In this document: positions 1 through 64,000 of the stretch, one piece after another
How positions within the stretch are numbered: position 1 is the first letter of the stretch
Layout of the letters: each line of letters starts with the position of its first letter
Source: Falsiroseomonas algicola
GTDB lineage: Bacteria; Pseudomonadota; Alphaproteobacteria; Acetobacterales; Acetobacteraceae
Direction of reading: 5' to 3'
DNA: 64,000 nt
Assembly (NCBI RefSeq): GCF_011040385.1
Contig: NZ_JAAIKB010000001.1
Span: 620,001 to 684,000 of the forward strand
Made by a program: the position numbers and the translations under genes
The notes under the pieces: generated by a model
Seen by the model: only the letters and a program-made list of their open reading frames with translations
Told to the model about the DNA's origin: nothing
Database searches by the model: none

Positions 1-488
1 TCCTGGCGGCCGAGGGCACGGCGCCCCGCGGCTGGCTCAGCCCCTGGATCGCGGAAAGCCGCACCACCCCCGATCTGCTGGCCGAGGCCGGCTACCGCTA
101 CACCATGAACTGGTGCGCCGATGACGCCCCGGTCTGGATGCGGACGCGGGGCGGCCCCCTGCTGGCCATGCCCTACCCGCAGGAGGTGAACGACATCCCC
201 GCCATCGTCGGCCGCAAGGATGGCGGCGACGCCTTCGCCGCCATGATCCTCGACGATTTCCATGAGCGCCTGCGCCAGGTGCGGGACGGGCTGCCCCAGG
301 TGATGGGCATCGCGCTGCACCCCTACATCATCGGCCAGCCCCACCGGATGCGGCACCTCCGCCGCGCGCTGGCCGAGATCGCGCAGCACCGCGACACCGT
401 CTGGATCACCACGGCCGGCGCCATCTTCGACCATGTGGCGAGCCTGCCGCCCGGGATCGTTCCGGGTGATTCCCGCGTTACGGCCTGA
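1..488 (+). CDS. Polysaccharide deacetylase family protein, C-terminal part
   Basis: Open from the window edge in the frame starting at base 3, so the N-terminus lies outside. The visible 161 residues include SPWIAES, a TPDLL segment, a YTMNW segment, and an ALHPYIIGQPHRM segment followed by an LRRAL helix. This is the layout of the C-terminal half of NodB-fold deacetylases of the PuuE/allantoinase-like type, where a late His-Pro sits near the metal site. The metal-binding Asp/His-x3-His motif would be upstream and cannot be checked. The lipocalin gene follows 19 bp downstream. The substrate is not readable from this fragment; purine-ring or N-acyl amide hydrolysis are both possible. Confidence 0.75.
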   Translation, partial: LAAEGTAPRGWLSPWIAESRTTPDLLAEAGYRYTMNWCADDAPVWMRTRGGPLLAMPYPQEVNDIPAIVGRKDGGDAFAAMILDDFHERLRQVRDGLPQVMGIALHPYIIGQPHRMRHLRRALAEIAQHRDTVWITTAGAIFDHVASLPPGIVPGDSRVTA

Positions 489-507
489 AACCGCCGGAGT
501 GCCAACC

Positions 508-1035
508 GTGATCCGCCGCCTGCTGCTCGCCCTGCCCCTGCTGCTCGCCGCCTGCGCCACGCCGCCCGCGGAACCCCCGCCCGCGACGGTCGCGAGCGTG
601 GACCTCGCCCGCTACGCCGGCACCTGGCACGAGATCGCCCGCTTCCCCAACAGCTTCCAGGACGGGCGCGGCCGCGCCTGCACCGACACCACCGCGACCT
701 ACACGGCCCGGCCCGACGGCACCGTCGGCGTCGTCAACCGCTGCCGGGATGCGCGCGGCGAGGAGGTGGTCGCGACGGCCAGCGCCTATGCCGTGGAGGG
801 CAGCGGCAATGCGAAGCTGCGGGTGACCTTCTTCTGGCCCTTCTACGGCGACTACTGGGTGATCGGGCTCGATCCGGATTACCGCTGGGCCGTGGTGGGC
901 GCGCCGGGGCGGAACTACCTCTGGGTGCTGTCGCGCACCCCGGCGATGGCGGAGGCCGACTACGCGGCGGCCGTGGCTATCGCCCGCGACCAGGGCTTCG
1001 ACATCGCGCGGCTGCAGCGCACCCCGCAACGCTGA
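508..1035 (+). CDS. Lipocalin family outer-membrane lipoprotein (Blc-like)
   Basis: Length 175 aa. I place the start at the GTG at 508 because GGAG at 496-499 is well spaced and the product then begins with a clean lipoprotein signal: two Arg, a Leu-rich core and lipobox LLAAC with Cys16. An ATG at 433 overlaps the upstream gene and would bury the signal. The mature part starts with the lipocalin first-strand motif (GTWHEIARFPN) and has late DYWVIGLDPDYRWAVVG and LWVLSRTP blocks typical of bacterial Blc. Such proteins bind lysophospholipid or fatty acids at the outer membrane. It converges on the sensor kinase gene with a 7-bp gap. Confidence 0.85.
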   Translation: MIRRLLLALPLLLAACATPPAEPPPATVASVDLARYAGTWHEIARFPNSFQDGRGRACTDTTATYTARPDGTVGVVNRCRDARGEEVVATASAYAVEGSGNAKLRVTFFWPFYGDYWVIGLDPDYRWAVVGAPGRNYLWVLSRTPAMAEADYAAAVAIARDQGFDIARLQRTPQR

Positions 1036-1042
1036 CGCCTTG

Positions 1043-3946
1043 TCAGGCGGTGACGCTGCCCACCCGCAGCAGCGGCACCACCCCCGAAGGCGCCACAACT
1101 CCCGCCAACGGCGCCTCCACCACGCAACTCACCCCCTCCGCCTCGAAGGCGATCCGCGTCGTGCCGCCGAGGTCATGCGCCAGGCTGCGCTCGATCAGCC
1201 GCGTCCCGAAGCCCGCCCGATCCGGCGCCACCACCGGCGGCCCGCCGCGCTCCGTCCAGCGCAGCCGGAACAGCGCGGGGTCGCCCGCCACCGTCTCCCA
1301 CGCGATCGTCACATGCCCGGCCTGGACGGAGAGCGCGCCGTATCTCAGCGCATTCGTCGCGAGTTCATGCAGCGCCATGGACAGCGTCACGGCCACGCGC
1401 GGCACCAGCCGCAGCGCCGGGCCCTGGACCCGGAAGCGCACCCCATCCACCCCGCCATGCGGCGCCAGCACGCCGGCCACGACCTCGTCGATATGCGCCC
1501 CCGCCCAGCCATCCCGGGTCAGCACGTCATGCGCCGCGGCCAGTGCCAGGATGCGCGCCTCCAGCCCCTTGCGGATGGCGGGGTCAGCGCCGCGCAGCGT
1601 CTGCGCCGCGATGCTCTGCACCGTCGCCAGCGTGTTCTTCACCCGGTGGTTCAGCTCATGCACCATCAGCCGCAGCCGGTCCGCATCCTCCCGCCGCGCC
1701 GTCACATCCTGCTGCCCGCCGCGGATCATCCGCACCGCGCCATCCGCCGCGCGGACGAATTCGCCGCGGCTCGCGATCCAGCGGACCTCCCCGGTATCGC
1801 CGCGGCGGATGCGGAATTCGAAGGCGAAGGTCACCATCGCCCGGTCCGCCATCGCGGCCAGGCGCCGGTCGCGCAGCGCCTCCCGATCCTCGGGATGCAC
1901 CATGTCAAGATGCGCGCCCTCCGGCAGCATCGAGGGCGGAGGCAGGGCCGGGTCCAGCCCGTAGAGCCGGTACATCATCTCCGACCAGTAGGTGGCGCCG
2001 CTCTCCATGTCGCAGGAGAAGAAGCCGATCGCCCCCGCCTCGCTCGCCAGGCGAAGCTGCGTCTCGCTCTCCCGCAGCCGGTCCTCCGCATGGATGCGCG
2101 CCGTGATGTCGACGGAGGAGCCGATCAGCCCCACCACCCGCCCCGCCGCGTCGCGGAAGGGCGCCTTGGTGGAGAGCCAGATGGCCGGCGTGCCGTCCGG
2201 CAGGCTCACCGCCTCCTCCAGCTGCTCCGCCTCGCCGCCATCCATGATTCGCTGGTCGTTTGCCCGCACCGCGGCGGCCTGGGCCGGGTCGTCCAGGAAT
2301 TCGGCGTCCGTGCGGCCCATGATGGCGTCGAGCGGCTTGCCGACCAGCGCGGCCACGCCCTCATTCGCCACCAGCATCCGGCCGTCCCGGTCCTTGGCGT
2401 AGACCACGCCGGGAACGGCGGCGATGAAGGCCCGGAGCAGCGTGACGGAGCGGTCCCGCTCCGCCTCCAGGGTCCGGCGCACCTCGATGTCCAGCAGCAC
2501 GCCGGGGAAGCGCAGCGGCGTTCCATCCGGGGCGTGATCGACGCGGCCATTCGCCTCGATCCAGCGGAACACGCCATCCCGTCCGCGCACGCGATACTGG
2601 TGGGCATAGGCGCCGCCGCGGCCGATCGCCTCCGCGATGGCGGCGCGCAGCCCGGCCAGATCCTCCGGATGCACCGTCGCGATCACCTGTTCGAGCGACA
2701 GGCCGGTGCGCCCCCGCGCGGCGTCGAGTCCGAAATAGAAGGCGAAGCGCTCATCCACCGTGAAGCTGTCCGATGGCAGGTCCCAGTCCCAGGTGCCGAC
2801 GATGGCCCCGGCGGCGAGCGCCAGATCCACCCGCTCCGCCTCCTGCCGCAGCCTTTCCTCCCGCGCCGCGATCGCGCCCTCCACCGCGACGAAGCCGCGG
2901 CGCAGCGCCTCCATCTCCGCCACGCGCGCAGGCGGCATGGCGGCGGCGCCGCCGACCGCCAGCGGCCCCTGCCCTGCCGCCAGGCCACGCGCATGCGCCT
3001 CCAGCCGCCGCACAGGTTGCAGCACCAGCCAGGCGACCAGCGCAGCCGTCCCGCAGCCCAGCGCCAGGGCCAGGGAGGCGCCGGCGGCCAGCGTCAGGGC
3101 CGTGACGCGCCAGCCCGCATCGAAGCCATCGGCGGGCTGGGCGGAGACCACCGTCCACCCCGCGGCATGGGCCAGGCGCTGGAAGCCGAAGACGTGCGGG
3201 GCGCCATCGATGCTGGCGGCGCGGTAGAAGCCCGAGGGACCGGCCGCGAGCAGCCGGCGGTTCTCCTCCGGCAGGCGCTGGCCGACGCGTCGGGCATGCA
3301 GCGCATCGGACCGCGCCACGACCACGCCCTGCCCATCGCTCAGGGACGCGAAGTGGTCGCCCGGCGCCTGCTGCGCCATCAGCACCCGCCGGAACACCCG
3401 CGCATCCATCCGCACCGCCAGCACGAAGGGGGTGTCGCCGCCCCGGACCACCGGCACGGCGACCCCCGCCGCCAGCCGCTCCTCCGCCCCCGCCTGCGGC
3501 GCCGGCAGAAGGTCCGTCACCATCGCCTGCCCCGTCGCCACGGCATCGCGATAGGCCGGGGTCGGGGGGCCGGGGTCGCTGCCCGGCGGCAGCGCGGTGT
3601 CCAGGATCGGCCGCAGGGTCGCGGCGTCCAGCAGCAGCGCGCTGGTACCGAAGGCGCCCGCGACGCGCCGCGCCTGGGCCTCGAACCGCGGCAGGTCGGG
3701 CACCGGCCCGTCCAGCGCCTCGGCGGCCGCCAGGCCACGCGCGATGCCGAGGTGGCGGTCGATCTCCCGGTCGAGCGCGCCGGCCAGGCCGCGCGCCGAC
3801 TCGATCAGCCGCGCCTCCGCGGCCTCCTGCCGCCCCTGCACGGCCTGCCAGGCCGCGAAGCCCCCGAAGCCCAGCGCAGGCAGCAGCACCGCCAGCAGCA
3901 GCGCGACCAGCAGCAGGGAGAAGCGGAGGCGCGGCGCGTCACGCAT
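1043..3946 (-). CDS. PAS-domain sensor histidine kinase, HWE family
   Basis: Length 967 aa. Residues about 8-30 form a membrane helix, followed by an extracytoplasmic sensor region of about 250 residues and a second helix near 282-308. Three PAS/PAC units follow (about 370-500, 500-630 and 630-755), each closing with a PAC-type segment. The H-box (ELNHRVKNTLATVQSIA) has its phospho-acceptor His near residue 765 and belongs to the HWE/HisKA_2 class. The N-box (LHELATNALRYGAL) is near 865 and a GFGTRLIE block near 920. HWE kinases often signal light, oxygen or general stress in Alphaproteobacteria. No response regulator or PhyR/NepR gene lies beside it, so the partner is unknown. Confidence 0.9.
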   Translation of the reverse strand: MRDAPRLRFSLLLVALLLAVLLPALGFGGFAAWQAVQGRQEAAEARLIESARGLAGALDREIDRHLGIARGLAAAEALDGPVPDLPRFEAQARRVAGAFGTSALLLDAATLRPILDTALPPGSDPGPPTPAYRDAVATGQAMVTDLLPAPQAGAEERLAAGVAVPVVRGGDTPFVLAVRMDARVFRRVLMAQQAPGDHFASLSDGQGVVVARSDALHARRVGQRLPEENRRLLAAGPSGFYRAASIDGAPHVFGFQRLAHAAGWTVVSAQPADGFDAGWRVTALTLAAGASLALALGCGTAALVAWLVLQPVRRLEAHARGLAAGQGPLAVGGAAAMPPARVAEMEALRRGFVAVEGAIAAREERLRQEAERVDLALAAGAIVGTWDWDLPSDSFTVDERFAFYFGLDAARGRTGLSLEQVIATVHPEDLAGLRAAIAEAIGRGGAYAHQYRVRGRDGVFRWIEANGRVDHAPDGTPLRFPGVLLDIEVRRTLEAERDRSVTLLRAFIAAVPGVVYAKDRDGRMLVANEGVAALVGKPLDAIMGRTDAEFLDDPAQAAAVRANDQRIMDGGEAEQLEEAVSLPDGTPAIWLSTKAPFRDAAGRVVGLIGSSVDITARIHAEDRLRESETQLRLASEAGAIGFFSCDMESGATYWSEMMYRLYGLDPALPPPSMLPEGAHLDMVHPEDREALRDRRLAAMADRAMVTFAFEFRIRRGDTGEVRWIASRGEFVRAADGAVRMIRGGQQDVTARREDADRLRLMVHELNHRVKNTLATVQSIAAQTLRGADPAIRKGLEARILALAAAHDVLTRDGWAGAHIDEVVAGVLAPHGGVDGVRFRVQGPALRLVPRVAVTLSMALHELATNALRYGALSVQAGHVTIAWETVAGDPALFRLRWTERGGPPVVAPDRAGFGTRLIERSLAHDLGGTTRIAFEAEGVSCVVEAPLAGVVAPSGVVPLLRVGSVTA

Positions 3947-4124
3947 GGCGGCTGCCTGGCACGGCGTGGCGCGCGGGCATTCCCAGGCCGGCAGGACGAA
4001 CGGCGCTCCCCTTCACGGCTTCGGCGCTAGCACGCCTCGCGGGCACTTGCCTCCCGGCGCGGGGCTCGGCGCCGCCCAATGGCCGGCGGCGGCCGATCAC
4101 GAAATCGCGCGCGCCCCGCCCCGT

Positions 4125-4964
4125 TCAGCCGAGCTCGAAGGTGGTGACGCCGAAGAGCCGCTCCAGCCGGATGGCCGGCGCCGGGCCGGTGTACATCCGC
4201 GCCGTCTCGAAGACCGGCTTGAGGCCGAGCCCCTCGGCCAGGGCCACCGCCTCCCGCCGCGGCTCCGCGACATCGAGGAAGACGGGACCGCCGGCGGGGA
4301 TGCGGGCGATCAGCGCCACCAGCAGCCGCTCCGCCACGCCGCGATCCTGCGCGACCAGCGGCCCGATCTTGTGCCCCTCCCGCGCCGGGCGGATGACGCC
4401 GAAGCCCGCGACCTCGCCGTCCCGCACCACCGCCAGCGCCACATGCCCCGGTGCCGAAAGCCAGGCGCGCAGGAAGGCCTCGCGCGCCGCCGGGAACACG
4501 CTCCGGTCCAGTGCCGCCAAGGCCGAGAACGGCACGCCCGACGCCTCCACCACATCCGCCGAAGCCGCCGCCGCACCTGCCGGCACGCCGCCGAACCGGA
4601 TGTTGTTCCAGGCCAGGGAGAAGCCCGACTTCCGGTAGTTCGCCTGCTGCGCCACGACACCATCGAGGCCGATGAGCCGCCCCGCCAGCCGCGCCATCGC
4701 TGCCTGCCAGACCCTCATGCCGAGGCCCTGCCCCCGCACCTCCGGCCGCGCGATGTAGAAGCCGATGAAGCCGAACTCCGTGCCGTAGCGCGTGGCGGAG
4801 ATGACGGAGGCGAGGCGCCCTCCCTCCTCCACCGCCAGGAACAGCCCGGGATCCTGCACGAGAAAGCAGCCGAGGTCCGACAGGCCGGGGTTCCACCCCT
4901 CCACCGCCGCCCATTCGACGGCGGTCACGGCTTCCTCGGGCGTCAGCGTGCGGACGGTGGTCAA
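4125..4964 (-). CDS. GNAT family N-acetyltransferase (tandem GNAT)
   Basis: Length 279 aa from a TTG start at 4964 that overlaps the stop of the upstream SDR (ATGCATTGACC), which suggests translational coupling. The first half has a GNAT core (FIGFYIARPEVRGQGLGMRVW) with an acetyl-CoA-binding R/Q-x-x-G-x-G/A-like loop near residues 76-84. The second half (VALAVVRDGEVAGFGVIRP to GPLVAQDRGVAERLL) resembles a second GNAT domain that typically lacks a full loop. The acceptor amine is unknown. It is the last gene of the minus-strand hutC-hutF-SDR-GNAT string, so a role near amino-acid catabolism is possible but unproven. Confidence 0.82.
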   Translation of the reverse strand: MTTVRTLTPEEAVTAVEWAAVEGWNPGLSDLGCFLVQDPGLFLAVEEGGRLASVISATRYGTEFGFIGFYIARPEVRGQGLGMRVWQAAMARLAGRLIGLDGVVAQQANYRKSGFSLAWNNIRFGGVPAGAAAASADVVEASGVPFSALAALDRSVFPAAREAFLRAWLSAPGHVALAVVRDGEVAGFGVIRPAREGHKIGPLVAQDRGVAERLLVALIARIPAGGPVFLDVAEPRREAVALAEGLGLKPVFETARMYTGPAPAIRLERLFGVTTFELG

Positions 4965-5716
4965 TGCATCACATCCCCGCCGTTGGGCGACAGCGTGGCG
5001 CCGACGAAGAAGTCGCCACCCGGGGAGGAAGCGAGCAGCAGCGCCGCCGCCGCGATCTCGGCCGGCTTGCCGACGCGCCCGATCGGCAGCCCCGCCCCCG
5101 TCCGCTCCGCCCAGCCTTCGCCGAGCTGCGCCGTCAGGTCGGTGGTGACGGGGCCCGGCGCGATGGCGTTGACCAGGATGCCCTTCGGCGCGCCCTCCCG
5201 CGACAGCGCGCGGACGAAGCCGACCAGCGCGGCCTTGGCGGTGACATAGGGCACGATCCCGATGCCGCCCTTGAAGGCGAGCTGCGAGGCCGTGACGATG
5301 ATCCGCCCGCGCCCACGCGCGGCCATCCCCTCCCACACCGCCTTGGCGCCGACCCAGGCCGCCTTCACATGCACGGCGATGACGCGGTCGAAGTGTTCAT
5401 CGGGCAGCGTCTCGAAGGGCCCGCGGAGGTTCATCCCCGCATTGCTGCACAGCACGTCGCAGGGGCCGAGCGCCGCCTGCGCGTCGCCGATGAAGGCGCG
5501 CAGCCCCTCGCTGTCCGCGACATCGACGGAGCGATGGAAGGCGCGCCGCCCGAAGCCCTCGATCCCCGCCGTCACCTCGGCGGCGCCTGCCGCGTCATCC
5601 AGGTGGCAGAAGGCGATGTCGGCGCCTTCGCGCGCGAAGAGCAGCGCCATCTCCCGCCCGATGCCCCGGCTGCCGCCGGTGATGATCGCGACCTGCCCCG
5701 CCAGTTGACCACTCAT
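4961..5716 (-). CDS. SDR family NAD(P)-dependent oxidoreductase
   Basis: Length 251 aa, the normal size for a classical SDR. It shows the cofactor motif TGGSRGIG near residues 13-20, the NAG motif (CSNAG), a catalytic Ser in VTASQ, and Tyr-x3-Lys (YVTAK). The start overlaps the hutF stop by 4 bp (ATGA), so the two are probably co-transcribed. FabG-like sequence suggests reduction or oxidation of a 3-oxo/hydroxy substrate. No SDR step exists in the standard histidine pathway, so its presence in the hut string is unexplained. Confidence 0.85.
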   Translation of the reverse strand: MSGQLAGQVAIITGGSRGIGREMALLFAREGADIAFCHLDDAAGAAEVTAGIEGFGRRAFHRSVDVADSEGLRAFIGDAQAALGPCDVLCSNAGMNLRGPFETLPDEHFDRVIAVHVKAAWVGAKAVWEGMAARGRGRIIVTASQLAFKGGIGIVPYVTAKAALVGFVRALSREGAPKGILVNAIAPGPVTTDLTAQLGEGWAERTGAGLPIGRVGKPAEIAAAALLLASSPGGDFFVGATLSPNGGDVMH

Positions 5717-7083
5717 GCCAGCAATCTCCGCATTGTCCGCGCAAACTGCTCCGCGATCGGGCCCGCGTCCACATGCCGCCCGGCCTCCACCACCACGCGC
5801 CCGCCGCAGACGACGGTGCGGACGGGGTTGCCCTGGCCGCTGAACACCCAGGCATCGAGCAAGCCGTCGCCGGCGCGCCCGACCAGCGTCGGATGATCGG
5901 GGTCGAGCTCCACCAGATCCGCCCGCATCCCAACCGCGATGGCGCCGAGCCTGCGGCCACTCGCCTGCGCGCCACCGGCCAGCGCGCCGTCGAGCAGCGT
6001 GCGCCCGGGATGCGGATTGGCCTCCCCCGTCGCCACGGCGCGCGCATGGTCGCGCAGCCGCTGGCTCGTCTCCAGCTGCCGCAGCTCGTCGCGCGGCGCG
6101 GTGCCTACATGGCTGTCCGTGCCGATGCCGAACCGCCCGCCCGCGCCAAGAAACCGAGTCAGCGCGAAGGTGCCGTCGCCGAGCGAGGCTTCCGTCGAGG
6201 GACAGAGCCCCGCCACCGCGCCCGTCTTCGCCAGGTCCTCCACCTCGCCCTCATCCATGTGGGTCGCGTGGATCAGCACCCAGCGCTCATCCACCGGCAG
6301 GCTGTCAAGGATCCAGCGCACCGGCCGCTTGCCCGTCACGGCAAGGCATTCCTCCACCTCCTTCGGCTGCTCCGCCGCATGGATGTGGATCGGTCCGTCG
6401 AAGCCCGAGACCTTGCGGATCATCGCCGGCGTGCAGGCGCGCAGCGAATGCGGCGCCAGCCCCACCGCCATCTGCGCATCACCGGCCGTCGCCTCCCGCG
6501 CGCCCTCCACGATGCGCGCGAAGCCGTCGAGGTCGTTGAGGAACCGCCGCTGCCCGTCATGCGGATCCTTCCCGAAGATGCCGCCATGCCGGTAGAGCGA
6601 GGGCAGCATCGTCATCCCGATGCCCACCCGCCGCGCCGCCGCCACATGCCGCTTCGCCATCTCGGCCGGGTCGGAATAGGGCGTGCCGTCGGGTTGGTGG
6701 TGCAGGTAGTGGAACTCGGCGACGGACGTGAACCCGTGCTCCAGCAGCTCCGCATAGAGCTGCGCGGCGACGGCTTCCGCATCCTCCGGCATGAAGAGCC
6801 CGACGAAGCGGTACATCGTCTCCCGCCAGGTCCAGAAGCTGTCGCGGCCTTCGGGACTGCGCCGTTCCGCGCCGCCCGCCATGGCGCGCTGGAAGGCATG
6901 GGAGTGCAGGTTCGGCACCCCCGGCACGACATGGCCGCGAAGGCGGCGCGTGGTGCCGGCCGGCCCCTCGAAGCCCGGCATCACGGCGGCGATGAAGCCC
7001 GCGCCATCGACCTCGACCAGCACATCCCGCGCCCAGCCGCCTGGCAGCAGCGCATCCGTGGCGATGAAGCGCCGCGTCACCAT
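5713..7083 (-). CDS. hutF: Formimidoylglutamate deiminase
   Basis: Length 456 aa. It is an amidohydrolase-superfamily enzyme that converts N-formimidoyl-L-glutamate to N-formyl-L-glutamate plus ammonia, the branch step of the five-enzyme histidine pathway. Visible metal-site features are NLHSHAF with His60 and His62, a later IHIHAAEQ with the metal His pair region, VLIHATHMD, and GIGTDSH. N-terminal RDVLVEVD and C-terminal RTVVCGGRVVVE form the usual composite beta-sandwich. It lies downstream of hutC on the same strand with a 43-bp gap. Its presence predicts an N-formylglutamate deformylase (HutG), which is not in this window. Confidence 0.93.
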   Translation of the reverse strand: MVTRRFIATDALLPGGWARDVLVEVDGAGFIAAVMPGFEGPAGTTRRLRGHVVPGVPNLHSHAFQRAMAGGAERRSPEGRDSFWTWRETMYRFVGLFMPEDAEAVAAQLYAELLEHGFTSVAEFHYLHHQPDGTPYSDPAEMAKRHVAAARRVGIGMTMLPSLYRHGGIFGKDPHDGQRRFLNDLDGFARIVEGAREATAGDAQMAVGLAPHSLRACTPAMIRKVSGFDGPIHIHAAEQPKEVEECLAVTGKRPVRWILDSLPVDERWVLIHATHMDEGEVEDLAKTGAVAGLCPSTEASLGDGTFALTRFLGAGGRFGIGTDSHVGTAPRDELRQLETSQRLRDHARAVATGEANPHPGRTLLDGALAGGAQASGRRLGAIAVGMRADLVELDPDHPTLVGRAGDGLLDAWVFSGQGNPVRTVVCGGRVVVEAGRHVDAGPIAEQFARTMRRLLA

Positions 7084-7126
7084 GGCAGCATTCCCCCCTG
7101 CACCCTTCCCGCATGGCCCATTCGCG

Positions 7127-7828
7127 TCAGCCGCGCAACGGCCCGCGCACCGACCGCACCGTCACCGCATGCCGGTCCCCCGGCCAGGTGATCCGCGCCG
7201 CCGTCACCGGCTGGTCGCCCCGCCAGGTGCGGCGCTCCATCACCAGGCACGCTTCCTCGAGCCCCATCCCCAGCGTGGAGGCCACCACGGCATCGGCGCC
7301 CGCCGCGCGGATGCGGTGCTCCGCCTCCGTCCAGGGCACGCGATGCAACAGCCAGGTGCCGGGCGGCAAGGCGGCGAAGGGCTCTTCGGCCGCCTCCGGC
7401 ACCGCCTCCAGGCTGATCAGCCGATCCTCCAGCGCCGCGGCGCGGCCCTCGCTGTCATGCCGCACCAGCAGTGCCAGCACGCGCGCGCCCTTCGGCACCA
7501 CGCCGAGCCGCGCCCGATCCGCCGCGCTCGCCACCCGCACCGCGCGCTTCAGCACGGCATGCGAATGCCCCGGCAGCATCTCCCGCATATCCGGCACGCC
7601 GAGCAGCTTCTCCTCGGATGGCGGCGCCGCGACGAAGCTCCCCGCCTTGCGCCGCCGCACCACCAGCCCCGCCGCCACCAGATCCGCCAGTGCGCGGCTG
7701 ACGGTCATGCGCGCCACCCCATGCGCCGCCACCAGCTCCTGCTCTGAAGGCAGCCGGTCCCCGGGCTTCAGGGCGCCCGAGAGGATCAGCCCCTCGATCT
7801 GCTGGCGGATGGCGGCGTGGCGGGTCAT
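7127..7828 (-). CDS. hutC: Histidine utilization repressor, GntR/HutC family
   Basis: Length 233 aa. The N-terminal winged helix (residues 1-65) has the GntR pattern: IRQQIEGLILSGALKPGDRLPSEQELVAAHGVARMTVSRALADL. The remaining 160 residues form a UTRA-type effector domain (DMREMLPGHSHAVLKRAVRV, then HRVPWTEAEHRIRA). HutC proteins bind urocanate and release DNA. The gene starts 6 bp from an 18-bp palindrome and faces hutU, which fits autorepression plus control of hutU. Confidence 0.92.
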   Translation of the reverse strand: MTRHAAIRQQIEGLILSGALKPGDRLPSEQELVAAHGVARMTVSRALADLVAAGLVVRRRKAGSFVAAPPSEEKLLGVPDMREMLPGHSHAVLKRAVRVASAADRARLGVVPKGARVLALLVRHDSEGRAAALEDRLISLEAVPEAAEEPFAALPPGTWLLHRVPWTEAEHRIRAAGADAVVASTLGMGLEEACLVMERRTWRGDQPVTAARITWPGDRHAVTVRSVRGPLRG

Positions 7829-7833
7829 GGCGC

Positions 7834-7851
7834 ATTATGTCTAGACATAAT
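7834..7851. promoter_or_regulatory. Perfect 18-bp palindrome, probable HutC operator
   Basis: ATTATGTCTAGACATAAT reads identically on both strands. It is a low-GC island in GC-rich DNA, in the 67-bp divergent gap between the hutC start (7828) and the hutU start (7896). The core TGTCTAGACA fits the inverted TGT...ACA half-sites of GntR/HutC operators. One site could control both directions. That it is the HutC site is inference from position and shape; no second copy was seen before hutH or hutF. Confidence 0.8.
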
Positions 7852-7895
7852 CCGAGGCATCGGCAATGCTGGATCGCCTCGACCGGGAGCCCCTC

Positions 7896-9566
7896 ATGTC
7901 CGATCCGCGCCGCCGCAACGCGCCTGCCATCCGCAGCCCCCGCGGGCTCGATCTTTCCTGCCGCCATTGGACGACGGAAGCCGCGATGCGGATGCTGATG
8001 AACAACCTCGATGACGAGGTGGCGGAGAAGCCCGGCGACCTCGTCGTCTATGGCGGCATCGGCCGCGCCGCGCGGGACTGGGAAAGCTATGAGCGCATCG
8101 TCGCCACGCTGAAGCGGCTGGAGGAGGACCAGACCCTGCTGGTGCAGTCCGGCAAGCCCGTCGGCGTCTTCCGCACCCATGCCGACGCGCCTCGCGTCCT
8201 GATCGCCAATTCCAACCTGGTCCCGCGCTGGGCGAGCTGGGAGCACTTCAACGAGCTCGATCGCAAGGGGCTCATGATGTACGGCCAGATGACGGCCGGT
8301 TCCTGGATCTATATCGGCTCCCAGGGCATCGTGCAGGGCACCTACGAGACCTTCGTCGAGGCCGGGCGCCAGCATTTCGGCGGCAGCCTCAAGGGGCGAT
8401 GGATCCTCACCGCGGGCCTCGGCGGCATGGGCGGCGCGCAGCCGCTGGCCGGTGTCTTCGCCGGCGCCTGCGTCCTCGCCGTCGAATGCCAGCCCAGCCG
8501 CATCGAGAAGCGACTGGAGACGCGCTACCTCGACCACCGCGCGGACACGCTCGATGAGGCGCTGGCCATGATACGCGCCGCCACGGCGGAGGGCCGCGCC
8601 ATCAGCGTCGGCCTGCTCGGCAATGCCGCCGATGTCTTCCCCGAACTGGTGAAGCGCGGCGTGGTGCCGGACATCGTCACCGACCAGACCAGCGCCCACG
8701 ACCCCGCCAATGGCTACCTCCCCGCCGGCTGGACGCTGGAGAAGTGGGAGGCGATGCGCGAATCCGATCCCGCCGCCGTCGCGGCCGCCGCGAAGAAGTC
8801 GATGGTCGGCCATGTCCAGGCCATGCTGGACTTCAAGCGCCTGGGTTCCGCCGTGCTGGACTACGGGAACAACATCCGCCAGATGGCGAAGGAGGAAGGC
8901 CTCGCCAACGCCTTCGACTTCCCCGGCTTCGTCCCCGCCTATATCCGCCCTCTCTTCTGCCGCGGCGTCGGCCCCTTCCGCTGGGCGGCCCTCTCCGGCG
9001 ATCCCGAGGACATCCGCAGGACGGATGCGAAGGTGAAGGAGCTGATCCCCGACGATCCGCATCTGCACAACTGGCTCGACATGGCGCAGCGCCGCATCGC
9101 CTTCCAGGGCCTGCCCGCCCGCATCTGCTGGGTCGGCCTCGGCCAGCGGGACCGGCTCGGCCTGGCCTTCAACGAGATGGTCGCGAAGGGCGAGATCGGC
9201 CCCATCGTCATCGGCCGCGACCACCTCGATTCCGGCAGCGTCGCCTCGCCGAACCGGGAGACGGAGGCGATGCAGGATGGATCGGATGCCGTCAGCGACT
9301 GGCCTCTGCTCAACGCGCTGCTGAACACGGCGTCGGGCGCCACCTGGGTGTCGCTGCACCATGGCGGCGGCGTCGGCATGGGATTCTCCCAGCATGCCGG
9401 CATGGTCATCGTCGCCGATGGCACGGAAGCCGCCGCGCGCCGCCTGGCCCGCGTGCTGTGGAACGACCCCGCCACGGGCGTGATGCGCCACGCCGATGCG
9501 GGCTACGCCATCGCCATCGACTGCGCGCGGGAGAAGGGGCTGGACCTGCCGATGCTGGCGCGATGA
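7896..9566 (+). CDS. hutU: Urocanate hydratase
   Basis: Length 556 aa, the family norm. The start at 7896 (MSDPRRRN) is preceded by GGGAG at 7885-7889; an in-frame ATG at 7866 lies 30 bp earlier and has a poorer site. It converts urocanate to 4-imidazolone-5-propionate with a tightly bound NAD+. Signature blocks are present: [31 protein letters not shown] (NAD-binding Gly cluster), [20 protein letters not shown], and [17 protein letters not shown] near the C-terminus. The gene is first in the plus-strand hut unit, but a minus-strand gene separates it from hutH. Confidence 0.96.
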
Positions 9567-9568
9567 GC

Positions 9569-10075
9569 CTAGGCATCGCTCCAGAGGATCGCGACCGGAC
9601 CGGTCCCGACCTGCGCCTCGATCCGCTTCAGGCGTCGGCGGTTCGATTTGTGGTCGATGAACGTGACCACCAACGGCGGCCGCGGCGGCTCTCCGTCCTC
9701 CGGCGGAGCGTTGTGATGGTCGAACATCATCCTGACCATGCGGTCGAAGGGCGTGTCGGGTCTCAGATACAGTGTCCACTCGGTCCGTGGAACGAAAGCG
9801 GAAGGCTCCCAGTCGGGATCGAAGCCGCGCGGGCGGGTATTGTTCGGGTCGTCAGGGTCGTAGCGATCCATCCAGTCGCGCCAGGCGTCGTAGCTGGGCA
9901 TCGGATGCTCCCGCAGCGCCCGGTGCGCCCGCCGTTGCCGGTAGAGTTGGGAAAGGCTCAGCAACCCGCCATTCAGGCGCCGCGCATCGCGTGCGCTCTT
10001 GTGCCGGCCCAGGTTCATCGACAGCAGGGCGAAGGGCAGCTTCAGCAACTCTCCCACGCCGATATGCGCCGGCAT
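9569..10075 (-). CDS. Uncharacterized 168-aa protein between hutU and hutH
   Basis: The ATG at 10075 is preferred because GGGAGGGCGGGG precedes it; a longer GTG start at 10165 is possible. The product has a basic N-terminal helix region (LSMNLGRHKSARDARRLNG), a MPSYDAWRDWMDRYDPDD block, and a C-terminal LVVTFIDHKSNRRRLKRIEAQVG. No catalytic motif is evident. The YxxWxxRYD-type block resembles short leaders that precede GT2 domains in some glycosyltransferases, but no transferase domain follows, so it may be a remnant or an independent protein. It ends 2 bp from hutU and runs opposite to the hut genes around it. Confidence 0.55.
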   Translation of the reverse strand: MPAHIGVGELLKLPFALLSMNLGRHKSARDARRLNGGLLSLSQLYRQRRAHRALREHPMPSYDAWRDWMDRYDPDDPNNTRPRGFDPDWEPSAFVPRTEWTLYLRPDTPFDRMVRMMFDHHNAPPEDGEPPRPPLVVTFIDHKSNRRRLKRIEAQVGTGPVAILWSDA

Positions 10076-10167
10076 CCCCGCCCTCCCGCTTCCCTGGTCA
10101 TGCACGAGATTAACCCCGCGTAACGCCGAAAAACAACCATTGCGTGCATTTCTGAAGGAGTTCACCC

Positions 10168-11670
10168 GTGATCGAACCCGGTGCCGCCACCCTTCCCCAG
10201 CTCCGCGCCCTCATGCAGGGCGCGCCAGCGGAACTCACCCCCGGCTGGCGCGCCGTCACCCAGGCCTCCGCCGATGCGCTCGCGCGCCGGCTGCGGACCG
10301 GGGAGGCGCTCTACGGCGTCAACACCGGCTTCGGGAAGCTCGCCTCCACCCGCATCGCGCCGGACCAGTTGGCGAAGCTGCAGCTGAACCTGTTGCGCAG
10401 CCACGCCGCCGGCACCGGCGCCTTCCTGCCCGCCCCCGTCGTGCGCCTCATCCTCGCCCTCAAGGCCATGTCCCTGGCGCGCGGCGCCTCCGGCGTGCGG
10501 CCCGCGGTGGTGGACAGCCTTCTGGCGCTGCTGGCGCATGACGTGCTGCCGGCCATCCCCGCCAAGGGCTCCGTCGGCGCCTCCGGCGACCTCGCGCCGC
10601 TGGCGCACCTGTCCCTCGTGCTGATCGGCGAAGGCGAGGCCTTCGCCGGCGACCAGGTGCTGGACGGCACCCAGGCGCTGGCCATGGCGAATGTCGCCCC
10701 GCTGGAACTCGGCCCGAAGGAAGGGCTCGCGCTGCTGAACGGCACGCAGGTCTCCACCGCCATCGCGCTGGCGGGGCTCTTCGCGGCGCAGGACCTGCTG
10801 CGCACCGCGCTGATGGCCGGTGCCATGTCCGTCGATGCCGCGCGAGGTTCCGACACGCCCTTCGACCCGCGCATCCATGCGCTGCGCGGCCAGCCCGGCC
10901 AGATCCGCGCCGCCGCCACGCTCCGCGCGTTGATGGAAGGCAGCGCCATCCGCGACAGCCACCGGGAGGGCGACAGCCGCGTGCAGGACCCCTATTGCCT
11001 GCGCTGCCAGCCCCAGGTGGCCGGCGCCTGCCTCGACCTGCTCGACAACGCCGCCGCCGTGCTGCTGCGGGAAGCGAACGCCGTCACCGACAACCCCCTC
11101 GTCACCGCCGATGGCGATGTGCTCTCCGGCGGCAATTTCCATGCGGAGCCCGTCGCCTTCGCCGCCGACACCATCGCGCTGGCGATCGCGGAGATCGGCG
11201 CCATCAGCGAACGCCGCATCGCGCTGCTGGTCGATCCCGTGCTCTCCGGCCTGCCCGCCTTCCTGGTGGCAGAGGGCGGGATCAACAGCGGCTTCATGAT
11301 CGCGCAGGTGACGGCGGCCGCGATGGTGGCGGAGAACCGGGCCCTCGCCACGCCGCGCAGCGTGGACAGCCTGCCGACCAGCGCCAACCAGGAAGACCAT
11401 GTCAGCATGGCGACCAACGCCGCGCTGCGGCTGGCGGAGATGGCGGACAACCTCGCCACCATCCTCTCCGTCGAGCTGCTCTGCGCGGCCCAGGGCCTCG
11501 ATTTCCACGCGCCGCTGCGTTCCTCCGCCGCGATCGAGCAGGCGAAGAGCCTGGTGCGCGGCGTGGCCGCGACCTGGGATGGCGACCGCTTCATGGCGCC
11601 CGACATGGCGGCGGTGAAGCGTCTGGTGCAGCATGGCGCCTTCGCCTCGCTGGTGGACCTTCCCGCATGA
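10168..11670 (+). CDS. hutH: Histidine ammonia-lyase
   Basis: Length 500 aa from a GTG start with a strong AAGGAG at 10155-10160. It deaminates L-histidine to urocanate, the first pathway step. The Ala138-Ser139-Gly140 triad inside [14 protein letters not shown] forms the MIO electrophile autocatalytically. Other family blocks are [33 protein letters not shown] and [10 protein letters not shown]. It overlaps hutI by 4 bp (ATGA), so the two form one unit. Confidence 0.97.
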
Positions 11671-12872
11671 GCTTCGACCGCGTCTGGACCGACGCCCACC
11701 TCGCCACGATGGTCCCGCGCGATGGCGACCCGCTCGGCATCATCGAGGATGGCGCCATCGCGTCCAAGGATGGCCGCATCGCCTGGGTCGGCCGACGCGC
11801 CGACCTTCCCGCGGGTGCGGCGGTCACCACGCGATGCGACGGCGCCTGGGTCCTGCCCGGGCTGATCGACTGCCACACCCACCTGGTCTTCGCCGGCGAC
11901 CGCGCCCGCGAATTCGAGATGCGGCTGGAAGGCGCGACCTACGAACAGATCGCGCGGGAGGGCGGCGGCATCCTCTCCACCGTCCGCGCCACGCGCGCGG
12001 CCAGCGAGGATGATCTCGTCGCCAGCGCCCTGCCCCGCCTCGATGCCCTGCTGGCGGAGGGCGTCACGACCATCGAGGTGAAGTCGGGCTATGGCCTCGA
12101 CCTGGAGACGGAGGCACGGATGCTCCGCGCCGCCCGGCGCGCCGCGGCGCAGCGCGCGGTCGGGCTGCAGACGAGCCTGCTCGCCGCCCATGCCGTGCCC
12201 CCCGAATACCAGGGCCGCCGCGCCGATTTCGCCCGCTACGTCGCGCAGGACATCATCCCGGCCATCGCGGCCGAGGGCCTGGCCGATGTGGTGGACGCCT
12301 TCACCGACAGCGTCATCGGCTTCGACGCCGAGGAGACGTCCTGGGTCTTCGACGCCGCCCGCGCCGCGGGCCTTCCCGTGAAGCTGCATGCCGACCAGCT
12401 GCGCGACGATGGCGGCGCAGCCCTCGCCGCGCGCTACCGCGCGCTCTCCGCCGACCACATCGAATATGCGAGCGCCGAGGGCATCGCCGCCATGGCGAAG
12501 GCCGGCACCGTCGGCGTGCTACTGCCCGGCGCCTTCTACTTCATCCGGGAGACGCATCTGCCGGACATCGCCGCGATGCGCGCGGCGGGGCTGCGGATGG
12601 CACTCGCCACCGACCTCAACCCCGGCTCCTCCCCCGCGCCCTCCCTGCTGCTGATGCTGAACATGGCCTGCACGCTGTTCCGGCTGACGGTGGCGGAGGC
12701 GCTGGCGGGCGTCACCACCCATGCCGCCGCGGCGCTCGGCATGCGGGACCGCGGCGCGCTGGCGCCGGGGCTGCGCTGCGACCTGGCGCTCTTCGCCATC
12801 AACCGGCCGGCGGAGCTCTGCTACTGGCTTGGTCGGAATCCCTGTATCGGCCGCGTTGTGGTGGGCCAGTGA
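11667..12872 (+). CDS. hutI: Imidazolonepropionase
   Basis: Length 401 aa. It hydrolyzes 4-imidazolone-5-propionate to N-formimidoyl-L-glutamate. The metal motif [12 protein letters not shown] (His70, His72), [48 protein letters not shown] and [11 protein letters not shown] are all in family order. The ATG overlaps the hutH stop, and its own stop overlaps the next gene's GTG start. The product feeds HutF encoded on the opposite strand of the same locus. Confidence 0.96.
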
Positions 12873-13291
12873 CTCCCGCCGACCTCACCGCGCGCGTCCG
12901 CACCGGCGTGCCGCTCGCCGGCGCCTGGGGGGTGGAGGTGCTGGAAGCCGGGGAAGGTCGCGCCCTGCTCCGCCTGCCCCAGCGGGAGGACCTGCTGAGG
13001 CCGGGCGGCACCGTCTCCGGCCCCGCCATGATGGGGCTGGCCGATGTCGCCATGTGGGCGGCGCTGCTAACCCTGACGGAGGGGCGGGATGAGAGCCTGA
13101 CCGCCAGCCTCTCCATCACCTTCCTCCGCGCGCCGCCCCCCGGCGCCGTGCTGGCGGAGGCGCGGGTCATCAAGAAGGGGCGCACGCTCTCCTATGGCGA
13201 GGTGACGCTGCGGGCGGAAGGTTCGGCCGAGCCCTGCGCGCATGTGACCACAAGTTGGGCGGCGGTGCCGCGCCTGGTTACCAGGGCATGA
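12869..13291 (+). CDS. PaaI-type hotdog-fold thioesterase
   Basis: Length 140 aa, GTG start overlapping the hutI stop (GTGA). The layout fits a single hotdog domain: an N-terminal strand (GVEVLEAGEGRALLRLP), the helix-leading block GGTVSGPAMMGLADVAMWAAL where PaaI-type enzymes keep the catalytic acidic/Asn positions, and a C-terminal sheet (SLSITFLRAPPPGAVLAEARVIKKGR). It probably hydrolyzes an acyl-CoA. No CoA thioester occurs in histidine catabolism, so it may simply share the promoter. Confidence 0.8.
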   Translation: MTPADLTARVRTGVPLAGAWGVEVLEAGEGRALLRLPQREDLLRPGGTVSGPAMMGLADVAMWAALLTLTEGRDESLTASLSITFLRAPPPGAVLAEARVIKKGRTLSYGEVTLRAEGSAEPCAHVTTSWAAVPRLVTRA

Positions 13292-13485
13292 ATCGGCGCC
13301 AGACCGTTGCGGCGAAACACTCAACCGTGTCGCATTACAGCCTTGAAATCGTCACGGGCCGGGTCCAGCCTTTGATCTGAGGCCCGGGCCCCTCTGGCGG
13401 TCTGCCCCCCGGCATCCGCGATGTCGGGCCTCCCACTGAACCGCCGCGCCCCCGCGCAGCGACGGCATGAGGAGGTCTGGGGACT

Positions 13486-13704
13486 ATGGACGGCAGCTTA
13501 CCGCCCGGCAGCACCCTGATGGGTCGCCTGGTGGATCGCCTGGCGGATCTGGAGCGGCTGATCGCCGCCGAACGGTCGCGCGGCGTGCCCGATGAGGCGG
13601 CGATCCGCCGCCTGACCCGCGAACGCCTGCTGGCGCGGGACCGGATGGCCGCCCTGATGGGCTGCGCCATGCCCCGCTGGGCCAGGCAGGACCCGGAGCC
13701 CTAG
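13486..13704 (+). CDS. Small hypothetical protein (72 aa)
   Basis: The start has GAGGAGG at about 13469-13475 upstream. The product is charged and mostly helical (LVDRLADLERLIAAERSRGVPDEAAIRRLTRERLLARDRMAAL), likely a short coiled coil or helical hairpin. No signal peptide, Cys motif or recognizable family. It stands alone after a 194-bp gap from the thioesterase gene. Confidence 0.5.
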   Translation: MDGSLPPGSTLMGRLVDRLADLERLIAAERSRGVPDEAAIRRLTRERLLARDRMAALMGCAMPRWARQDPEP

Positions 13705-13710
13705 GCAGTC

Positions 13711-13860
13711 TTGAACCGTCGCGACTGGCTGGTGGTGGGCGGCCTTTCCATCGTCGCCATCGTCGCGGGGTGGCCTAGCATCCGGGACTGGCCGGTCATG
13801 CGGTACTTTCGTGGGGAATGCGGGTGGCGTTGCCGCACGCCGCCCCGCCCGGCGCCCTGA
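13711..13860 (+). CDS. Possible 49-aa single-helix membrane protein
   Basis: This short frame begins with TTG 6 bp after the preceding stop. It encodes NRRDWLVVGGLSIVAIVAGW, then a polar tail with two Cys (GECGWRCRTPP). A positive N-terminus before a hydrophobic stretch of about 16 residues looks like a small membrane anchor. The start codon is weak and the ribosome site poor, so coding status is uncertain. It could be an extension of the 72-aa gene's operon. Confidence 0.3.
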   Translation: MNRRDWLVVGGLSIVAIVAGWPSIRDWPVMRYFRGECGWRCRTPPRPAP

Positions 13861-14067
13861 CCCGCGAATGTGCTGGCACACCAGCCACGGTTCGGGCTAT
13901 GTTCTTCCCATCACGCGCCACACCCACGCCCGCTCAAGCCCTCCCCCCCCTATGGCGGGAGGGTGACCGGGGCGTGCATCGCCAGGGCGCACCCCGCGAA
14001 AACGGTGCTAAGCCCGCATAAACGGCATAATCGGCTAAAACGGGTTAGCGACTAAAAAGCCACATCC
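13861..14067. other. Intergenic stretch with short inverted repeats
   Basis: No convincing gene. Visible features are a CCCTCCC/GGGAGGG inverted repeat near 13941-13966, and a lower-GC stretch from about 14000 to 14060 (aaaacggt, cataaacggcataatcgg, ctaaaacgggttag) that includes GCTAA/TTAGC arms. This end sits just past the stop of the minus-strand HxlR gene and could hold its transcript end. Nothing resembling a tRNA or known RNA was seen. Confidence 0.35.
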
Positions 14068-14433
14068 CTACGGTGCCGCTTCGGCCCAGCGCAGCAGACC
14101 GTCCAGCGCGGGACAAAGCGACTGGCCCCATGCTGTCAGGTGATACTCGACCTTCGGCGGCACCTGGGGATGGACGATCCGCGCCACCAGCCCATCCGCC
14201 TCCAGCTGCCGCAGCTGCTGGATGAGCATCTTCTGCGACACGCCCGGTATCGCCCGCTCCAGGTCGGAAAAGCGCCGCACCTGCCCACCGAAGAGCTGGA
14301 ACAGGATCACCAGCTTCCAGCGTCCCTCGATCATGCGGATGACGGAATGCACGCCCTCGGCCGCGGATTGGGCCGTGTAGGGCGGGCGCTCACCTGCGGG
14401 TAAGTCCCTTACTTCCTGGTTCGTTCTTGTCAT
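14068..14433 (-). CDS. HxlR-family winged-helix transcriptional regulator
   Basis: Length 121 aa. The core [58 protein letters not shown] is the standard HxlR/DUF24 DNA-binding helix set with wing, followed by [16 protein letters not shown]. The redox Cys that many HxlR proteins have just before this helix is absent; the position reads Glu-Gly-Val-His. It is therefore less likely to be a simple thiol sensor. It is divergent from the NTF2-like/SDR pair with a 54-bp gap, so those are the likely targets. Confidence 0.88.
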
Positions 14434-14487
14434 GGCGGCACCCTGAACCGAGCTTTCCCGCGACACAAGCAACCGCGGAGACTGGCC

Positions 14488-14814
14488 ATGACCGAACCCC
14501 TGCCACCCCCGATCGCCGCCTATGCCGCCGCCAATGCGAGGCTGGATGCGGCGGGCATGCTCGCCCCCTTCGCCCGGGATGCGGTGGTGCGGGACGATGG
14601 CGGCACCCATGCGGGGCGGGACGCCATCCGCGCCTGGATCGAGGGCGCGACCATCACGGCCCGCGCCGTCTTCACGCCGCGGCACTGGCGCGCGGAGGCC
14701 GGCCGGATCGTCGTGGAGGGCCTGACCAGCGGCAACTTCCCGGGCAGCCCGATCGCCTTCACCTTCCGCTTCACCCTTCGCGACGATGCCATCACCGCGC
14801 TGGAGATCGCGTGA
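14488..14814 (+). CDS. NTF2-like/SnoaL-like protein
   Basis: Length 108 aa. A single cone-shaped alpha+beta barrel fold is suggested by the order: N-terminal helix ([30 protein letters not shown]), [12 protein letters not shown], then strands ending in [18 protein letters not shown]. Such proteins are small isomerases, hydratases or binding proteins. The stop overlaps the start of the following SDR. The pairing with an HxlR regulator and an SDR is a frequent module in high-GC soil bacteria, but the substrate is unknown. Confidence 0.8.
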
Positions 14815-15593
14815 TGGCCGCGCGGGGTGAGTTCGAGGGGCGGAGCGTCCTGGTGACCGCCGGCAGCAAGGGCACCGGGCGCGCCACCGTGGCCCGCTTC
14901 CTCGCCGCCGGTGCCCACGTGATGACCGCGGCGCGGCAGGCACCCGGGGACCTCGCCGGCGCCGAATTCGTGGCCGCGGACCTCACGACGGCCGAGGGCG
15001 CGCGGGCGCTGGCGCAGGCCGCGATGAAGCGCCTCGGCGGCGTCGATGTGCTGGTCCATGTCCTGGGCGGCTCCGGCGCCCCGGGCGGCGGCTTCGCGGC
15101 GCTGACGGATGACCATTGGCGGGCCGAACTCGACCTCAACCTGATGCCGGCCGTGCGTCTCGACCGCCTGCTGGTGCCGTCGATGATCGCCCGAGGCTCA
15201 GGGGTCGTGATCCATGTCGGCTCGATCCAGCGCCGCCTGCCGCTGCCGGAGTCCACGACCGCCTATGCCGCCGCCAAGGCCGCCCTGACGACCTACAGCA
15301 AGGCGCTGTCGAAGGAGGTCGGGCCGAAGGGCGTGCGGGTGAACATCGTCTCGCCGGGATGGATCTATACCGAGGCGTCGGAGGCCCTGGTCGAGCGCCT
15401 GGCCGCCAGCGGCGGCACCACGCCGGAGGCCGCGCGGCAGGGGATCCTGGACGCGCTGGGCGGCATCCCGATCGGCAGGCCCACCAGGCCGGAGGAGGTG
15501 GCGGAGCTGATCGCCTTCCTGGCCTCCGACCGCGCCGCGGCGATCCATGGCGCGGAGTATGCGATCGATGGCGGCACGGTGCCGACGGTCTAG
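14814..15593 (+). CDS. SDR family oxidoreductase
   Basis: Length 259 aa, ATG overlapping the preceding TGA. Cofactor motif TAGSKGTG, Ser in [25 protein letters not shown] with Tyr-x3-Lys (YAAAK), and the SPGWIYT C-terminal loop are present. The dinucleotide motif has Ala-Gly-Ser in place of the common Gly-Gly. The position of the NAG motif reads VLGGSG, a variation seen in one SDR branch. Probably co-expressed with the NTF2-like protein under HxlR control. Confidence 0.86.
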
Positions 15594-16498
15594 GCCGCGC
15601 GCGCCGCGCTCCGCCGCCCCGTGAACAGCACCGCCCCCAGCATCGCCGCCACCGCCAGCGCGACGCCGGCGACCTTCAGCGGGCCGAGGCTCTCTCCCAG
15701 CAGGGTGACGGACAGGATGAGCGCCGCCACCGGCATCATGGTGGAGACGCAGGCCGCGCGCGTGGCGCCCAGCAATTCCGTGGCCTTGGCGTAGAGGCTG
15801 ATGGCGATGACGGAGGACATGATCCCCTGCCCGCCCATCTGCAGCGCCGCGTCCCGCCAGGAGAGATCGGGCACGGCGCCGAAGCCCAGCGCCACCCAGG
15901 GCGGTATCACCACCAGCGCGGAGATGGCGCAGATCGCCGCCGTGGCGGGCAGCGCCGGCACCGCCCAGCGACGCAGCAGCACGGTGAAGGCGCCCCAGAT
16001 CGCGCCCGCCAGGAACAGCAGGATGTCGCCCCGCCAGGCGCCGGGATGGTCGCCCTGCAAGCCGTCCCACCCCAGCAGCACCAGCCCCAGCGCCAGCCCC
16101 GCCAGCGCCACCACCCGCCCCCGCGTCGGCACCTCGCCCAGCGCCGGGATGGCGAAGAGCGCGCCCGTCACGGCCGCGGTGATGGGCGCGATGGTCCCGC
16201 CATGCGTCGCCGGGGCGAAGACCACGCCGCCGCCGAACAGCAGCGAATTGCCGAAGCCCCCGCAGCAGGCCAGCGCCAGCAGCCGCCAGGGCCCGACCCT
16301 CGCCAGCGCATGCCGTCCGCGCCAGGCAAAGGGCAGCAGGATCAGCCCCGCGGTGGCGAAGCGCAGCACGGAAAGATCGAGCGGCGAGAACCCCGCCAGC
16401 GTTCCCGCCCGCGCCACCACCGCCTGGCTGCCCCAGGTAATGGCCGCGGCAAGGCCGAAGAACAGCCCGAGGGCGAGGTTGCGTCGGGCTGTCGTCAC
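15590..16498 (-). CDS. EamA/DMT-family transporter
   Basis: Length 302 aa, GTG start. About ten hydrophobic helices in two EamA repeats: the first opens with [23 protein letters not shown] and the second with [25 protein letters not shown]. This is an inner-membrane metabolite exporter of the RhaT/YdcZ-like group, substrate unknown. It converges on the SDR gene with a 4-bp overlap, so the two ends share sequence. Confidence 0.88.
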
Positions 16499-16538
16499 GC
16501 CGCCTGTGTAGCCCGCCGCGCCCGGCCTTCCCAGGCGC

Positions 16539-17264
16539 TCAGTCCAGCAGCGTCACCGCATCTCCCATGCGGATGGCGCCGCAGGCGGCCGTGGCGGCAT
16601 AGAGCCCGACGCAATTGTCGAAGTGATGGATGACGGTCTTCTGGACCGAGGGATCGCGCGTCGCCGTATCCGGATCGACCTGCACCATGGCGCAGCGGGG
16701 AATGCCCTCATTCACCAGCAGGCTCGCGCCGCCCGCGAAGGCCAGCCGCCTTCCTTTCAGCGCCTCCTCCGGCTCGCTGGTCTCGATCAGCACGTTCAGC
16801 CGGAAGCGGCGCGGATCCAGCGCCGCGCCATGCCTCGCATCGACCAGGCCGAGCCCGGCCGTGGTGCCGATCGAGACCGGCATGGTGTCGAAGACGCCGC
16901 GCCCGACCTGCATCAGCCCGATGGGCTGCGCCGCCGCCTCGGAAAGCCGCGCCAGCAGCGCGGGGTCGTGCAGGTCCATCTCCTCGCCCTCCGGCGTGCG
17001 GACCGTGACGGCGCTGGTGCGCGGATCGTCGGGGTCGGCGTAGCGGGGCTGGAACAGCACCATCGGCGCCACGACGCGCGCCGTCAGCCAGGGGAAGCGG
17101 CCGCGCTCCTCCAGCCGATGGAAGGCGTATTGCCGGTCGCCCAGGATACCGGGCCAGCGGAGTTCCAGCGCCTCCCGCGCCTCGCCGCCCATCGACTTCA
17201 CGGGAAAGCGGCGGAGGTCGCGCACATGGCCAATGACGCGTGGCGCCGAGCCGATCCCGGACAT
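16539..17264 (-). CDS. MOSC domain-containing protein
   Basis: Length 241 aa. The ATG at 17264 follows AGAGGAAGA, a good ribosome site. The N-terminal MOSC_N beta-barrel (GHVRDLRRFPVKSMGGEAREALELRWPGILGDRQYAF) leads to the MOSC domain (DPRRFRLNVLIET) and a conserved Cys in NEGIPRCAMVQVDP, where MOSC proteins keep the sulfur-carrying or Mo-ligating Cys. Such proteins act in molybdenum-cofactor-dependent reduction of N-hydroxylated compounds. It is divergent from the Rrf2 regulator and near a sulfate importer, a sulfur theme. Confidence 0.85.
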   Translation of the reverse strand: MSGIGSAPRVIGHVRDLRRFPVKSMGGEAREALELRWPGILGDRQYAFHRLEERGRFPWLTARVVAPMVLFQPRYADPDDPRTSAVTVRTPEGEEMDLHDPALLARLSEAAAQPIGLMQVGRGVFDTMPVSIGTTAGLGLVDARHGAALDPRRFRLNVLIETSEPEEALKGRRLAFAGGASLLVNEGIPRCAMVQVDPDTATRDPSVQKTVIHHFDNCVGLYAATAACGAIRMGDAVTLLD

Positions 17265-17347
17265 GAATCTTCCTCTCTGCCGCCAATTCCGGAGCACAAA
17301 CCTGTTCCACGGCTTGGCCATGCCCCGATCGCATCGTAGAAGAAGCC

Positions 17348-17827
17348 ATGCTGACGCAGAAGGCCAAGTACGGTCTGAAGGCGCTGGCCGTGCTGGCGGA
17401 AGCCGGCGCGGCGGCCCCCGCGCGGCGCGCCACGCTGCCGATCCATGAGATCGCGGAACGCGCCCGGGCACCCCGCAAGTTCCTGGAAGCCATCCTGCTC
17501 GACCTGCGTCGGCACGGCTTCGTGGACAGCCTGCGCGGCAAGTCCGGCGGCTATGCGCTGGCGCGGCCCGCCACGCAGATCGCGCTGTCCGACCTGATCC
17601 GCGCCATCGACGGCCCGCTGGCGCCGATCCCCTGCGCCAGCCTCACGGCCTATCGCCCCTGCGTGGATTGCGCAGAGCCCGCGGATTGCGCGATCCGCCG
17701 CGTGATGCGCCAGGTGCGCGACGCCACGGCCGAGATCCTGGACGGCACCATGCTGGCCGACATCGCCACCCCGACGCCGCGCCCTGCCGTGACCGCCCTG
17801 CTGGATGCGGTGACGGAAAGGGCTTGA
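17348..17827 (+). CDS. Rrf2-family transcriptional regulator with four clustered Cys
   Basis: Length 159 aa. The N-terminal winged helix (MLTQKAKYGLKALAVLA, IHEIAERARAPRKFLEAILLDLRRHGFVDSLRGKSGGYALARP) is typical Rrf2. A C-terminal cluster holds Cys96, Cys105, Cys108 and Cys114. Rrf2 proteins of the IscR/NsrR type bind Fe-S with three Cys, while the CymR/CysB-like branch responds to cysteine metabolism. It lies just upstream of the sulfate importer, which makes it the probable regulator of sulfate uptake. Cluster binding is inferred from Cys content only. Confidence 0.88.
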   Translation: MLTQKAKYGLKALAVLAEAGAAAPARRATLPIHEIAERARAPRKFLEAILLDLRRHGFVDSLRGKSGGYALARPATQIALSDLIRAIDGPLAPIPCASLTAYRPCVDCAEPADCAIRRVMRQVRDATAEILDGTMLADIATPTPRPAVTALLDAVTERA

Positions 17828-18023
17828 TCGAATCCCCATCATCCCGATAGGGTTTCGGCAATCCCGGTGATCCCGGGCCACCCGACCCTGACGGAGGATG
17901 CCGTGGCCGTGCCCAGCGACACTCCCTGTCGGCCCTGTTGTCGGCGCGCCGAGACCCCCTCGCGCCTGCCCTGAACCGCGCCCCGCGCGCGGCCCGACGA
18001 CATCCCTGACGGAGCAACCCCCG

Positions 18024-19043
18024 ATGCCGAAGACCGGCCTCGCGCTGCCTCGCCGCGCCCTGCTGGCGGCTGCGCCCTTCATCGCCACCGGTGCCAGCGC
18101 GCAGACGCCACTGACGCTGCTCAACGTCTCCTACGATCCGACGCGCGAACTCTACCGCGACTACAACGCGGTCTTTGCCCGCAACTGGCAGGCGCAGTCC
18201 GGCCAGGCGGTGCGCATCAACACCTCCCATGGCGGCTCCGGCCGCCAGGCACGCTCCGTCATCGATGGGCTGGCCGCCGATGTGCTGACGCTGGCCCTGG
18301 CCTATGACGTGGACGCCGTGGCGGAGCGCGGCCTGCTGGCGCGGGACTGGATCTCCCGCCTGCCCAGCAACAGCGCGCCCTACACCAGCACCATCATCTT
18401 CCTGACGCGCAAGGGGAACCCGAAGGGCATCCAGGATTGGGGAGACCTGCTGAAGCCGGGCGTGTCCATCATCACGCCCAATCCCAAGACATCCGGCGGC
18501 GCGCGCTGGAACTACCTGGCCTTCTGGGCCTGGGCGCTGCGCCAGCCCGGCGGCAGCGCCGCCACCGCCGAGGAAGCGACGGCCCGGCTGTTCCGCCAGG
18601 TTCCCGTACTGGATACCGGTGCGCGCGGGTCGCTGACCACCTTCGCGCAGCGCGCCCAGGGCGATGTCTTCCTGTCCTGGGAGAACGAGGCCCATCTCGC
18701 CCTGCAGGAATTCGGCGCCGACAAGTTCGACATCGTCTATCCCCGCTTCTCCATCCTCGCGGAACCCAACGTCGCGGTGGTGGACCAGGTCGTGGACCGT
18801 CGCGGCACGCGCGCGGTGGCGGAGGCCTATCTGCGCGGCCTCTACACCGATGAAGGCCAGGCCATCGCCGCGAAGCATTTCTACCGCCCGCGCAACGCCG
18901 CCGTGCTGGCGGCCAATGCGTCCCGCTTCCCGGCGATCGACCTCGTCACCATCGACGATGTCTTCGGCGGCTGGACGGAGGCGCAGCGCACCCATTTCAA
19001 CGATGGCGGCGTCTTCGACCGGATCTACCGGCCGGGACGATGA
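18024..19043 (+). CDS. sbp: Sulfate ABC transporter, periplasmic binding protein
   Basis: Length 339 aa, ATG at 18024 with GGAG at 18011-18014. Signal peptide 1-26 has a twin-Arg-like [10 protein letters not shown] and an ASA cleavage site. The mature protein starts [22 protein letters not shown] and contains the sulfate-binding signatures [33 protein letters not shown] and [16 protein letters not shown]. It binds sulfate (or thiosulfate) and delivers it to CysTWA. The stop overlaps the next start by 4 bp. Confidence 0.95.
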
Positions 19044-19858
19044 CGGTCAGGGCCATCCCCGGCTTCGGCCTCTCGATCGGCATCGCACTGCTCTGGGTCT
19101 CGCTGATCGTGCTGGTGCCGCTGCTGGCGCTGGCGGTGAAGCCCTGGGAGATGGGGCTGGCGGGCGTGCTGCGCTCGCTCTCGGAGGAGCGGGTGCTGGC
19201 CTCGCTGGCGCTGAGCTTCGGCACGGCGGCGCTGGCGGGGCTGGCCAGCCTGCCGGTCGGGCTGCTGCTGGCCTATGCCATCGTGCGGCTGCGCTTCCCG
19301 GGGCGGCGCATCCTGGACGGCATGGTGGACCTGCCCTTCGCCCTGCCGACGGCGGTGGCGGGCATCGCGTTGACGGCGCTCTTCGCCCCCAATGGCTGGC
19401 TCGGCGCGCCGCTGGCCGCAGCCTTCGGCTGGAAAATCGCCTTCACGCCGGCGGGCATCGTGGTCGCGCTGGTCTTCGTCGCGTTGCCCTTCATCGTGCG
19501 AACGGTGGAGCCCGTGCTGCGGGACCTTGGCCGGGATGCGGAGGAAGCGGCGGCGACGCTCGGCGCCACGCGGCCGCAGGCGCTGGCGCGGGTGGTGCTG
19601 CCGGCGCTGGCGCCCGCGCTGGTCTCGGGCTTCGGCCTCGGCTTCGCGCGCGCGGTCGGGGAATATGGCAGCGTGATCTTCATCGCCGGCAACATGCCGA
19701 TGGTGAGCGAGATCGCGCCGCTGCTGATCGTCATCCGGCTGGAGCAGTTCGACTATGCCGGCGCGGCCGCGGTCGGGCTGGCCATGCTGGTGCTGTCCTT
19801 CGCCGTCCTGCTGGCGCTGTCCGTGCTGCAGCGCCTGCTGCGGCGGGGTCGCGCATGA
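19040..19858 (+). CDS. cysT: Sulfate ABC transporter permease CysT (CysU)
   Basis: Length 272 aa with about six membrane helices. Family signals: [36 protein letters not shown], and the EAA loop ([23 protein letters not shown]). Together with CysW it forms the membrane channel. It overlaps sbp by 4 bp; cysW begins 19 bp downstream with an odd repeated start context. Confidence 0.94.
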
Positions 19859-19887
19859 GCGCGCGGATTTATAACGCATGAGCGCGC
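19852..19887 (+). repeat. Direct repeat of the start context, with an 8-codon minicistron before cysW
   Basis: CGCATGAGCGCGC occurs at 19852-19864 and again at 19875-19887, a 23-bp period. The first ATG (19855) opens a frame encoding MSARIYNA and stopping at 19879-19881, overlapping the true cysW ATG at 19878. This could be a recent small duplication that left a coupling minicistron, letting ribosomes finishing it re-initiate at cysW. Function is inference. Confidence 0.6.
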
Positions 19888-20708
19888 CTTTCCGTAGCGC
19901 GGCGGAGGATGCGCCCTGGGCGCGGGCGCTGCTCGCGCTGGCCGCCATCACCATCGGCGTGGTGATCCTGGCCCTGCCGCTGGCCGCCGTCTTCACCGAG
20001 GCGCTGCGCCGCGGCTGGGGCGTATTGTGGGCGGCGCTGGCGGAGGAAGATACGCTGGCCGCCATCCGCCTCACGCTGATCGTCGCCGCCATCACCGTGC
20101 CGATCAACACCATCGGCGGCCTCGCGGCCTGCTGGGCCATCGCCAAGCATGACTTCCCGGGCAAGCGCCTGCTGGTGGTGCTGGTGGAGTTGCCCTTCAG
20201 CGTCTCGCCGGTCATCTCCGGCCTCGTCTTCGTGCTGATCTTCGGCGCGCAGGGATGGCTCGGCCCCTGGCTGCAGGCGCGGGACGTGCAGATCATCTTC
20301 GCCCTGCCCGGCCTGGTGCTGGCGACCATCTTCGTCACCTTCCCCTTCGTCGCCCGCACCGTGCTGCCGCTGATGCAGGAACAGGGGCGGGAGGAGGAGG
20401 AGGCCGCGGCGACACTCGGCGCTTCCGGCTGGCAGATCTTCCGCCGCGTCACGCTGCCCAACATCCGCTGGGCGCTGCTGTCCGGCATCCTGCTCTGCAA
20501 CGCGCGCGCCATGGGCGAATTCGGCGCCGTCTCGGTCGTTTCAGGCCATGTCAGGGGAATGACCAACACGATGCCGCTGCATGTCGAGATCCTCTACAAC
20601 GAATACCAGTTCGCCGGCGCCTTCGCGGTGGCTGCCCTGCTGGCGCTGCTCGGCCTGGTGACGCTGGCCGCGAAGACGCTGCTCGAACGCCGGGGACGCC
20701 ACGCGTGA
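19878..20708 (+). CDS. cysW: Sulfate ABC transporter permease CysW
   Basis: Length 276 aa, about six helices. Signals: [49 protein letters not shown] loop [24 protein letters not shown], and [35 protein letters not shown], a CysW hallmark. It pairs with CysT as the second membrane subunit. The stop overlaps the cysA GTG start. Confidence 0.95.
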
Positions 20709-21733
20709 CGGTGGAAGCCAGCGGGATCACCCGGCGCTTCGGCGATGCCGCGGCGCTGGACGGCGTGGACCTGACCGTGCGGGAGGGGGAACTGGTCGCG
20801 CTCCTCGGCCCCTCCGGCTCCGGCAAGACCACGCTGCTGCGCGTGATCGCGGGGCTGGAGGGCATGGATGCCGGCACGCTCCGCATCGCGGGCCAGGACA
20901 TGGCGGGCGTCCCGGCGCGGGAGCGGGGGATCGGCGTGGTGTTCCAGCACTACGCGCTGTTCCGCCACATGAAGGTCGCGGACAACATCGCCTTCGGCCT
21001 CGATGTCCGGCCTCGCGCCACGCGGCCCGACCGGGCGGAGATGACGCGGCGCGTGGCGGCGCTGCTCGCCCTCGTGCAGATTCCCGACCTTGCGCGGCGC
21101 TATCCGGACCAGCTTTCGGGTGGCCAGCGGCAGCGCGTGGCGCTTGCCCGGGCGCTGGCGATCGAGCCGCGGCTGCTGCTGCTGGACGAACCCTTCGGCG
21201 CGCTGGATGCGCTGGTGCGGCGCGACGTGCGGCGCTGGGTACGCGGGCTGCAGGAACGCCTCGCCATCACCACCATCCTGGTGACGCATGACCAGGAGGA
21301 GGCGATGGAAATGGCGGACCGCGTCGCGGTGATGGAACGCGGGCGCATCGTGCAGTTCGACACGCCATCCGCCCTGCTGGACCAGCCCGCGACCCCCTTC
21401 GTCGCCGGCTTCATCGGCGATGCCGCGCGGCTGCCCTGCCGCGTCGAAGGCGGGATCGCGCGCTTCGATCCGCTGCCCGTCGCGCCGCTGCCCGCGGCGG
21501 TGCCCGATGGCCCCGCCACCGCCTTCCTGCGTCCATCGGAGTTGCTGGCGGAGCCCGGCAGCGGCGCCACCGTCAGGCTGCTGCGACCGCAGGGTGGCGG
21601 GGACGCGCACCTCGTGGTGGAGGCCGGTGGCCTCGTGCTGGATGCCCGCGCCGCGCCCGGCTCGACCCTGGCGCGCGGCGATGCCTGCCACCTGGTGCCG
21701 CGCGGCGGGCGCGTCTTTCCGACGGCAGGCTGA
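20705..21733 (+). CDS. cysA: Sulfate ABC transporter ATP-binding protein
   Basis: Length 342 aa, GTG start within GTGA overlap of cysW. Walker [11 protein letters not shown]-loop [12 protein letters not shown], signature [15 protein letters not shown], Walker [13 protein letters not shown] and the H-loop [13 protein letters not shown] are all intact. After about residue 235 a shorter TOBE-like regulatory tail follows ([26 protein letters not shown]). It energizes sulfate import. It converges on the next small gene with a 4-bp gap. Confidence 0.95.
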
Positions 21734-21737
21734 GGCG

Positions 21738-22067
21738 TCAGGACACCGGCGGCCCGCAACGCCGCCAGACCGGCTCGATGGGGCCGTTCGCGGCCTGCAC
21801 GCGCACCGCATTCTCCCCCATCAGCCGCAGATCGACGCGGCCGCCGGCGCCGGGCTCCCCGGCGGGCGCGGTGTAGCTGAAGCCGTGGCGGTCATAGTCG
21901 CCCGACATCCGCGCGCCCCCGGGCGAGAGCAGGTTCGGCCCCTGGATGGTCAGGCGCAGCCCGCCCTCGCTGCACCAATGCCCATCGATGGCATCCGCAC
22001 GCGCCCCGCCCGGCGCCAGCGCGACGCCGCCGATCAGGGCGAGAAGGGGAAGGGTGATACGGGCCAT
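21738..22067 (-). CDS. Small secreted hypothetical protein
   Basis: Length 109 aa. N-terminal signal peptide (about 24 residues, ARITLPLLALIGGVALAPGGARA, cut near ARA-DA). The mature part (DAIDGHWCSEGGLRLTIQGP, then a late RRCGPP) has two Cys that could form a disulfide, and looks like a small beta-barrel. Function unknown. It converges on cysA and diverges from the NrtA-like gene. Confidence 0.7.
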   Translation of the reverse strand: MARITLPLLALIGGVALAPGGARADAIDGHWCSEGGLRLTIQGPNLLSPGGARMSGDYDRHGFSYTAPAGEPGAGGRVDLRLMGENAVRVQAANGPIEPVWRRCGPPVS

Positions 22068-22264
22068 GGCCGTGCCTCCTGCAGCGCGGGAAGGCTAGCG
22101 CCGCGACGCGGCCGGATGCCAGCGCGATGCTGCATGCGTCGCAACCGGGACTGCCTGTTTTCTGGGCGAAGCCGTTCCGCGACCAGGCGCGGCGGCCCGA
22201 ATCCCGCGATGCGCGCGTGCGGCACGGCGGTTGCAACCGCGCCGGAGACCCAGGGAGCCTCCCC

Positions 22265-23620
22265 ATGCGCCGCCTGACCGCCAATCCGCTCGACCCCAAG
22301 ACGCGCCTTGCCCGCTGCGGCTGCGGCCAGCATGGCAGCGCGATGGAATGCGCCGGCGACGCGCCCTCCGCCGAGCAGGCGATGGCGGAGGTCGCGGAGG
22401 GCGCGGTGCTGCGCGCCACCTTCCGCAATGGCCCGACCCGCCGCGCGCTGGTGGAGCGCTTCGGCGCGGCGACGGTGCTGGCGGCCCTCGCCTCCGTCTT
22501 CCCGCTGGATGCCGCCAGGGAAGCGCTGGCCCAGCCCGCCGGCGCGCCGGAGAAGCGGGACCTCAAGGTCGGCTTCATCCCGATCACCTGCGCCACGCCC
22601 ATCATCATGGCGCATCCCATGGGCTTCTATCAGCGCCATGGCTTGAACGTGGAGGTCATCCGCGCCGCGGGCTGGGCCGTGATCCGCGACCGCGCCATCG
22701 CCCGCGAATTCGATGCCGCGCATATGCTGAGCCCGATGCCGCTCGCCATGTCGCTCGGCGTCGGCGTCGCGCAGCCGATCCCCTTCGCGGTCGCCGCGAT
22801 CGAGAACGTCAACGGCCAGGCCATCACGCTGGCGACCAAGCATCGGGAGAAGCGGAACCCCCGCGACTGGCGCGGCTTCCGCTTCGCCGTGCCCTTCGAC
22901 TTCTCCATGCACAACTACCTGCTGCGCCACTACCTCGCGGAGAACGGGATTGATCCCGATCGCGACGTGCAGATCCGCGCCGTGCCGCCGCCCGAGATGG
23001 TCGCCAATCTCCGCGCCGACAACATCGATGGCTTCCTCGGCCCCGATCCCTTCAACCAGCGCGCCGTCTTCGATGGCGTGGGCTTCATTCATCTGCTGAC
23101 GAAGGAGCTGTGGGACGGCCATCCCTGCTGCGCCTTCGCCGTGCCGCGTTCCATGATCACGGAAACGCCGAACACCTTCGCCGCCCTGATGCGCGCGATC
23201 GTGGAAGCCACAGCCTATTCCGCCAAGCCCGAGAACCGGCGGGAAGTCGCGACGGCGATCAGCGGCGCCAACTACCTGAACCAGCCGGAGACGGTGGTGA
23301 ACCAGGTGCTGACCGGCACCTATGCGGACGGGCTCGGCCAGGTGCGCCGGGTGCCGGACCGCATCGGCTTCGACCCCTTCCCCTGGCATTCCATGGCGAT
23401 CTGGATGCTGACGCAGATGCGCCGCTGGGGGCAGCTGCGGCAGGAGGTCGACTACGCGCAGGTCGCGAACCAGGTCTTCCTGGCCCTCGATGCCGGCAAG
23501 GCGATGCGCGAACTGGGCCTGCCGGTGCCCGGCAGCCCGATGCGCACCGAGACGATCATGGGCCGACCCTTCGACCCCGCGAACCCCGCTGCCTGGACCG
23601 AGCGCGCGATCCGCGCCTGA
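22265..23620 (+). CDS. cynA: NrtA/CmpA-family ABC substrate-binding protein, probable cyanate binder
   Basis: Length 451 aa; ATG at 22265 with GGGAG just upstream. The first 55 residues are unusual: they carry Cys18, Cys20, His23 and Cys29 (RCGCGQHGSAMEC). Then comes a Tat-like signal region (TRRALVERFGAATVLAALASVF). The mature part begins KRDLKVGFIPITCATPIIMAHPMGFY and has PFDFSMHNYLLRHYLAENGIDPD and DGFLGPDPFNQRAVFDGVGF, both typical of nitrate/bicarbonate/cyanate binding proteins. The following permease, ATPase and cyanase argue for cyanate, but nitrate or a sulfonate cannot be excluded from sequence alone. Confidence 0.85.
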   Translation: MRRLTANPLDPKTRLARCGCGQHGSAMECAGDAPSAEQAMAEVAEGAVLRATFRNGPTRRALVERFGAATVLAALASVFPLDAAREALAQPAGAPEKRDLKVGFIPITCATPIIMAHPMGFYQRHGLNVEVIRAAGWAVIRDRAIAREFDAAHMLSPMPLAMSLGVGVAQPIPFAVAAIENVNGQAITLATKHREKRNPRDWRGFRFAVPFDFSMHNYLLRHYLAENGIDPDRDVQIRAVPPPEMVANLRADNIDGFLGPDPFNQRAVFDGVGFIHLLTKELWDGHPCCAFAVPRSMITETPNTFAALMRAIVEATAYSAKPENRREVATAISGANYLNQPETVVNQVLTGTYADGLGQVRRVPDRIGFDPFPWHSMAIWMLTQMRRWGQLRQEVDYAQVANQVFLALDAGKAMRELGLPVPGSPMRTETIMGRPFDPANPAAWTERAIRA

Positions 23621-23624
23621 CCCC

Positions 23625-24476
23625 ATGCAGCACCAGGTACCGTTCTGGCGTGCGGCGGCACTCTCGCTGCTGATCCTCGCCGTCTTCCTCGGCGGGTGGG
23701 AGGCCGCGATCCGCGCCGCCGCCACGGCCTCCGGCCAGGCCGTCGATCCGGAATACGCGGCGCTGATGGGCCAGGCCGCGGCGACGGGCGGGCAGAGCGC
23801 GATGCCGGCGCCGAGCGACATCGCGAAGCGGCTGTTCGAGCTGCTGCGCGACCCCTTCTACGTCCGCGGCACCAACGACCAGGGCATCGGCGTGCAGATC
23901 GCCTATTCCCTGCTGCGCGTCGGCGCCGGCTTCGGGCTGGCCGCGATCATCGCCATTCCGCTCGGCTTCGCCATCGGCATGTCGCCGCTGCTGAATGCGG
24001 CACTCAATCCCTTCATCCAGGTGCTGCGGCCGGTCTCGCCGCTCGCCTGGATGCCGCTCGCCCTCTATTCCATCAAGGACAGCTCGATCAGCTCCGTCTT
24101 CGTCATCTTCATCTGCTCGATCTGGCCGATGCTGCTGAACACCGCCTTCGGGGTCGCGAGCGTGCGCCGTGAATGGCTGAATGTGGGCCGCACGCTGGAA
24201 GCGGGGCCGTGGCGGACGGCGACCCGCATCATCCTGCCGGCCGCCGCGCCCACCATCGTGACGGGCATGCGCATCTCCATCGGCATCGCCTGGCTGGTGA
24301 TCGTGGCGGCGGAGATGCTCGTGGGCGGCACGGGCATCGGCTACTGGGTCTGGAACCAGTGGAACAACCTCTCCATCGCCGACATCGTCATCGCCATCCT
24401 GATGATCGGGCTGGTGGGGCTGGCGCTGGACCGGCTGCTCGGGCTGCTCGCCCGCGCCGTGGCGTGGTCGGAATGA
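23625..24476 (+). CDS. cynB: ABC transporter permease of the NrtB/CynB type
   Basis: Length 283 aa. N-terminal helix (ALSLLILAVFLGGWEAAIRAA), a soluble segment, then five more helices. The EAA-like loop region reads VRREWLNVGRTLEAGPWRTATRIILPAAAPTIVTGMRISIGIAWLVIVAAEML, as in the SsuC/NrtB group. It starts 5 bp after the binding-protein stop and overlaps the ATPase start by 4 bp. Confidence 0.9.
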   Translation: MQHQVPFWRAAALSLLILAVFLGGWEAAIRAAATASGQAVDPEYAALMGQAAATGGQSAMPAPSDIAKRLFELLRDPFYVRGTNDQGIGVQIAYSLLRVGAGFGLAAIIAIPLGFAIGMSPLLNAALNPFIQVLRPVSPLAWMPLALYSIKDSSISSVFVIFICSIWPMLLNTAFGVASVRREWLNVGRTLEAGPWRTATRIILPAAAPTIVTGMRISIGIAWLVIVAAEMLVGGTGIGYWVWNQWNNLSIADIVIAILMIGLVGLALDRLLGLLARAVAWSE

Positions 24477-25318
24477 GCGCCATGGATCGCCCTGACGTCC
24501 AGGTGGAAGGCATCGCGCGCCGCTTCGGCGCGACGGCGGTGTTCGAGGATGTCTGGTTCAGCGTCGGCCGCGGCGAGTTCGTCTGCCTGGTCGGGCATTC
24601 CGGCTGCGGCAAGACGACCATCCTGAACATCCTGGCCGGGCTCGACGCGCCGGATGATGGCGCGGTGATCGTGGGGGGGCGCGAGATCACCGGCCCCTCG
24701 CTGGATCGCGCGGTGATCTTCCAGTCCCACGCGCTGATGCCCTGGATGACGGCGGCGCAGAACGTCGCCTTCGCGCTGTCCTGCCGCAACCCGCACTGGA
24801 ACCGCCGGATGTGCGAGGATGCGGCGCGGGAGGCGCTGGCGCGCGTCGGCCTGGCGCATGCGGCGGACCGCAAGCCGGCGCAGCTTTCGGGCGGCATGAA
24901 GCAGCGCGTCGGCATCGCCCGGGCACTCGCGATCCAGCCCCGCATCCTGCTGATGGACGAGCCGTTCAGCGCGCTCGATGCGCTGACGCGCGGCGCGCTG
25001 CAGGAGGAGGTGTCGAGGCTGGTGACGGAGGCCGGCCAGACCGGCTTCATGATCACCCACGACGTGGATGAGGCGATCCTGCTGGCCGACCGCATCCTGC
25101 TGATGTCGAACGGCCCCGGCGCGCGCATCGCGGAGGTGGTGGTGAACACCCTGCCCCGCCCGCGCACCCGCGCCGGCCTGCACCACATGCCCGGCTACCA
25201 CGCGCTGCGGGACCATGTGCTCGACTTCCTGATCACCCGGTCGCGCGACTTCGAGGCGACCAACCCGCCCGCCGGATGGTCCGCGCGGGCCGTGCCCGAA
25301 CTGCGACCCGCCGCCTGA
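24473..25318 (+). CDS. cynD: ABC transporter ATP-binding protein of the NrtD/CynD type
   Basis: Length 281 aa. Walker A GHSGCGKTT, Q-loop VIFQSHALMPWMTAAQNV, signature [15 protein letters not shown], Walker B ILLMDEPFSALD and ITHDVDEAILLADRI are intact. The tail (MSNGPGARIAEVVVNTLPRPRTR) is the usual NrtD/SsuB end. The cyanase gene begins 14 bp later. Confidence 0.92.
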   Translation: MSAMDRPDVQVEGIARRFGATAVFEDVWFSVGRGEFVCLVGHSGCGKTTILNILAGLDAPDDGAVIVGGREITGPSLDRAVIFQSHALMPWMTAAQNVAFALSCRNPHWNRRMCEDAAREALARVGLAHAADRKPAQLSGGMKQRVGIARALAIQPRILLMDEPFSALDALTRGALQEEVSRLVTEAGQTGFMITHDVDEAILLADRILLMSNGPGARIAEVVVNTLPRPRTRAGLHHMPGYHALRDHVLDFLITRSRDFEATNPPAGWSARAVPELRPAA

Positions 25319-25331
25319 AAGGAACACGTCC

Positions 25332-25778
25332 GTGAACGACGCCAAGACCGAGCTCGGCAAGAAGATCCTCAAGATCAAGAAGGCGAAGGGCCTGAAATGG
25401 GCCGACATCGCCAACCGCATCGCCATGTCGCCCGTCTGGACCTGCGCGCTCTGCATGGGGCAGATGAGTGCCGAGCCGCACCACGCGGCGGGGATCGCCG
25501 ACATCCTCGACCTCGATGAGGAGGACGCCGCGACGCTCTGCGAGATCCCCTATCGCGGCGCCCAGCCCATGCCGCCGACCGACCCGCTGATCTACCGCTT
25601 CTACGAGCTGGTGCTGGTCTATGGCACGAGCTGGAAGGAGATGATCCATGAGGAGTTCGGCGACGGCATCATGTCCGCCATCGACTACGACATGGTCCTG
25701 GAACGCCAGCCCGACCAGAAGGGCGACCGTGTGAAGATCACGATGACGGGCAAGTTCCTCAGCTACAAGCGCTACTGA
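25332..25778 (+). CDS. cynS: Cyanate hydratase (cyanase)
   Basis: Length 148 aa, GTG start with AAAGGAAC upstream. It converts cyanate plus bicarbonate to ammonia and two CO2. The three catalytic residues known from the E. coli enzyme are conserved: Arg89 and Glu92 in IYRFYELVLVYG, and Ser115 in FGDGIMSAIDYD. The N-terminal helical domain (ILKIKKAKGLKWADIANRIAMS) is also standard. As the last gene of the ABC operon it gives detoxification and nitrogen supply from imported cyanate. Confidence 0.96.
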   Translation: MNDAKTELGKKILKIKKAKGLKWADIANRIAMSPVWTCALCMGQMSAEPHHAAGIADILDLDEEDAATLCEIPYRGAQPMPPTDPLIYRFYELVLVYGTSWKEMIHEEFGDGIMSAIDYDMVLERQPDQKGDRVKITMTGKFLSYKRY

Positions 25779-25836
25779 TCGCCAGCCCGGCGCGCGCCGG
25801 TTGCGCGCGCCGGGACGCCGGCGGCATGCTGGCCCC

Positions 25837-26805
25837 ATGCCCTTCGCCGCCCGCCGCATCGGCCTGCTGATCCGCCCGCACATGGATGCCCGCATGGGCG
25901 CCAATGTGCAGGGGCCGTCGCTCATCCGCGTGCCGGACTGGCTGCCGGACCCGCTCGGCCGCTACTACCTCTATTTCGCAGACCACAAGGGCCGCTACAT
26001 CCGTCTCGCCGTCGCCGACGCCATCGAGGGCCCGTGGCGGATGCACGAGCCTGGCAGCCTGACCCTGGAAGACAGCCTGTTCCCGACCGTGGCACCGGCG
26101 GAGGAGCCCGGCACCACGCCCGATCGCCTGGCCGGCACGGCGCCGCCCGGCACGCCGGGGGTGGAGGATCCCGACACGGATGGCCGCCAGCCCCACATCG
26201 CGAGTCCGGACGTGCATGTCGACCACGCGAACCGGCGCATCGTGATGTACTACCATGGCCTCGAAGGCTGGCGGACGCAGCGGACGCGCGCCGCGACCTC
26301 CCCGGACGGGCTGCGCTTCTCGGCGCTGCCGGAACTGCTCGGCCCTTCCTATTTCCGCGTCTTCGCCCATGGCGGCGCGACCTATGCGCTGGCCATGCCG
26401 GGCCTCATCCTCCGCTCCGCCGATGGGATGCGCGGCTTCGAGCGGGGTCCGCGCCTGTTCCTGGATGGCCTTCAGCGCCACACCGCCGTGCTGGTCCGCG
26501 GTGACACGCTGCATGTCTTCTGGACGCGGGTGACGGACGCGCCGGAACGCATCCTGCACTCGACCGTGTCGCTTGCCGGCGACTGGCGCGGCTGGGTCGC
26601 GGAAGGGGAGGCCGAGGTGCTGCGCCCCGAGACCGACTACGAGGGCGGCCACCTGCCGCTGGAGGGGAGTTGGCGTGGCGCCGTCCATGTGCCGGTCCGG
26701 CAACTCCGCGACCCCTGCGTGTTCGAGGAGGATGGCCGGCTCTTCCTCCTCTACGCCGTACAGGGCGAGTCCGGCATCGCCCTGGCGGAACTGGAGGAGC
26801 GATAG
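25837..26805 (+). CDS. GH43-like beta-propeller glycosidase family protein
   Basis: Length 322 aa; ATG at 25837. Repeated propeller-like blades: GPSLIRVPDWLPDPLGRYYLYFADHKGRYIRLAVAD, QPHIASPDVHVDHANRRIVMYYHG, RTRAATSPDGLRF and DPCVFEEDGRLFLLYAVQGESGIALAEL, with conserved Asp at blade starts. This resembles GH32/43/68 and related phosphorylases. No signal peptide is present, so it likely acts inside the cell on a small glycoside or has lost activity. The catalytic set cannot be assigned confidently. Confidence 0.65.
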   Translation: MPFAARRIGLLIRPHMDARMGANVQGPSLIRVPDWLPDPLGRYYLYFADHKGRYIRLAVADAIEGPWRMHEPGSLTLEDSLFPTVAPAEEPGTTPDRLAGTAPPGTPGVEDPDTDGRQPHIASPDVHVDHANRRIVMYYHGLEGWRTQRTRAATSPDGLRFSALPELLGPSYFRVFAHGGATYALAMPGLILRSADGMRGFERGPRLFLDGLQRHTAVLVRGDTLHVFWTRVTDAPERILHSTVSLAGDWRGWVAEGEAEVLRPETDYEGGHLPLEGSWRGAVHVPVRQLRDPCVFEEDGRLFLLYAVQGESGIALAELEER

Positions 26806-26810
26806 ACGCC

Positions 26811-27509
26811 ATGGATTACGCGAGCTTCCTGCGCAGCCAGTGGCAGGATCTGGTGGATGCCTGGCTCGGCCTGGATGACCGGCTGGGCCTCAACACCGCC
26901 TGGATCGCCCTGCCGGACATGAGCTGGGTGCATAAGCTGGCCGAACCCGGCTTCCCCGGCGGCGCGGGCCGCTGGTCCCCCCTGCCCGGCACGCCGCCGA
27001 CCGAGGCGCTGATGCGCCACGATTCGAGGTCTCGAGCGCAGCTCTGGGTGAAGCCGGAAGACAAGGCGGAGGGTGATGGCCGCTATGCCGCCTATTGGGC
27101 GGCCTTCGTGAAGCAGTTGGGCCATGGCGCGCCGGCCTCCGAAGTGAACGGCCAGAAGCTGGCCGTCGATCACCTCTTCCCGGAAACGGCGGCGGCGCGG
27201 CGGGGCTGGCTGCTGGTTCGGACCATGCCGGTCGATCGCCGGTCCAACAGCCTGCTCGGCAGCACGACGGAGAAGGTGGATGCGAACCGCGGCGGCGTGC
27301 ACCGCCCCCGCAAGGCGACGGCGCTGACCATCGCCAAGGTCACGGGCTTCCAGGGCAGCTTCGCCCGGCGGCACGACCCGAAGGGCATCGCCACCGCGCT
27401 TCTCGCGCATCTCCGCGCCTGCGGGCTGCGCGTGCCGGACAACATCCTGCTTCCGGATGACGAGGAGGGCGGGATGATCGCGGGGCTGATCGGCTTCTAT
27501 CGCCGCTGA
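26811..27509 (+). CDS. Uncharacterized protein (232 aa)
   Basis: ATG at 26811 preceded by GGAGGAGCG and 5 bp after the GH43-like stop, so probably co-transcribed. The sequence is soluble and charged: WVHKLAEPGFPGG, AYWAAFVKQLGHG, KLAVDHLFPETAAARRGWLLVRTMPVDRRSN, then DEEGGMIAGLIGFYRR at the end. The DHLFPE segment faintly recalls His-containing nuclease motifs, but nothing else supports that. I do not recognize a family. Confidence 0.6.
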   Translation: MDYASFLRSQWQDLVDAWLGLDDRLGLNTAWIALPDMSWVHKLAEPGFPGGAGRWSPLPGTPPTEALMRHDSRSRAQLWVKPEDKAEGDGRYAAYWAAFVKQLGHGAPASEVNGQKLAVDHLFPETAAARRGWLLVRTMPVDRRSNSLLGSTTEKVDANRGGVHRPRKATALTIAKVTGFQGSFARRHDPKGIATALLAHLRACGLRVPDNILLPDDEEGGMIAGLIGFYRR

Positions 27510-28988
27510 TCAGCCGCCCATCGACACCGCGACGGCATCGCGCTCCGTCGCCGTCATGTGCAGGCCGAGGCGGGAGCGGCGCCAGAGCACATCCTCGGCC
27601 GTCCGCGCCCATTCCTCCCGCACAAGCCAGTCGATCTCCCGCTGCGTCAGGCCGGCGCCGTAGTCGCGGCCCAGCGCCTGCCAGCCCTGCGCATCGCCCA
27701 GCAGGTCCGGCACCTCCGACCCGTAGGCGCGCAGCAGCCGCGCGCGGGTGTCGGCGGGCAGCCAGGGATAGCGCTGCGCGAGGTCGGCCTCCATCGAAGC
27801 GAGGTCACGTACGCCGAAATCGCCGCCGGGCAGCGGCGCCGTATCGGTCCAGGACTTCGCGTCGCGGCCGAGGGCGTGGGTGACCTTCTCGACCGCCTCC
27901 TCCGCCAGTCGGCGATAGGTGGTGATCTTGCCGCCATAGATGGACAGCAGCGGCGCCGCTTCCGTGTCCAGCTTCAGCACATAGTCGCGCGTGACGGCGG
28001 AGGGGTTGTCCGCGCCATCATCGTAGAGCGGCCGCACGCCGGCATAGGACCAGACGATGTCGGCGGGCGTGACGGGCTTGCGGAACTGCCGCGTGACGGC
28101 GGCGCAGAGGTATTCGGCCTCCTCCGCCGTGCAATGCGCCGTCGAGGCATCACCCTCATGCGGCACATCCGTCGTGCCGATCAGGGAGAAACGGCCCTGG
28201 TAGGGGATGACGAAGACCACGCGCCGGTCGTCATTCTGCAGGATATAGGCCTGCGGGCCGTCATAGAGCGCGGGGACCACGATGTGGCTGCCGCGGATCA
28301 GCCGCACGCTGCCGGCGGGCCGGGCATGCGCCGCATTCTGGGCGGACAGCACCCAGGGGCCGGCGGCGTTCACCATGGCTCGCGCCCGCACGGCGGTGTC
28401 GCTGCCATCGGCGCCGCGCAGCCGCGCCGTCCATCCTTCCGCATCGCGCTCCGCGCCGGTGAAAGCGGTGCGGACACGGATATCGGCGCCGCGCCGCGCC
28501 GCGTCCTTGGCGTTCAGGACGACGAGACGGCTGTCCTCCACCCAGCAATCGGAATAGGCGAAGCCGGCGGCGATGCTCTCCGACAGCGGCGCGCCATAGG
28601 CGTGGCGTCGGAAATCCAGGCTCTCGGCCGGCGGCAGGCTGACGCGCCGCGCCAGGTGATCGTACAGGAACAGCCCCGTGCGGATCATCCAGCGCGGCCG
28701 CATCTCCGGCCGGTGCGGCAGCACGAAGCGCATGGGCCAGACGATATGCGGCGCGATCTTCAGCATCACCTCGCGCTCCGCCAGCGCCTCCCGCACCAGG
28801 CGGAACTCGTAATGCTCGAGATAGCGGAGCCCGCCATGGATGAGCTTGGAGGAGTTGGAGGAGGTGGCGCCCGCGAGGTCGCCACGCTCCACCAGGCAGA
28901 CGGACAGCCCGCGCCCCACGGCATCCCGCGCGATGCCGACGCCGTTGATGCCGCCGCCGATGACGAGAAGGTCGAAGGGTTCAGCCAT
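27510..28988 (-). CDS. glpD: Aerobic glycerol-3-phosphate dehydrogenase
   Basis: Length 492 aa, ATG at 28988. FAD Rossmann motif DLLVIGGGINGVGIARDAVGRG at the N-terminus, then ERGDLAGATSSNSSKLIHGGLRYLEHYEFRLV, VRLIRGSHIVVP, FSLIGTTDVPHEGDA, YAGVRPLYDDG and SIYGGKITTYRRLAEEAV, all GlpD hallmarks. It oxidizes sn-glycerol 3-phosphate to DHAP at the membrane, passing electrons to quinone. It is the last gene of the phn-type transporter string, starting 5 bp after the second phnE stop, which suggests the importer brings in a glycerol phosphate or related ester. Confidence 0.95.
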   Translation of the reverse strand: MAEPFDLLVIGGGINGVGIARDAVGRGLSVCLVERGDLAGATSSNSSKLIHGGLRYLEHYEFRLVREALAEREVMLKIAPHIVWPMRFVLPHRPEMRPRWMIRTGLFLYDHLARRVSLPPAESLDFRRHAYGAPLSESIAAGFAYSDCWVEDSRLVVLNAKDAARRGADIRVRTAFTGAERDAEGWTARLRGADGSDTAVRARAMVNAAGPWVLSAQNAAHARPAGSVRLIRGSHIVVPALYDGPQAYILQNDDRRVVFVIPYQGRFSLIGTTDVPHEGDASTAHCTAEEAEYLCAAVTRQFRKPVTPADIVWSYAGVRPLYDDGADNPSAVTRDYVLKLDTEAAPLLSIYGGKITTYRRLAEEAVEKVTHALGRDAKSWTDTAPLPGGDFGVRDLASMEADLAQRYPWLPADTRARLLRAYGSEVPDLLGDAQGWQALGRDYGAGLTQREIDWLVREEWARTAEDVLWRRSRLGLHMTATERDAVAVSMGG

Positions 28989-28993
28989 GGGTG

Positions 28994-29815
28994 TCAGATC
29001 AGCCTTGACCGGATGCGCGTGACGACGATTTCCGCCACCACCACCACCGCGAGGATCGCCAGCAGCACCGTCGCAACGCGGTCCCACTGGAAGAAGTTGA
29101 TGGCATCGTCGAGCACGACGCCGATGCCGCCGGCGCCGACCAGGCCGAGCACCGCGGATTCACGCACGTTGATGTCCCAGCGGAACAGCGCGATGCCCCA
29201 GAAGGCCGGCTGCACCTGCGGCCAGACGCCCTTGAGCATGAGGCTGCCCCAGGGCGCGCCGGCCGCCGTCAGCGCCTCCAGCGGGCCTGGCGCCGTCTCC
29301 TCCAGCGCCTCCGCCAGCAGCTTGCCGACGAAGCCGATGCTGCGGAAGGCGATGGCGAAGGTGCCGGCCGCCGGCCCGGGGCCGAAGACGGCGACGAAGA
29401 TCAGCGCCCAGACCAGCGAATTGACGGAACGGGAGGAGACCAGGATCAGCTGCGCCGTCACGTTCAGCACGGGAATGCGGCAGATGTTCCGCGCCGCCAG
29501 CAGCGCGATCGGCACCGCCAGGAACAGCGACAGGATGGTGCCCAGTGTGGCGATATGCAGCGTCTCGATCAGCGCGGCATGGACATCCGGATAGTAGTGC
29601 GCGGCATCGGGCGGCCACATGCGCACCAGCAGATCCGCCATCTGTTCCGGCGCATCGGCCAGGAATTCCGGGATGATGTCGATGCTGCGCACCGCCCAGA
29701 CGGTGGCTGCGACGACGGCGAGCCAGACCAGCCAGCGGCCGATCGCCTCGGCCGGCGTCAGGTAGGTCCATTCCCGCATCAGGGGCTTCATGCCAGGGGC
29801 CATGGTATTGTTCAT
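28994..29815 (-). CDS. phnE: PhnE-type ABC transporter permease (second copy)
   Basis: Length 273 aa, ATG overlapping the stop of the first phnE copy. About six helices with the PhnE motifs ALIETLHIATLGTILSLFLAVPIALLAARNI, RSIGFVGKLLAEALEETAPGPLEALTAAGA and VLGLVGAGGIGVVLDDAINFFQWDRVATVLLAI. Tandem PhnE subunits are common in phosphonate/phosphite/phosphate-ester importers, forming a heterodimer. Confidence 0.9.
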   Translation of the reverse strand: MNNTMAPGMKPLMREWTYLTPAEAIGRWLVWLAVVAATVWAVRSIDIIPEFLADAPEQMADLLVRMWPPDAAHYYPDVHAALIETLHIATLGTILSLFLAVPIALLAARNICRIPVLNVTAQLILVSSRSVNSLVWALIFVAVFGPGPAAGTFAIAFRSIGFVGKLLAEALEETAPGPLEALTAAGAPWGSLMLKGVWPQVQPAFWGIALFRWDINVRESAVLGLVGAGGIGVVLDDAINFFQWDRVATVLLAILAVVVVAEIVVTRIRSRLI

Positions 29816-30597
29816 CGCAGCGCCGCCCGGATACGGCCGGAGACGAGCTCCGCCACGAAGATCAATGCGATGATGGACAGCAGGATGGCGCAGACGAAAT
29901 CGTAGTCGAAGCGCTTGAAGGCGGCGAAGAGCGTGCCGCCGATGCCGCCCGCGCCGACGATGCCGACCAGGGTGGAATTCCGCAAATTGCTGTCCAGCTG
30001 GTAGAGCGAGAAGCCGATGAAGCGCGACGCCACCTGCGGCAGAACGCCATAGAGCAGCACGGCGCCGGGGCCGGCGCCGGTCGCGCGGATCGCCTCCACC
30101 TGCTTCATGCTGATCTCCTCCACCGCCTCCGCGAACAGCTTCGCGACGAAGCCCATGGAGGCGACCGTCAGCGCGGCCACGCCCGCCAGCGCGCCGAAGC
30201 CGATCGCCTTCACGAAGAGGATCGCGACGATGACGTAGTGCAGGCTGCGGCACACCGCGATGACGCCGCGGATCGGCGCCGACAGCCACCAGGGCGCCAG
30301 GTTGCGCGCCGCCATCAGGCCGAGCGGGAGCGAGATGATGATGCCGAGCACCGTCGCAAGCACGGCGATCTGCAGGCTCTCGATCATGCCTTCCAGCAGC
30401 AATTCCCAGCGCGCGAAATTGGGCGGCACCATGCGCGCCAGGAAGCGGCCGGCCTCCCCGAAGCCGACCGAGAGGCGGGCCCAGGAGATGTCGAGTTGCC
30501 CGATGGCGTAGAGGCTGTAGAGCGCGACGGCGATGAGGCCGAGCCGCGCCGTCCAGTTCGGCTTGAAGGCGTCCCGCGCCGCGATCGTCGCGCTCAC
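29812..30597 (-). CDS. phnE: PhnE-type ABC transporter permease (first copy)
   Basis: Length 261 aa. I prefer the GTG at 30597 because it makes a 4-bp GTGA overlap with phnC; a TTG at 30603 adds two residues. It carries [77 protein letters not shown] and [29 protein letters not shown]. It pairs with the second copy. Confidence 0.9.
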
Positions 30598-31355
30598 AGC
30601 CAATCCTCGCCGCCATAGATCTGGCGCAGATGGTGCGGCTGCAGGTCTTCCGGCGGGCCGTCGAACACCACGCGGCCGCCTTCCATGCCGACGATCCGCT
30701 GCGCGAAGCGCTTCGCGAGCTCGACGTTATGGATGTTGATGACGACCGGGACGTTCGCGGCCTGGGTGAGGCGCGCGAGCAGTTCCATGATCTCCACCGC
30801 CGTCTTCGGGTCGAGCGAGCTGGTCGGCTCATCCGCCAGCAGCAGCGCCGGGCGCTGCATCAGCGCGCGCGCGATGCCGACGCGCTGGCGCTGGCCACCG
30901 GAGAGCGCATCCGCGCGCCGCGTCGCGTGGTCCGGCAGGCCGACGGCGTCCAGCAATTCGAAGGCGAGCGCGATGTCCTCGGCCGGATACTTGCGTAGCC
31001 AGGCGCGCCAGAGCGGCACATAGCCGAGGCGCCCGGACAGCACGTTCTCCATCACCGTCAGGCGTTCGACCAGGTTGTATTCCTGGAACACCATGCCGAT
31101 GCGGCGCCGCGCCAGGCGAAGCTGCCCGCCGCGGATGCCGGTGAGCTTCTCGCCATCCAGCGTGATCTCGCCCTGCGTCGGCTCCACCAGCCGGTTGATG
31201 CAGCGGATCAGCGTGGACTTGCCGGTGCCGGAGGGGCCGATGATGGCCGTGATCCCCTCCGGCGCCAGGTCGAGGTCGATGCCGCGCAGCACGGGCTTGC
31301 CGGGCACGTATTCCTTGACGAGGCCCTTGATGACCAACCCTTGCCGCGCGGACAT
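30594..31355 (-). CDS. phnC: PhnC-type ABC transporter ATP-binding protein
   Basis: Length 253 aa. Walker [11 protein letters not shown]-loop [27 protein letters not shown] (a PhnC hallmark), signature [15 protein letters not shown], Walker [17 protein letters not shown] and a [19 protein letters not shown]-loop region. The start lies 2 bp after the phnD stop. Substrate could be a phosphonate, phosphite or phosphate ester. Confidence 0.93.
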
Positions 31356-31357
31356 GG

Positions 31358-32431
31358 TTACTGCACCCGCGGCGCGGCCGGCGCCTGCTGCTGCTGCTGG
31401 CGCTGCTGGTTGCGGCGCTGCTCGGCCTCCAGCTCACGCCGGCTTTCGGCATCGAAGGCGGCGCGGTTGTAGGGCGCGTTCACGGCATCGGCCACGGCGC
31501 GCACCGGGGCCCATTGCTCGGCATAGGTCGCGGGCCAGAAGCGGTCATTGCCGCCGAGGTCGCGGCGCATCGCCTCCGGGAAGCGATAGTCGTAGAAGCA
31601 CTGGCGGATGCGCTGCGCGAGTTCGGGGCGCAGGTCATGCGACAGCGCGAAGCTGCTGGTGGGGAACGGGTCGCTTTCCCAGATCACCCGGAAATTCTCC
31701 CGCCGCACCTGGCCGCGCGCGATCATGCGGTTGTAGACGTCGGACGCCACCGGCGCGGCATCGTAGTCGCCGGCATTCACGCCCATCACGCTGCGGTCAT
31801 GGCCGCCGGAATAGACGACGCGATAGTCGGTGTCCGGCGTCAGGCCGAGGCCCGGGAAGAAGGCGCGGGGCGCCAGGTTGCCCGAGTTGGACGTGGCCGA
31901 GGTGTGCGCGACGCGGCGCCCCTTCAGGTCCGCCAGCGTCTGGAAGGGGCTGTCGGCGCGGACGATCATGGCGACGCGATAGCTCTCGAAGGCTTCCGGC
32001 CCGCCCTTGATGGCGAAGGGCACGGCGCCGGCCAGATTCACCGCGAAGGCGGTGGGGCCCGTCGAGAAACCCGCGATGTGCAGGCGACCGGAGCGCATCG
32101 CCTCCACCTGCGCCGCGTTCGACGTGACCTGGAAGTAGACGGTGCGCTTGCCCGTGCAGGTGGTGAGGTAGTCCAGCAGCGGCCGGAACTGGCTGGCATA
32201 GAGCGCGGGATCCTCGACCGGCGTATAGGCGAAGACCAGCGTGGAGGGGTCGCGCAGGCGCGACGCCTCGCGCGGCACATCGGCCACCATGTCGCGGTTC
32301 TCGTCGCAATAGGCCTCGTCGAGGGAGCCGCGGAAGCCGCAGGCGGCGCCCTGCGCATCGGCCTGCTGCGACCAGGACATGCTGGCCATCAGCGCGACGG
32401 CGAAGCCCGTGGCGGGGGCGAGTTTCCTCAT
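31358..32431 (-). CDS. phnD: PhnD-type periplasmic binding protein with Gln-rich tail
   Basis: Length 357 aa, signal peptide 1-27 (cut near ADA-QG). The core has [61 protein letters not shown] (anion-binding Thr/Ser cluster) and [22 protein letters not shown], as in PhnD/PtxB-like proteins. An unusual Arg/Gln-rich tail of about 25 residues ([11 protein letters not shown] then Ala/Pro) follows the fold. Its start overlaps the HAD stop by 4 bp. The true ligand is unknown; glpD in the same string points to a glycerol phosphate-type ester. Confidence 0.88.
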
Positions 32432-33279
32432 GGGTGCTGCTTCCTCTCCGGGTTGTTGCGGGCCGCGATCACGGCCTCGGTGAACTCGACGAAGCCCGCG
32501 CCACCATGGCGGCGGGCGATGTAGGCGGGCGGCGTGGCCATGCCCGGCAGGAAGGGGGCCACATTGGCGACCCCTACGGAAAGCGGGATCCGGCCGAACA
32601 TGGGCGCATCGTTCGGGCTGTCGCCCAGGAAGGCAACCCGGTCGAGGACCTCATCCAGCGGTTCCCACAGCGTCGCGAAGAGGTTCTCGACCCCCGCCCG
32701 CTTGTCCCATTCGCCCATCCAGGCATTCACGTGGATGGAGGAGACCTTCGCGGCAGCGCCGCCGGCATGGAAGATCGCGGCGATGCGCTCCGCGGCGCCG
32801 GCTTCGAGCGGACCCACATCCTCGGCGAAATCGACGGCGACGTCGAACAGCCGGAAGGCCTGGTCGGCGGCGATGGCGCTGCCCGGCACTTCCGTCAGCG
32901 CCTGCGCGGCCAGGGCATCAAGGGTGGCGCGGCGGGCGAGGCGGTCTGGTTCGGTCTGGGCCTGCCAGCGGCGCATGCGACGCCCGGCATGGTCCAGCGA
33001 ATACCAGAGCGCGCCATTCTCCCCCACCACGGCGGCCACGGGCCAGAAGCGCGCGATCATGTCGCACCAGCCGGCGGGACGGCCGGTGACGGGCACCACG
33101 GCGATGCCGGCATCCCGCAGCCGCTCCAGCGCCGTGTACGCCGCCGCCTCCAGCCGTCCTTCGGTCGTGATGGTGTCGTCGATATCGGCCAGCACCCAGC
33201 GCAGCCCGGCGAGCGCGGCCGGGGCGGCTTCGGAGAGCGGGGCGGGGTGCGGCACGGCGGACAGGGCGGGCGTTTCCAT
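32428..33279 (-). CDS. HAD-superfamily (IIB-type) phosphatase
   Basis: Length 283 aa from the ATG at 33279; a TTG 48 bp upstream is less likely. Motif I is DIDDT (Asp32/Asp34), motif II PVTGRPAGWCD, and motif IV FLGDSPNDAPMFG, with a type IIB cap between (WLSL-like VVGENGALWYSLDHAGRRMRRWQ). Such enzymes hydrolyze sugar or small-molecule phosphates. It is first in the string HAD-phnD-phnC-phnE-phnE-glpD, and probably processes an imported or metabolized phosphate ester. Confidence 0.85.
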   Translation of the reverse strand: METPALSAVPHPAPLSEAAPAALAGLRWVLADIDDTITTEGRLEAAAYTALERLRDAGIAVVPVTGRPAGWCDMIARFWPVAAVVGENGALWYSLDHAGRRMRRWQAQTEPDRLARRATLDALAAQALTEVPGSAIAADQAFRLFDVAVDFAEDVGPLEAGAAERIAAIFHAGGAAAKVSSIHVNAWMGEWDKRAGVENLFATLWEPLDEVLDRVAFLGDSPNDAPMFGRIPLSVGVANVAPFLPGMATPPAYIARRHGGAGFVEFTEAVIAARNNPERKQHP

Positions 33280-33342
33280 GACGTCTGGATGATTGTGGCA
33301 GGTACGACGTTCAGTGTGGACGGTCAAATAGAATTTCCGGGA

Positions 33343-34125
33343 TCACCGCCCCGCGACCGTCACCGCCACCCCGGCCTCCGCCAGCGCGCGGGCCAGGGCG
33401 CCGTCGGGCGCGCGATCGGTGACCAGGTCGGTCAATTCCGCCATGGGGCAGATGCGTTCCAGCACCTCCCGCCCGAATTTTTCCGAATCCGCCAGCAGGA
33501 TGCGGCGCGTGGCGCGGGCCAGCATGGCGCGCTTCACCCAGGCGGCGCGGCTGTTGGCGTCGCACGGCCCCTCCGCCGTCAGACCTGTTGCCCCAACCAG
33601 GGCGACGTCGGCGTTGAACCGGGCCAGGAAGGCGCCGGTCTCCGGCCCATAGACGCCTTGCTCGGCGGCGCTGACATCGCCGGGGCAGAGGATCACGCGG
33701 GCATGGTCCGCCAGATCCTGCGCGGCGCGCAGGCTGTTGGTCAGCACGGTCACCGCGATGCCGCGCGCCGCCAGCGCCCGCGCGGCATGGCCGGTGGTGC
33801 TGCCGGCATCGAGCATCACCACCGCCCCCGGCGCCAGCAGCGCGGCCGCCGCGGCGCCGATCCTGGCGCGCTCCGCCACCGCCATCGTCTCCCGCGACGA
33901 CAATTCGGGCTGCAGGCCCGCATGCACCACGCTGGCCCCGCCATAGGTGCGGCGGACGGCGCCCTGGCTGGTCAACTCCTCGATGTCCCGCCGCACCGTC
34001 TCCGCGGAGACGCCGAATTGCAGCGCGAGCGCGGATATGCGCACCGTGGGGTCGGTGGCGAGGGCGGCGAGGATGCTGCGATGGCGCTCCGCCTTGGACG
34101 GCGCGCCGGAGGTGCGGCGGGGCAT
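33343..34125 (-). CDS. DeoR/GlpR-family transcriptional repressor
   Basis: Length 260 aa from the ATG at 34125; an in-frame ATG at 34161 would add 12 residues. The helix-turn-helix (KAERHRSILAALATDPTVRISALALQFGVSAETVRRDIEELTSQGAVRRTYGGA) is textbook DeoR, followed by the sugar-phosphate sensor domain (VMLDAGSTTGHAARAL, ALVGATGLTAEGPC, LLADSEKFGREV). It is 63 bp upstream of the HAD-phn-glpD string and divergent from a PfkB kinase. Probably senses a phosphorylated intermediate such as glycerol 3-phosphate. Confidence 0.92.
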   Translation of the reverse strand: MPRRTSGAPSKAERHRSILAALATDPTVRISALALQFGVSAETVRRDIEELTSQGAVRRTYGGASVVHAGLQPELSSRETMAVAERARIGAAAAALLAPGAVVMLDAGSTTGHAARALAARGIAVTVLTNSLRAAQDLADHARVILCPGDVSAAEQGVYGPETGAFLARFNADVALVGATGLTAEGPCDANSRAAWVKRAMLARATRRILLADSEKFGREVLERICPMAELTDLVTDRAPDGALARALAEAGVAVTVAGR

Positions 34126-34131
34126 ATGTGG

Positions 34132-34146
34132 AAGGTGCCACACCTT
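34132..34146. promoter_or_regulatory. Short inverted repeat between deoR-type gene and kinase
   Basis: AAGGTG-CCA-CACCTT, 6-bp arms with a 3-bp centre, lies 7 bp upstream of the repressor ATG in the 77-bp divergent gap. Position suits an operator for the DeoR-type repressor controlling itself and the PfkB gene. It may instead be chance. Confidence 0.35.
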
Positions 34147-34202
34147 GCCATCGGCCGCCAACCATCTTCCGGGGCGGCAGGGCCGGTGCCATCGTCCGCG
34201 CC

Positions 34203-35096
34203 ATGACCGCCCCCCGCATCGCCTGCATCGGCATGGCCGCGCTCGACCGCACCTACCGGATGCCGCGGCTGCCGCCGGCGCCGGGCAAGTACGTCGCGGC
34301 GGGGTATGAGGATGTCGGCGGCGGCATGGCGGCGACCGCTTCCGTCGCCGTGGCGCGGCTCGGCGGCGATGCGCTCTGGATCGGGCGCACCGGCGACGAC
34401 CCCGCCGGCGAATGGCTGCGCGCGGGGCTGGCCGCGCGGGGCGTGCGGCACCTGCCGGAGCTGGTGGCGCCAGGCGGCATCACCCCCAATTCCGCCGTGC
34501 TGGTGGACCCGGAGGGCGAGCGCATCCTGGCCGTCTTCCCCGGCGCGGGCCTGGTGGAGGTGCCGCGCTTCACGCTGGAGGGTGTTGGCGCCGTCATGGC
34601 CGATCCCCGCTGGCCCGATGGCGCGGCGCATGCCTTCACGCAGGCGAACGCCATGGGCATCCCCCGCGTGCTGGACGGCGAAGTTGCGGCCGGGGAGGCG
34701 CTGCACCGCCTGGCGCCAATGGCGGACCACATCCTGTTCTCGGAGCGCGGCCTGAAGGAATTCACCGGCATCGACGATGCAGCGCAAGGCCTCGCCACCG
34801 TCGCCGCGCGCTTCGATGCGGTGCTCGCCGTCACGCTGGGCGCAGCGGGCAGCCTGTGGTGGCGCGACGGCGCCGCGCATCCCCTCCCCGCCCCGCGCGT
34901 GCAGGCGGTGGACACGACGGGCTGCGGCGATGTCTTCCACGGCGCCTATGCGCTGGCGATCGCCGAGGGGGCGCCGGTGGAGCACGCCGCGCGCTTCGCC
35001 ACCGCCGCCGCCGCGCTGAAGGCGGCCGCCGGCAGCGGCTGGGATGCGGCGCCGCGGCGCGCGCCGGTGCAGGCGCTGCTCGATACCGGCTGGTAG
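34203..35096 (+). CDS. PfkB-family carbohydrate kinase
   Basis: Length 297 aa. The N-terminal IACIGMAALDRTYRMP and GGGMAATASVAVARLGGDALWIGRTGDDPAGEWL and the C-terminal anion-hole motif DTTGCGDVFHGAYALA (residues 237-250, catalytic Asp243) define the family. The Gly-Cys-Gly variant replaces the common Gly-Ala-Gly. DTxGxGDVFHGA is shared with sulfofructose/ketose kinases of the YihV type, so a ketose or sulfo-sugar substrate is possible. Divergent from the DeoR-type repressor, so probably part of the same regulon. Confidence 0.88.
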   Translation: MTAPRIACIGMAALDRTYRMPRLPPAPGKYVAAGYEDVGGGMAATASVAVARLGGDALWIGRTGDDPAGEWLRAGLAARGVRHLPELVAPGGITPNSAVLVDPEGERILAVFPGAGLVEVPRFTLEGVGAVMADPRWPDGAAHAFTQANAMGIPRVLDGEVAAGEALHRLAPMADHILFSERGLKEFTGIDDAAQGLATVAARFDAVLAVTLGAAGSLWWRDGAAHPLPAPRVQAVDTTGCGDVFHGAYALAIAEGAPVEHAARFATAAAALKAAAGSGWDAAPRRAPVQALLDTGW

Positions 35097-35201
35097 TCAC
35101 CCCGCCATCGCACGGCGGGCTTGCGGCGCAGGCCCGATCCTCTCCATCCTCACCCCGGAATGACGCGCCGGGCCCAACCGGCGCCTGTGGGAGGTTGCGG
35201 A

Positions 35202-36203
35202 ATGTCCATCATCACAAGCCGTCGGCTGCTGCTTGGCACGGCCATGGCCGCGCCCGCGCTGCTCGGCCGTGCGGCCCAGGCGCAGACGCGGCTGCGCTGG
35301 GCGCATGTCTATGAGACCAACGAGGCCTATCACACCCAGGCGCTCTGGGCCGCGCAACAGATCCAGCAACGCACGCAGAACCGCTGGGCGATCGAGGTCT
35401 TCCCGGCCTCCGCGCTGGGCAACGAACCGACGATCAACCAGGGCCTGGCGCTTGGCACCGTGGACATGATCTACACCGGCGTCGCCTTCGCCGGTGCCAC
35501 CTACCGCCCCATCGCGATCACCAACGCCCCCTATGTGCTGCGCGACTTCGAGCACTTCATGGGTTATCGCGAAAGCGACCTGCTGCGGGACATGATGGCG
35601 GGCTACAGCCGCCAGACCAACCACCAGGCGCTGGCGCTGACCTATTACGGCGAGCGCCATGTCACGGCGAACCGGTCCGTGCTGCGGCCCGAGGATATGC
35701 GTGGCATGAAGCTGCGCGTGCCGCAGGCGCCGCTCTTCCTGATGTTCACGCGCAGCGTCGGCGCCAATGCCACGCCGATCGCCTTCGCGGAGGTCTATCT
35801 GGCGCTCCAGCAGGGCACGGTGGACGGGCAGGAGAACCCGCTGCCGACCATCCAGGCGAAGAAGTTCTACGAGGTGCAGAGCCACATCTCGCTGACCGCG
35901 CACATCACGGAAAGCCTGCTGACCATCGTCTCCGGCAATACCTGGCGGCGGCTGAACGATGCCGACAAGGGCGTGTTCACGGAGGTGCTGCGCGAAGCCT
36001 CGACGCGCGCGACGCACGAGATTCGCCAGGCGGAGCTCGCTCTGCCGGAGTGGTTCACGGCGCAGGGCAAGACCGTGCAGCGCCCGGACCGCGCCGCCTT
36101 CCGCGCCGTGGCGCAGCCCCTGCACAATGACAGCGCCGCGGGCGCGGGCTGGACGCGGGAGCATTACGACCGCCTCCAGGCCATCGCATCCCGCGCGGGC
36201 TGA
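35202..36203 (+). CDS. dctP: TRAP transporter substrate-binding protein DctP
   Basis: Length 333 aa, start at 35202 after GGGAGG. Signal peptide 1-27 (SRRLLLGTAMAAPALLGRAAQAQ) with a twin-Arg-like start. DctP signatures: LRWAHVYETNEAYHTQALWAAQQIQQRT, VFPASALGNE, LRPEDMRGMKLRVPQAPLFLMFTRSVGANATPIAFAEVYLALQQGTVDGQENP. It captures an organic acid in the periplasm. The matching dctQM genes lie 1.2 kb downstream on the same strand, beyond an inverted gene. Confidence 0.92.
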   Translation: MSIITSRRLLLGTAMAAPALLGRAAQAQTRLRWAHVYETNEAYHTQALWAAQQIQQRTQNRWAIEVFPASALGNEPTINQGLALGTVDMIYTGVAFAGATYRPIAITNAPYVLRDFEHFMGYRESDLLRDMMAGYSRQTNHQALALTYYGERHVTANRSVLRPEDMRGMKLRVPQAPLFLMFTRSVGANATPIAFAEVYLALQQGTVDGQENPLPTIQAKKFYEVQSHISLTAHITESLLTIVSGNTWRRLNDADKGVFTEVLREASTRATHEIRQAELALPEWFTAQGKTVQRPDRAAFRAVAQPLHNDSAAGAGWTREHYDRLQAIASRAG

Positions 36204-36238
36204 TGAAGGGCGCCGGGCCCCACGGCCCGGCACCCGCC

Positions 36239-37351
36239 TCAGCGGAGCACGATCGGCGTGAAGGATTGCCGCCGCGCGATCTCCGCCTCGTCCCACTCGA
36301 TGCCATTGCCCGGCGCCTCCGGCGGCGTGGCGAAGCCATCCTTCACCACCACGCGGCTCGCCGCGATGTCATCGAGTTGCGGAATGTGTTCCAGCCACGC
36401 GCCGTTCGGCACCGCGCAGACCAGCGGCAGGTGAAGCTCCATCAGGAAATGCGGGCAGACCGGCACGTTGAAGGTCTCCGCGAGATGCGCGGTCTTCAGC
36501 CAGGGCGTGATCCCGCCGATGCGCGCGACATCCACCTGCACGATGGAACAGCCGCCGCGCGCCAGGTAGTCCCGGAACTGCGCGGGGTGATAGAGGCTCT
36601 CGCCGACCGCCACGGGAATGCGCGTCGCGGCGGAGAGCCGCACATGGCCTTCCACATCCTCCGCCGGCAGCGGCTCCTCATACCAGGCGAGGTCGAGGCC
36701 CGCGGCTTCGAAGGCGCCGGCGCGACGGATCGCCTCGGCCACCGTGAAGCCTTGGTTGGCGTCGGTCATGATCTGGAAGCGGTCGCCCACCACGCGCCGC
36801 ACGGCGGAGAGCCGCGCGATATCCTCCTGCACCGTGGCGCGGCCGACCTTGATCTTGGTGCCGGCGAAGCCGTTCGCGAGCGCCGCTTCGGCATCCGCCA
36901 CGATCTCCGCCTCGCTCATATGCAGCCAGCCGCCTTCCGTGGTGTAGACGGGGATGCGCGGCTTCGCGCCACCGGCCAGCCTGTGCAGCGGCAGGCCCGT
37001 CTTCTTCCCGCGCAGATCCCAGAGCGCCGTGTCGATGGCGGCGAGCGACAGCGCCACCAGCGGGCCGACGCTCAGCGCATGCGTCTTCATGAAGAGGTCA
37101 TGCCAGATCGCATCGATGCAGTCGGCATCACGCCCCAGCAGCATCGGCCCCAGATGGTCGCGCAGCAGCGCGATGATGGAGGAGCCGCCCTGGCCGATCG
37201 TGTAGCTGTAGCCGATGCCCGTCGCGCCATCGCTGTCGGTGATCCGCATCATCGGCGTTTCCTGCGTCGCGAAGGACTGGATCGCGTCGCTCCGCGCCAC
37301 CTTGGGGGGCAGGTCCACCTGCAGGATTTCCAATCGTTCGATCCTGGACAT
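36239..37351 (-). CDS. Mandelate racemase/muconate lactonizing enzyme family protein
   Basis: Length 370 aa, ATG at 37351 after GGAGGG. Enolase-superfamily barrel with Lys-x-Lys (Lys166, Lys168 in TKIKVG), metal ligand region MTDANQG (Asp197), WYEEPL (Glu225/226), AVGES (Glu251), VQVDVARIGG and a late His301 (PVCPHFLMELH). Lys-x-Lys plus a C-terminal His suggests acid-sugar dehydration or racemization. It sits inverted between dctP and dctQM, so its substrate is likely what the TRAP system imports. Confidence 0.9.
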   Translation of the reverse strand: MSRIERLEILQVDLPPKVARSDAIQSFATQETPMMRITDSDGATGIGYSYTIGQGGSSIIALLRDHLGPMLLGRDADCIDAIWHDLFMKTHALSVGPLVALSLAAIDTALWDLRGKKTGLPLHRLAGGAKPRIPVYTTEGGWLHMSEAEIVADAEAALANGFAGTKIKVGRATVQEDIARLSAVRRVVGDRFQIMTDANQGFTVAEAIRRAGAFEAAGLDLAWYEEPLPAEDVEGHVRLSAATRIPVAVGESLYHPAQFRDYLARGGCSIVQVDVARIGGITPWLKTAHLAETFNVPVCPHFLMELHLPLVCAVPNGAWLEHIPQLDDIAASRVVVKDGFATPPEAPGNGIEWDEAEIARRQSFTPIVLR

Positions 37352-37400
37352 GTTGTCATTCCCTCCGTTCCTGCCTGCGATGATACGATCGAACCACGTC

Positions 37401-37988
37401 ATGGGGAGCCCTGAAAGCGTGAAGGACAAGAGCACCGATGACGAGGATCTCTTCGTCGCCCTCACGCAGGAAGTCGCCGATGCGCCGGAGGAGAAGGCGG
37501 ATCTGGCGCCGGAGGACTGGCTCTCCGTCCTGCTCTTCTGGGCGCTGGCCGGCGTGGTGTTCCTGCAGTTCTTCAGCCGCTACATCCTGAACGACAGCAT
37601 CGCCTGGACGGAGGAGATCGCGCGCTACATGCTGATGGTGCTGACCTTCACCGGCAGCGCCATGGCGGCGCGCCGCGGCACGCATATCGCGGTGGAGTTC
37701 ATCCCCACCATGCTGCGGCCGTCATCCCGCCGCTGGATGTTCCTGGCGGCCAACCTCTTCGCCACGGGCTTCTATGCCATCCTCTGCTGGCTCTGCTGGC
37801 AGGTGGCGGAGGCGATGCAGTTCCAGCCCATGGTCGTGGTCGATTGGCCGCTCTCCTGGGTCTACATGGCGATCCTTGCCGGCCTGGTGCTGACGACGCT
37901 GCGCGCCCTGCAGGCCGCCATCCTGCGCTTCCGGCGCGGGGAGCCGGAACGCGTGGAAGACCCCTCCCTCGGCGGCGTGCATCTGTGA
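37401..37988 (+). CDS. dctQ: TRAP transporter small permease DctQ
   Basis: Length 195 aa from the ATG at 37401. A GTG at 37419 is a fair alternative because GGGGAG precedes it, and an ATG at 37380 is possible. Four membrane helices follow a polar, acidic N-terminus of about 45 residues: WLSVLLFWALAGVVFLQFFSRYILNDSIAWTEEIARYMLMVLTFTGSAMAARRGTHIAVEF is the DctQ core. It bridges DctP and DctM. Divergent from the enolase-family gene with a 49-bp gap, so one control region serves both. Confidence 0.9.
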   Translation: MGSPESVKDKSTDDEDLFVALTQEVADAPEEKADLAPEDWLSVLLFWALAGVVFLQFFSRYILNDSIAWTEEIARYMLMVLTFTGSAMAARRGTHIAVEFIPTMLRPSSRRWMFLAANLFATGFYAILCWLCWQVAEAMQFQPMVVVDWPLSWVYMAILAGLVLTTLRALQAAILRFRRGEPERVEDPSLGGVHL

Positions 37989-37998
37989 GGGCGGCGCG

Positions 37999-39276
37999 AT
38001 GACCTGGATCCTCTTCGCGGGCTTCCTCGGCCTGATGATGCTGGGCGTGCCCGTCGCGGTCGCGCTCGGCGCCGGTTCGCTGATCTATGTGTGGTTCGAC
38101 CAGTCGGTGCCGCCGCTGGTGGTGCTGCACCGCATGGCGAGTGGCGTGGACAGCTTCCCGCTGCTCGCCATCCCCTTCTTCGTGATGTCCGGCAGCCTGA
38201 TGAACTCAGCGGGGATCACGGAGCGCATCTACAGCTTCGCCACCGCCCTGGTCGGCTGGCTGAAGGGCGGGCTCGGCCATGTGAACGTGGTCGGCTCCGT
38301 GATCTTCGCGGGCATGTCGGGCACGGCGGTCGCCGATGCCGGCGGGCTCGGCAATATCGAGATCAAGGCGATGAAGGAGCATGGCTATCCCCTGCCCTTC
38401 GCCGTCGGCCTCACGGGCGCCTCCGCCACCATCGGGCCGATCATCCCGCCCTCCCTGCCCATGGTGATCTATGGCGTCTCGGCCAATGCCTCGGTCGGGC
38501 AGCTCTTCGCCGCGGGGCTGATCCCGGGGCTGCTGATGGCGCTCACGCTCATGGCCTCCGTCGCCTGGGTCGCGCATGTCCGCGGCTTCGACCGGGATGC
38601 GGCGTTCCGATGGGCGCGGCTCGGCCATACCGCCAAGCGCGCCTTCCTGCCGATGATGACGCCGGTGCTGCTGGTCGGCGGCATGACGAGCGGCGCCTTC
38701 ACGCCCACGGAAGCCGCCATCGCCGCCACCTTCTACGCGCTGATCCTCGGCATGGTGGTGTATCGCACGCTCACCTTCCGCGGGCTGATGCGCGTGACCA
38801 TGGAGACGATCGAGACGACGGCGGTGGTGCTGCTGATCGTGGCCGGCGCCTCCATCTTCGGCTGGCTCATCACCACGACGCGGGTGACGGAGGAGGTGGC
38901 CGGCGCGGTGCTGTCCATCACCGACAACCCCATCCTGGTCCTGCTGCTGGTGAACATCCTGCTGCTGGTGGTGGGCTGCTTCCTGGAGACGATCGCCGCC
39001 ATCACCATCCTGGTGCCGGTGCTGCTGCCGCTGATGATCGCGATCGGCGTCGACCCCGTGCATTTCGGCATCATCATGGTGCTGAACCTGATGATCGGGC
39101 TGCTGACGCCGCCGGTCGGCATGGTGCTCTACATCCTGGCGCGCGTGTCGGGCCTGACCTTCGAGCAGACCACCAAGGCCTGCGCGCCCTTCCTCATCCC
39201 GCTCTTCATCTGCCTGGCGCTGGTCACCTTCTGGCCCGGCATGGTGCTGTGGCTGCCGACACTCATCTATCGGTGA
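37999..39276 (+). CDS. dctM: TRAP transporter large permease DctM
   Basis: Length 425 aa with about 12 helices, 10 bp after dctQ. Family blocks: FAGMSGTAVADAGGLGNIEIKAMKEHGYP, TGASATIGPIIPPSLPMVIYGVSANASVGQLFAAGLIPGLLM and MIGLLTPPVGMVLYILARVSGL. It forms the sodium-driven channel subunit. It ends 15 bp before a convergent Bug-type gene. Confidence 0.94.
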   Translation: MTWILFAGFLGLMMLGVPVAVALGAGSLIYVWFDQSVPPLVVLHRMASGVDSFPLLAIPFFVMSGSLMNSAGITERIYSFATALVGWLKGGLGHVNVVGSVIFAGMSGTAVADAGGLGNIEIKAMKEHGYPLPFAVGLTGASATIGPIIPPSLPMVIYGVSANASVGQLFAAGLIPGLLMALTLMASVAWVAHVRGFDRDAAFRWARLGHTAKRAFLPMMTPVLLVGGMTSGAFTPTEAAIAATFYALILGMVVYRTLTFRGLMRVTMETIETTAVVLLIVAGASIFGWLITTTRVTEEVAGAVLSITDNPILVLLLVNILLLVVGCFLETIAAITILVPVLLPLMIAIGVDPVHFGIIMVLNLMIGLLTPPVGMVLYILARVSGLTFEQTTKACAPFLIPLFICLALVTFWPGMVLWLPTLIYR

Positions 39277-39291
39277 CGGCAGCCCGACCGC

Positions 39292-40266
39292 TCAGTCCAC
39301 CGTGATGCCCATGCTGGGGATCAGGCGCGCCCAGCGCTCCCGCTCCGTCCGCAGCATGGTCGCCGCCTGCTCCGCCGTGCCGCCCGCGGGTTCCGCGCCC
39401 AGGCTGCGCATCCAGGCCACGGCATCGGGGGTGCGGATGGCGCGGTTCAGCTCCGCATTCAGCCGCGCCACCACTGCGGGCGGCATCCCCTTGGGCCCCA
39501 CCACCACCTGCCAGGAGGATACCGTGAGCTCCGGCAGGCCAAGTTCCGCCAGGGTCGGCACCTCCGGCAGGGCGGCGCTGCGTTGCGCGGTGGTGACGGC
39601 GATGGCGCGCACCCGTCCCTCCCGCGCCAGCGGGATGGTGGTCGTGACGTTGTCCACGAAGAGCTTGATCTCGCCGCCCATGATCGCCGTCAGCGCCGCC
39701 GCCGATCCGCGATAGGTGATGTGCTGCAGGTTGAGGCCGAGCGCGCGCGACAGCAGCGCGCCGGTCAGGTGGTTGGAACTGCCAGGCCCGACCGAGGCAT
39801 AGGGCTCCTCCGGCCGCCGCTTCAGCCACTCCACGAAGGCCGGCCAGGCCTGGGGCACGTCCATCCCGCCCACGATGACGTTGGGCTGGTCCCACACATG
39901 GATCAGCGGCGTGAAATCCTCCGCCGCGTTGTAGGGCAGGCGGCCGGGCGTCAGCGCCGGATTCACCGCCAGCGGGCCCATGGGCGACAGCGACATGGTC
40001 AGCCCATCCGGCTGCGCCTTGGCGGCCGCATCCAGCGCCAGCTGCGCGCCGGCGCCAGGGCGGTTCTCCACCACCACGGGCTGGCCCAGCGCCTGGGTCA
40101 GGCTGTCCGCCAGCTTGCGGGCCAGCAGGTCCGCCGCGCCGCCGGGCGGGAATCCGACCAGCAGGCGCAGCGGCCGCCCCGGCTGCCAGTTCGCCTGCGC
40201 GCCGGCCTGGCCGGCCATGGCCACCGCCGGCAGCAGCCCGGCCATCGCGCGTCGCGTGATCCTCAT
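39292..40266 (-). CDS. Bug-family tripartite tricarboxylate-type substrate-binding protein
   Basis: Length 324 aa. Signal peptide 1-23 (ITRRAMAGLLPAVAMAGQAGA). Bug hallmarks: RLLVGFPPGGAADLLARKLADSLTQALGQPVVVENRPGAG, YASVGPGSSNHLTGALLSRALGLNLQHITYRGSAAALTAIMGGEIKLFVDNV and GPKGMPPAVVARLNAELNRAI. No TctA/TctB membrane genes are nearby, so it is an orphan receptor or works with distant permeases. Divergent from a three-gene dehydrogenase with a 143-bp gap. Confidence 0.92.
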   Translation of the reverse strand: MRITRRAMAGLLPAVAMAGQAGAQANWQPGRPLRLLVGFPPGGAADLLARKLADSLTQALGQPVVVENRPGAGAQLALDAAAKAQPDGLTMSLSPMGPLAVNPALTPGRLPYNAAEDFTPLIHVWDQPNVIVGGMDVPQAWPAFVEWLKRRPEEPYASVGPGSSNHLTGALLSRALGLNLQHITYRGSAAALTAIMGGEIKLFVDNVTTTIPLAREGRVRAIAVTTAQRSAALPEVPTLAELGLPELTVSSWQVVVGPKGMPPAVVARLNAELNRAIRTPDAVAWMRSLGAEPAGGTAEQAATMLRTERERWARLIPSMGITVD

Positions 40267-40284
40267 GATCCTGTCTCCCGCCTT

Positions 40285-40310
40285 CCTGTGGGATACAGGC
40301 TACACACAGG
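40285..40310. promoter_or_regulatory. Inverted repeat in the Bug/dehydrogenase divergent gap
   Basis: CCTGTG and CACAGG, 6-bp arms separated by 14 bp, lie 19 bp upstream of the Bug-type ATG and about 100 bp before the dehydrogenase start. Possible operator for an unlinked regulator of both genes. Support is position and symmetry only. Confidence 0.3.
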
Positions 40311-40409
40311 ATCGAACCGCCGTGAAGGCGCGGCTTGCGGGCCGGGGGTTCCTGGCCGCCTCGCGCCACCCCGCCTATGCTGCCGCCCGGATTGCGAGGG
40401 GGATCGCGG

Positions 40410-41522
40410 ATGGAGGCCGATGTCACCGTCATCGGCGGCGGGCTGGTGGGCTCCTGCATGGCCTATGGGCTCGCGCGGCTCGGCGCCCGCGTGCTGGTGC
40501 TGGATGAGGGCGACGTCGCGCGACGCGCCTCCCGCGCTAATTTCGCGCTGGTCTGGGTGCAGTCCAAGGGCATGGGCATGCCGCAGTATTCGGCTTGGTC
40601 CTACGCCTCCTCCGAAGGCTGGGCGGGCTTCGCGGCGGACATCCGCGACGAGACCGGGATCGACGTGGTGCACCAGCGCCCCGGCGGCTTCGCGCTCTGC
40701 CTCTCCGATGACGAGATGGAAGCGCGCAGGCGCTACATCGAACGCCTCCAGGCCCAGCCCGGCGCGCCGGCGATCCCCTATGAGGTGCTGGACCACGCTG
40801 GCACGAAGCGGATGCTGCCGGATATCGGGCCCGATGTGGTGGGCGCGATCTATTCGCCGGCCGATGGGCATGTGAATTCCCTCAAGCTCTTCCGCGCGCT
40901 GCATGTGGCGAACCAGCGGCGCGGCGTCACCTATCGCCCCGAGAGCGTCGTCGATTCGATCGAGGCGCGCGATGGCGGCTTCCGCATCACCGGGGCTTGG
41001 GGGGAGGCGCGCAGCGCGCGCGTCGTGCTGGCCGCCGGGCTCGGCAATGCCAGGCTGGCGCCTATGGTCGGCCTCGATGCGCCGGTCATTCCCTCCAAGG
41101 GCCAGGTGCTGGTGACGGAGAAGGTGGCGCCCTTCCTCCACTACCCCATGGGCACCGTGCGCCAGACGGATGAGGGCGGCGTGATGATGGGCGACAGCCA
41201 GGAGGATGCGGGTTTCGACACTGTCGTGACCAACCCCGTCATTTCCGTGATGGCGGAGCGCGCCATGCGCATGTTCCCGCTGCTGCGGGACCTGAATGTC
41301 GTGCGCACCTGGTCGGCATCCCGCGTCATGTCGCCGGACGGCTTCCCGATCTACGCGCAGTCGCGCACCGCGCCCGGCGCCTTTGTCGTCACCTGTCATT
41401 CCGGCGTCACCCTGGCGGCCGCGCATGCGCTGGTGCTGGCGCCGCAGGTCCAGGCCGGCGCGCTGGCCGATGAGCTTTCCTGTTTCAGCGGCACGAGGTT
41501 CCATGTTCCGCAGGCTGCCTGA
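40410..41522 (+). CDS. FAD-dependent amino-acid/opine-type dehydrogenase, DadA-like subunit
   Basis: Length 370 aa. FAD motif VTVIGGGLVGSCMAYGLARLGARVLVLDEGD at the N-terminus, RASRANFALVWVQSKG, PADGHVNSLKLFRALHVANQRRGV, and late WSASRVMSPDGFPIYAQSRTAPGAFVVTCHSGVTLAAAHAL. It resembles beta subunits of D-hydroxyproline, octopine/nopaline and HCN-synthase-type dehydrogenases. The next two genes encode the 2Fe-2S and second flavin subunits with overlapping ends, completing a heterotrimer. Substrate unresolved. Confidence 0.85.
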   Translation: MEADVTVIGGGLVGSCMAYGLARLGARVLVLDEGDVARRASRANFALVWVQSKGMGMPQYSAWSYASSEGWAGFAADIRDETGIDVVHQRPGGFALCLSDDEMEARRRYIERLQAQPGAPAIPYEVLDHAGTKRMLPDIGPDVVGAIYSPADGHVNSLKLFRALHVANQRRGVTYRPESVVDSIEARDGGFRITGAWGEARSARVVLAAGLGNARLAPMVGLDAPVIPSKGQVLVTEKVAPFLHYPMGTVRQTDEGGVMMGDSQEDAGFDTVVTNPVISVMAERAMRMFPLLRDLNVVRTWSASRVMSPDGFPIYAQSRTAPGAFVVTCHSGVTLAAAHALVLAPQVQAGALADELSCFSGTRFHVPQAA

Positions 41523-41802
41523 CTCCCCCGCGGAGACGCTCCGCTTCACCTTCGATGGCGCAGCGCTGACGGCGCGGCGCGGCGATACGGTGGCCTCCGC
41601 GCTGCTCGCCAATGGCATTGCCTCCTGCCGCACCACGCCGGCCAAGGGCACGCCGCGCGGGCCCTACTGCCTCATGGGCGTCTGCTTCGAATGCCTGGTC
41701 ACCATCGACGGCACCGGCAACCGCCAGGGCTGCCTGGTGGCGCTGGAGGAGGGCATGCGCGTGGAAACCCAGGCCGGCGCGCGCCGGGCGGTCGCGCCAT
41801 GA
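41503..41802 (+). CDS. 2Fe-2S ferredoxin-like small subunit of the dehydrogenase
   Basis: Length 99 aa; the start at 41503 overlaps the preceding gene by 20 bp. Four Cys at 56, 61, 64 and 77 (YCLMGVCFECLV then GC) make a plant-type C-x4-C-x2-C-x12-C 2Fe-2S site. N-terminal strands (ETLRFTFDGAALTARRGDTVASALLANGI) match the small gamma subunits of HcnA/OoxX/LhpF-type complexes. It overlaps the next gene by 4 bp. Confidence 0.88.
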   Translation: MFRRLPDSPAETLRFTFDGAALTARRGDTVASALLANGIASCRTTPAKGTPRGPYCLMGVCFECLVTIDGTGNRQGCLVALEEGMRVETQAGARRAVAP

Positions 41803-43262
41803 AGCGCATCACCGAGGCCGCGCAGCTGGAGGCGCGCTACGACCTCGTCATCATCGGCGCCGGCCCCGCGGGGCAATCCGCCGCCATCGCCGCCGCGGGC
41901 CTCGGCATCGCGACGCTGGTGGTGGATGAGAACCTGGCCCCCGGCGGGCAGATCCATCGCGGCATCACGACGACGCCGGTCACGGACCGCGCCGTGCTGG
42001 GCGCCGACTACTGGCGCGGCCTGCCGATCGCGCAGCGCTTCCTGGCCAGCGCCGTGGACTATGCCGCCGGCGCCAAGCTGTTCAGCCTGCTGCCCGCCGG
42101 CGACGAGCCCGGCCGCCATGCGGAGATCGAGCTTGGCGTCTCCATCGCCGGCCAGGCGCGGCCGGTCTTCGCGGGCCAGGTGATCGTCGCGACGGGCGCG
42201 ATGGAACGCCCCTTCCCCATCCCGGGCTGGACGCTGCCGGGCGTGCTGACGGCGGGGGCGGCGCAGATCGCGCTGAAGGCGCATGGGTTGGTGCCGCAGG
42301 GCCGCGTGGTGCTGGCCGGCACGGGGCCGCTGCTGCTGCTGGTGGCGGCGCAACTGCGCGCGGCGGGCGCCACCATCACGGCGGTGCTGGACACGACGCC
42401 CGCCGCGAACCGCGCCGGCGCCGCGCGGCATGTGATCGACTTCCTGCGATCGCCCTATCTCGGGAAAGGCCTGTCGCTGCTCGCCAAGGCGCGCGGCGGA
42501 CCGAGGCGGATCGCGGGCGTCACCGGACTGCGTGCCGAGGGCGAGGACCGCCTGCGTGCCGTCACCTTCACCGCCGGCGGCGCCGCGCAGCGCATCGAGG
42601 CCGATGTGCTGCTGCTGCACCAGGGCGTGGTGCCCAACACCGTCATCTCCAACGCCATCGGCTGCGCGCATCGCTGGGACGACAGGCAGCTCTGCTGGGT
42701 GCCGATTCGCGACGAATGGCTGTTGAGCAGCGTCGAGGGCGTCGCCATTGCCGGCGATGGCGGCGGCATCGCCGGCGCGGAATGCGCGGCCGAATCCGGC
42801 ACGCTCGCCGCGATCGGCGCCGCCCATCGCCTCGGCCGCATCGACGCGGCAGAGCGTGACCGCCGCGCCGCGCCCGTGCGGGCAGCGCTGGAGAGGCTCG
42901 GCCGCGGCCGCGGCTTCCTCGACGCGCTCTACCGCCCCGCCGCGGCGGACCGCGTCCCGGCCGAGGACAGCACCATCGTCTGCCGCTGCGAGGAAATCAC
43001 GGCGGGACAGCTGCGGGAGGCCGTGGCCGGCGGCGCCACCGGCCCGAACCAGCTCAAGGCCTTCCTGCGCTGCGGCATGGGCCCGTGCCAGGGACGGCTG
43101 TGCAACCTGACGGTGACGGAGATCGTGGCGCAGGCGCGCGGCATCACGCCCGAACAGGCCGGCACCTATCGCCTGCGCCCGCCCTTCAAGCCGGTGACGG
43201 TGGCGGAGATCGCCTCCCTCCCCCAGACCAACGCGGCGGTGAAGGCGGTGGTGCGCTACTGA
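41799..43262 (+). CDS. FAD/NAD(P)-binding alpha subunit with BFD-like Cys domain
   Basis: Length 487 aa. N-terminal Rossmann motif YDLVIIGAGPAGQSAAIAAAGLGIATLVVDENLAPGGQIHRG, ATGAMERPFPIPGWTLPGVLTAGAAQ, central GRVVLAGTGPLLLLVAAQL, and a C-terminal BFD-like 2Fe-2S site with Cys in IVCRCEEIT and RCGMGPCQGRLC. The same layout occurs in HcnB/OoxA/LhpE-type subunits. The stop overlaps the convergent MBL gene end by 7 bp. Together the three genes oxidize an imino- or amino-acid substrate and pass electrons on through the iron-sulfur centres. Confidence 0.87.
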   Translation: MKRITEAAQLEARYDLVIIGAGPAGQSAAIAAAGLGIATLVVDENLAPGGQIHRGITTTPVTDRAVLGADYWRGLPIAQRFLASAVDYAAGAKLFSLLPAGDEPGRHAEIELGVSIAGQARPVFAGQVIVATGAMERPFPIPGWTLPGVLTAGAAQIALKAHGLVPQGRVVLAGTGPLLLLVAAQLRAAGATITAVLDTTPAANRAGAARHVIDFLRSPYLGKGLSLLAKARGGPRRIAGVTGLRAEGEDRLRAVTFTAGGAAQRIEADVLLLHQGVVPNTVISNAIGCAHRWDDRQLCWVPIRDEWLLSSVEGVAIAGDGGGIAGAECAAESGTLAAIGAAHRLGRIDAAERDRRAAPVRAALERLGRGRGFLDALYRPAAADRVPAEDSTIVCRCEEITAGQLREAVAGGATGPNQLKAFLRCGMGPCQGRLCNLTVTEIVAQARGITPEQAGTYRLRPPFKPVTVAEIASLPQTNAAVKAVVRY

Positions 43263-44839
43263 AGCGCCTGGCGCAGCCGCTCCAGCAGCGCGCTGCGCGA
43301 TGCCTCGTCGGGCGCGCGCTCGATCGCATCCTCGATGCCCAGCAGCAGGGCGGCGCGCGCATTGTGCCAGTCGGGGCGGCCGACCGCCGCGGCATCGCCC
43401 CGCCGTCCGGGCGCGGCGATCGCCACCGGCGCGGCGCCGGGCGCGAGGGTGTAGGACTGGTCCAGCACGGGCCGCAGGATGCGGTCGGCCGGCACGATGC
43501 CCCTGCCCTCCACGCGCTTCGCCAGGCCCTCGATCGCCTCCTCCTCCCCATGCACCAGGAAGACGCCGCCGGAGACGGGCCCGCGCGCCGCGATCCAGCG
43601 GCCGAGTTCCGGCCCATCCGCATGCCCGGAATAGCCCTGCATCATCGCGATGCGCGCCGCCACGCCGAAGGTCTCGCCCTGGATGCGCACGCGGCGCGCG
43701 CCATCCTGCAGCAGCCGCCCCAGCGTGCCGGTCGCCTGATAGCCGACCAGCGTGACCAGCGCATTGGCCTCGTGCAGGTGCTGCTTCAGGTGGTGGCGGA
43801 TGCGCCCGGCCTCGCACATGCCGCTCCCTGCCAGCACGATCCCGAAGCCCTGCGCGCGGGCGAGTTCGCGGCTTTCATTGGCATCCTGCACATGCCGGAC
43901 CAGCGGCGAGGCCAGGGCATCCCGCATCGCCGCCCCTTCCGGCATCGCGGCTGCGTGGCGCGTGAAGATGCGCGTGGCGCGGCTGGCGAGCGGGCTGTCG
44001 ATATGGATCAGCGCGCGCGGCGCGAGCCCTTCCTGCATCAGCCGCACCAGGTCGAAGACGACCTCCTGCGCGCGCTCCACGGCGAAGCTCGGGATCAGCA
44101 TCGTGCCCTGCCGCTCCGCCGCCCAGCGCACGAGCTTCGCGAGTTCCGCGCGGCGCGCTTCCGGCGTCACGACCGGGCGATCCTCATCGCCATAGGTGCT
44201 TTCGCAGATCACATGGTCCAGGCCGGCCGGACCCTCCGGGCCGGACTGCAGGCCGCCGATATCCGGGCCGATGTCGCCGGAGACGAGCATGCGCAGCGCG
44301 GGCGGGCCCGCCACCTCGATCTCGATGGAGGCGGCGCCCAGCATGTGCCCGGCGGGCCACCAGCGCGCGCGGATGCCCTTCCCCGGCGTCAGCCAGGCGC
44401 CGGGCTCGATCGGGCTGAAGGCGCCCATGGCGCGTTCCGCATCGGCGGCGGTGTAGATCGGCGCCAGCACGCCGTCCCGGCCGCGACGGCGGTTGCGGCG
44501 GTTCAGCTGCTCCACCTCCGTCTCCTGGATATGGCCGCTGTCGGGCAGCATGACGGAACAGAGGTCGGTGGTGGCGGGCGTCGCGTGGATGCGGCCGCGG
44601 AAGCCCTGCTTCACCAGCTTCGGCAGCAGGCCCGAATGGTCGATATGCGCATGGGTCAGCAGCACGAAGTCGATGCCGCGCGGGTCGAAGGGAAAGGGCT
44701 CGTGGTTCAGCGCCTTCAGCGTCTTCGGCCCCTGGAACATGCCGCAATCCACCAGGAAGCGCGTGGCGCCCGTGTCGAACAGCAGGCAGGACCCGGTGAC
44801 GGTGCGCGCGGCGCCGCAGAAGGTCAGCGTGACGGCCAT
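43256..44839 (-). CDS. MBL-fold metallo-hydrolase, CPSF/beta-CASP RNA nuclease type
   Basis: Length 527 aa. Metal motif THAHIDHSG (His63, His65, Asp67, His68), then VICESTYGDEDRP, GTMLIPSFAVERAQEVVFDL, the beta-CASP motif SGMCEAGRIRHHLKQHL, and QGYSGHADGPELGRWI with the last metal His. The family includes bacterial exonuclease-like and CPSF-73-related enzymes. About 65 extra residues at the C-terminus are rich in Ala/Arg. It converges on the dehydrogenase gene and is divergent from the LOG-family gene. Confidence 0.9.
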   Translation of the reverse strand: MAVTLTFCGAARTVTGSCLLFDTGATRFLVDCGMFQGPKTLKALNHEPFPFDPRGIDFVLLTHAHIDHSGLLPKLVKQGFRGRIHATPATTDLCSVMLPDSGHIQETEVEQLNRRNRRRGRDGVLAPIYTAADAERAMGAFSPIEPGAWLTPGKGIRARWWPAGHMLGAASIEIEVAGPPALRMLVSGDIGPDIGGLQSGPEGPAGLDHVICESTYGDEDRPVVTPEARRAELAKLVRWAAERQGTMLIPSFAVERAQEVVFDLVRLMQEGLAPRALIHIDSPLASRATRIFTRHAAAMPEGAAMRDALASPLVRHVQDANESRELARAQGFGIVLAGSGMCEAGRIRHHLKQHLHEANALVTLVGYQATGTLGRLLQDGARRVRIQGETFGVAARIAMMQGYSGHADGPELGRWIAARGPVSGGVFLVHGEEEAIEGLAKRVEGRGIVPADRILRPVLDQSYTLAPGAAPVAIAAPGRRGDAAAVGRPDWHNARAALLLGIEDAIERAPDEASRSALLERLRQALQ

Positions 44840-44916
44840 TCCATCCTCCGCGCCGCGTGTTCCCCGACGGCGTCCTGGCGCGCATGATGGTCACCGCAGG
44901 ACGGGGGAGGCAACCG

Positions 44917-45678
44917 ATGCCGCGCCGCGCGGGCGGACGAATGAAGGGCCAGGGCGCGGCCTATCGCCTGGCGCTGTTCGACCGCGAGTTCCTGTTGAGC
45001 CCCGCCATGCGCGGCGTGCGGCTGCAGGTCGAATGCACCAAGGCGGATGAGGCGCTGCGCGCCTGGGGCGTGCGGTCCACCATCGTCGTCTTCGGGGGAT
45101 CGCGGGTGCGGGAGGATGGGCCGGGCGACCAGCCGCGCTGGTATGCGGAAGCGCGCGCCTTCGGCCGCATCGCCAGCGAACAGGGCGGCGCATTGCACTC
45201 GGTGGCAGGGGTGCGGGACAACGTCATCGCGACGGGTGGCGGGCCTGGCATCATGGAGGCAGCCTCACGCGGCGCGCATGACGTCGGCGCACCGGCCATC
45301 GGCTTCAACATCCGCCTGCCGCAGGAACAGGCGCCCAACCCCTACACCACGCCGGCGCTGACCTTCCAGTTCCACTACTTCGCCATCCGCAAGCTTCACC
45401 TGGCGATGCGGGCGCGGGCGCTCGTGGTGTTCCCCGGCGGCTTCGGCACGCTGGACGAGTTGTTCGAATTGCTGACGCTGCGCCAGACGGGGCGTCTCGG
45501 CCCCGTGCCGATCATCCTGGTGGACGAAGCCTATTGGCGCGGCCTGATCCGGTGGGAGGCGCTGGAGCAGACCGGCATGATCGCGCCCGGCGAGCTGGCG
45601 CTGCTGCGTTTCGCCGGCGATGCGGAGGCGGCGTGGCGGGAGATCGAGGCCACGCTGCCGCTGCACCTCTCACGCTGA
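44917..45678 (+). CDS. LOG-family (TIGR00730-type) Rossmann-fold protein
   Basis: Length 253 aa; start at 44917 chosen for GGGGGAGG just upstream. The nucleotide motif VFGGSRVRED, TGGGPGIMEAASRGAHDVG and the hallmark PGGFGTLDELFELLTLRQTGR define the lysine-decarboxylase-like/LOG group, which are mostly cytokinin riboside monophosphate or purine nucleotide phosphoribohydrolases. An N-terminal extension of about 45 residues before the core is typical of the longer subgroup. Target nucleotide unknown. Confidence 0.9.
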   Translation: MPRRAGGRMKGQGAAYRLALFDREFLLSPAMRGVRLQVECTKADEALRAWGVRSTIVVFGGSRVREDGPGDQPRWYAEARAFGRIASEQGGALHSVAGVRDNVIATGGGPGIMEAASRGAHDVGAPAIGFNIRLPQEQAPNPYTTPALTFQFHYFAIRKLHLAMRARALVVFPGGFGTLDELFELLTLRQTGRLGPVPIILVDEAYWRGLIRWEALEQTGMIAPGELALLRFAGDAEAAWREIEATLPLHLSR

Positions 45679-45691
45679 CCGGCGTGGAGGG

Positions 45692-45904
45692 TCAGCCGAA
45701 CGGGCCGGCGTTCCGGCCGCGCATCTGGCTTTCGCGCACGATGCGCTCATGCCCGTCGCGCGAATGCTTCACGCGGTATTCGCGATCCATCTGGTCGTTC
45801 GGCAGTTGCCGCACGATGGTGTAGGTGCCCGCCGGAGCGGAACCGTCATAGCGGCCGGGGACGAATTCGATGGTCTGGCCGACCGTGAAGGTATGGCGTG
45901 CCAT
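45692..45904 (-). CDS. Small conserved-looking hypothetical protein (70 aa)
   Basis: ATG at 45904. Compact basic beta-rich sequence: ARHTFTVGQTIEFVPGRYDG, GTYTIVRQLPNDQMDREYRV, then HERIVRESQMRG. The layout suggests an SH3-like barrel. No catalytic residues or signal are seen. It lies downstream of cspA on the same strand, separated by the cspA terminator. Confidence 0.6.
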   Translation of the reverse strand: MARHTFTVGQTIEFVPGRYDGSAPAGTYTIVRQLPNDQMDREYRVKHSRDGHERIVRESQMRGRNAGPFG

Positions 45905-46026
45905 GGGCTGTCCTCGCGGAACGCGCGGCCCCCGGGAAGGCGGGGCGGAAGGGCTGGCGGTCCGCGCGCCAGTCGCTCCGTCGTCGGAGCTCAACGGGGA
46001 ATGATCGAAACCCCCGCAAAGCGAAA

Positions 46027-46051
46027 CGGCGGGCGCTCGTCGCGCCCGCCG
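46027..46051 (-). terminator. Strong hairpin terminator after cspA
   Basis: A 10-bp perfect stem (CGGCGGGCGC/GCGCCCGCCG) with a 5-nt loop lies 60 bp past the cspA stop. On the minus strand it is followed by TTTCGCTTTG, a weak U-rich run. Probably ends the cspA transcript. Confidence 0.7.
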
Positions 46052-46110
46052 CCTCGAAGCCACTGCTCGAAGCAGGATCCAGGGCGGGTTTCCCCACCCC
46101 GGAACCGGCC

Positions 46111-46317
46111 TCAGGCCGCGCGCAGGTTGGTCGCGGAGGTCTTGCCCTCGCGGCCCTGCTGGATCTCGTAGGAGAGCTTGTCGCCCTCGCGCGGCTCCTG
46201 CAGGCCGGAGCGCTGGACGTCGGAGATGTGGAGGAACACGTCCTTGGAGCCGTCATCCGGCTGGATGAAGCCGTAGCCCTTGGTCGCGTTGAACCACTTA
46301 ACGGTGCCGGTAGCCAT
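46111..46317 (-). CDS. cspA: Cold-shock domain protein, CspA family
   Basis: Length 68 aa; ATG at 46317. Single OB-fold with RNP1 (KGYGFIQ) and RNP2 (VFLHIS) motifs and the opening TGTVKWFNATKGYGF. It binds single-stranded RNA/DNA, likely an RNA chaperone in cold or stress. The 238-bp gap upstream could provide a long 5-prime leader as in other csp genes. Confidence 0.95.
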   Translation of the reverse strand: MATGTVKWFNATKGYGFIQPDDGSKDVFLHISDVQRSGLQEPREGDKLSYEIQQGREGKTSATNLRAA

Positions 46318-46555
46318 GAGGATATCCCCTTCATGTCTGTGTCCCGTCACGCGAACGCCGCGTGCCGGATCGAGCTTTGAGGGGAAACGAAACCCGGGCT
46401 CGGCGCTCGATCACGAGCAAGGAGAGCAGGCCGAACCAAACAAGGCTGACGGGAGGAATATGAGGCTTCCGCCCCGTCACCGCAACCCATAACTGCGACC
46501 GTCGCTCGCGACGGTGGTCACGCTCTCGCGTCCGACGTGTGGCGGCAACGATCCG
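46318..46555 (-). other. Upstream region of cspA with a perfect short hairpin
   Basis: No gene was found here. ACCGTCGC-TC-GCGACGGT (46498-46515) is a perfect 8-bp inverted repeat placed 41 bp past the stop of the upstream phosphotransferase gene, suitable as its transcript end though no U-run follows. The remainder (about 46318-46490) is the probable cspA promoter and leader. No conserved csp leader motif could be verified by eye. Confidence 0.45.
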
Positions 46556-47794
46556 TCAGGCGTGGCGGACCAGCTTCTCCAGCCAGCGCGCCGCCAGTTC
46601 CGGCTTCGAATCCCGCAGCGCCTTGTGCCAGCCCCACAGCGCCGCCATGCGCATCATGTTGTAGCCGGTTGCTTCCGGCGGCAGCGTCCGCGCCCAGCCG
46701 ATGCGCGCGGGATCGGGCTCCGGCAGCGCATCATCGGTGGCGTAGAAGCGCCATCCCGTGCCGATCGGCGCCAGCGCCCAGTTGTCCCAGTCGATGATCG
46801 TCATGCCGCCCTCGGCGCCGACCAGGATGTTCCCGCAATGCATGTCGTCATGGAAGACGAAGAGCGGCATGCGCTGCAGCAGTTCCGCCAGGTGATCGTG
46901 CCGGCGCGCCAGGATCAGCGCGACATCGTCGAGCGAGTAGTGCCGCAGATGCGGCTCCACCGCCGGCGGCACCACCTTGGCGACAAGGTCGCGCAGCCGG
47001 TCGAGGAAGACTGGCACCAGGCTCGGCCCCTTCTCCAGGCTCGCCGGCGGCACCTGCGCCCAGTAGCGGTAGAGCAGCTCGTCATGCGTCGCCATCCAGC
47101 GATCGAGCGGCAGCGGCGCGCCGTCGAAGAAGGCCTGGAAGGTGGAGGTGAAGGGCCCATCCACCAGCACGCCGAAGTGGCGCGGCGCCATCAGCCGTTC
47201 CGCATCGATGTTGTCGAACAGCAGCGCTTCCGCGCGCACGCGGCGCATGTCGCGCTTGTCGGACCGCATCACCTTCTCCACGACGGAAAGCGGCGCCGCG
47301 CCATCGGCGAAGGCGATGTCGTGCCGGAACAGCGCCATGCCGATCAGCCCCGGGCGCATGCGCGCCGTCGCCAGCGACGCCACGGGGTGGCCGGTCGCCT
47401 GCGCCAGGAAGGCGCCGAGGCGCTCCAGCGCCGCCGTATCGTGGAACCTTGCGATGAAGTCGTCCTGCAACGCGGCCCGTTCCGCCACGCGCCCCGCGAT
47501 CCATTCCTGGTCGCGATGCCCGGCCTCGACCAGCAGCGAATAGGCGAGATGCGCGGTCCGCCACTTCGTCGCGGCCGACAACTCCTCCGCCAGCGCCACC
47601 AGCGGACCCGTCTCGCGCAGGCAGGCATCCGGATCGCGGCCGAGCAGCGGCGCCAGATGCGCCGAGGCCGCGGCGCGGTCGCCGCCCCGCAACGATGCCA
47701 GCGCCGCGGTCAGCCCGGCTTCCACATCCTCACCCAAGATCGCCACTATTCCCCAGCCCGCACCCTGCCATGGCGGCGTGGCGGCATGTTCCAT
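46556..47794 (-). CDS. APH-fold phosphotransferase family protein
   Basis: Length 412 aa. The C-terminal kinase lobe has FHDDMHCGNILVGAEGGMTIIDWDNWALAPIG, the Brenner-like HxDxxxxN and the DWD/DFG-equivalent of aminoglycoside/choline kinases. The first 100 residues are helical (VEAGLTAALASLRGGDRAAASAHLAPLL) and a VVEKVMRSDKRDMRRVRAEALLF segment may supply the ATP Lys. Phosphorylation of a glycan or lipid-linked alcohol would fit the neighbouring glycosyltransferases. Divergent from the giant glycosyltransferase gene. Confidence 0.8.
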   Translation of the reverse strand: MEHAATPPWQGAGWGIVAILGEDVEAGLTAALASLRGGDRAAASAHLAPLLGRDPDACLRETGPLVALAEELSAATKWRTAHLAYSLLVEAGHRDQEWIAGRVAERAALQDDFIARFHDTAALERLGAFLAQATGHPVASLATARMRPGLIGMALFRHDIAFADGAAPLSVVEKVMRSDKRDMRRVRAEALLFDNIDAERLMAPRHFGVLVDGPFTSTFQAFFDGAPLPLDRWMATHDELLYRYWAQVPPASLEKGPSLVPVFLDRLRDLVAKVVPPAVEPHLRHYSLDDVALILARRHDHLAELLQRMPLFVFHDDMHCGNILVGAEGGMTIIDWDNWALAPIGTGWRFYATDDALPEPDPARIGWARTLPPEATGYNMMRMAALWGWHKALRDSKPELAARWLEKLVRHA

Positions 47795-47857
47795 CCCGCG
47801 TCACGCGGCGTCTCCCCCCGGCGCGCCAACCCCCTGGCCATGGCGCCATCCCAGATT

Positions 47858-47875
47858 TGTCACGCAAATGTGACA
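47858..47875. promoter_or_regulatory. Palindromic site upstream of the giant glycosyltransferase gene
   Basis: TGTCAC-GCAAAT-GTGACA has 6-bp arms with a 6-bp AT-rich centre, in a lower-GC island within the 238-bp divergent gap. Spacing matches dimeric regulators of CRP/FNR-like size, although the half-site is not the classical TGTGA. The phosphotransferase start is 64 bp to the left and the giant gene start 158 bp to the right. Confidence 0.4.
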
Positions 47876-48032
47876 CAGACTTTACGGGCCGCCAAACCCG
47901 CCCTAGAAAGTCCGAAGGCGGGCCATGCGCCATCGCAAGGGCAGGCCTGCCGTCATATGGGCGTCCAGGGGCGGTTGTTGAACAGGCGCATCGGGGCTTC
48001 ATCGGCTTCGTCCCGACCGAGGTAGCGGCTCG

Positions 48033-51000
48033 ATGATGATGATCTACCGCTGCGTCTGCTACCCGCGGACTGGCGCCTGGGACAGCCTGAACCTCGACCT
48101 CGACGAGAAGAACATCCTCTTCCACGTGTCGGTGCGGCCGGACCGGCGGCAGATCGTGGTCAATGAGCTGGTGGATGGCGCCTGGGGCGTCGAGCGCACC
48201 CTGCCCATCGACCTCTCGGCGATCGAGATGCTGCCGATGCTCGTGGTCGCGACGCCGGCGCATATCCACCTGATCCTGGGTGGCGAGGTCCGCGCCACCG
48301 TCGCGGTCCAGTGGCCGCAGGGCCGCCAGGTTACCGTCCGCGCCAGCATGCCCTGGTTCGCCACCCAGCCCTTCGACCCCTTCAGCGTCGCGGCCGGCAC
48401 CCGCGCCTGGCTGCCCAGCGAGGGGATCGGGGCGGAGGCGCTTCGCGGCTTCCTGGCCGCCCCTGATTGGCAGGGCGGGCCGGTCGGCATCACCATCGGC
48501 GCCGACCGCTTCGCCGCCCAGGCCATGCCGGCGCCTTCCGCCCCCGGCCTGCCGAGGGGCTTCGTGGTGCCGCTCGACCCCGCTTCGCGCGACGCGCTGG
48601 CCCAGGCGGAGGCCAGCCAGCGCCGCGCCACGCCCGTCACCATCGAATTCGGCATCGACGACCCTGCCTTTGCCGGCACCGCCACCGGCTGGGTCAATGC
48701 CCCGGGCGTGGTCGAAGGCGTGACGGAAGGACGCATCACCGGCTGGGTGCGCGGCCGCGGCGCGCCGCCCCGGCTGGAGGTCCTGCTGGATGGCGCGCCC
48801 GTGCCGGCCCAGGTGACGCTGGGCGGGGAGCCCCGCTTCCCCCGCGACTCGCTGCTCGGCAGCCGCCGGCCGCAGGAAGGCGGCGATGGCTATGCGCCTG
48901 AACGGCGCAGCAGCTTCACCATCGACCTGGCGCCGGATGCCGCCGCCCGCCTGCGCGCCAGCGGGGCCTGGGTGCAGGTGGTGGGCGATGGCGCCAAGCT
49001 GATCGGCGGCAGCCTCGCCCTGGCCAGGCCGGAGCGGGAGGCGGAACCACCCCCCAGCCCGCCCCCCGCCGCCGAGGTGGCGGAGGAGACGGTCGGCTCC
49101 GGCCAGGCGGGTGGCGCGGTGCAGGTGCTGCGCCTGGATGTGCCGCCCGCCAGCGCGGAGGATGTGTGGCTGGACCTGGTGGCGCCGAATGGCGACATCC
49201 CGCTGCACCTGCGCTACCGCGCGGCGGAGAACTGGCTGGTCACCAACCACTGCACCGACGGGGTCTGGGGGTCGGAGACGGTGCTCGGCCGCCTGCCCTC
49301 CTCCTGGTACCGCCTCGTGGTGGATGTCGAGATCGGCGCGGGGCGCTGCGTCATCGCCGTGAACCACCTGCCCTGGGGGGAGGTCACCGGCTCGCTGCTG
49401 GGCAGCGAGGAGTTGACGGTGCGCGGCCCGCACCAGCGCTTCGCCCGCCGCACCCCGCGCGCCGCCCCGCCGCCCCCGCCGCCCATGCCGCCGGCCGGTG
49501 CGGTGGACCGGATCCTGCGCGATTCGGTGCTGGGCTGGGCGGTCGATGCCGAGCCCGATGCGATGCTGGAGATCGATATCGGCGAGGGCCCGGTGCGCGT
49601 GGCGCCGCGCTGGATGGACCTGCCCGCCCTCGCGGCGCGGCTCGGACGCCCCGGCACGCGGATCGGCTTCGAGGCCACGCTGCCGGAGGCGCTGCGCGGC
49701 CGGCTCGGCCGCCACCTCCGCCTGGCCCGCCTGTCGATCGGCGGCCGTCCCCTCTCCCTGCCCCCCGCCTGGACCAGCGCGGTGACGGACGTCGATGGCT
49801 TCACCCTGCGGGGGGAGGTGGTCGGCACGCCGCCCGGGCGGACGCCCCGCATCGGCCTGATGGTCGCCGGCCAGGCGCGGGACGTCGCGACGGCGGTCTG
49901 GGTGGAGCCGCCGCTGCCGGGCCTGCGCACCAGCGGCGGCAGCCAGGCCCGCCACGGTTTCGAGATCGAGCTGCCCGGCACCATCTGGACCGATATCGGC
50001 GCGGTGCCGGATGCGGCCATCGACGTCGTCATCGACGGGCGGGTGATCGAGCCCTCCCGCCTCCTCTTCACGCGCGCCATGGCGCAGCAGGCGCTGGTGC
50101 GGGCGGCGCAGATCGGCGATGGCACGGCGGCCGGGCAGTGCAACGCGCTGCTCGCGGCGGAGCATCTGGGCTTCGGGAGGTTCCTGCCGGACCTGCCGGA
50201 GGAGGCGGCGCGCTTCCACCGGGACTTCGCCCGCCGCATGAAGCTCGGCGACTTCCTGGCACGCCACGCCGCCAAGGCGCCGGCCGCCGCCACCCTGCAC
50301 CGCGCCGCGCCCGAAGCCACGGCGGAGGATCGCCAGCGCGTCGCCGTCTGGCGCGCGCTCCGCGCCGTCAATGCGCGGCTGGCCGATGAGGGCGACCCCA
50401 TCTTCTACCACGCCAGGCTGGTGGAGGCGTCGCACCAGCTGGAGGGCGAGGCGCGGGAGCATTTCTGGTTCGGCCTGGTGCCGACCCTCTGCGCCACCAA
50501 CGAATTGCCACTGCTGGAACGCGCGGTGCCGCTTTCCACCTGGTTCCACCATGAGGAGCGTGCGGATGCCTGGGCGCTCAGCTCCGCCATCCCGCTGCTG
50601 GCGGCGGCGGGGGAGGTCCGGCGGGCGACCGATGCGCTCTACAAGCTCGCCGGCAGCATGCAGGGCTGGATCAACACGGCCTGCATCGGCTTCGCGCTCC
50701 GTCACCTCGAACGCCAGGCGGCGGAGGGGCTGCTGGCGGAGGCGGAGCTGGAACGCTTCCGCTACGCCTTCCTCGCCCTGCTCGATGCCTTCAAGGGGGA
50801 ATGGTTCTCCCGCCTGCATGACCGGCACCTGGTGGAGACGCTGGTGCTGCTGATGGACCGGCGGCACCTGATGCCGGACTACCTGGCGCAGGACATGGTC
50901 CGCGCCGCGCTCCGCCATTACGGGCTTTCCCCGGCCTTCTGGACGCGGTGGCAAGCCGGGCCCGCGCGGCGGGAGACGGGCCCGGACACGCTGATGGGCG

Positions 51001-53549
51001 TGGCCCATCGCCGATTCCGCCAGATCGAGGCCGCGCTCGGCGATCCCGCGCGGGTGGACCAGCGGCTGGGCACGCTGCACGCGGCGCTCGACTTCTTCCG
51101 CGGCCACGGCAACCCGGAAGCCGTGATCTGGATGCGCGAATTGGCGGCGCATGGTCTGCGCGCCGGCAGCACCGCCAATCCCGGCACCATCGGCCGGCTG
51201 CTGACGGACCTCGTCGCGCTGGATGCGCGCGACGCGGTGCGCATCGCCGCCATGCCGGGCCTGCCCGCGCCCGGCGGGCTGTCCGGGCTCGGCATCGCGC
51301 CCGATGGGCTGCGCGACCTGCTGCGGGAGATGCGGCCCCAGCCGCGCGGCATGACGGAGCAGGCGCAGCGCAGCCTGTGCCGCCTGCTTCTGGCCGCCGA
51401 TCCATCCCCTTCCATGGTGGAGGAAGCGTCGGACCTTGCGACCATGCTGGCCGATGCGCGCTACCTGCATGTCGGCGCGGATGCGCTGAGCCTGCTGGCC
51501 GTGCGCCTCGCCGCCGCCCCGCCGGGCCAGGGCCATGGCGGCGCCGCGATGGCGCTGCGCCTGGTGCGGCGCTTCGCCGCGGCGATGACGCGGGCGGTGG
51601 ATGGCGGCGGCGCGCCGCAGCTGCCGGCGCCGCTGCTGGCCGGCCTGGCGCGGCTGCTGCAGATGCTGGAAGTCCAGCGCCTGCCGGAACTGGCGGAAGC
51701 GGTGACGGCTCTGCAGGCGCTGCGGGATTCCATCCATCTCCGCTACCGCCACCGGCACGACCCGGCGCTGGCGCCGGTGGAGCGCCCGGCCATCGCCTTC
51801 GATCCCCGGGCGCTCGCGGGCGACGTGCTGGTCTGCGTCTATTCCTGCAACAAGTACCTCGACACCCGCGTGGCCGCGATCCGGGAGACCTGGATGCGCG
51901 ACCTGGCCGCGGTCGGCGCGCGCTGCATCGTCATCGTGGGCGATGGCGACGACCGGCTGGATGGCGACGTGCTGCGCCTCGCGGTCTCCGACCGCTACGA
52001 GGACCTGCCGCAGAAGACGCTGCGCATGGTGGAATGGGTGCATGCCAACACCGATGCGCAATACCTCATCAAGATCGATGACGACTGCTACCTGAGCACA
52101 GAGAACTACTTCGGCACGCTGGACTGGCGCGCGCATCACTATCACGGCCGGCTGCTGGAACGCGCGATCGGCGGCACGGACCGCGTCTGGCACCACCTGA
52201 AGTCCAGCAGCGAACGCGCCCGCAGCATCGACCGCTCGCCCGAACCCTCCCGCTACTGCGATGGTGGCGGCGTCTACACCCTGTCCCGCTTCGCCATGGG
52301 GCGGCTGGTCGCGGCCGCGGCGCGGCGGGACGGCCAGCGCCTGATCGCGCGGTCCTTCATGGAGGACAAGCTCGTCGGCGACCTGCTGGCCATGGAGGAG
52401 ATCTTTCCCGACAACACCGACTACGAGAGCTACCAGCGCCGCCGCACCTTCGGGGCCGCGCATCCCATCGGCATCTACGAGAACACCTTCTTCCCGAGCG
52501 CGCTCGGCCCCGCCAAGGTCGCGCATCTCGACCTGGACCGCGACCAGGCGCGCGCCCATGCGCTGCGCGGCCAGCTCGACCTCAGCCCGAAGAAGCTCTG
52601 GCCCAGCTTCGCCTCCGTCGGCACCGACCACACCCACCACCAGCTCGAACTGCTGAGCGACGGGGAGGTGCTGGCCCGGGCGCAGGCGGAGCCGATCGGC
52701 GTGGTGCTGGCGGCGCGGAACGAGATGACGATGCTGCCGCATCTGCTGGACCACTACCGGTCGATCGGCGTCCGCGCCTTCTACGCCGTGGACAACGCCT
52801 CCGACGATGGCTCGCGCGAATGGCTGCTCGCCCAGCCCGATGTCGTCGTCTATTCCGCGGCCGGGGAATACCGCACCTCCCATTACGGCGTGACTTGGCA
52901 GCAGACGGTGCTGGCGCATCATTTCATCAGCCGCTGGGCGGTGGTGGCGGATGCGGACGAGTTCCTGATCTATCCCGGCTGGCGGAACCGCAGCCTCGCG
53001 GAATTCGTGGCGGCGGTGGAGGCGGAGCGCGCCAATGCCGTGCCGCTCTGGATGGTGGACATGTACCCGGCCGGCCCGCTGGAGGAGGCGGATTTCACCC
53101 AGCGCCCCCCCTTCGAGGCCGCGACCTGGATGGATCGGGAGCCGGTGCAGGCCTTCCGCCTGACCAGTTGCTTCTACAGCAACCGCTGCCAGCAGGTCTC
53201 CGCGCTGCGCCATCGCCTGCTGCCGGACAGCGAACCCAACGGCTTCGTGGCGGAGAAGGTGGCGCTGTTCCGCTACCAGCCCTGGATCCGCGTCAGCGAG
53301 GGCATCCACAGCGCGACCAATCTGCGCCTGTCCCGCCAGCCCGCCGTCTTCGCCCACTTCAAGTACCACGCGGGCTTCCGCCGGAAGATCCTGGAGGAGA
53401 TCGACCGCGGCCAGCACTACAACGGCGCGGCCGAGTACAAGCGCTACGCCGCCATGGTGGCCGAGAGCGCGGGCGCCTTCGGGCGGGAGGGCCTGTCGGT
53501 GCAACTCGGCCCGGATGGCTTCCTGCCGCCGCGGTCACGGCAGCCTTAG
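48033..53549 (+). CDS. Giant protein: two galectin-like domains, GT31-like and GT2/GT92-like glycosyltransferase domains
   Basis: Length 1838 aa, start at MMMIYRC with GAGG about 11 bp upstream; no signal peptide or membrane helix. Residues about 5-105 and 360-465 look galectin-like. They keep H-x3-R, N, W and E at galectin spacing: His31, Arg35, Asn44, Trp51, Glu54, and His392, Arg396, Asn405, Trp412, Glu415. Beta-sandwich stretches with GxITGWVRG-like motifs lie around 230-330 and 490-680, then a helical middle to about 1240. Residues 1264-1500 carry GT31 signs: AIRETWMRD, EDLPQKTL, IKIDDDCYL (Asp1349-1351), YCDGGGVYTLS and FMEDKLVG (Glu1444-Asp1445). Residues 1553-1810 form a second transferase: VVLAARNEMTMLPHLLDHYRSIGV and VADADEFLIYP with Asp1640-x-Asp1642. 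It probably builds a beta-linked galactose-type glycan in the cytoplasm. The domain calls are by eye. Confidence 0.85.
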   Translation: MMMIYRCVCYPRTGAWDSLNLDLDEKNILFHVSVRPDRRQIVVNELVDGAWGVERTLPIDLSAIEMLPMLVVATPAHIHLILGGEVRATVAVQWPQGRQVTVRASMPWFATQPFDPFSVAAGTRAWLPSEGIGAEALRGFLAAPDWQGGPVGITIGADRFAAQAMPAPSAPGLPRGFVVPLDPASRDALAQAEASQRRATPVTIEFGIDDPAFAGTATGWVNAPGVVEGVTEGRITGWVRGRGAPPRLEVLLDGAPVPAQVTLGGEPRFPRDSLLGSRRPQEGGDGYAPERRSSFTIDLAPDAAARLRASGAWVQVVGDGAKLIGGSLALARPEREAEPPPSPPPAAEVAEETVGSGQAGGAVQVLRLDVPPASAEDVWLDLVAPNGDIPLHLRYRAAENWLVTNHCTDGVWGSETVLGRLPSSWYRLVVDVEIGAGRCVIAVNHLPWGEVTGSLLGSEELTVRGPHQRFARRTPRAAPPPPPPMPPAGAVDRILRDSVLGWAVDAEPDAMLEIDIGEGPVRVAPRWMDLPALAARLGRPGTRIGFEATLPEALRGRLGRHLRLARLSIGGRPLSLPPAWTSAVTDVDGFTLRGEVVGTPPGRTPRIGLMVAGQARDVATAVWVEPPLPGLRTSGGSQARHGFEIELPGTIWTDIGAVPDAAIDVVIDGRVIEPSRLLFTRAMAQQALVRAAQIGDGTAAGQCNALLAAEHLGFGRFLPDLPEEAARFHRDFARRMKLGDFLARHAAKAPAAATLHRAAPEATAEDRQRVAVWRALRAVNARLADEGDPIFYHARLVEASHQLEGEAREHFWFGLVPTLCATNELPLLERAVPLSTWFHHEERADAWALSSAIPLLAAAGEVRRATDALYKLAGSMQGWINTACIGFALRHLERQAAEGLLAEAELERFRYAFLALLDAFKGEWFSRLHDRHLVETLVLLMDRRHLMPDYLAQDMVRAALRHYGLSPAFWTRWQAGPARRETGPDTLMGVAHRRFRQIEAALGDPARVDQRLGTLHAALDFFRGHGNPEAVIWMRELAAHGLRAGSTANPGTIGRLLTDLVALDARDAVRIAAMPGLPAPGGLSGLGIAPDGLRDLLREMRPQPRGMTEQAQRSLCRLLLAADPSPSMVEEASDLATMLADARYLHVGADALSLLAVRLAAAPPGQGHGGAAMALRLVRRFAAAMTRAVDGGGAPQLPAPLLAGLARLLQMLEVQRLPELAEAVTALQALRDSIHLRYRHRHDPALAPVERPAIAFDPRALAGDVLVCVYSCNKYLDTRVAAIRETWMRDLAAVGARCIVIVGDGDDRLDGDVLRLAVSDRYEDLPQKTLRMVEWVHANTDAQYLIKIDDDCYLSTENYFGTLDWRAHHYHGRLLERAIGGTDRVWHHLKSSSERARSIDRSPEPSRYCDGGGVYTLSRFAMGRLVAAAARRDGQRLIARSFMEDKLVGDLLAMEEIFPDNTDYESYQRRRTFGAAHPIGIYENTFFPSALGPAKVAHLDLDRDQARAHALRGQLDLSPKKLWPSFASVGTDHTHHQLELLSDGEVLARAQAEPIGVVLAARNEMTMLPHLLDHYRSIGVRAFYAVDNASDDGSREWLLAQPDVVVYSAAGEYRTSHYGVTWQQTVLAHHFISRWAVVADADEFLIYPGWRNRSLAEFVAAVEAERANAVPLWMVDMYPAGPLEEADFTQRPPFEAATWMDREPVQAFRLTSCFYSNRCQQVSALRHRLLPDSEPNGFVAEKVALFRYQPWIRVSEGIHSATNLRLSRQPAVFAHFKYHAGFRRKILEEIDRGQHYNGAAEYKRYAAMVAESAGAFGREGLSVQLGPDGFLPPRSRQP

Positions 53550-53553
53550 ACAG

Positions 53554-53577
53554 GACGATCCAGAAAACAGGATCGTC
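53554..53577 (+). terminator. Hairpin right after the giant glycosyltransferase gene
   Basis: GACGATCC-AGAAAACA-GGATCGTC, a perfect 8-bp stem with an A-rich loop, begins 5 bp after the stop codon. The U-run is poor (TGATCACTTC), so termination may be partial or Rho-assisted. Confidence 0.6.
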
Positions 53578-53852
53578 TGATCACTTCGCCGTGACGGGCG
53601 GAGGGCGATGGGTATGCGAGGAGGTTCGGCGCCTCTTTGCGCATCCGGACAGCATGTCTTTACACGGCGCTAACAACTCCTGCCCAGGCTCTCCCTGTTT
53701 CTGCCTTGCCAAGGCCGGCAGACTGCGTCGATGTGAGGCGGTTGTAGTCGCCCCCTTGGTTCTCAACCTGACATCATCTCAATAAAAATACTTTTCACGG
53801 CAAATCAACCATCCTACGGTCGGGTCGGCCGTCACGAGTTTGTCAGAAACCC
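53578..53852 (+). promoter_or_regulatory. Intergenic region with AT-rich island before the 665-aa gene
   Basis: No gene was found. GC falls sharply at about 53760-53810 (ctcaataaaaatacttttc), the most AT-rich stretch of the locus. This suggests a separate promoter for the downstream pair rather than read-through from the giant gene. Exact -35/-10 boxes cannot be fixed by eye. Confidence 0.45.
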
Positions 53853-55850
53853 ATGTTGATCGCGCAGCACCCGCCAAGCAGCGACCGGGCAGTGCTCGCC
53901 TCCTCCGAGGCGGGCACCACCGCCAGCCGCCAGCCTGCCCTCCCGCCCTCCCTGGTCGCGGCCATGCGGGAGCCCGTGCTGCTGATCGCCGCCGTCGAAT
54001 GGAACCTGGCGCGGGATGTCCTGGCCGTGCCGGTGCCGGTTCTGGCCATCGAGCATGACGCCGAGGCCGGCCTTCTGCTGCATGCCGAGGGCAGCCGCTT
54101 CCCGCTTCCCGCCATGCCGCCGCTCTGCGTCGCCGCCATCGCCTTCACGGAGGAGGGTGTGGCCGCGCTGAGCCAGGCGATCGCGATGACACCGGGCGGC
54201 GACGCCGTGCCGGCCATCACGCGCATGCAGCCCGGCGATGCCATGGGGCTCGCGACTGCCGTCGTCTCCGGCACCACCGCCATGCTGCGCCGCCAGGCCG
54301 CGCTGCTGACGGGGTCTCTCCGCAGCCTCAGCCAGATGCGCGCGGCGCATGAGGATCACCAGACCCGCCTCGCGCAGCTTGAAGCCTATGTCGCGCGCGA
54401 CAACCGGCAGGATTTCGACCAGGTCTTCGCGGAGGAGCCGGCGGGCGGGGAGGATGCGGCCATCCGGATCGGCCGCGGCGCCAATCTCGGCAGCCTGACC
54501 CAGTTGCTGCCCATCGCGAGCCGCGGCGTCAGCGCCGTCGCCGTGCATCTGGATGACAGCCCCATCGCGCATGACGCGGTTCTGCAGGTCCGGCTGACCA
54601 GCCTGGAGGATGGGCAGGAACGCGCCTCCTGGCGCCTGCCGGCCGCGGGCCTCAAGCCGGGCTGGCAGGTGCTGGGCATCGAGCGGGCGCTGACCGGCCT
54701 GTCCCGCACGCTGAGCCTGGAGGTGACGGTGCCCGACGGCACCCTCGCCCTCTCGCTCGGCGGCCATCAGCCGCTGCCGAATTTCCGCGCGACCGGCACC
54801 GATGGCCAGCCCCTCGCGCCGCGCAGCCTCGCCTTCCGCGTCTGGACAGGCTTGCCGGGCGTCATGCCGCCGGTCACCGCCATCGACCATGCCGAGGGCA
54901 GCGCCGATCTCGGCCAGGGGTGGGAGGAAGTGCCCCTCCTGCCGGAGACGATCGAATTGTCGCGCGATGGCGCCACTGCCACCCGCCGCGCGCTGGATGA
55001 TGACAGCCTGCCCTGCGACCCCGCCCGCGCCGGCGTCACGCTGGGCCGGCTGGCCGGCGCGCTGCCCGCCGGCACGCTGGTCGCGCAGGCGACCGGGCGC
55101 CTCGTGGGCGAGGTGACGGAGCCCGTCGAATTCGCCCTCGCCGCCGCGATCACCGCGGCGGAGGCGCTGGACCTCTCCGGCCAGGACACGCCCGCCATCG
55201 GCTGGTCCGGCTGGGTGATGGCGGATGAGGACGGGCTGGCGCCGCTGCGCCTGTTCCAGGCCGAGGGCGCCGGGGAGCGCGGGCTCTTCGTGCTGACGCG
55301 CCGCCAGGCCGGGGCCACCGGCACGCCGCCGCGCGCGCGTATCGGCGGCCTGCGCGCGACGGTCGCCGCCTCCCAGGCCGGCCGGGCGAAGGATACGCCG
55401 ACGGCGCCCTCCCCCCTCGCCCCCCTGGTCGCGGAGGCGGATGAGACGGAGGTCGGGGAGAGCTTCGTCGCGGCGCGGGACTTCCGCGGCACCGGCTTCC
55501 ACGCGCTGGAAGGCGGCGGGGACCGCACCTGGCGGTGGCTCGGCGCCGATGTGAACCTGAAGCTCGACAATGTCTCCCGCCACGCCACGCGGATCGAGGT
55601 GCTGGTCGCCGCCGCGGCGCCGGGGCTGACCGAGGGCAGCATCACCTGCGCGGTGAATGGCGTGCCGACCCGCGCCAATGTGGCGGGCACGGCGGAGGCC
55701 GGGCTTTCGGTGGTGATCCCCCTGCCCCAGGCCGCGCGCCGGCGCGACCGCGGCGTGGTGCTGGACATCGCCTTCGGCCGCGCCCACCAGCCGCCGGGCG
55801 ACAGCCGCGTGCTGTCCGTCGCCTGCACCGGGCTCCGCATCTCCGCCTGA
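53853..55850 (+). CDS. Uncharacterized 665-aa protein of the glycan locus
   Basis: Soluble protein without signal peptide. Residues 30-140 are beta-rich with short hydrophobic strands (VLLIAAVEWNLARDVL, VPVLAIEHDAEAG). Residues about 143-185 look like a coiled coil (LRRQAALLTGSLRSLSQMRAAHEDHQTRLAQLEAYVARDN). The rest is mostly beta (SVAVHLDDSPIAHDAVLQVRL, GDRTWRWLGADVNLKLDNVSRHATRIEVLV), suggesting two or three sandwich domains. A carbohydrate-recognition or scaffolding role beside glycosyltransferases is plausible. I do not recognize a characterized family; a DUF6212-like assignment comes to mind but was not checked. Confidence 0.75.
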   Translation: MLIAQHPPSSDRAVLASSEAGTTASRQPALPPSLVAAMREPVLLIAAVEWNLARDVLAVPVPVLAIEHDAEAGLLLHAEGSRFPLPAMPPLCVAAIAFTEEGVAALSQAIAMTPGGDAVPAITRMQPGDAMGLATAVVSGTTAMLRRQAALLTGSLRSLSQMRAAHEDHQTRLAQLEAYVARDNRQDFDQVFAEEPAGGEDAAIRIGRGANLGSLTQLLPIASRGVSAVAVHLDDSPIAHDAVLQVRLTSLEDGQERASWRLPAAGLKPGWQVLGIERALTGLSRTLSLEVTVPDGTLALSLGGHQPLPNFRATGTDGQPLAPRSLAFRVWTGLPGVMPPVTAIDHAEGSADLGQGWEEVPLLPETIELSRDGATATRRALDDDSLPCDPARAGVTLGRLAGALPAGTLVAQATGRLVGEVTEPVEFALAAAITAAEALDLSGQDTPAIGWSGWVMADEDGLAPLRLFQAEGAGERGLFVLTRRQAGATGTPPRARIGGLRATVAASQAGRAKDTPTAPSPLAPLVAEADETEVGESFVAARDFRGTGFHALEGGGDRTWRWLGADVNLKLDNVSRHATRIEVLVAAAAPGLTEGSITCAVNGVPTRANVAGTAEAGLSVVIPLPQAARRRDRGVVLDIAFGRAHQPPGDSRVLSVACTGLRISA

Positions 55851-55888
55851 TCACGCCGCTTGCTTTCGCCGCCTCGTGGCGGCACCCC

Positions 55889-58429
55889 ATGGGCGGCATG
55901 ACCCCACCCGCCATCGCCATCATCGTCCCGGTCTTCAAGCATCCGGGCCTGCTGCCGGAAGCGCTCGATGCCGCGCTGGCCCAGCGGGGCGGCGTCCCGG
56001 TCGCCATCGTCATCGTCGATGATGGCTGCCCCTTCGAGGAAACGCGCACCATCGCATCCGCCTACGCCCTGGCGGAGGAGCGCGTGACCTACCTCCGCAA
56101 GCGCAATGGCGGCCTTTCCTCCGCCCGCAATGTCGGCATCGACTACGCGCTGCGCGCCTGGCCGGGGCTGGAGGCGATCTACTTCCTCGATGCCGACAAC
56201 CGGCTGACGCCTACCGCCATGGCCAATGCCCTCGGCCTGTTGCGCCAGGCCGGCGTGGACTGGGTCTATCCCAGCATCGACAAGTTCGGGATCGAATGGT
56301 CGGGCAACTACCAGGCCCCCTATTCCCGCCTCGCCCATGTCACCTTCGACAATATCTGCGAGGCCGGCAGCCTGGTGCATCGCCGCGTCTTCGATGCCGG
56401 CATCCGCTTCGATGAGACGATGAAGGCGGGCTACGAGGATTGGGAGTTCTGGATGCAGGCACTGGCGCGCGGCTTCCGCGGCCGCTGCCATCCGAGCTTC
56501 GGCCTGGAGTATCGCCAGCGTGGCGAGTCCATGCTCCGCGACAGCAACCGCCAGCGCGCCGGCATCCTGGCCTATATGCGGGAGAAGCACCGCGACCTCT
56601 TCTCGCTCCGCAACCTGCTGGCCTGGGAGCATGAGGAAGCGCCGCGCTTCGCCCTTTTCACCGATGCCGGCGGCGAGGTGCTGTGGTTCAGCGATGTGGA
56701 GGCACCGCCGCGCCGCATGACGCTCGACCAGCACGCGGAATCCTTCGCGGCGGAGGAGGTGGAGCCGGAGACGCTGGGCACGCCGCCCTATGCCGTCTGG
56801 CTGCCCGCCCCCGCCGTCGCGGCGCTGCGCCAGGCGGGGCTCCTCGCCAACCTCCTCTGGCACCTCCAGCGCCTCTGCGCCCGCCACCAGGCCGTGGCGA
56901 TCCATCTAGAGGCGGACCGCCGCGGCGTGGCGCTGGAACCGGACGCCGCCGCGCCGGTCTCCGCCCCCATCGGCTTCGCCGCCGGCCAGGCCGCGCTGCG
57001 GGAGGCGATCCGCGACCAGGGCTCCGATGGCTGGCTGGCGGCGGTGGCGGAGGATGCGGACAGCCCCCAGCTGGGTCGCCTCGTGCTGCGCTTCCCCTGC
57101 GCGGAGGAGGCGCTGCTGGTCGGCGCCTACGCCCCCACCCCCGTCGCCACCGCCGCCCGCCTCCGCCAGGACCATGACCCGGCGCGGCGCCGCCGCTGGA
57201 TCTGGCGCAAGGCCGGCGCGACGCCCGCGATCCGCAGCTATGCCGACTACCTCGCCACCGCCGTGGGCGCCGATCACGTCATGCCGCGGGCGCGCGGCCG
57301 CGGCCCGCGTCGCCATGTCGGCTTCGCGGTGCCGGATGGGGTGGCGGATGGCGTCGGCCGCGTCGCGGCGGCGCTGGCCACCGCGCTGCGGCGCGCGGGC
57401 TGCGCCACCCATCTCTTCGTGCTCGGCGCGCCGATCCTGACGCTCGGGGAGGATCTGCGCGACGCCTTCGACAGCGTCTCCTTCCTCGGCCGCGCCCTGC
57501 CGATGGAAGGCCCGCATGATTTCCTCGGCCAGCGCATCGCGCTCGCCGGGGACCTGGAAGGCGCGGAGCCCGCGCTGCTCGGCCTGCTGACGGAGCTGGA
57601 CGTGCTGGTGTGCAGCCATGTGCCGGCGCTCTCCGCCGTACTCGGCGACCTGCGCAAGCAGGGCACGAAGGTGGTCGGGCATCTCCACGCGCTGGAACGC
57701 TCCGCGCTCGGGCGGGGCATCGGCCACCCCTATCTCGCCCTCGCTTTCGAGCATGTGCACGACCTGCTGCTGGCGCCGTCCCAGGAATTGCTGGACTGGC
57801 TGCGCGGCGCGGGCGTGCCGGAGGCGAAGCTCTGCCTGCTGCGGCCCGCCGCCACGCTATCCATCACGGCGGAGGAACGGGACCGGCTGGTGACGGCGCG
57901 GCGCAGCCGCAGGCCCGGCATGCTGCGCGTGGCGCTGCTGCTGGGTCCCTCCGCCGGCCCGGCCCTGCGGGAGGCGCGGCTTCGCCTGGTCGCGCTGACC
58001 CGCCAGGCGGGGCTGCCGATCGACTGGGTGGCGGCGGGAGAGGCGCTGGACGGCGCGCTCCGCCGGCGGCTCGGCGCACTCGGCGTCGGCATCGCGGAGA
58101 CGCTGGCGGATGCGGTGGCCTCCGCCGACCTTCTGCTGCCGGAAATGGCGGAAGCGGCGGCGCTCGCGGTGCGGGATGCCCAGCTTCTGGGCTGCGTGCC
58201 GGTAGTGCCGACAGAAAGCCCGGCCGCCGGCCTGGTCCGGGGTGGTGCCGGCCTGATCGTCGAGGATGAGGCGGCGCTGCTGCCCCTTCTGCGCGACCTG
58301 GCGGTCGATCCCGGCCGCGTGGCGCGGCTTTCCGCGGCGGCGGCGGCGGAGGGCGCAGCCGCGCCGGGATGGACAGCGGCCACGGAGGCGTTGCGGGACC
58401 GGTTGGCGGCCTGGTTCCCGCCCCCCTGA
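55889..58429 (+). CDS. Double glycosyltransferase: GT2 domain plus GT-B-like C-terminal domain
   Basis: Length 846 aa; ATG at 55889 with a second in-frame ATG at 55898. Residues 8-230 are GT2: AIAIIVPVFKHPGLLPEALDAAL, VIVDDGCPFEET, NGGLSSARNVGIDYAL, YFLDADNRLT (DxD-type Asp101/Asp103) and GYEDWEFWMQAL. A middle part of about 250 residues carries no clear motif. Residues about 480-846 look GT-B/GT4-like: HVGFAVPDGVADGVGRVAAALATALRRAGCATHLFVLG, GHLHALERSALGRGIGHPYLALAFEHVHDLLLAPSQELLDWL, then a weak ExxAxxxxx donor region near VPTESPAAGLVRGGAGLIVED. The C-terminal half may have lost some catalytic residues. Confidence 0.85.
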   Translation: MGGMTPPAIAIIVPVFKHPGLLPEALDAALAQRGGVPVAIVIVDDGCPFEETRTIASAYALAEERVTYLRKRNGGLSSARNVGIDYALRAWPGLEAIYFLDADNRLTPTAMANALGLLRQAGVDWVYPSIDKFGIEWSGNYQAPYSRLAHVTFDNICEAGSLVHRRVFDAGIRFDETMKAGYEDWEFWMQALARGFRGRCHPSFGLEYRQRGESMLRDSNRQRAGILAYMREKHRDLFSLRNLLAWEHEEAPRFALFTDAGGEVLWFSDVEAPPRRMTLDQHAESFAAEEVEPETLGTPPYAVWLPAPAVAALRQAGLLANLLWHLQRLCARHQAVAIHLEADRRGVALEPDAAAPVSAPIGFAAGQAALREAIRDQGSDGWLAAVAEDADSPQLGRLVLRFPCAEEALLVGAYAPTPVATAARLRQDHDPARRRRWIWRKAGATPAIRSYADYLATAVGADHVMPRARGRGPRRHVGFAVPDGVADGVGRVAAALATALRRAGCATHLFVLGAPILTLGEDLRDAFDSVSFLGRALPMEGPHDFLGQRIALAGDLEGAEPALLGLLTELDVLVCSHVPALSAVLGDLRKQGTKVVGHLHALERSALGRGIGHPYLALAFEHVHDLLLAPSQELLDWLRGAGVPEAKLCLLRPAATLSITAEERDRLVTARRSRRPGMLRVALLLGPSAGPALREARLRLVALTRQAGLPIDWVAAGEALDGALRRRLGALGVGIAETLADAVASADLLLPEMAEAAALAVRDAQLLGCVPVVPTESPAAGLVRGGAGLIVEDEAALLPLLRDLAVDPGRVARLSAAAAAEGAAAPGWTAATEALRDRLAAWFPPP

Positions 58430-58492
58430 TTCTTGCAGTGGCGTAACCCTTGCTGATCCGTGACGGCAGACATGCCGGATCGGAGAGGTGCG

Positions 58493-60097
58493 ATGGATCG
58501 CCGAGACTTCCTCAAGGCCCTGCCGGCCGCGGCCGCCGCGGTGGCGGCCCCCGCGATCCGGGAGGCGAAGGCCCAGGCGCCGACGCGCAACGAGACGCTG
58601 CTGCTGGTGCAGGAATACGGGCCGAACAGCCTCGACATGCAGGGGCTGGGTTCGTCGCAGCCGGTGAACGGCGTGGCGCTGAACTGCTACGACCGGCTGG
58701 TCAGCTTCAAGCGCCAGCGGGTGGACGACATCACCACCAGCTTCGACATCAACGCGCTGGAACCGGAACTGGCCGAGAGCTGGCAGGAAGCCAGCGACGG
58801 CACGAGCGTCACCTTCAAGCTGCGCGCCGATGCCCGCTTCCACAGCGGTCGCAGCGTGACGGCGAAGGACGTGAAGTGGTCGCTGGACCGCGCCGTCTCC
58901 ATCGGCGGCTTCGCGACCACGCAGATGAATGCCGGCAGCCTGGAGAAGCCGGAGCAGTTCGTCGCGGTGGACGACAAGACCTTCCGCATCGACTTCCTGC
59001 GGCGGGACAAGCTGACCATGCCGAATCTGGCGGTCACGATCCCCTTCGTCTTCGACAGCGAACTCGCCATCCGCAATTCCGGCGGCGATCCCTGGGCGAA
59101 GGAGTATCTCAAGAACAACATCGCCGGCGGCGGCGCCTTCAAGGTGGAGGCCTGGCGGCCCGGCACCGAGACCATCTATGTCCGCAACGACGACTGGAAG
59201 TCGGGCCCGCTGCCCAGGCTGCGTCGCGTCATCGCGCGCGACATCCCCTCCCCCTCCACCCGACGCGCGCTGCTGGAGCGGGGCGACGCCGATATCAGCT
59301 ACGGCCTGCCGCCCAAGGACTTCGCCGACCTGGCCGCGGGCAACCGCATCCGCGTCTCGGCCGTGCCGGTGCCGAACGCGATCTGGTATGTCGCGCTGAA
59401 CAGCGCCAACCCGCCCTTCAACAACGTCAAGCTGCGCCAGGCCGTGGCCTGGGCCCTGCCCTACGAACAGATCATGCAGGCCTCCCTCTTCGGGCGCGGC
59501 GTGCCGATGTGGGGCGGCCCCTCCACGCCCGCGCGGCTGACCTGGCCGGTGCCCTTCCCCTACAGCGCCAACATCGCCCGCGCCCGTGCGCTGATGGCCG
59601 AATCGGGCGTCGGTCCCTTCACCACGTCGCTGCTCTTCGACGCGGGCTCCGGCACCATCGCGGAGCCGATGGCCGTGCTGGTGAAGGAAGCGCTGGCGCC
59701 GCTCGGCATCACCGTGGAGCTGAACAAGATCCCCGGCGCCAATTTCCGCGGCGAGCTGAACAAGAAGACGGCGCCCATGGCGATCAACCGCTTCGGCGGC
59801 TGGCTGGACTGGCCGGACTACTTCTTCTTCTGGAACTATCACGGCAACAACTCGATCTTCAACATCCCGAGTTACCAGAACCCGGCGATGGACCGGCTGA
59901 TCGACGCCGCGCGCTTCACGCAGGATCCCGCGGTCTATGCGCAGAACGTCCGCGGCTTCCTCGAGCTCGGCATGCACGACGTGCCCTTCATCCCCATCGC
60001 GCAGCCTTTCCATGACGTGGCGATGCAGCGGACCATCGGCGGCTACCAGTTCTGGCCGTGCCGGGAGCCGGACTTCCGGTATTTGACCAAGGGATGA
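58493..60097 (+). CDS. dppA: Dipeptide/oligopeptide-type ABC substrate-binding protein (SBP_bac_5)
   Basis: Length 534 aa, ATG at 58493 with GAGAGG upstream. N-terminal Tat-like signal (DRRDFLKALPAAAAAVAAPAI, cut near AKA-QA). Family features: LAESWQEASDGTSVTFKLRADARFHSGRSVTAKDVKWSLDRAVS, FRIDFLRRDKLTMPNLAVTIPF and YQNPAMDRLIDAARFTQDP. It receives peptides or another polar solute in the periplasm. It precedes dppBCDF but is separated from dppB by 154 bp with strong hairpins. Confidence 0.9.
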   Translation: MDRRDFLKALPAAAAAVAAPAIREAKAQAPTRNETLLLVQEYGPNSLDMQGLGSSQPVNGVALNCYDRLVSFKRQRVDDITTSFDINALEPELAESWQEASDGTSVTFKLRADARFHSGRSVTAKDVKWSLDRAVSIGGFATTQMNAGSLEKPEQFVAVDDKTFRIDFLRRDKLTMPNLAVTIPFVFDSELAIRNSGGDPWAKEYLKNNIAGGGAFKVEAWRPGTETIYVRNDDWKSGPLPRLRRVIARDIPSPSTRRALLERGDADISYGLPPKDFADLAAGNRIRVSAVPVPNAIWYVALNSANPPFNNVKLRQAVAWALPYEQIMQASLFGRGVPMWGGPSTPARLTWPVPFPYSANIARARALMAESGVGPFTTSLLFDAGSGTIAEPMAVLVKEALAPLGITVELNKIPGANFRGELNKKTAPMAINRFGGWLDWPDYFFFWNYHGNNSIFNIPSYQNPAMDRLIDAARFTQDPAVYAQNVRGFLELGMHDVPFIPIAQPFHDVAMQRTIGGYQFWPCREPDFRYLTKG

Positions 60098-60120
60098 GGG
60101 AAGTCATCACGCGCAACCTG

Positions 60121-60245
60121 CGGCCGGCGACGCCGGCCGAGGCCGCGAATGCGGCCCGCCGCCAGTGCGGCGAGCGTCGCGCCAAGGGCGCGCCGTTGGC
60201 GCGACGCGAAGCGCCGGCGCTTGAGGCGCGGATCGGCTTCGATCC
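60121..60245 (+). repeat. Cluster of three strong hairpins between dppA and dppB
   Basis: Three successive inverted repeats: CGGCCGGCG-A-CGCCGGCCG (60121-60139, 9-bp arms); GCGTCGCGCCAA with TTGGCGCGACGC (60174-60207, perfect 12-bp arms, 10-nt loop); and GGATCG-GCTT-CGATCC (60230-60245). They fill most of the gap after the binding-protein gene. This position is where REP-like stem-loops stabilize upstream mRNA in ABC operons, giving more binding protein than permease. Possible dispersed repeat; only one copy was noticed here. Confidence 0.65.
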
Positions 60246-60251
60246 GCGAGC

Positions 60252-61265
60252 ATGGATATGAGAGGCGTTCTCTGGCGGCTGGCGGGGTCGCTCCCCGCCC
60301 TTGTTGCCGTCATCGTCGTCACCTTCGTGCTGACGCGCGTGCTGCCCGGCGATACCGCGACCTATTTCGCCGGGCCGACCGCGAGCGCGGAGTCCATCGC
60401 GCAGATCCGCGCGGCGCTCGGGCTCGACCGCCCGCTGCCGGAGCAGTTCTGGAGCTATGTGCAGGCCCTGATGCGAGGCGACCTCGGCATGTCGCTGACG
60501 ACGGGGCAGCCGGTGCTGGTCGATCTCGTGAACCGGCTGCCGGCCTCGGCGGAGTTGACATTGGTCGGGCTGCTGATCGCGATGGGCATCGCCATCCCGC
60601 TCGGCGTGCTGGCGGCGGTGAAGCAGGGGTCGCTGGCGGACCATCTCTGCCGCGTCATCGTCACGGCGGGCGTCTCGCTGCCCGTCTTCTTCACCGGACT
60701 GCTGCTGGTCTATGTCTTCTACTACCTGCTCGGCTGGGCACCGGCACCGGTCGGGCGGCTCGATGCCTTCGCGACCGCGCCGAACTTCGTCACGGGCTTC
60801 TACCTGATCGACGCCGCCATCGCGCGCGACTGGGAGACCTGGCAGAGCGCCGCCGCGCAGATCATCCTGCCGGCCTGCACGCTGGGCCTATTCGCGCTGG
60901 CGCCGATCGCGCGCATCACGCGCGCCTCCATGCTCGCGGTGCTGGGGGCGGAGTTCATCCGCACAGCCCGCGCCTCCGGCCTGTCATCCCGCACCATCAT
61001 CCTGACCTATGCGCTGCGGAACGCGCTGCTGCCGGTGGTGACGACGCTCGGCATGGTCTTCTCCTTCCTGCTCGGCGCCAATGTGCTGGTGGAGAAGGTC
61101 TTCGCCTGGCCCGGCATCGGCAGCTATGCGGTGGAGGCGCTGATCGCGAGTGACGGCGCGCCGGTGCAGGGCTTCGTCCTGACCATGGCGATCCTCTACG
61201 TCGTGCTGAACCTGACCATCGATTTGGTGAACCGGGCGCTCGACCCCCGGGCGCGCCATTCATGA
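60252..61265 (+). CDS. dppB: Dipeptide-type ABC transporter permease (DppB-like)
   Basis: Length 337 aa; ATG at 60252. N-terminal helix and the LTRVLPGDTATYFAGPTASAE motif (LPGDP-like), MGIAIPLGVLAAVKQGSLADHLCRVIVTAGVSLPVFFTGLLLVYVFYY, and the EAA loop region EFIRTARASGLSSRTIILTYALRNALLPVVTTLG. Six helices expected. The stop overlaps dppC by 4 bp. Confidence 0.93.
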   Translation: MDMRGVLWRLAGSLPALVAVIVVTFVLTRVLPGDTATYFAGPTASAESIAQIRAALGLDRPLPEQFWSYVQALMRGDLGMSLTTGQPVLVDLVNRLPASAELTLVGLLIAMGIAIPLGVLAAVKQGSLADHLCRVIVTAGVSLPVFFTGLLLVYVFYYLLGWAPAPVGRLDAFATAPNFVTGFYLIDAAIARDWETWQSAAAQIILPACTLGLFALAPIARITRASMLAVLGAEFIRTARASGLSSRTIILTYALRNALLPVVTTLGMVFSFLLGANVLVEKVFAWPGIGSYAVEALIASDGAPVQGFVLTMAILYVVLNLTIDLVNRALDPRARHS

Positions 61266-62110
61266 GCAGTTCGACCCTTCGTCACGCGCGCCACGTCGTC
61301 AGCGAGAATCCCGTGACGGGCCTGGCGCTGCTGCTCTTCGCCTTCTTCGTCGGCGCCGCCATTCTCGGGCCGTCGCTTGCCCCCTATGACCCGCTGGCGA
61401 GCAACACGATGCGCGCGCTGCAGCCGCCCTCCGCGCTGCACTGGTTCGGCACGGACCAGATCGGGCGGGACATCTTCTCCCGCGTTCTGGTCGCCGCACG
61501 GCTCGACCTCGGCATCGCGGCGGCCTCCGTCGCGCTCGTCTTCGCCATGGGCGGCTTCGCCGGCCTCGCCTCCGGCTTCTTCGGGGGATGGGTGGACATG
61601 CTGGTCGGGCGCATCGCCGACACGATCATGGCCTTTCCGCTCTTCGTCCTGGCCATGGCGATCGTGGCCGCGCTGGGCAACACCGTGCCGAACATCGTGC
61701 TGGCGACGGCGATCATCAATTTTCCTCTGTATGTCCGCGTCGCGAGGGCGGAGACGGTGCAGCGGCGGGAAGCCGGCTTCGTCGATGCCGCGCGCATCGC
61801 CGGGCATCGGGACATGGGCGTGCTGCTGCGCCAGGTCGGGCCCAACATCATGCCGATCATGGTGGTGCAGATGTCGCTCACCATGGGTTACGCCATCCTC
61901 AACGCCGCGGGGCTCTCCTTCATCGGCCTCGGCGTGCGGGCGCCGACGCCGGAATGGGGGATCATGGTCGCGGAAGGCGCGGCCTTCATCGTCTCCGGCG
62001 AATGGTGGGTCGCCTTGTTCCCGGGCGCCACGCTGATGACGGCGGTGTTCTGCTTCAACCTGCTGGGCGATGGAGTGCGGGATATCGTGGACCCCCGGAG
62101 GCGCACGTGA
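61262..62110 (+). CDS. dppC: Dipeptide-type ABC transporter permease (DppC-like)
   Basis: Length 282 aa. HWFGTDQIGRDIFSRVLVAARLDLGIAAASVAL and EAGFVDAARIAGHRDMGVLLRQVGPNIMPIMVVQMSLTMGYAILNAAGLSFIGLGVRAPTPEWGIMVAEG are DppC hallmarks. It pairs with DppB. Its TGA overlaps the GTG start of dppD. Confidence 0.94.
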   Translation: MSSSTLRHARHVVSENPVTGLALLLFAFFVGAAILGPSLAPYDPLASNTMRALQPPSALHWFGTDQIGRDIFSRVLVAARLDLGIAAASVALVFAMGGFAGLASGFFGGWVDMLVGRIADTIMAFPLFVLAMAIVAALGNTVPNIVLATAIINFPLYVRVARAETVQRREAGFVDAARIAGHRDMGVLLRQVGPNIMPIMVVQMSLTMGYAILNAAGLSFIGLGVRAPTPEWGIMVAEGAAFIVSGEWWVALFPGATLMTAVFCFNLLGDGVRDIVDPRRRT

Positions 62111-63069
62111 GCGCCGTCCTCGACGTCTCCGATTTCTCCGTCGAGTTCCGCACGCGCAGCGGCATCGTCCGCGCGCTGGATCGCGTCGCCTTCACTGTCA
62201 GGCGGGGCGAGACGATGGCCCTGGTCGGCGAATCCGGTTCCGGCAAATCCGTCACCGCCTATGCGCTGCTCGGCCTGCTCGACGCGGCGGGACGCATCAC
62301 CAGGGGCCGCGCGGTGCTGGAGGGCGTGGACCTCACCGCCGCCTCCCCTTCTGAACTCGCACGCATCCGCGGCAAGCGGGCCGCGATGATCTTCCAGAAC
62401 CCGCGCGCCGCGCTGAACCCGATCCGCCCGATCGGCCAGCAGATCGCCGATGTGCTGCGCCGCCATGCCGGCCTGTCGCGCCGTGACGCGATGGCCGGCG
62501 CCATCGACATGCTGAAGCAGGTCGGCATCCCCGACCCCGCGCGCCGCGCCAGCGCCTATCCCTTCGAACTCTCGGGTGGCATGTGCCAGCGCGTGATGAT
62601 CGCGATCGCGGTGGCGACGCGCCCGGCGCTGCTGATCGCGGACGAACCCACCACCGGCCTCGACGTCACCACCCAGGCCGTGGTGATGGACATCGTCGCG
62701 AAACTCGCCGCGGAGACGGGGATGGCGACCATCCTCATCACCCATGACCTGGCACTCGCCGCGGAGCGCAGCGCCCGCATCGCGGTCATGCATGCCGGCC
62801 ACATCGTGGAGGATGCGGCGACCAAGACGCTGCTGGCCAACCCGCGCCACCCCTATACACGCCGCCTGCTGGCCGCGACGCCGACCGCGGCGGGCAGCCT
62901 TGCCGCGCTGCGCTCCATCCCCGGCAACCTGCCCGACCTGCGGCGTGACGACCTGCCGCCCTGCCGCTTCGCCGCCCGCTGCGACCGGCGCCTGCCCGGC
63001 TGCGACGCGAAGCTGGTCTGGCGGACCATCGAACCGGCGCACCGCATCGCCTGCTGGAACCCGGCATGA
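62107..63069 (+). CDS. dppD: Dipeptide-type ABC transporter ATP-binding protein (DppD-like)
   Basis: Length 320 aa, GTG start in GTGA overlap. Walker [11 protein letters not shown]-loop [19 protein letters not shown], signature [15 protein letters not shown], Walker [15 protein letters not shown] and [15 protein letters not shown]. The tail has the Cys pattern [18 protein letters not shown] typical of Opp/Dpp ATPases, which can bind an Fe-S cluster. It overlaps dppF by 4 bp. Confidence 0.94.
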
Positions 63070-64000
63070 TCGGCAACGAGCCTACGCCCCCGGGACCGGA
63101 CGGCTCCACGCTGCTGGATGTGGCGGAGCTGTCGAAGCGATTCCCGCTTCGTCGCAAGGGCTGGTTCGGTGGCGGCCATCCCTCCCTGGTCCATGCGGTG
63201 GACGACGTCTCCTTCACCCTGTCACGGGGCGAGACTCTGGGCCTGGTCGGCGAATCCGGCTGCGGCAAATCGACGCTGGTCCGCCTCATCACGCGCCTCA
63301 CGGACCCGACCAGCGGCTCCATCCGCTTCGGCAGCCGCGAACTGGCCGACCTGCCCGCCAAGCGCTTCGCGCGGGATGCGGATCGCGCGCGCATCCAGAT
63401 CGTCTTCCAGGACGCCGGGGAGAGCATCAACCCGCGCTTCACCGCCGCCGACGCCATCGCCGATCCGCTGCGCAAGCTGAAGGGCGTGACGGGCCCTGAC
63501 CTCAAGGCGAAGGTCGAGGAAGCCGCGACGCTCTGCGGCCTGCCGGTCGAGCTGCTGGACCGCTTCCCGCACCAGCTCTCCGGCGGCCAGCGCGCGCGCG
63601 TCGGCATCGCCCGCGCCATCGCGACCAGGCCCGACCTGCTGGTACTGGACGAGCCGACGGCCGCGCTCGACGTCTCCGTCCAGGTCACGATCCTGCAGCT
63701 GCTGGTGCGGCTGCGGGAGACGCTGGGCATGTCCTACGTCTTCGTCAGCCACGACCTCAACGTGGTGCGCCTGCTCTGCGACCGCGTCATCGTCATGTAT
63801 CTCGGCCGCATCGTGGAAACCGGGCCGGCCGAACAGGTCTTCGCCAAGCCGCTGCACCCCTACACGCGGGGCCTGGTCGCCGCGGTGCCGCGGCTGGATG
63901 GCGTGCGGGATGGCGCGCTACGCCTGGCGGGCGACCCGAAGAGCCCGATCGACCCCGATCCCCATGCCTGCCGCTTCCATGGCCGCTGCCCCATTGGTAC
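63066..64000 (+). CDS. dppF: Dipeptide-type ABC transporter ATP-binding protein (DppF-like), cut by window end
   Basis: About 311 residues visible, with no stop before the window end. Walker [11 protein letters not shown]-loop [20 protein letters not shown], signature [15 protein letters not shown], Walker [15 protein letters not shown] and [27 protein letters not shown]. It runs into the terminal CRFHGRCP Cys block just before the edge, so only a few tens of residues are missing. Last gene seen of the dpp-type operon. Confidence 0.94.

Follow-up and report, generated by a model that had tools for sequence, protein, structure and literature searches.

A galectin–galectin–GT31–GT2 protein of Falsiroseomonas algicola and its bacterial relatives

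The window analyzed here, a stretch of 64,000 nucleotides from Falsiroseomonas algicola, contains a real gene whose product combines two galectin domains with GT31 and GT2-type domains, the latter two each having a conserved DxD motif. Our preferred reading, to which we give a probability of about 0.65, is that this product is a cytoplasmic glycosyltransferase for a surface polysaccharide, in which the galectin domains hold the acceptor or product while the GT31 and GT2 domains add sugars. Plants are known to pair galectin and GT31 domains; this variant is set apart by its bacterial family, its long spacer, and its GT2 partner. The galectin and GT31 domains in this protein are already recognized by Pfam, and no report of a bacterial galectin–GT31 protein was found in the open literature among the matches listed, as judged from titles and the starts of abstracts. 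To our knowledge, galectins and GT31 enzymes have been studied almost entirely in eukaryotes. Galectin sugar-binding domains are best known from animals.

The gene and its four domains

The open reading frame has the position and length given in the initial annotation. Its domains follow in the order galectin, linker, galectin, some 790 further residues, GT31, and GT2, as follows.

48033–53549, forward strand: galectin–galectin–GT31–GT2 protein, CDS, 1838 residues (ORF list, Pfam, three orthologues)
48033–48377, forward strand: galectin domain 1, residues 1–115 (Pfam 22–85); H31, S33, R35, N44, W51, E54
48378–49112, forward strand: linker, residues 116–360, with beta strands in the model; least conserved part
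49113–49457, forward strand: galectin domain 2, residues 361–475; H392, R394, R396, N405, W412, E415; below the Pfam cut-off alone
49458–50192, forward strand: GW-motif region, residues 476–720, beta-type by eye, without a Pfam match
50193–51794, forward strand: region of residues 721–1254, helical by eye, without a Pfam family
51822–52667, forward strand: GT31 domain, residues 1264–1545 (Pfam 1282–1452); DDD 1349–1351, ED 1444–1445
52716–53546, forward strand: C-terminal GT2-type domain, residues 1562–1838 (Pfam PF13704 1562–1658); DAD 1640–1642

Support for all four domains comes from Pfam, from profile searches of the PDB, and from fold prediction, with galectin 2 the weakest. Neither NCBIfam nor PHROGs yielded a family for the 1838-residue protein at E ≤ 0.01. 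Stretches of residues 721–1254 are 26%–31% identical to five Roseobacter plasmid relatives. The highest 19-residue hydropathy mean (1.62, starting at residue 64, on the strands of galectin 1) just reaches 1.6, the usual limit for a membrane segment. No N-terminal membrane segment is seen by hydropathy, and on that measure alone the protein would be cytoplasmic.

A survey of the domain order across Acetobacteraceae, proposed in the initial annotation, found it to be rare: the N-terminal half (489 residues) occurs in four of 15 genomes of the genus, the source genome included. In the other three it is 78%–80% identical, within open frames of 1882–1924 residues; the orthologous loci recovered in the genome scan described below belong to Roseomonas ponticola, Falsiroseomonas stagni, and an Acetobacteraceae MAG. 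Codon position 3 accounts for over half of the base differences from the three orthologues. Against these orthologues, dN/dS is 0.24–0.27 for the whole gene, 0.19–0.28 for the galectin domains, 0.38–0.43 for the linker, 0.27–0.42 for residues 476–1254, 0.11–0.16 for GT31, and 0.07–0.13 for GT2. Given three orthologues and purifying selection, the reading frame is therefore a real gene. Its GC content by codon position is 0.75/0.51/0.92. An antisense open frame of 1,924 codons lies opposite it (47730–53504, reverse strand); we read it as a shadow arising from the 73% GC content of the DNA, with its GC-rich third positions.

The galectin residues claimed for the two N-terminal segments (H31/R35/N44/W51/E54 and H392/R396/N405/W412/E415) are all present in the sequence, and the profile search supports the galectin reading. 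PF00337 matches the whole protein at 1.7e-9 in two stretches (37.7 bits versus a curated cut-off of 22.1); domain 1 alone scores 28.6 bits (1.1e-6) and domain 2 alone 18.8 bits (0.0011), under the curated cut-off. Searched against PDB sequences, the whole protein matches the nematode galectin 4hl0 at 6.4e-4. Stretch 354–422 by itself matches weakly (0.064), and with a family profile the second stretch reaches 0.0011. The family galectin profile, built from alignment A3, has 154 matches among PDB sequences (E ≤ 0.01; lowest value 7.8e-15), and the best 60 of these are nearly all galectins. The galectin alignment (A3) has 46 rows, namely the window protein, its three orthologues, and 42 of 60 other galectin matches.

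The AlphaFold2 model of residues 1–480 has modest confidence (mean pLDDT 62.5, pTM 0.38). Ten-residue pLDDT means run from 72 to 90 over residues 11–90 (galectin 1) and from 51 to 79 over 361–450 (galectin 2), where we take the model to draw on only four informative alignment rows. At that modest confidence, and less firmly for domain 2, the comparison with galectin structures agrees with the annotation: the best 50 of 84 PDB matches (E ≤ 0.001) comprise 49 galectin-family entries and an engineered glucanase, with a TM-score on the target of 0.47–0.65 for most single-domain entries. The window domains resemble galectin-7, galectin-1, GRIFIN, and the Toxascaris leonina galectin in predicted fold and in most core residues; these are animal lectins not known to be fused to enzymes. 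Galectin 2 is 89%–92% identical between orthologues. A domain tree bearing on whether galectins 1 and 2 duplicated within the genus has too few columns and long branches.

The transferase half is modeled with higher scores (residues 1255–1838: pLDDT 88.7, pTM 0.85). All of the claimed GT31 motifs are found, as RETW (1284), EDLPQKT (1323), DDDC (1349), CDGGGVYTLS (1409), and MEDKLVG (1443), and PF01762 matches at 9.9e-12 (45.5 bits versus a cut-off of 23). The Fringe model PF02434 gives 18.7 bits on the whole protein versus a cut-off of 21, and 23.5 on the segment alone. A DxD metal motif and a conserved C-terminal ED motif characterize GT31. In our GT31–GT2 alignment (A4; 28 rows, the window protein plus 27 of the best 80 loci of the scan), the DDD and ED columns are invariant in all 28 sequences, as are both aspartates of the C-terminal DxD. 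Structure comparison places CHSY3/CHPF, B3GalT5, B3GalT6, and C1GalT1 among the top eight fold matches, as expected of the GT31 assignment, and the A4 profile finds six PDB sequences, of B3GalT6 (1.4e-7), B3GalT5 (5.9e-6), and B3GNT2. Human B3GalT5 and B3GalT6 and Drosophila C1GalT1 thus share the GT31 fold with the window protein, whose DDD aligns with that of B3GalT6; they are not known to have a galectin or a GT2 part.

The second, C-terminal transferase domain with a DxD also stands (PF13704, 7.7e-24, 84.5 bits versus a cut-off of 27.5; ADADE at 1639). Taken together, the galectin, GT31, and DxD motifs exceed what chance would produce. Its label as GT92 is unsupported, the domain being PF13704 (GT2-like). 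The GT92 model PF01697 went unreported for the window protein at E ≤ 10, in a search where HMMER's filters discard the majority of weak matches; in two relatives its values were just 0.036 and 0.14. We rejected the GT92 assignment.

The bacterial family and its neighborhoods

Scanning genome contigs (84,980 species by description) with the GT31 alignment gave 120 relatives. Family counts rest on the best 80 of these, 75 of which are 5′-complete, with an in-frame stop upstream. A galectin domain lies ahead of GT31 in 64 of the 75 by a local profile (E < 1e-5) and in 50 of the 75 by Pfam PF00337 (E ≤ 0.01, one fixed stretch each). Seeds for the local profile were picked by the galectin motif, and two chance motif matches were removed. 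The Pfam stretch ran from 920 to 520 residues before GT31, with bounds set after the local-profile positions were known; it had been widened from 830 before any Pfam run, since the narrower stretch truncated the second galectin domain in the three orthologues. By tree labels, 54 of the 64 galectin-bearing loci are Roseobacteraceae/Paracoccaceae; the other ten are the three orthologues, Azonexus, Methylobacterium, Bordetella, and four that carry no family label. Across dozens of species, relatives keep a galectin domain before GT31 and GT2. Two extra N-terminal GT2 domains occur in 23 of the 75, all 23 with a galectin domain.

The remaining 11 of the 75 have no galectin domain detectable with the local profile (L047–L054, L108, L104, and L109), which implies that GT31–GT2 can manage without one. 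By title, L047–L054 are six gammaproteobacterial sequences, one Sulfurisoma, and one Pararhodobacter, and L108 is Ideonella. The N-termini of L104 and L109 look by eye like decayed galectins, and several galectin-less relatives have GW-type repeats near the N-terminus. Across the 64 loci, galectin distances correlate with GT31 distances (r = 0.74; 0 of 2,000 permutations as high), as expected if the two were co-inherited, although species relatedness alone would also yield this. Mean pairwise identity among relatives is 30% for the galectin domains versus 56% for GT31.

The galectin half (489 residues) matched nothing in 72,556 plasmid records, perhaps because galectin domains diverge fast. 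Searched with the GT31 part, the same records gave five Roseobacter plasmid records, whose proteins are annotated “glycosyltransferase” or “glycosyltransferase family 2 protein” in public records. Proteins from Thalassococcus sp. S3, Sulfitobacter sp. D7, and other Roseobacter plasmids have a galectin domain, a spacer, GT31, and GT2 in the same order as the window protein; they differ from it in having one galectin domain, and several have two extra N-terminal GT2 domains. PF00337 matches S3 at 1e-7 and D7 weakly (0.005, under the cut-off); in Sulfitobacter W027 it gives no match at E ≤ 1, and a galectin motif is seen by eye.

Three neighbors of the window gene bear on its context.

53853–55850, forward strand: DUF6212 protein (PF19717, 9.1e-85), 665 residues (Pfam)
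55898–58429, forward strand: GT2 + GT4-like glycosyltransferase, start inferred (Pfam; conserved in three orthologous loci)
46556–47794, reverse strand: divergent gene with weak kinase-motif matches only (conserved in three orthologous loci)

The order divergent gene, galectin gene, DUF6212, GT2–GT4 is kept in the three orthologous loci, and the DUF6212 protein co-occurs with the galectin gene in the same four of 15 genus genomes. No capsule-type exporter is seen beside the window gene, a peptide-type ABC importer following the GT2–GT4 gene, and no sulfotransferase is found among the scanned neighbors. A homologue of the downstream transporter occurs without the galectin gene in two genus genomes (G195, 84%; G287, 54%). 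In G195 the other flank of the galectin locus is absent from the stretch read, and insertion and loss are both possible.

Because no capsule exporter adjoins the window gene, the pathway is borrowed from its relatives. Within 7 kb or less on each side of the best 80 of the 120 loci, homologues (E ≤ 1e-8) of a capsule-type ABC-export ATPase occur at 30 loci, KpsE-like proteins at 29, UDP-Galp mutase at 16, and sulfotransferase at 12; at least one of the listed ABC matches covers little sequence and could belong to a different ABC protein. In the stretches read around the Roseobacter plasmid relatives, sulfotransferase genes are annotated in five of five, ABC export genes with a sugar transporter in four of five, and UDP-galactopyranose mutase and rfbB/rfbC in two of five each. 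These genes hint that the glycan is sulfated and contains galactose or Galf. By locus, a sulfotransferase lies near the gene in L034, L035, L036, L042, and L043, rfbB/rfbC in L034 and L042, and UDP-galactopyranose mutase in L035 and L043. The wider bacterial family probably helps build cell-surface sugar chains.

Proposed role and comparison with known enzymes

The galectin domains may bind a beta-galactoside in a growing glycan or lipid-linked acceptor, and their likeliest use would be to hold a galactose-containing acceptor or chain near the two active sites. GT31 would then add a sugar in beta-1,3 linkage, the next sugar would come from the GT2 domain, and the product would be a surface polysaccharide; the DUF6212 and GT2–GT4 neighbors may act in the same pathway. 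As did the initial annotation, we hypothesize that one protein could both recognize an acceptor and extend it twice.

The binding-site core of galectin-1 consists of H, N, R, N, W, E, and R, among them Asn46 and Arg73. H, R, N, W, and E of the core are present in both window domains; at the Asn46 position, domain 1 has Ser and domain 2 Arg, and at the Arg73 position there is Thr or Val. The 67 galectin domains of the 64 loci have H in 66, R in 65, N in 65, W in 67, and E in 63, with Ser at the Asn46 position in 62 and Arg at the Arg73 position in 12, counts that are biased upward by the motif-chosen seeds of the local profile. The replacement of Asn46 by Ser or Arg and the loss of most Arg73 would suit galectin domains whose ligand is a different glycan or a protein partner, or that dimerize the enzyme, their fold being kept for scaffolding; the fungal galectin-fold lectin CGL3, with chitotriose (2r0h), is among the PDB fold matches. 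We nevertheless think this rather unlikely, as the five core residues are each kept in 63 to 67 of the 67 domains, which, with the same upward bias, speaks more for sugar binding than for a purely scaffolding role.

In a second alternative, GT31–GT2 would act as a bifunctional polymerase of a repeating disaccharide, in the manner of chondroitin synthase, with the galectins tethering the chain for processive growth. The best fold match of the GT31–GT2 half is CHSY3–CHPF chondroitin synthase, which likewise has two GT domains per chain; the top matches are CHSY3–CHPF chains, and the Escherichia coli K4 chondroitin polymerase is found too. The sulfotransferase homologues near 12 of the best 80 relatives, annotated near all five plasmid relatives, and the two additional GT2 domains per chain in 23 of the 75 also favor it. 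Yet whole-chain TM-scores to CHSY3–CHPF are only 0.25–0.30, so the match may reflect two GT-A domains in a row in an arrangement that is not shared, and the window gene has neither a sulfotransferase among its scanned neighbors nor a known polymer. The second catalytic domain of CHSY3–CHPF is GT7, and that enzyme is not known to have a galectin domain; the C-terminal domain of the window protein is PF13704 and not of the CHSY kind. On balance a polymerase appears improbable, a shade more so than a different ligand or scaffold. More speculative again, and a long shot, is a picture of bacterial galectin-guided polymerases in which GT31 and GT2 act in alternation, producing a glycosaminoglycan-like capsule that contains galactose and is sulfated in some species, with the galectins holding the chain. 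The idea that the motifs resemble galectins and GT31 by chance, without real homology, could draw on segment 2 alone falling under the Pfam cut-off and on the best PDB stretch alone giving 0.064, but it is contradicted by profile, fold, and orthologue evidence and can be set aside as extremely improbable.

For the preferred reading, a glycosyltransferase with acceptor-holding galectin domains, plants offer a close precedent. As the initial annotation had stated, the galectin–GT31 architecture is known there, from the GALT2/GALT5 Hyp-O-galactosyltransferases, in which, as in the window protein, PF00337 lies ahead of PF01762 in one chain (PMC4431829). The same source describes Arabidopsis GALT5 as a protein of 672 residues with one galectin domain (194–392), GT31 a short way beyond it (465–672), and a membrane segment. 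Unlike GALT5 as described there, the window protein has two galectin domains, some 790 residues separating galectin 2 from GT31, and an added GT2 domain; unlike the plant class, it shows no N-terminal membrane segment and is not compact. GT31 is named for mammalian enzymes in PMC4202792, and the available portion of PMC8206207 does not mention galectins.

The bacterial family provides enzymes in which to study how a glycosyltransferase makes use of a galectin domain, an issue that the plant enzymes raise as well, and it points to uncharacterized surface glycans in Roseobacter-group and Acetobacteraceae bacteria. It also bears on the origin of galectins. According to a 2026 study of sponge galectins, the prototype galectin fold arose early in the evolution of metazoans (PMC13084444). 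Should the galectin–GT31 pairing in bacteria have the age that its distribution suggests, galectins would have originated outside eukaryotes, and plants could have obtained the pairing from bacteria or share an ancestor of it with them.

Rarity of galectin and GT31 domains in bacteria

Both domains are uncommon in the bacteria sampled. The whole GT31 part was matched by the source genome only in a sample of 200 Acetobacteraceae genomes; the GT31–GT2 half was matched in 14 of the 200 at E ≤ 1e-10, and outside the source genome these matches come entirely or chiefly from the GT2 part. PF01762 was found at E ≤ 1e-5 in one of 289 genomes of the class (the source genome) and in none of 14 controls. 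At E ≤ 0.001, PF00337 occurs in five of 299 genomes of the family, three of 385 of the class, and two of 398 of the phylum, samples that partly overlap and each count the source genome, and in none of the 14 control genomes in any of the three scans. When the threshold is relaxed to E ≤ 10, seven of the 14 controls give matches, none above the cut-off. Further PF00337 matches lie in genomes G595 (L033, L041) and G993 (L124). A match in contig C33 (E 0.54) was discarded as lying in a protein unrelated by eye.

Five other Acetobacteraceae galectin proteins (L009:6582-7781, L009:17500-18579, L012:9519-10688, L011:12251-13567 on the reverse strand, and L010:9314-11746) are free-standing, TPR-fused, or GT2-fused. 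One is fused to GT2, one is TPR-fused and lies beside a glycosyltransferase gene, two more adjoin glycosyltransferase genes, and the checked neighbor of the fifth is an ATPase-domain protein; three of the four neighbors scanned are multi-domain glycosyltransferases. Such fusions and neighbors indicate that the bacterial galectins seen here tend to accompany glycosyltransferases. An alphaproteobacterial sequence from another family of the class (L040:9475-13146) is a galectin–GT2–GT25 fusion.
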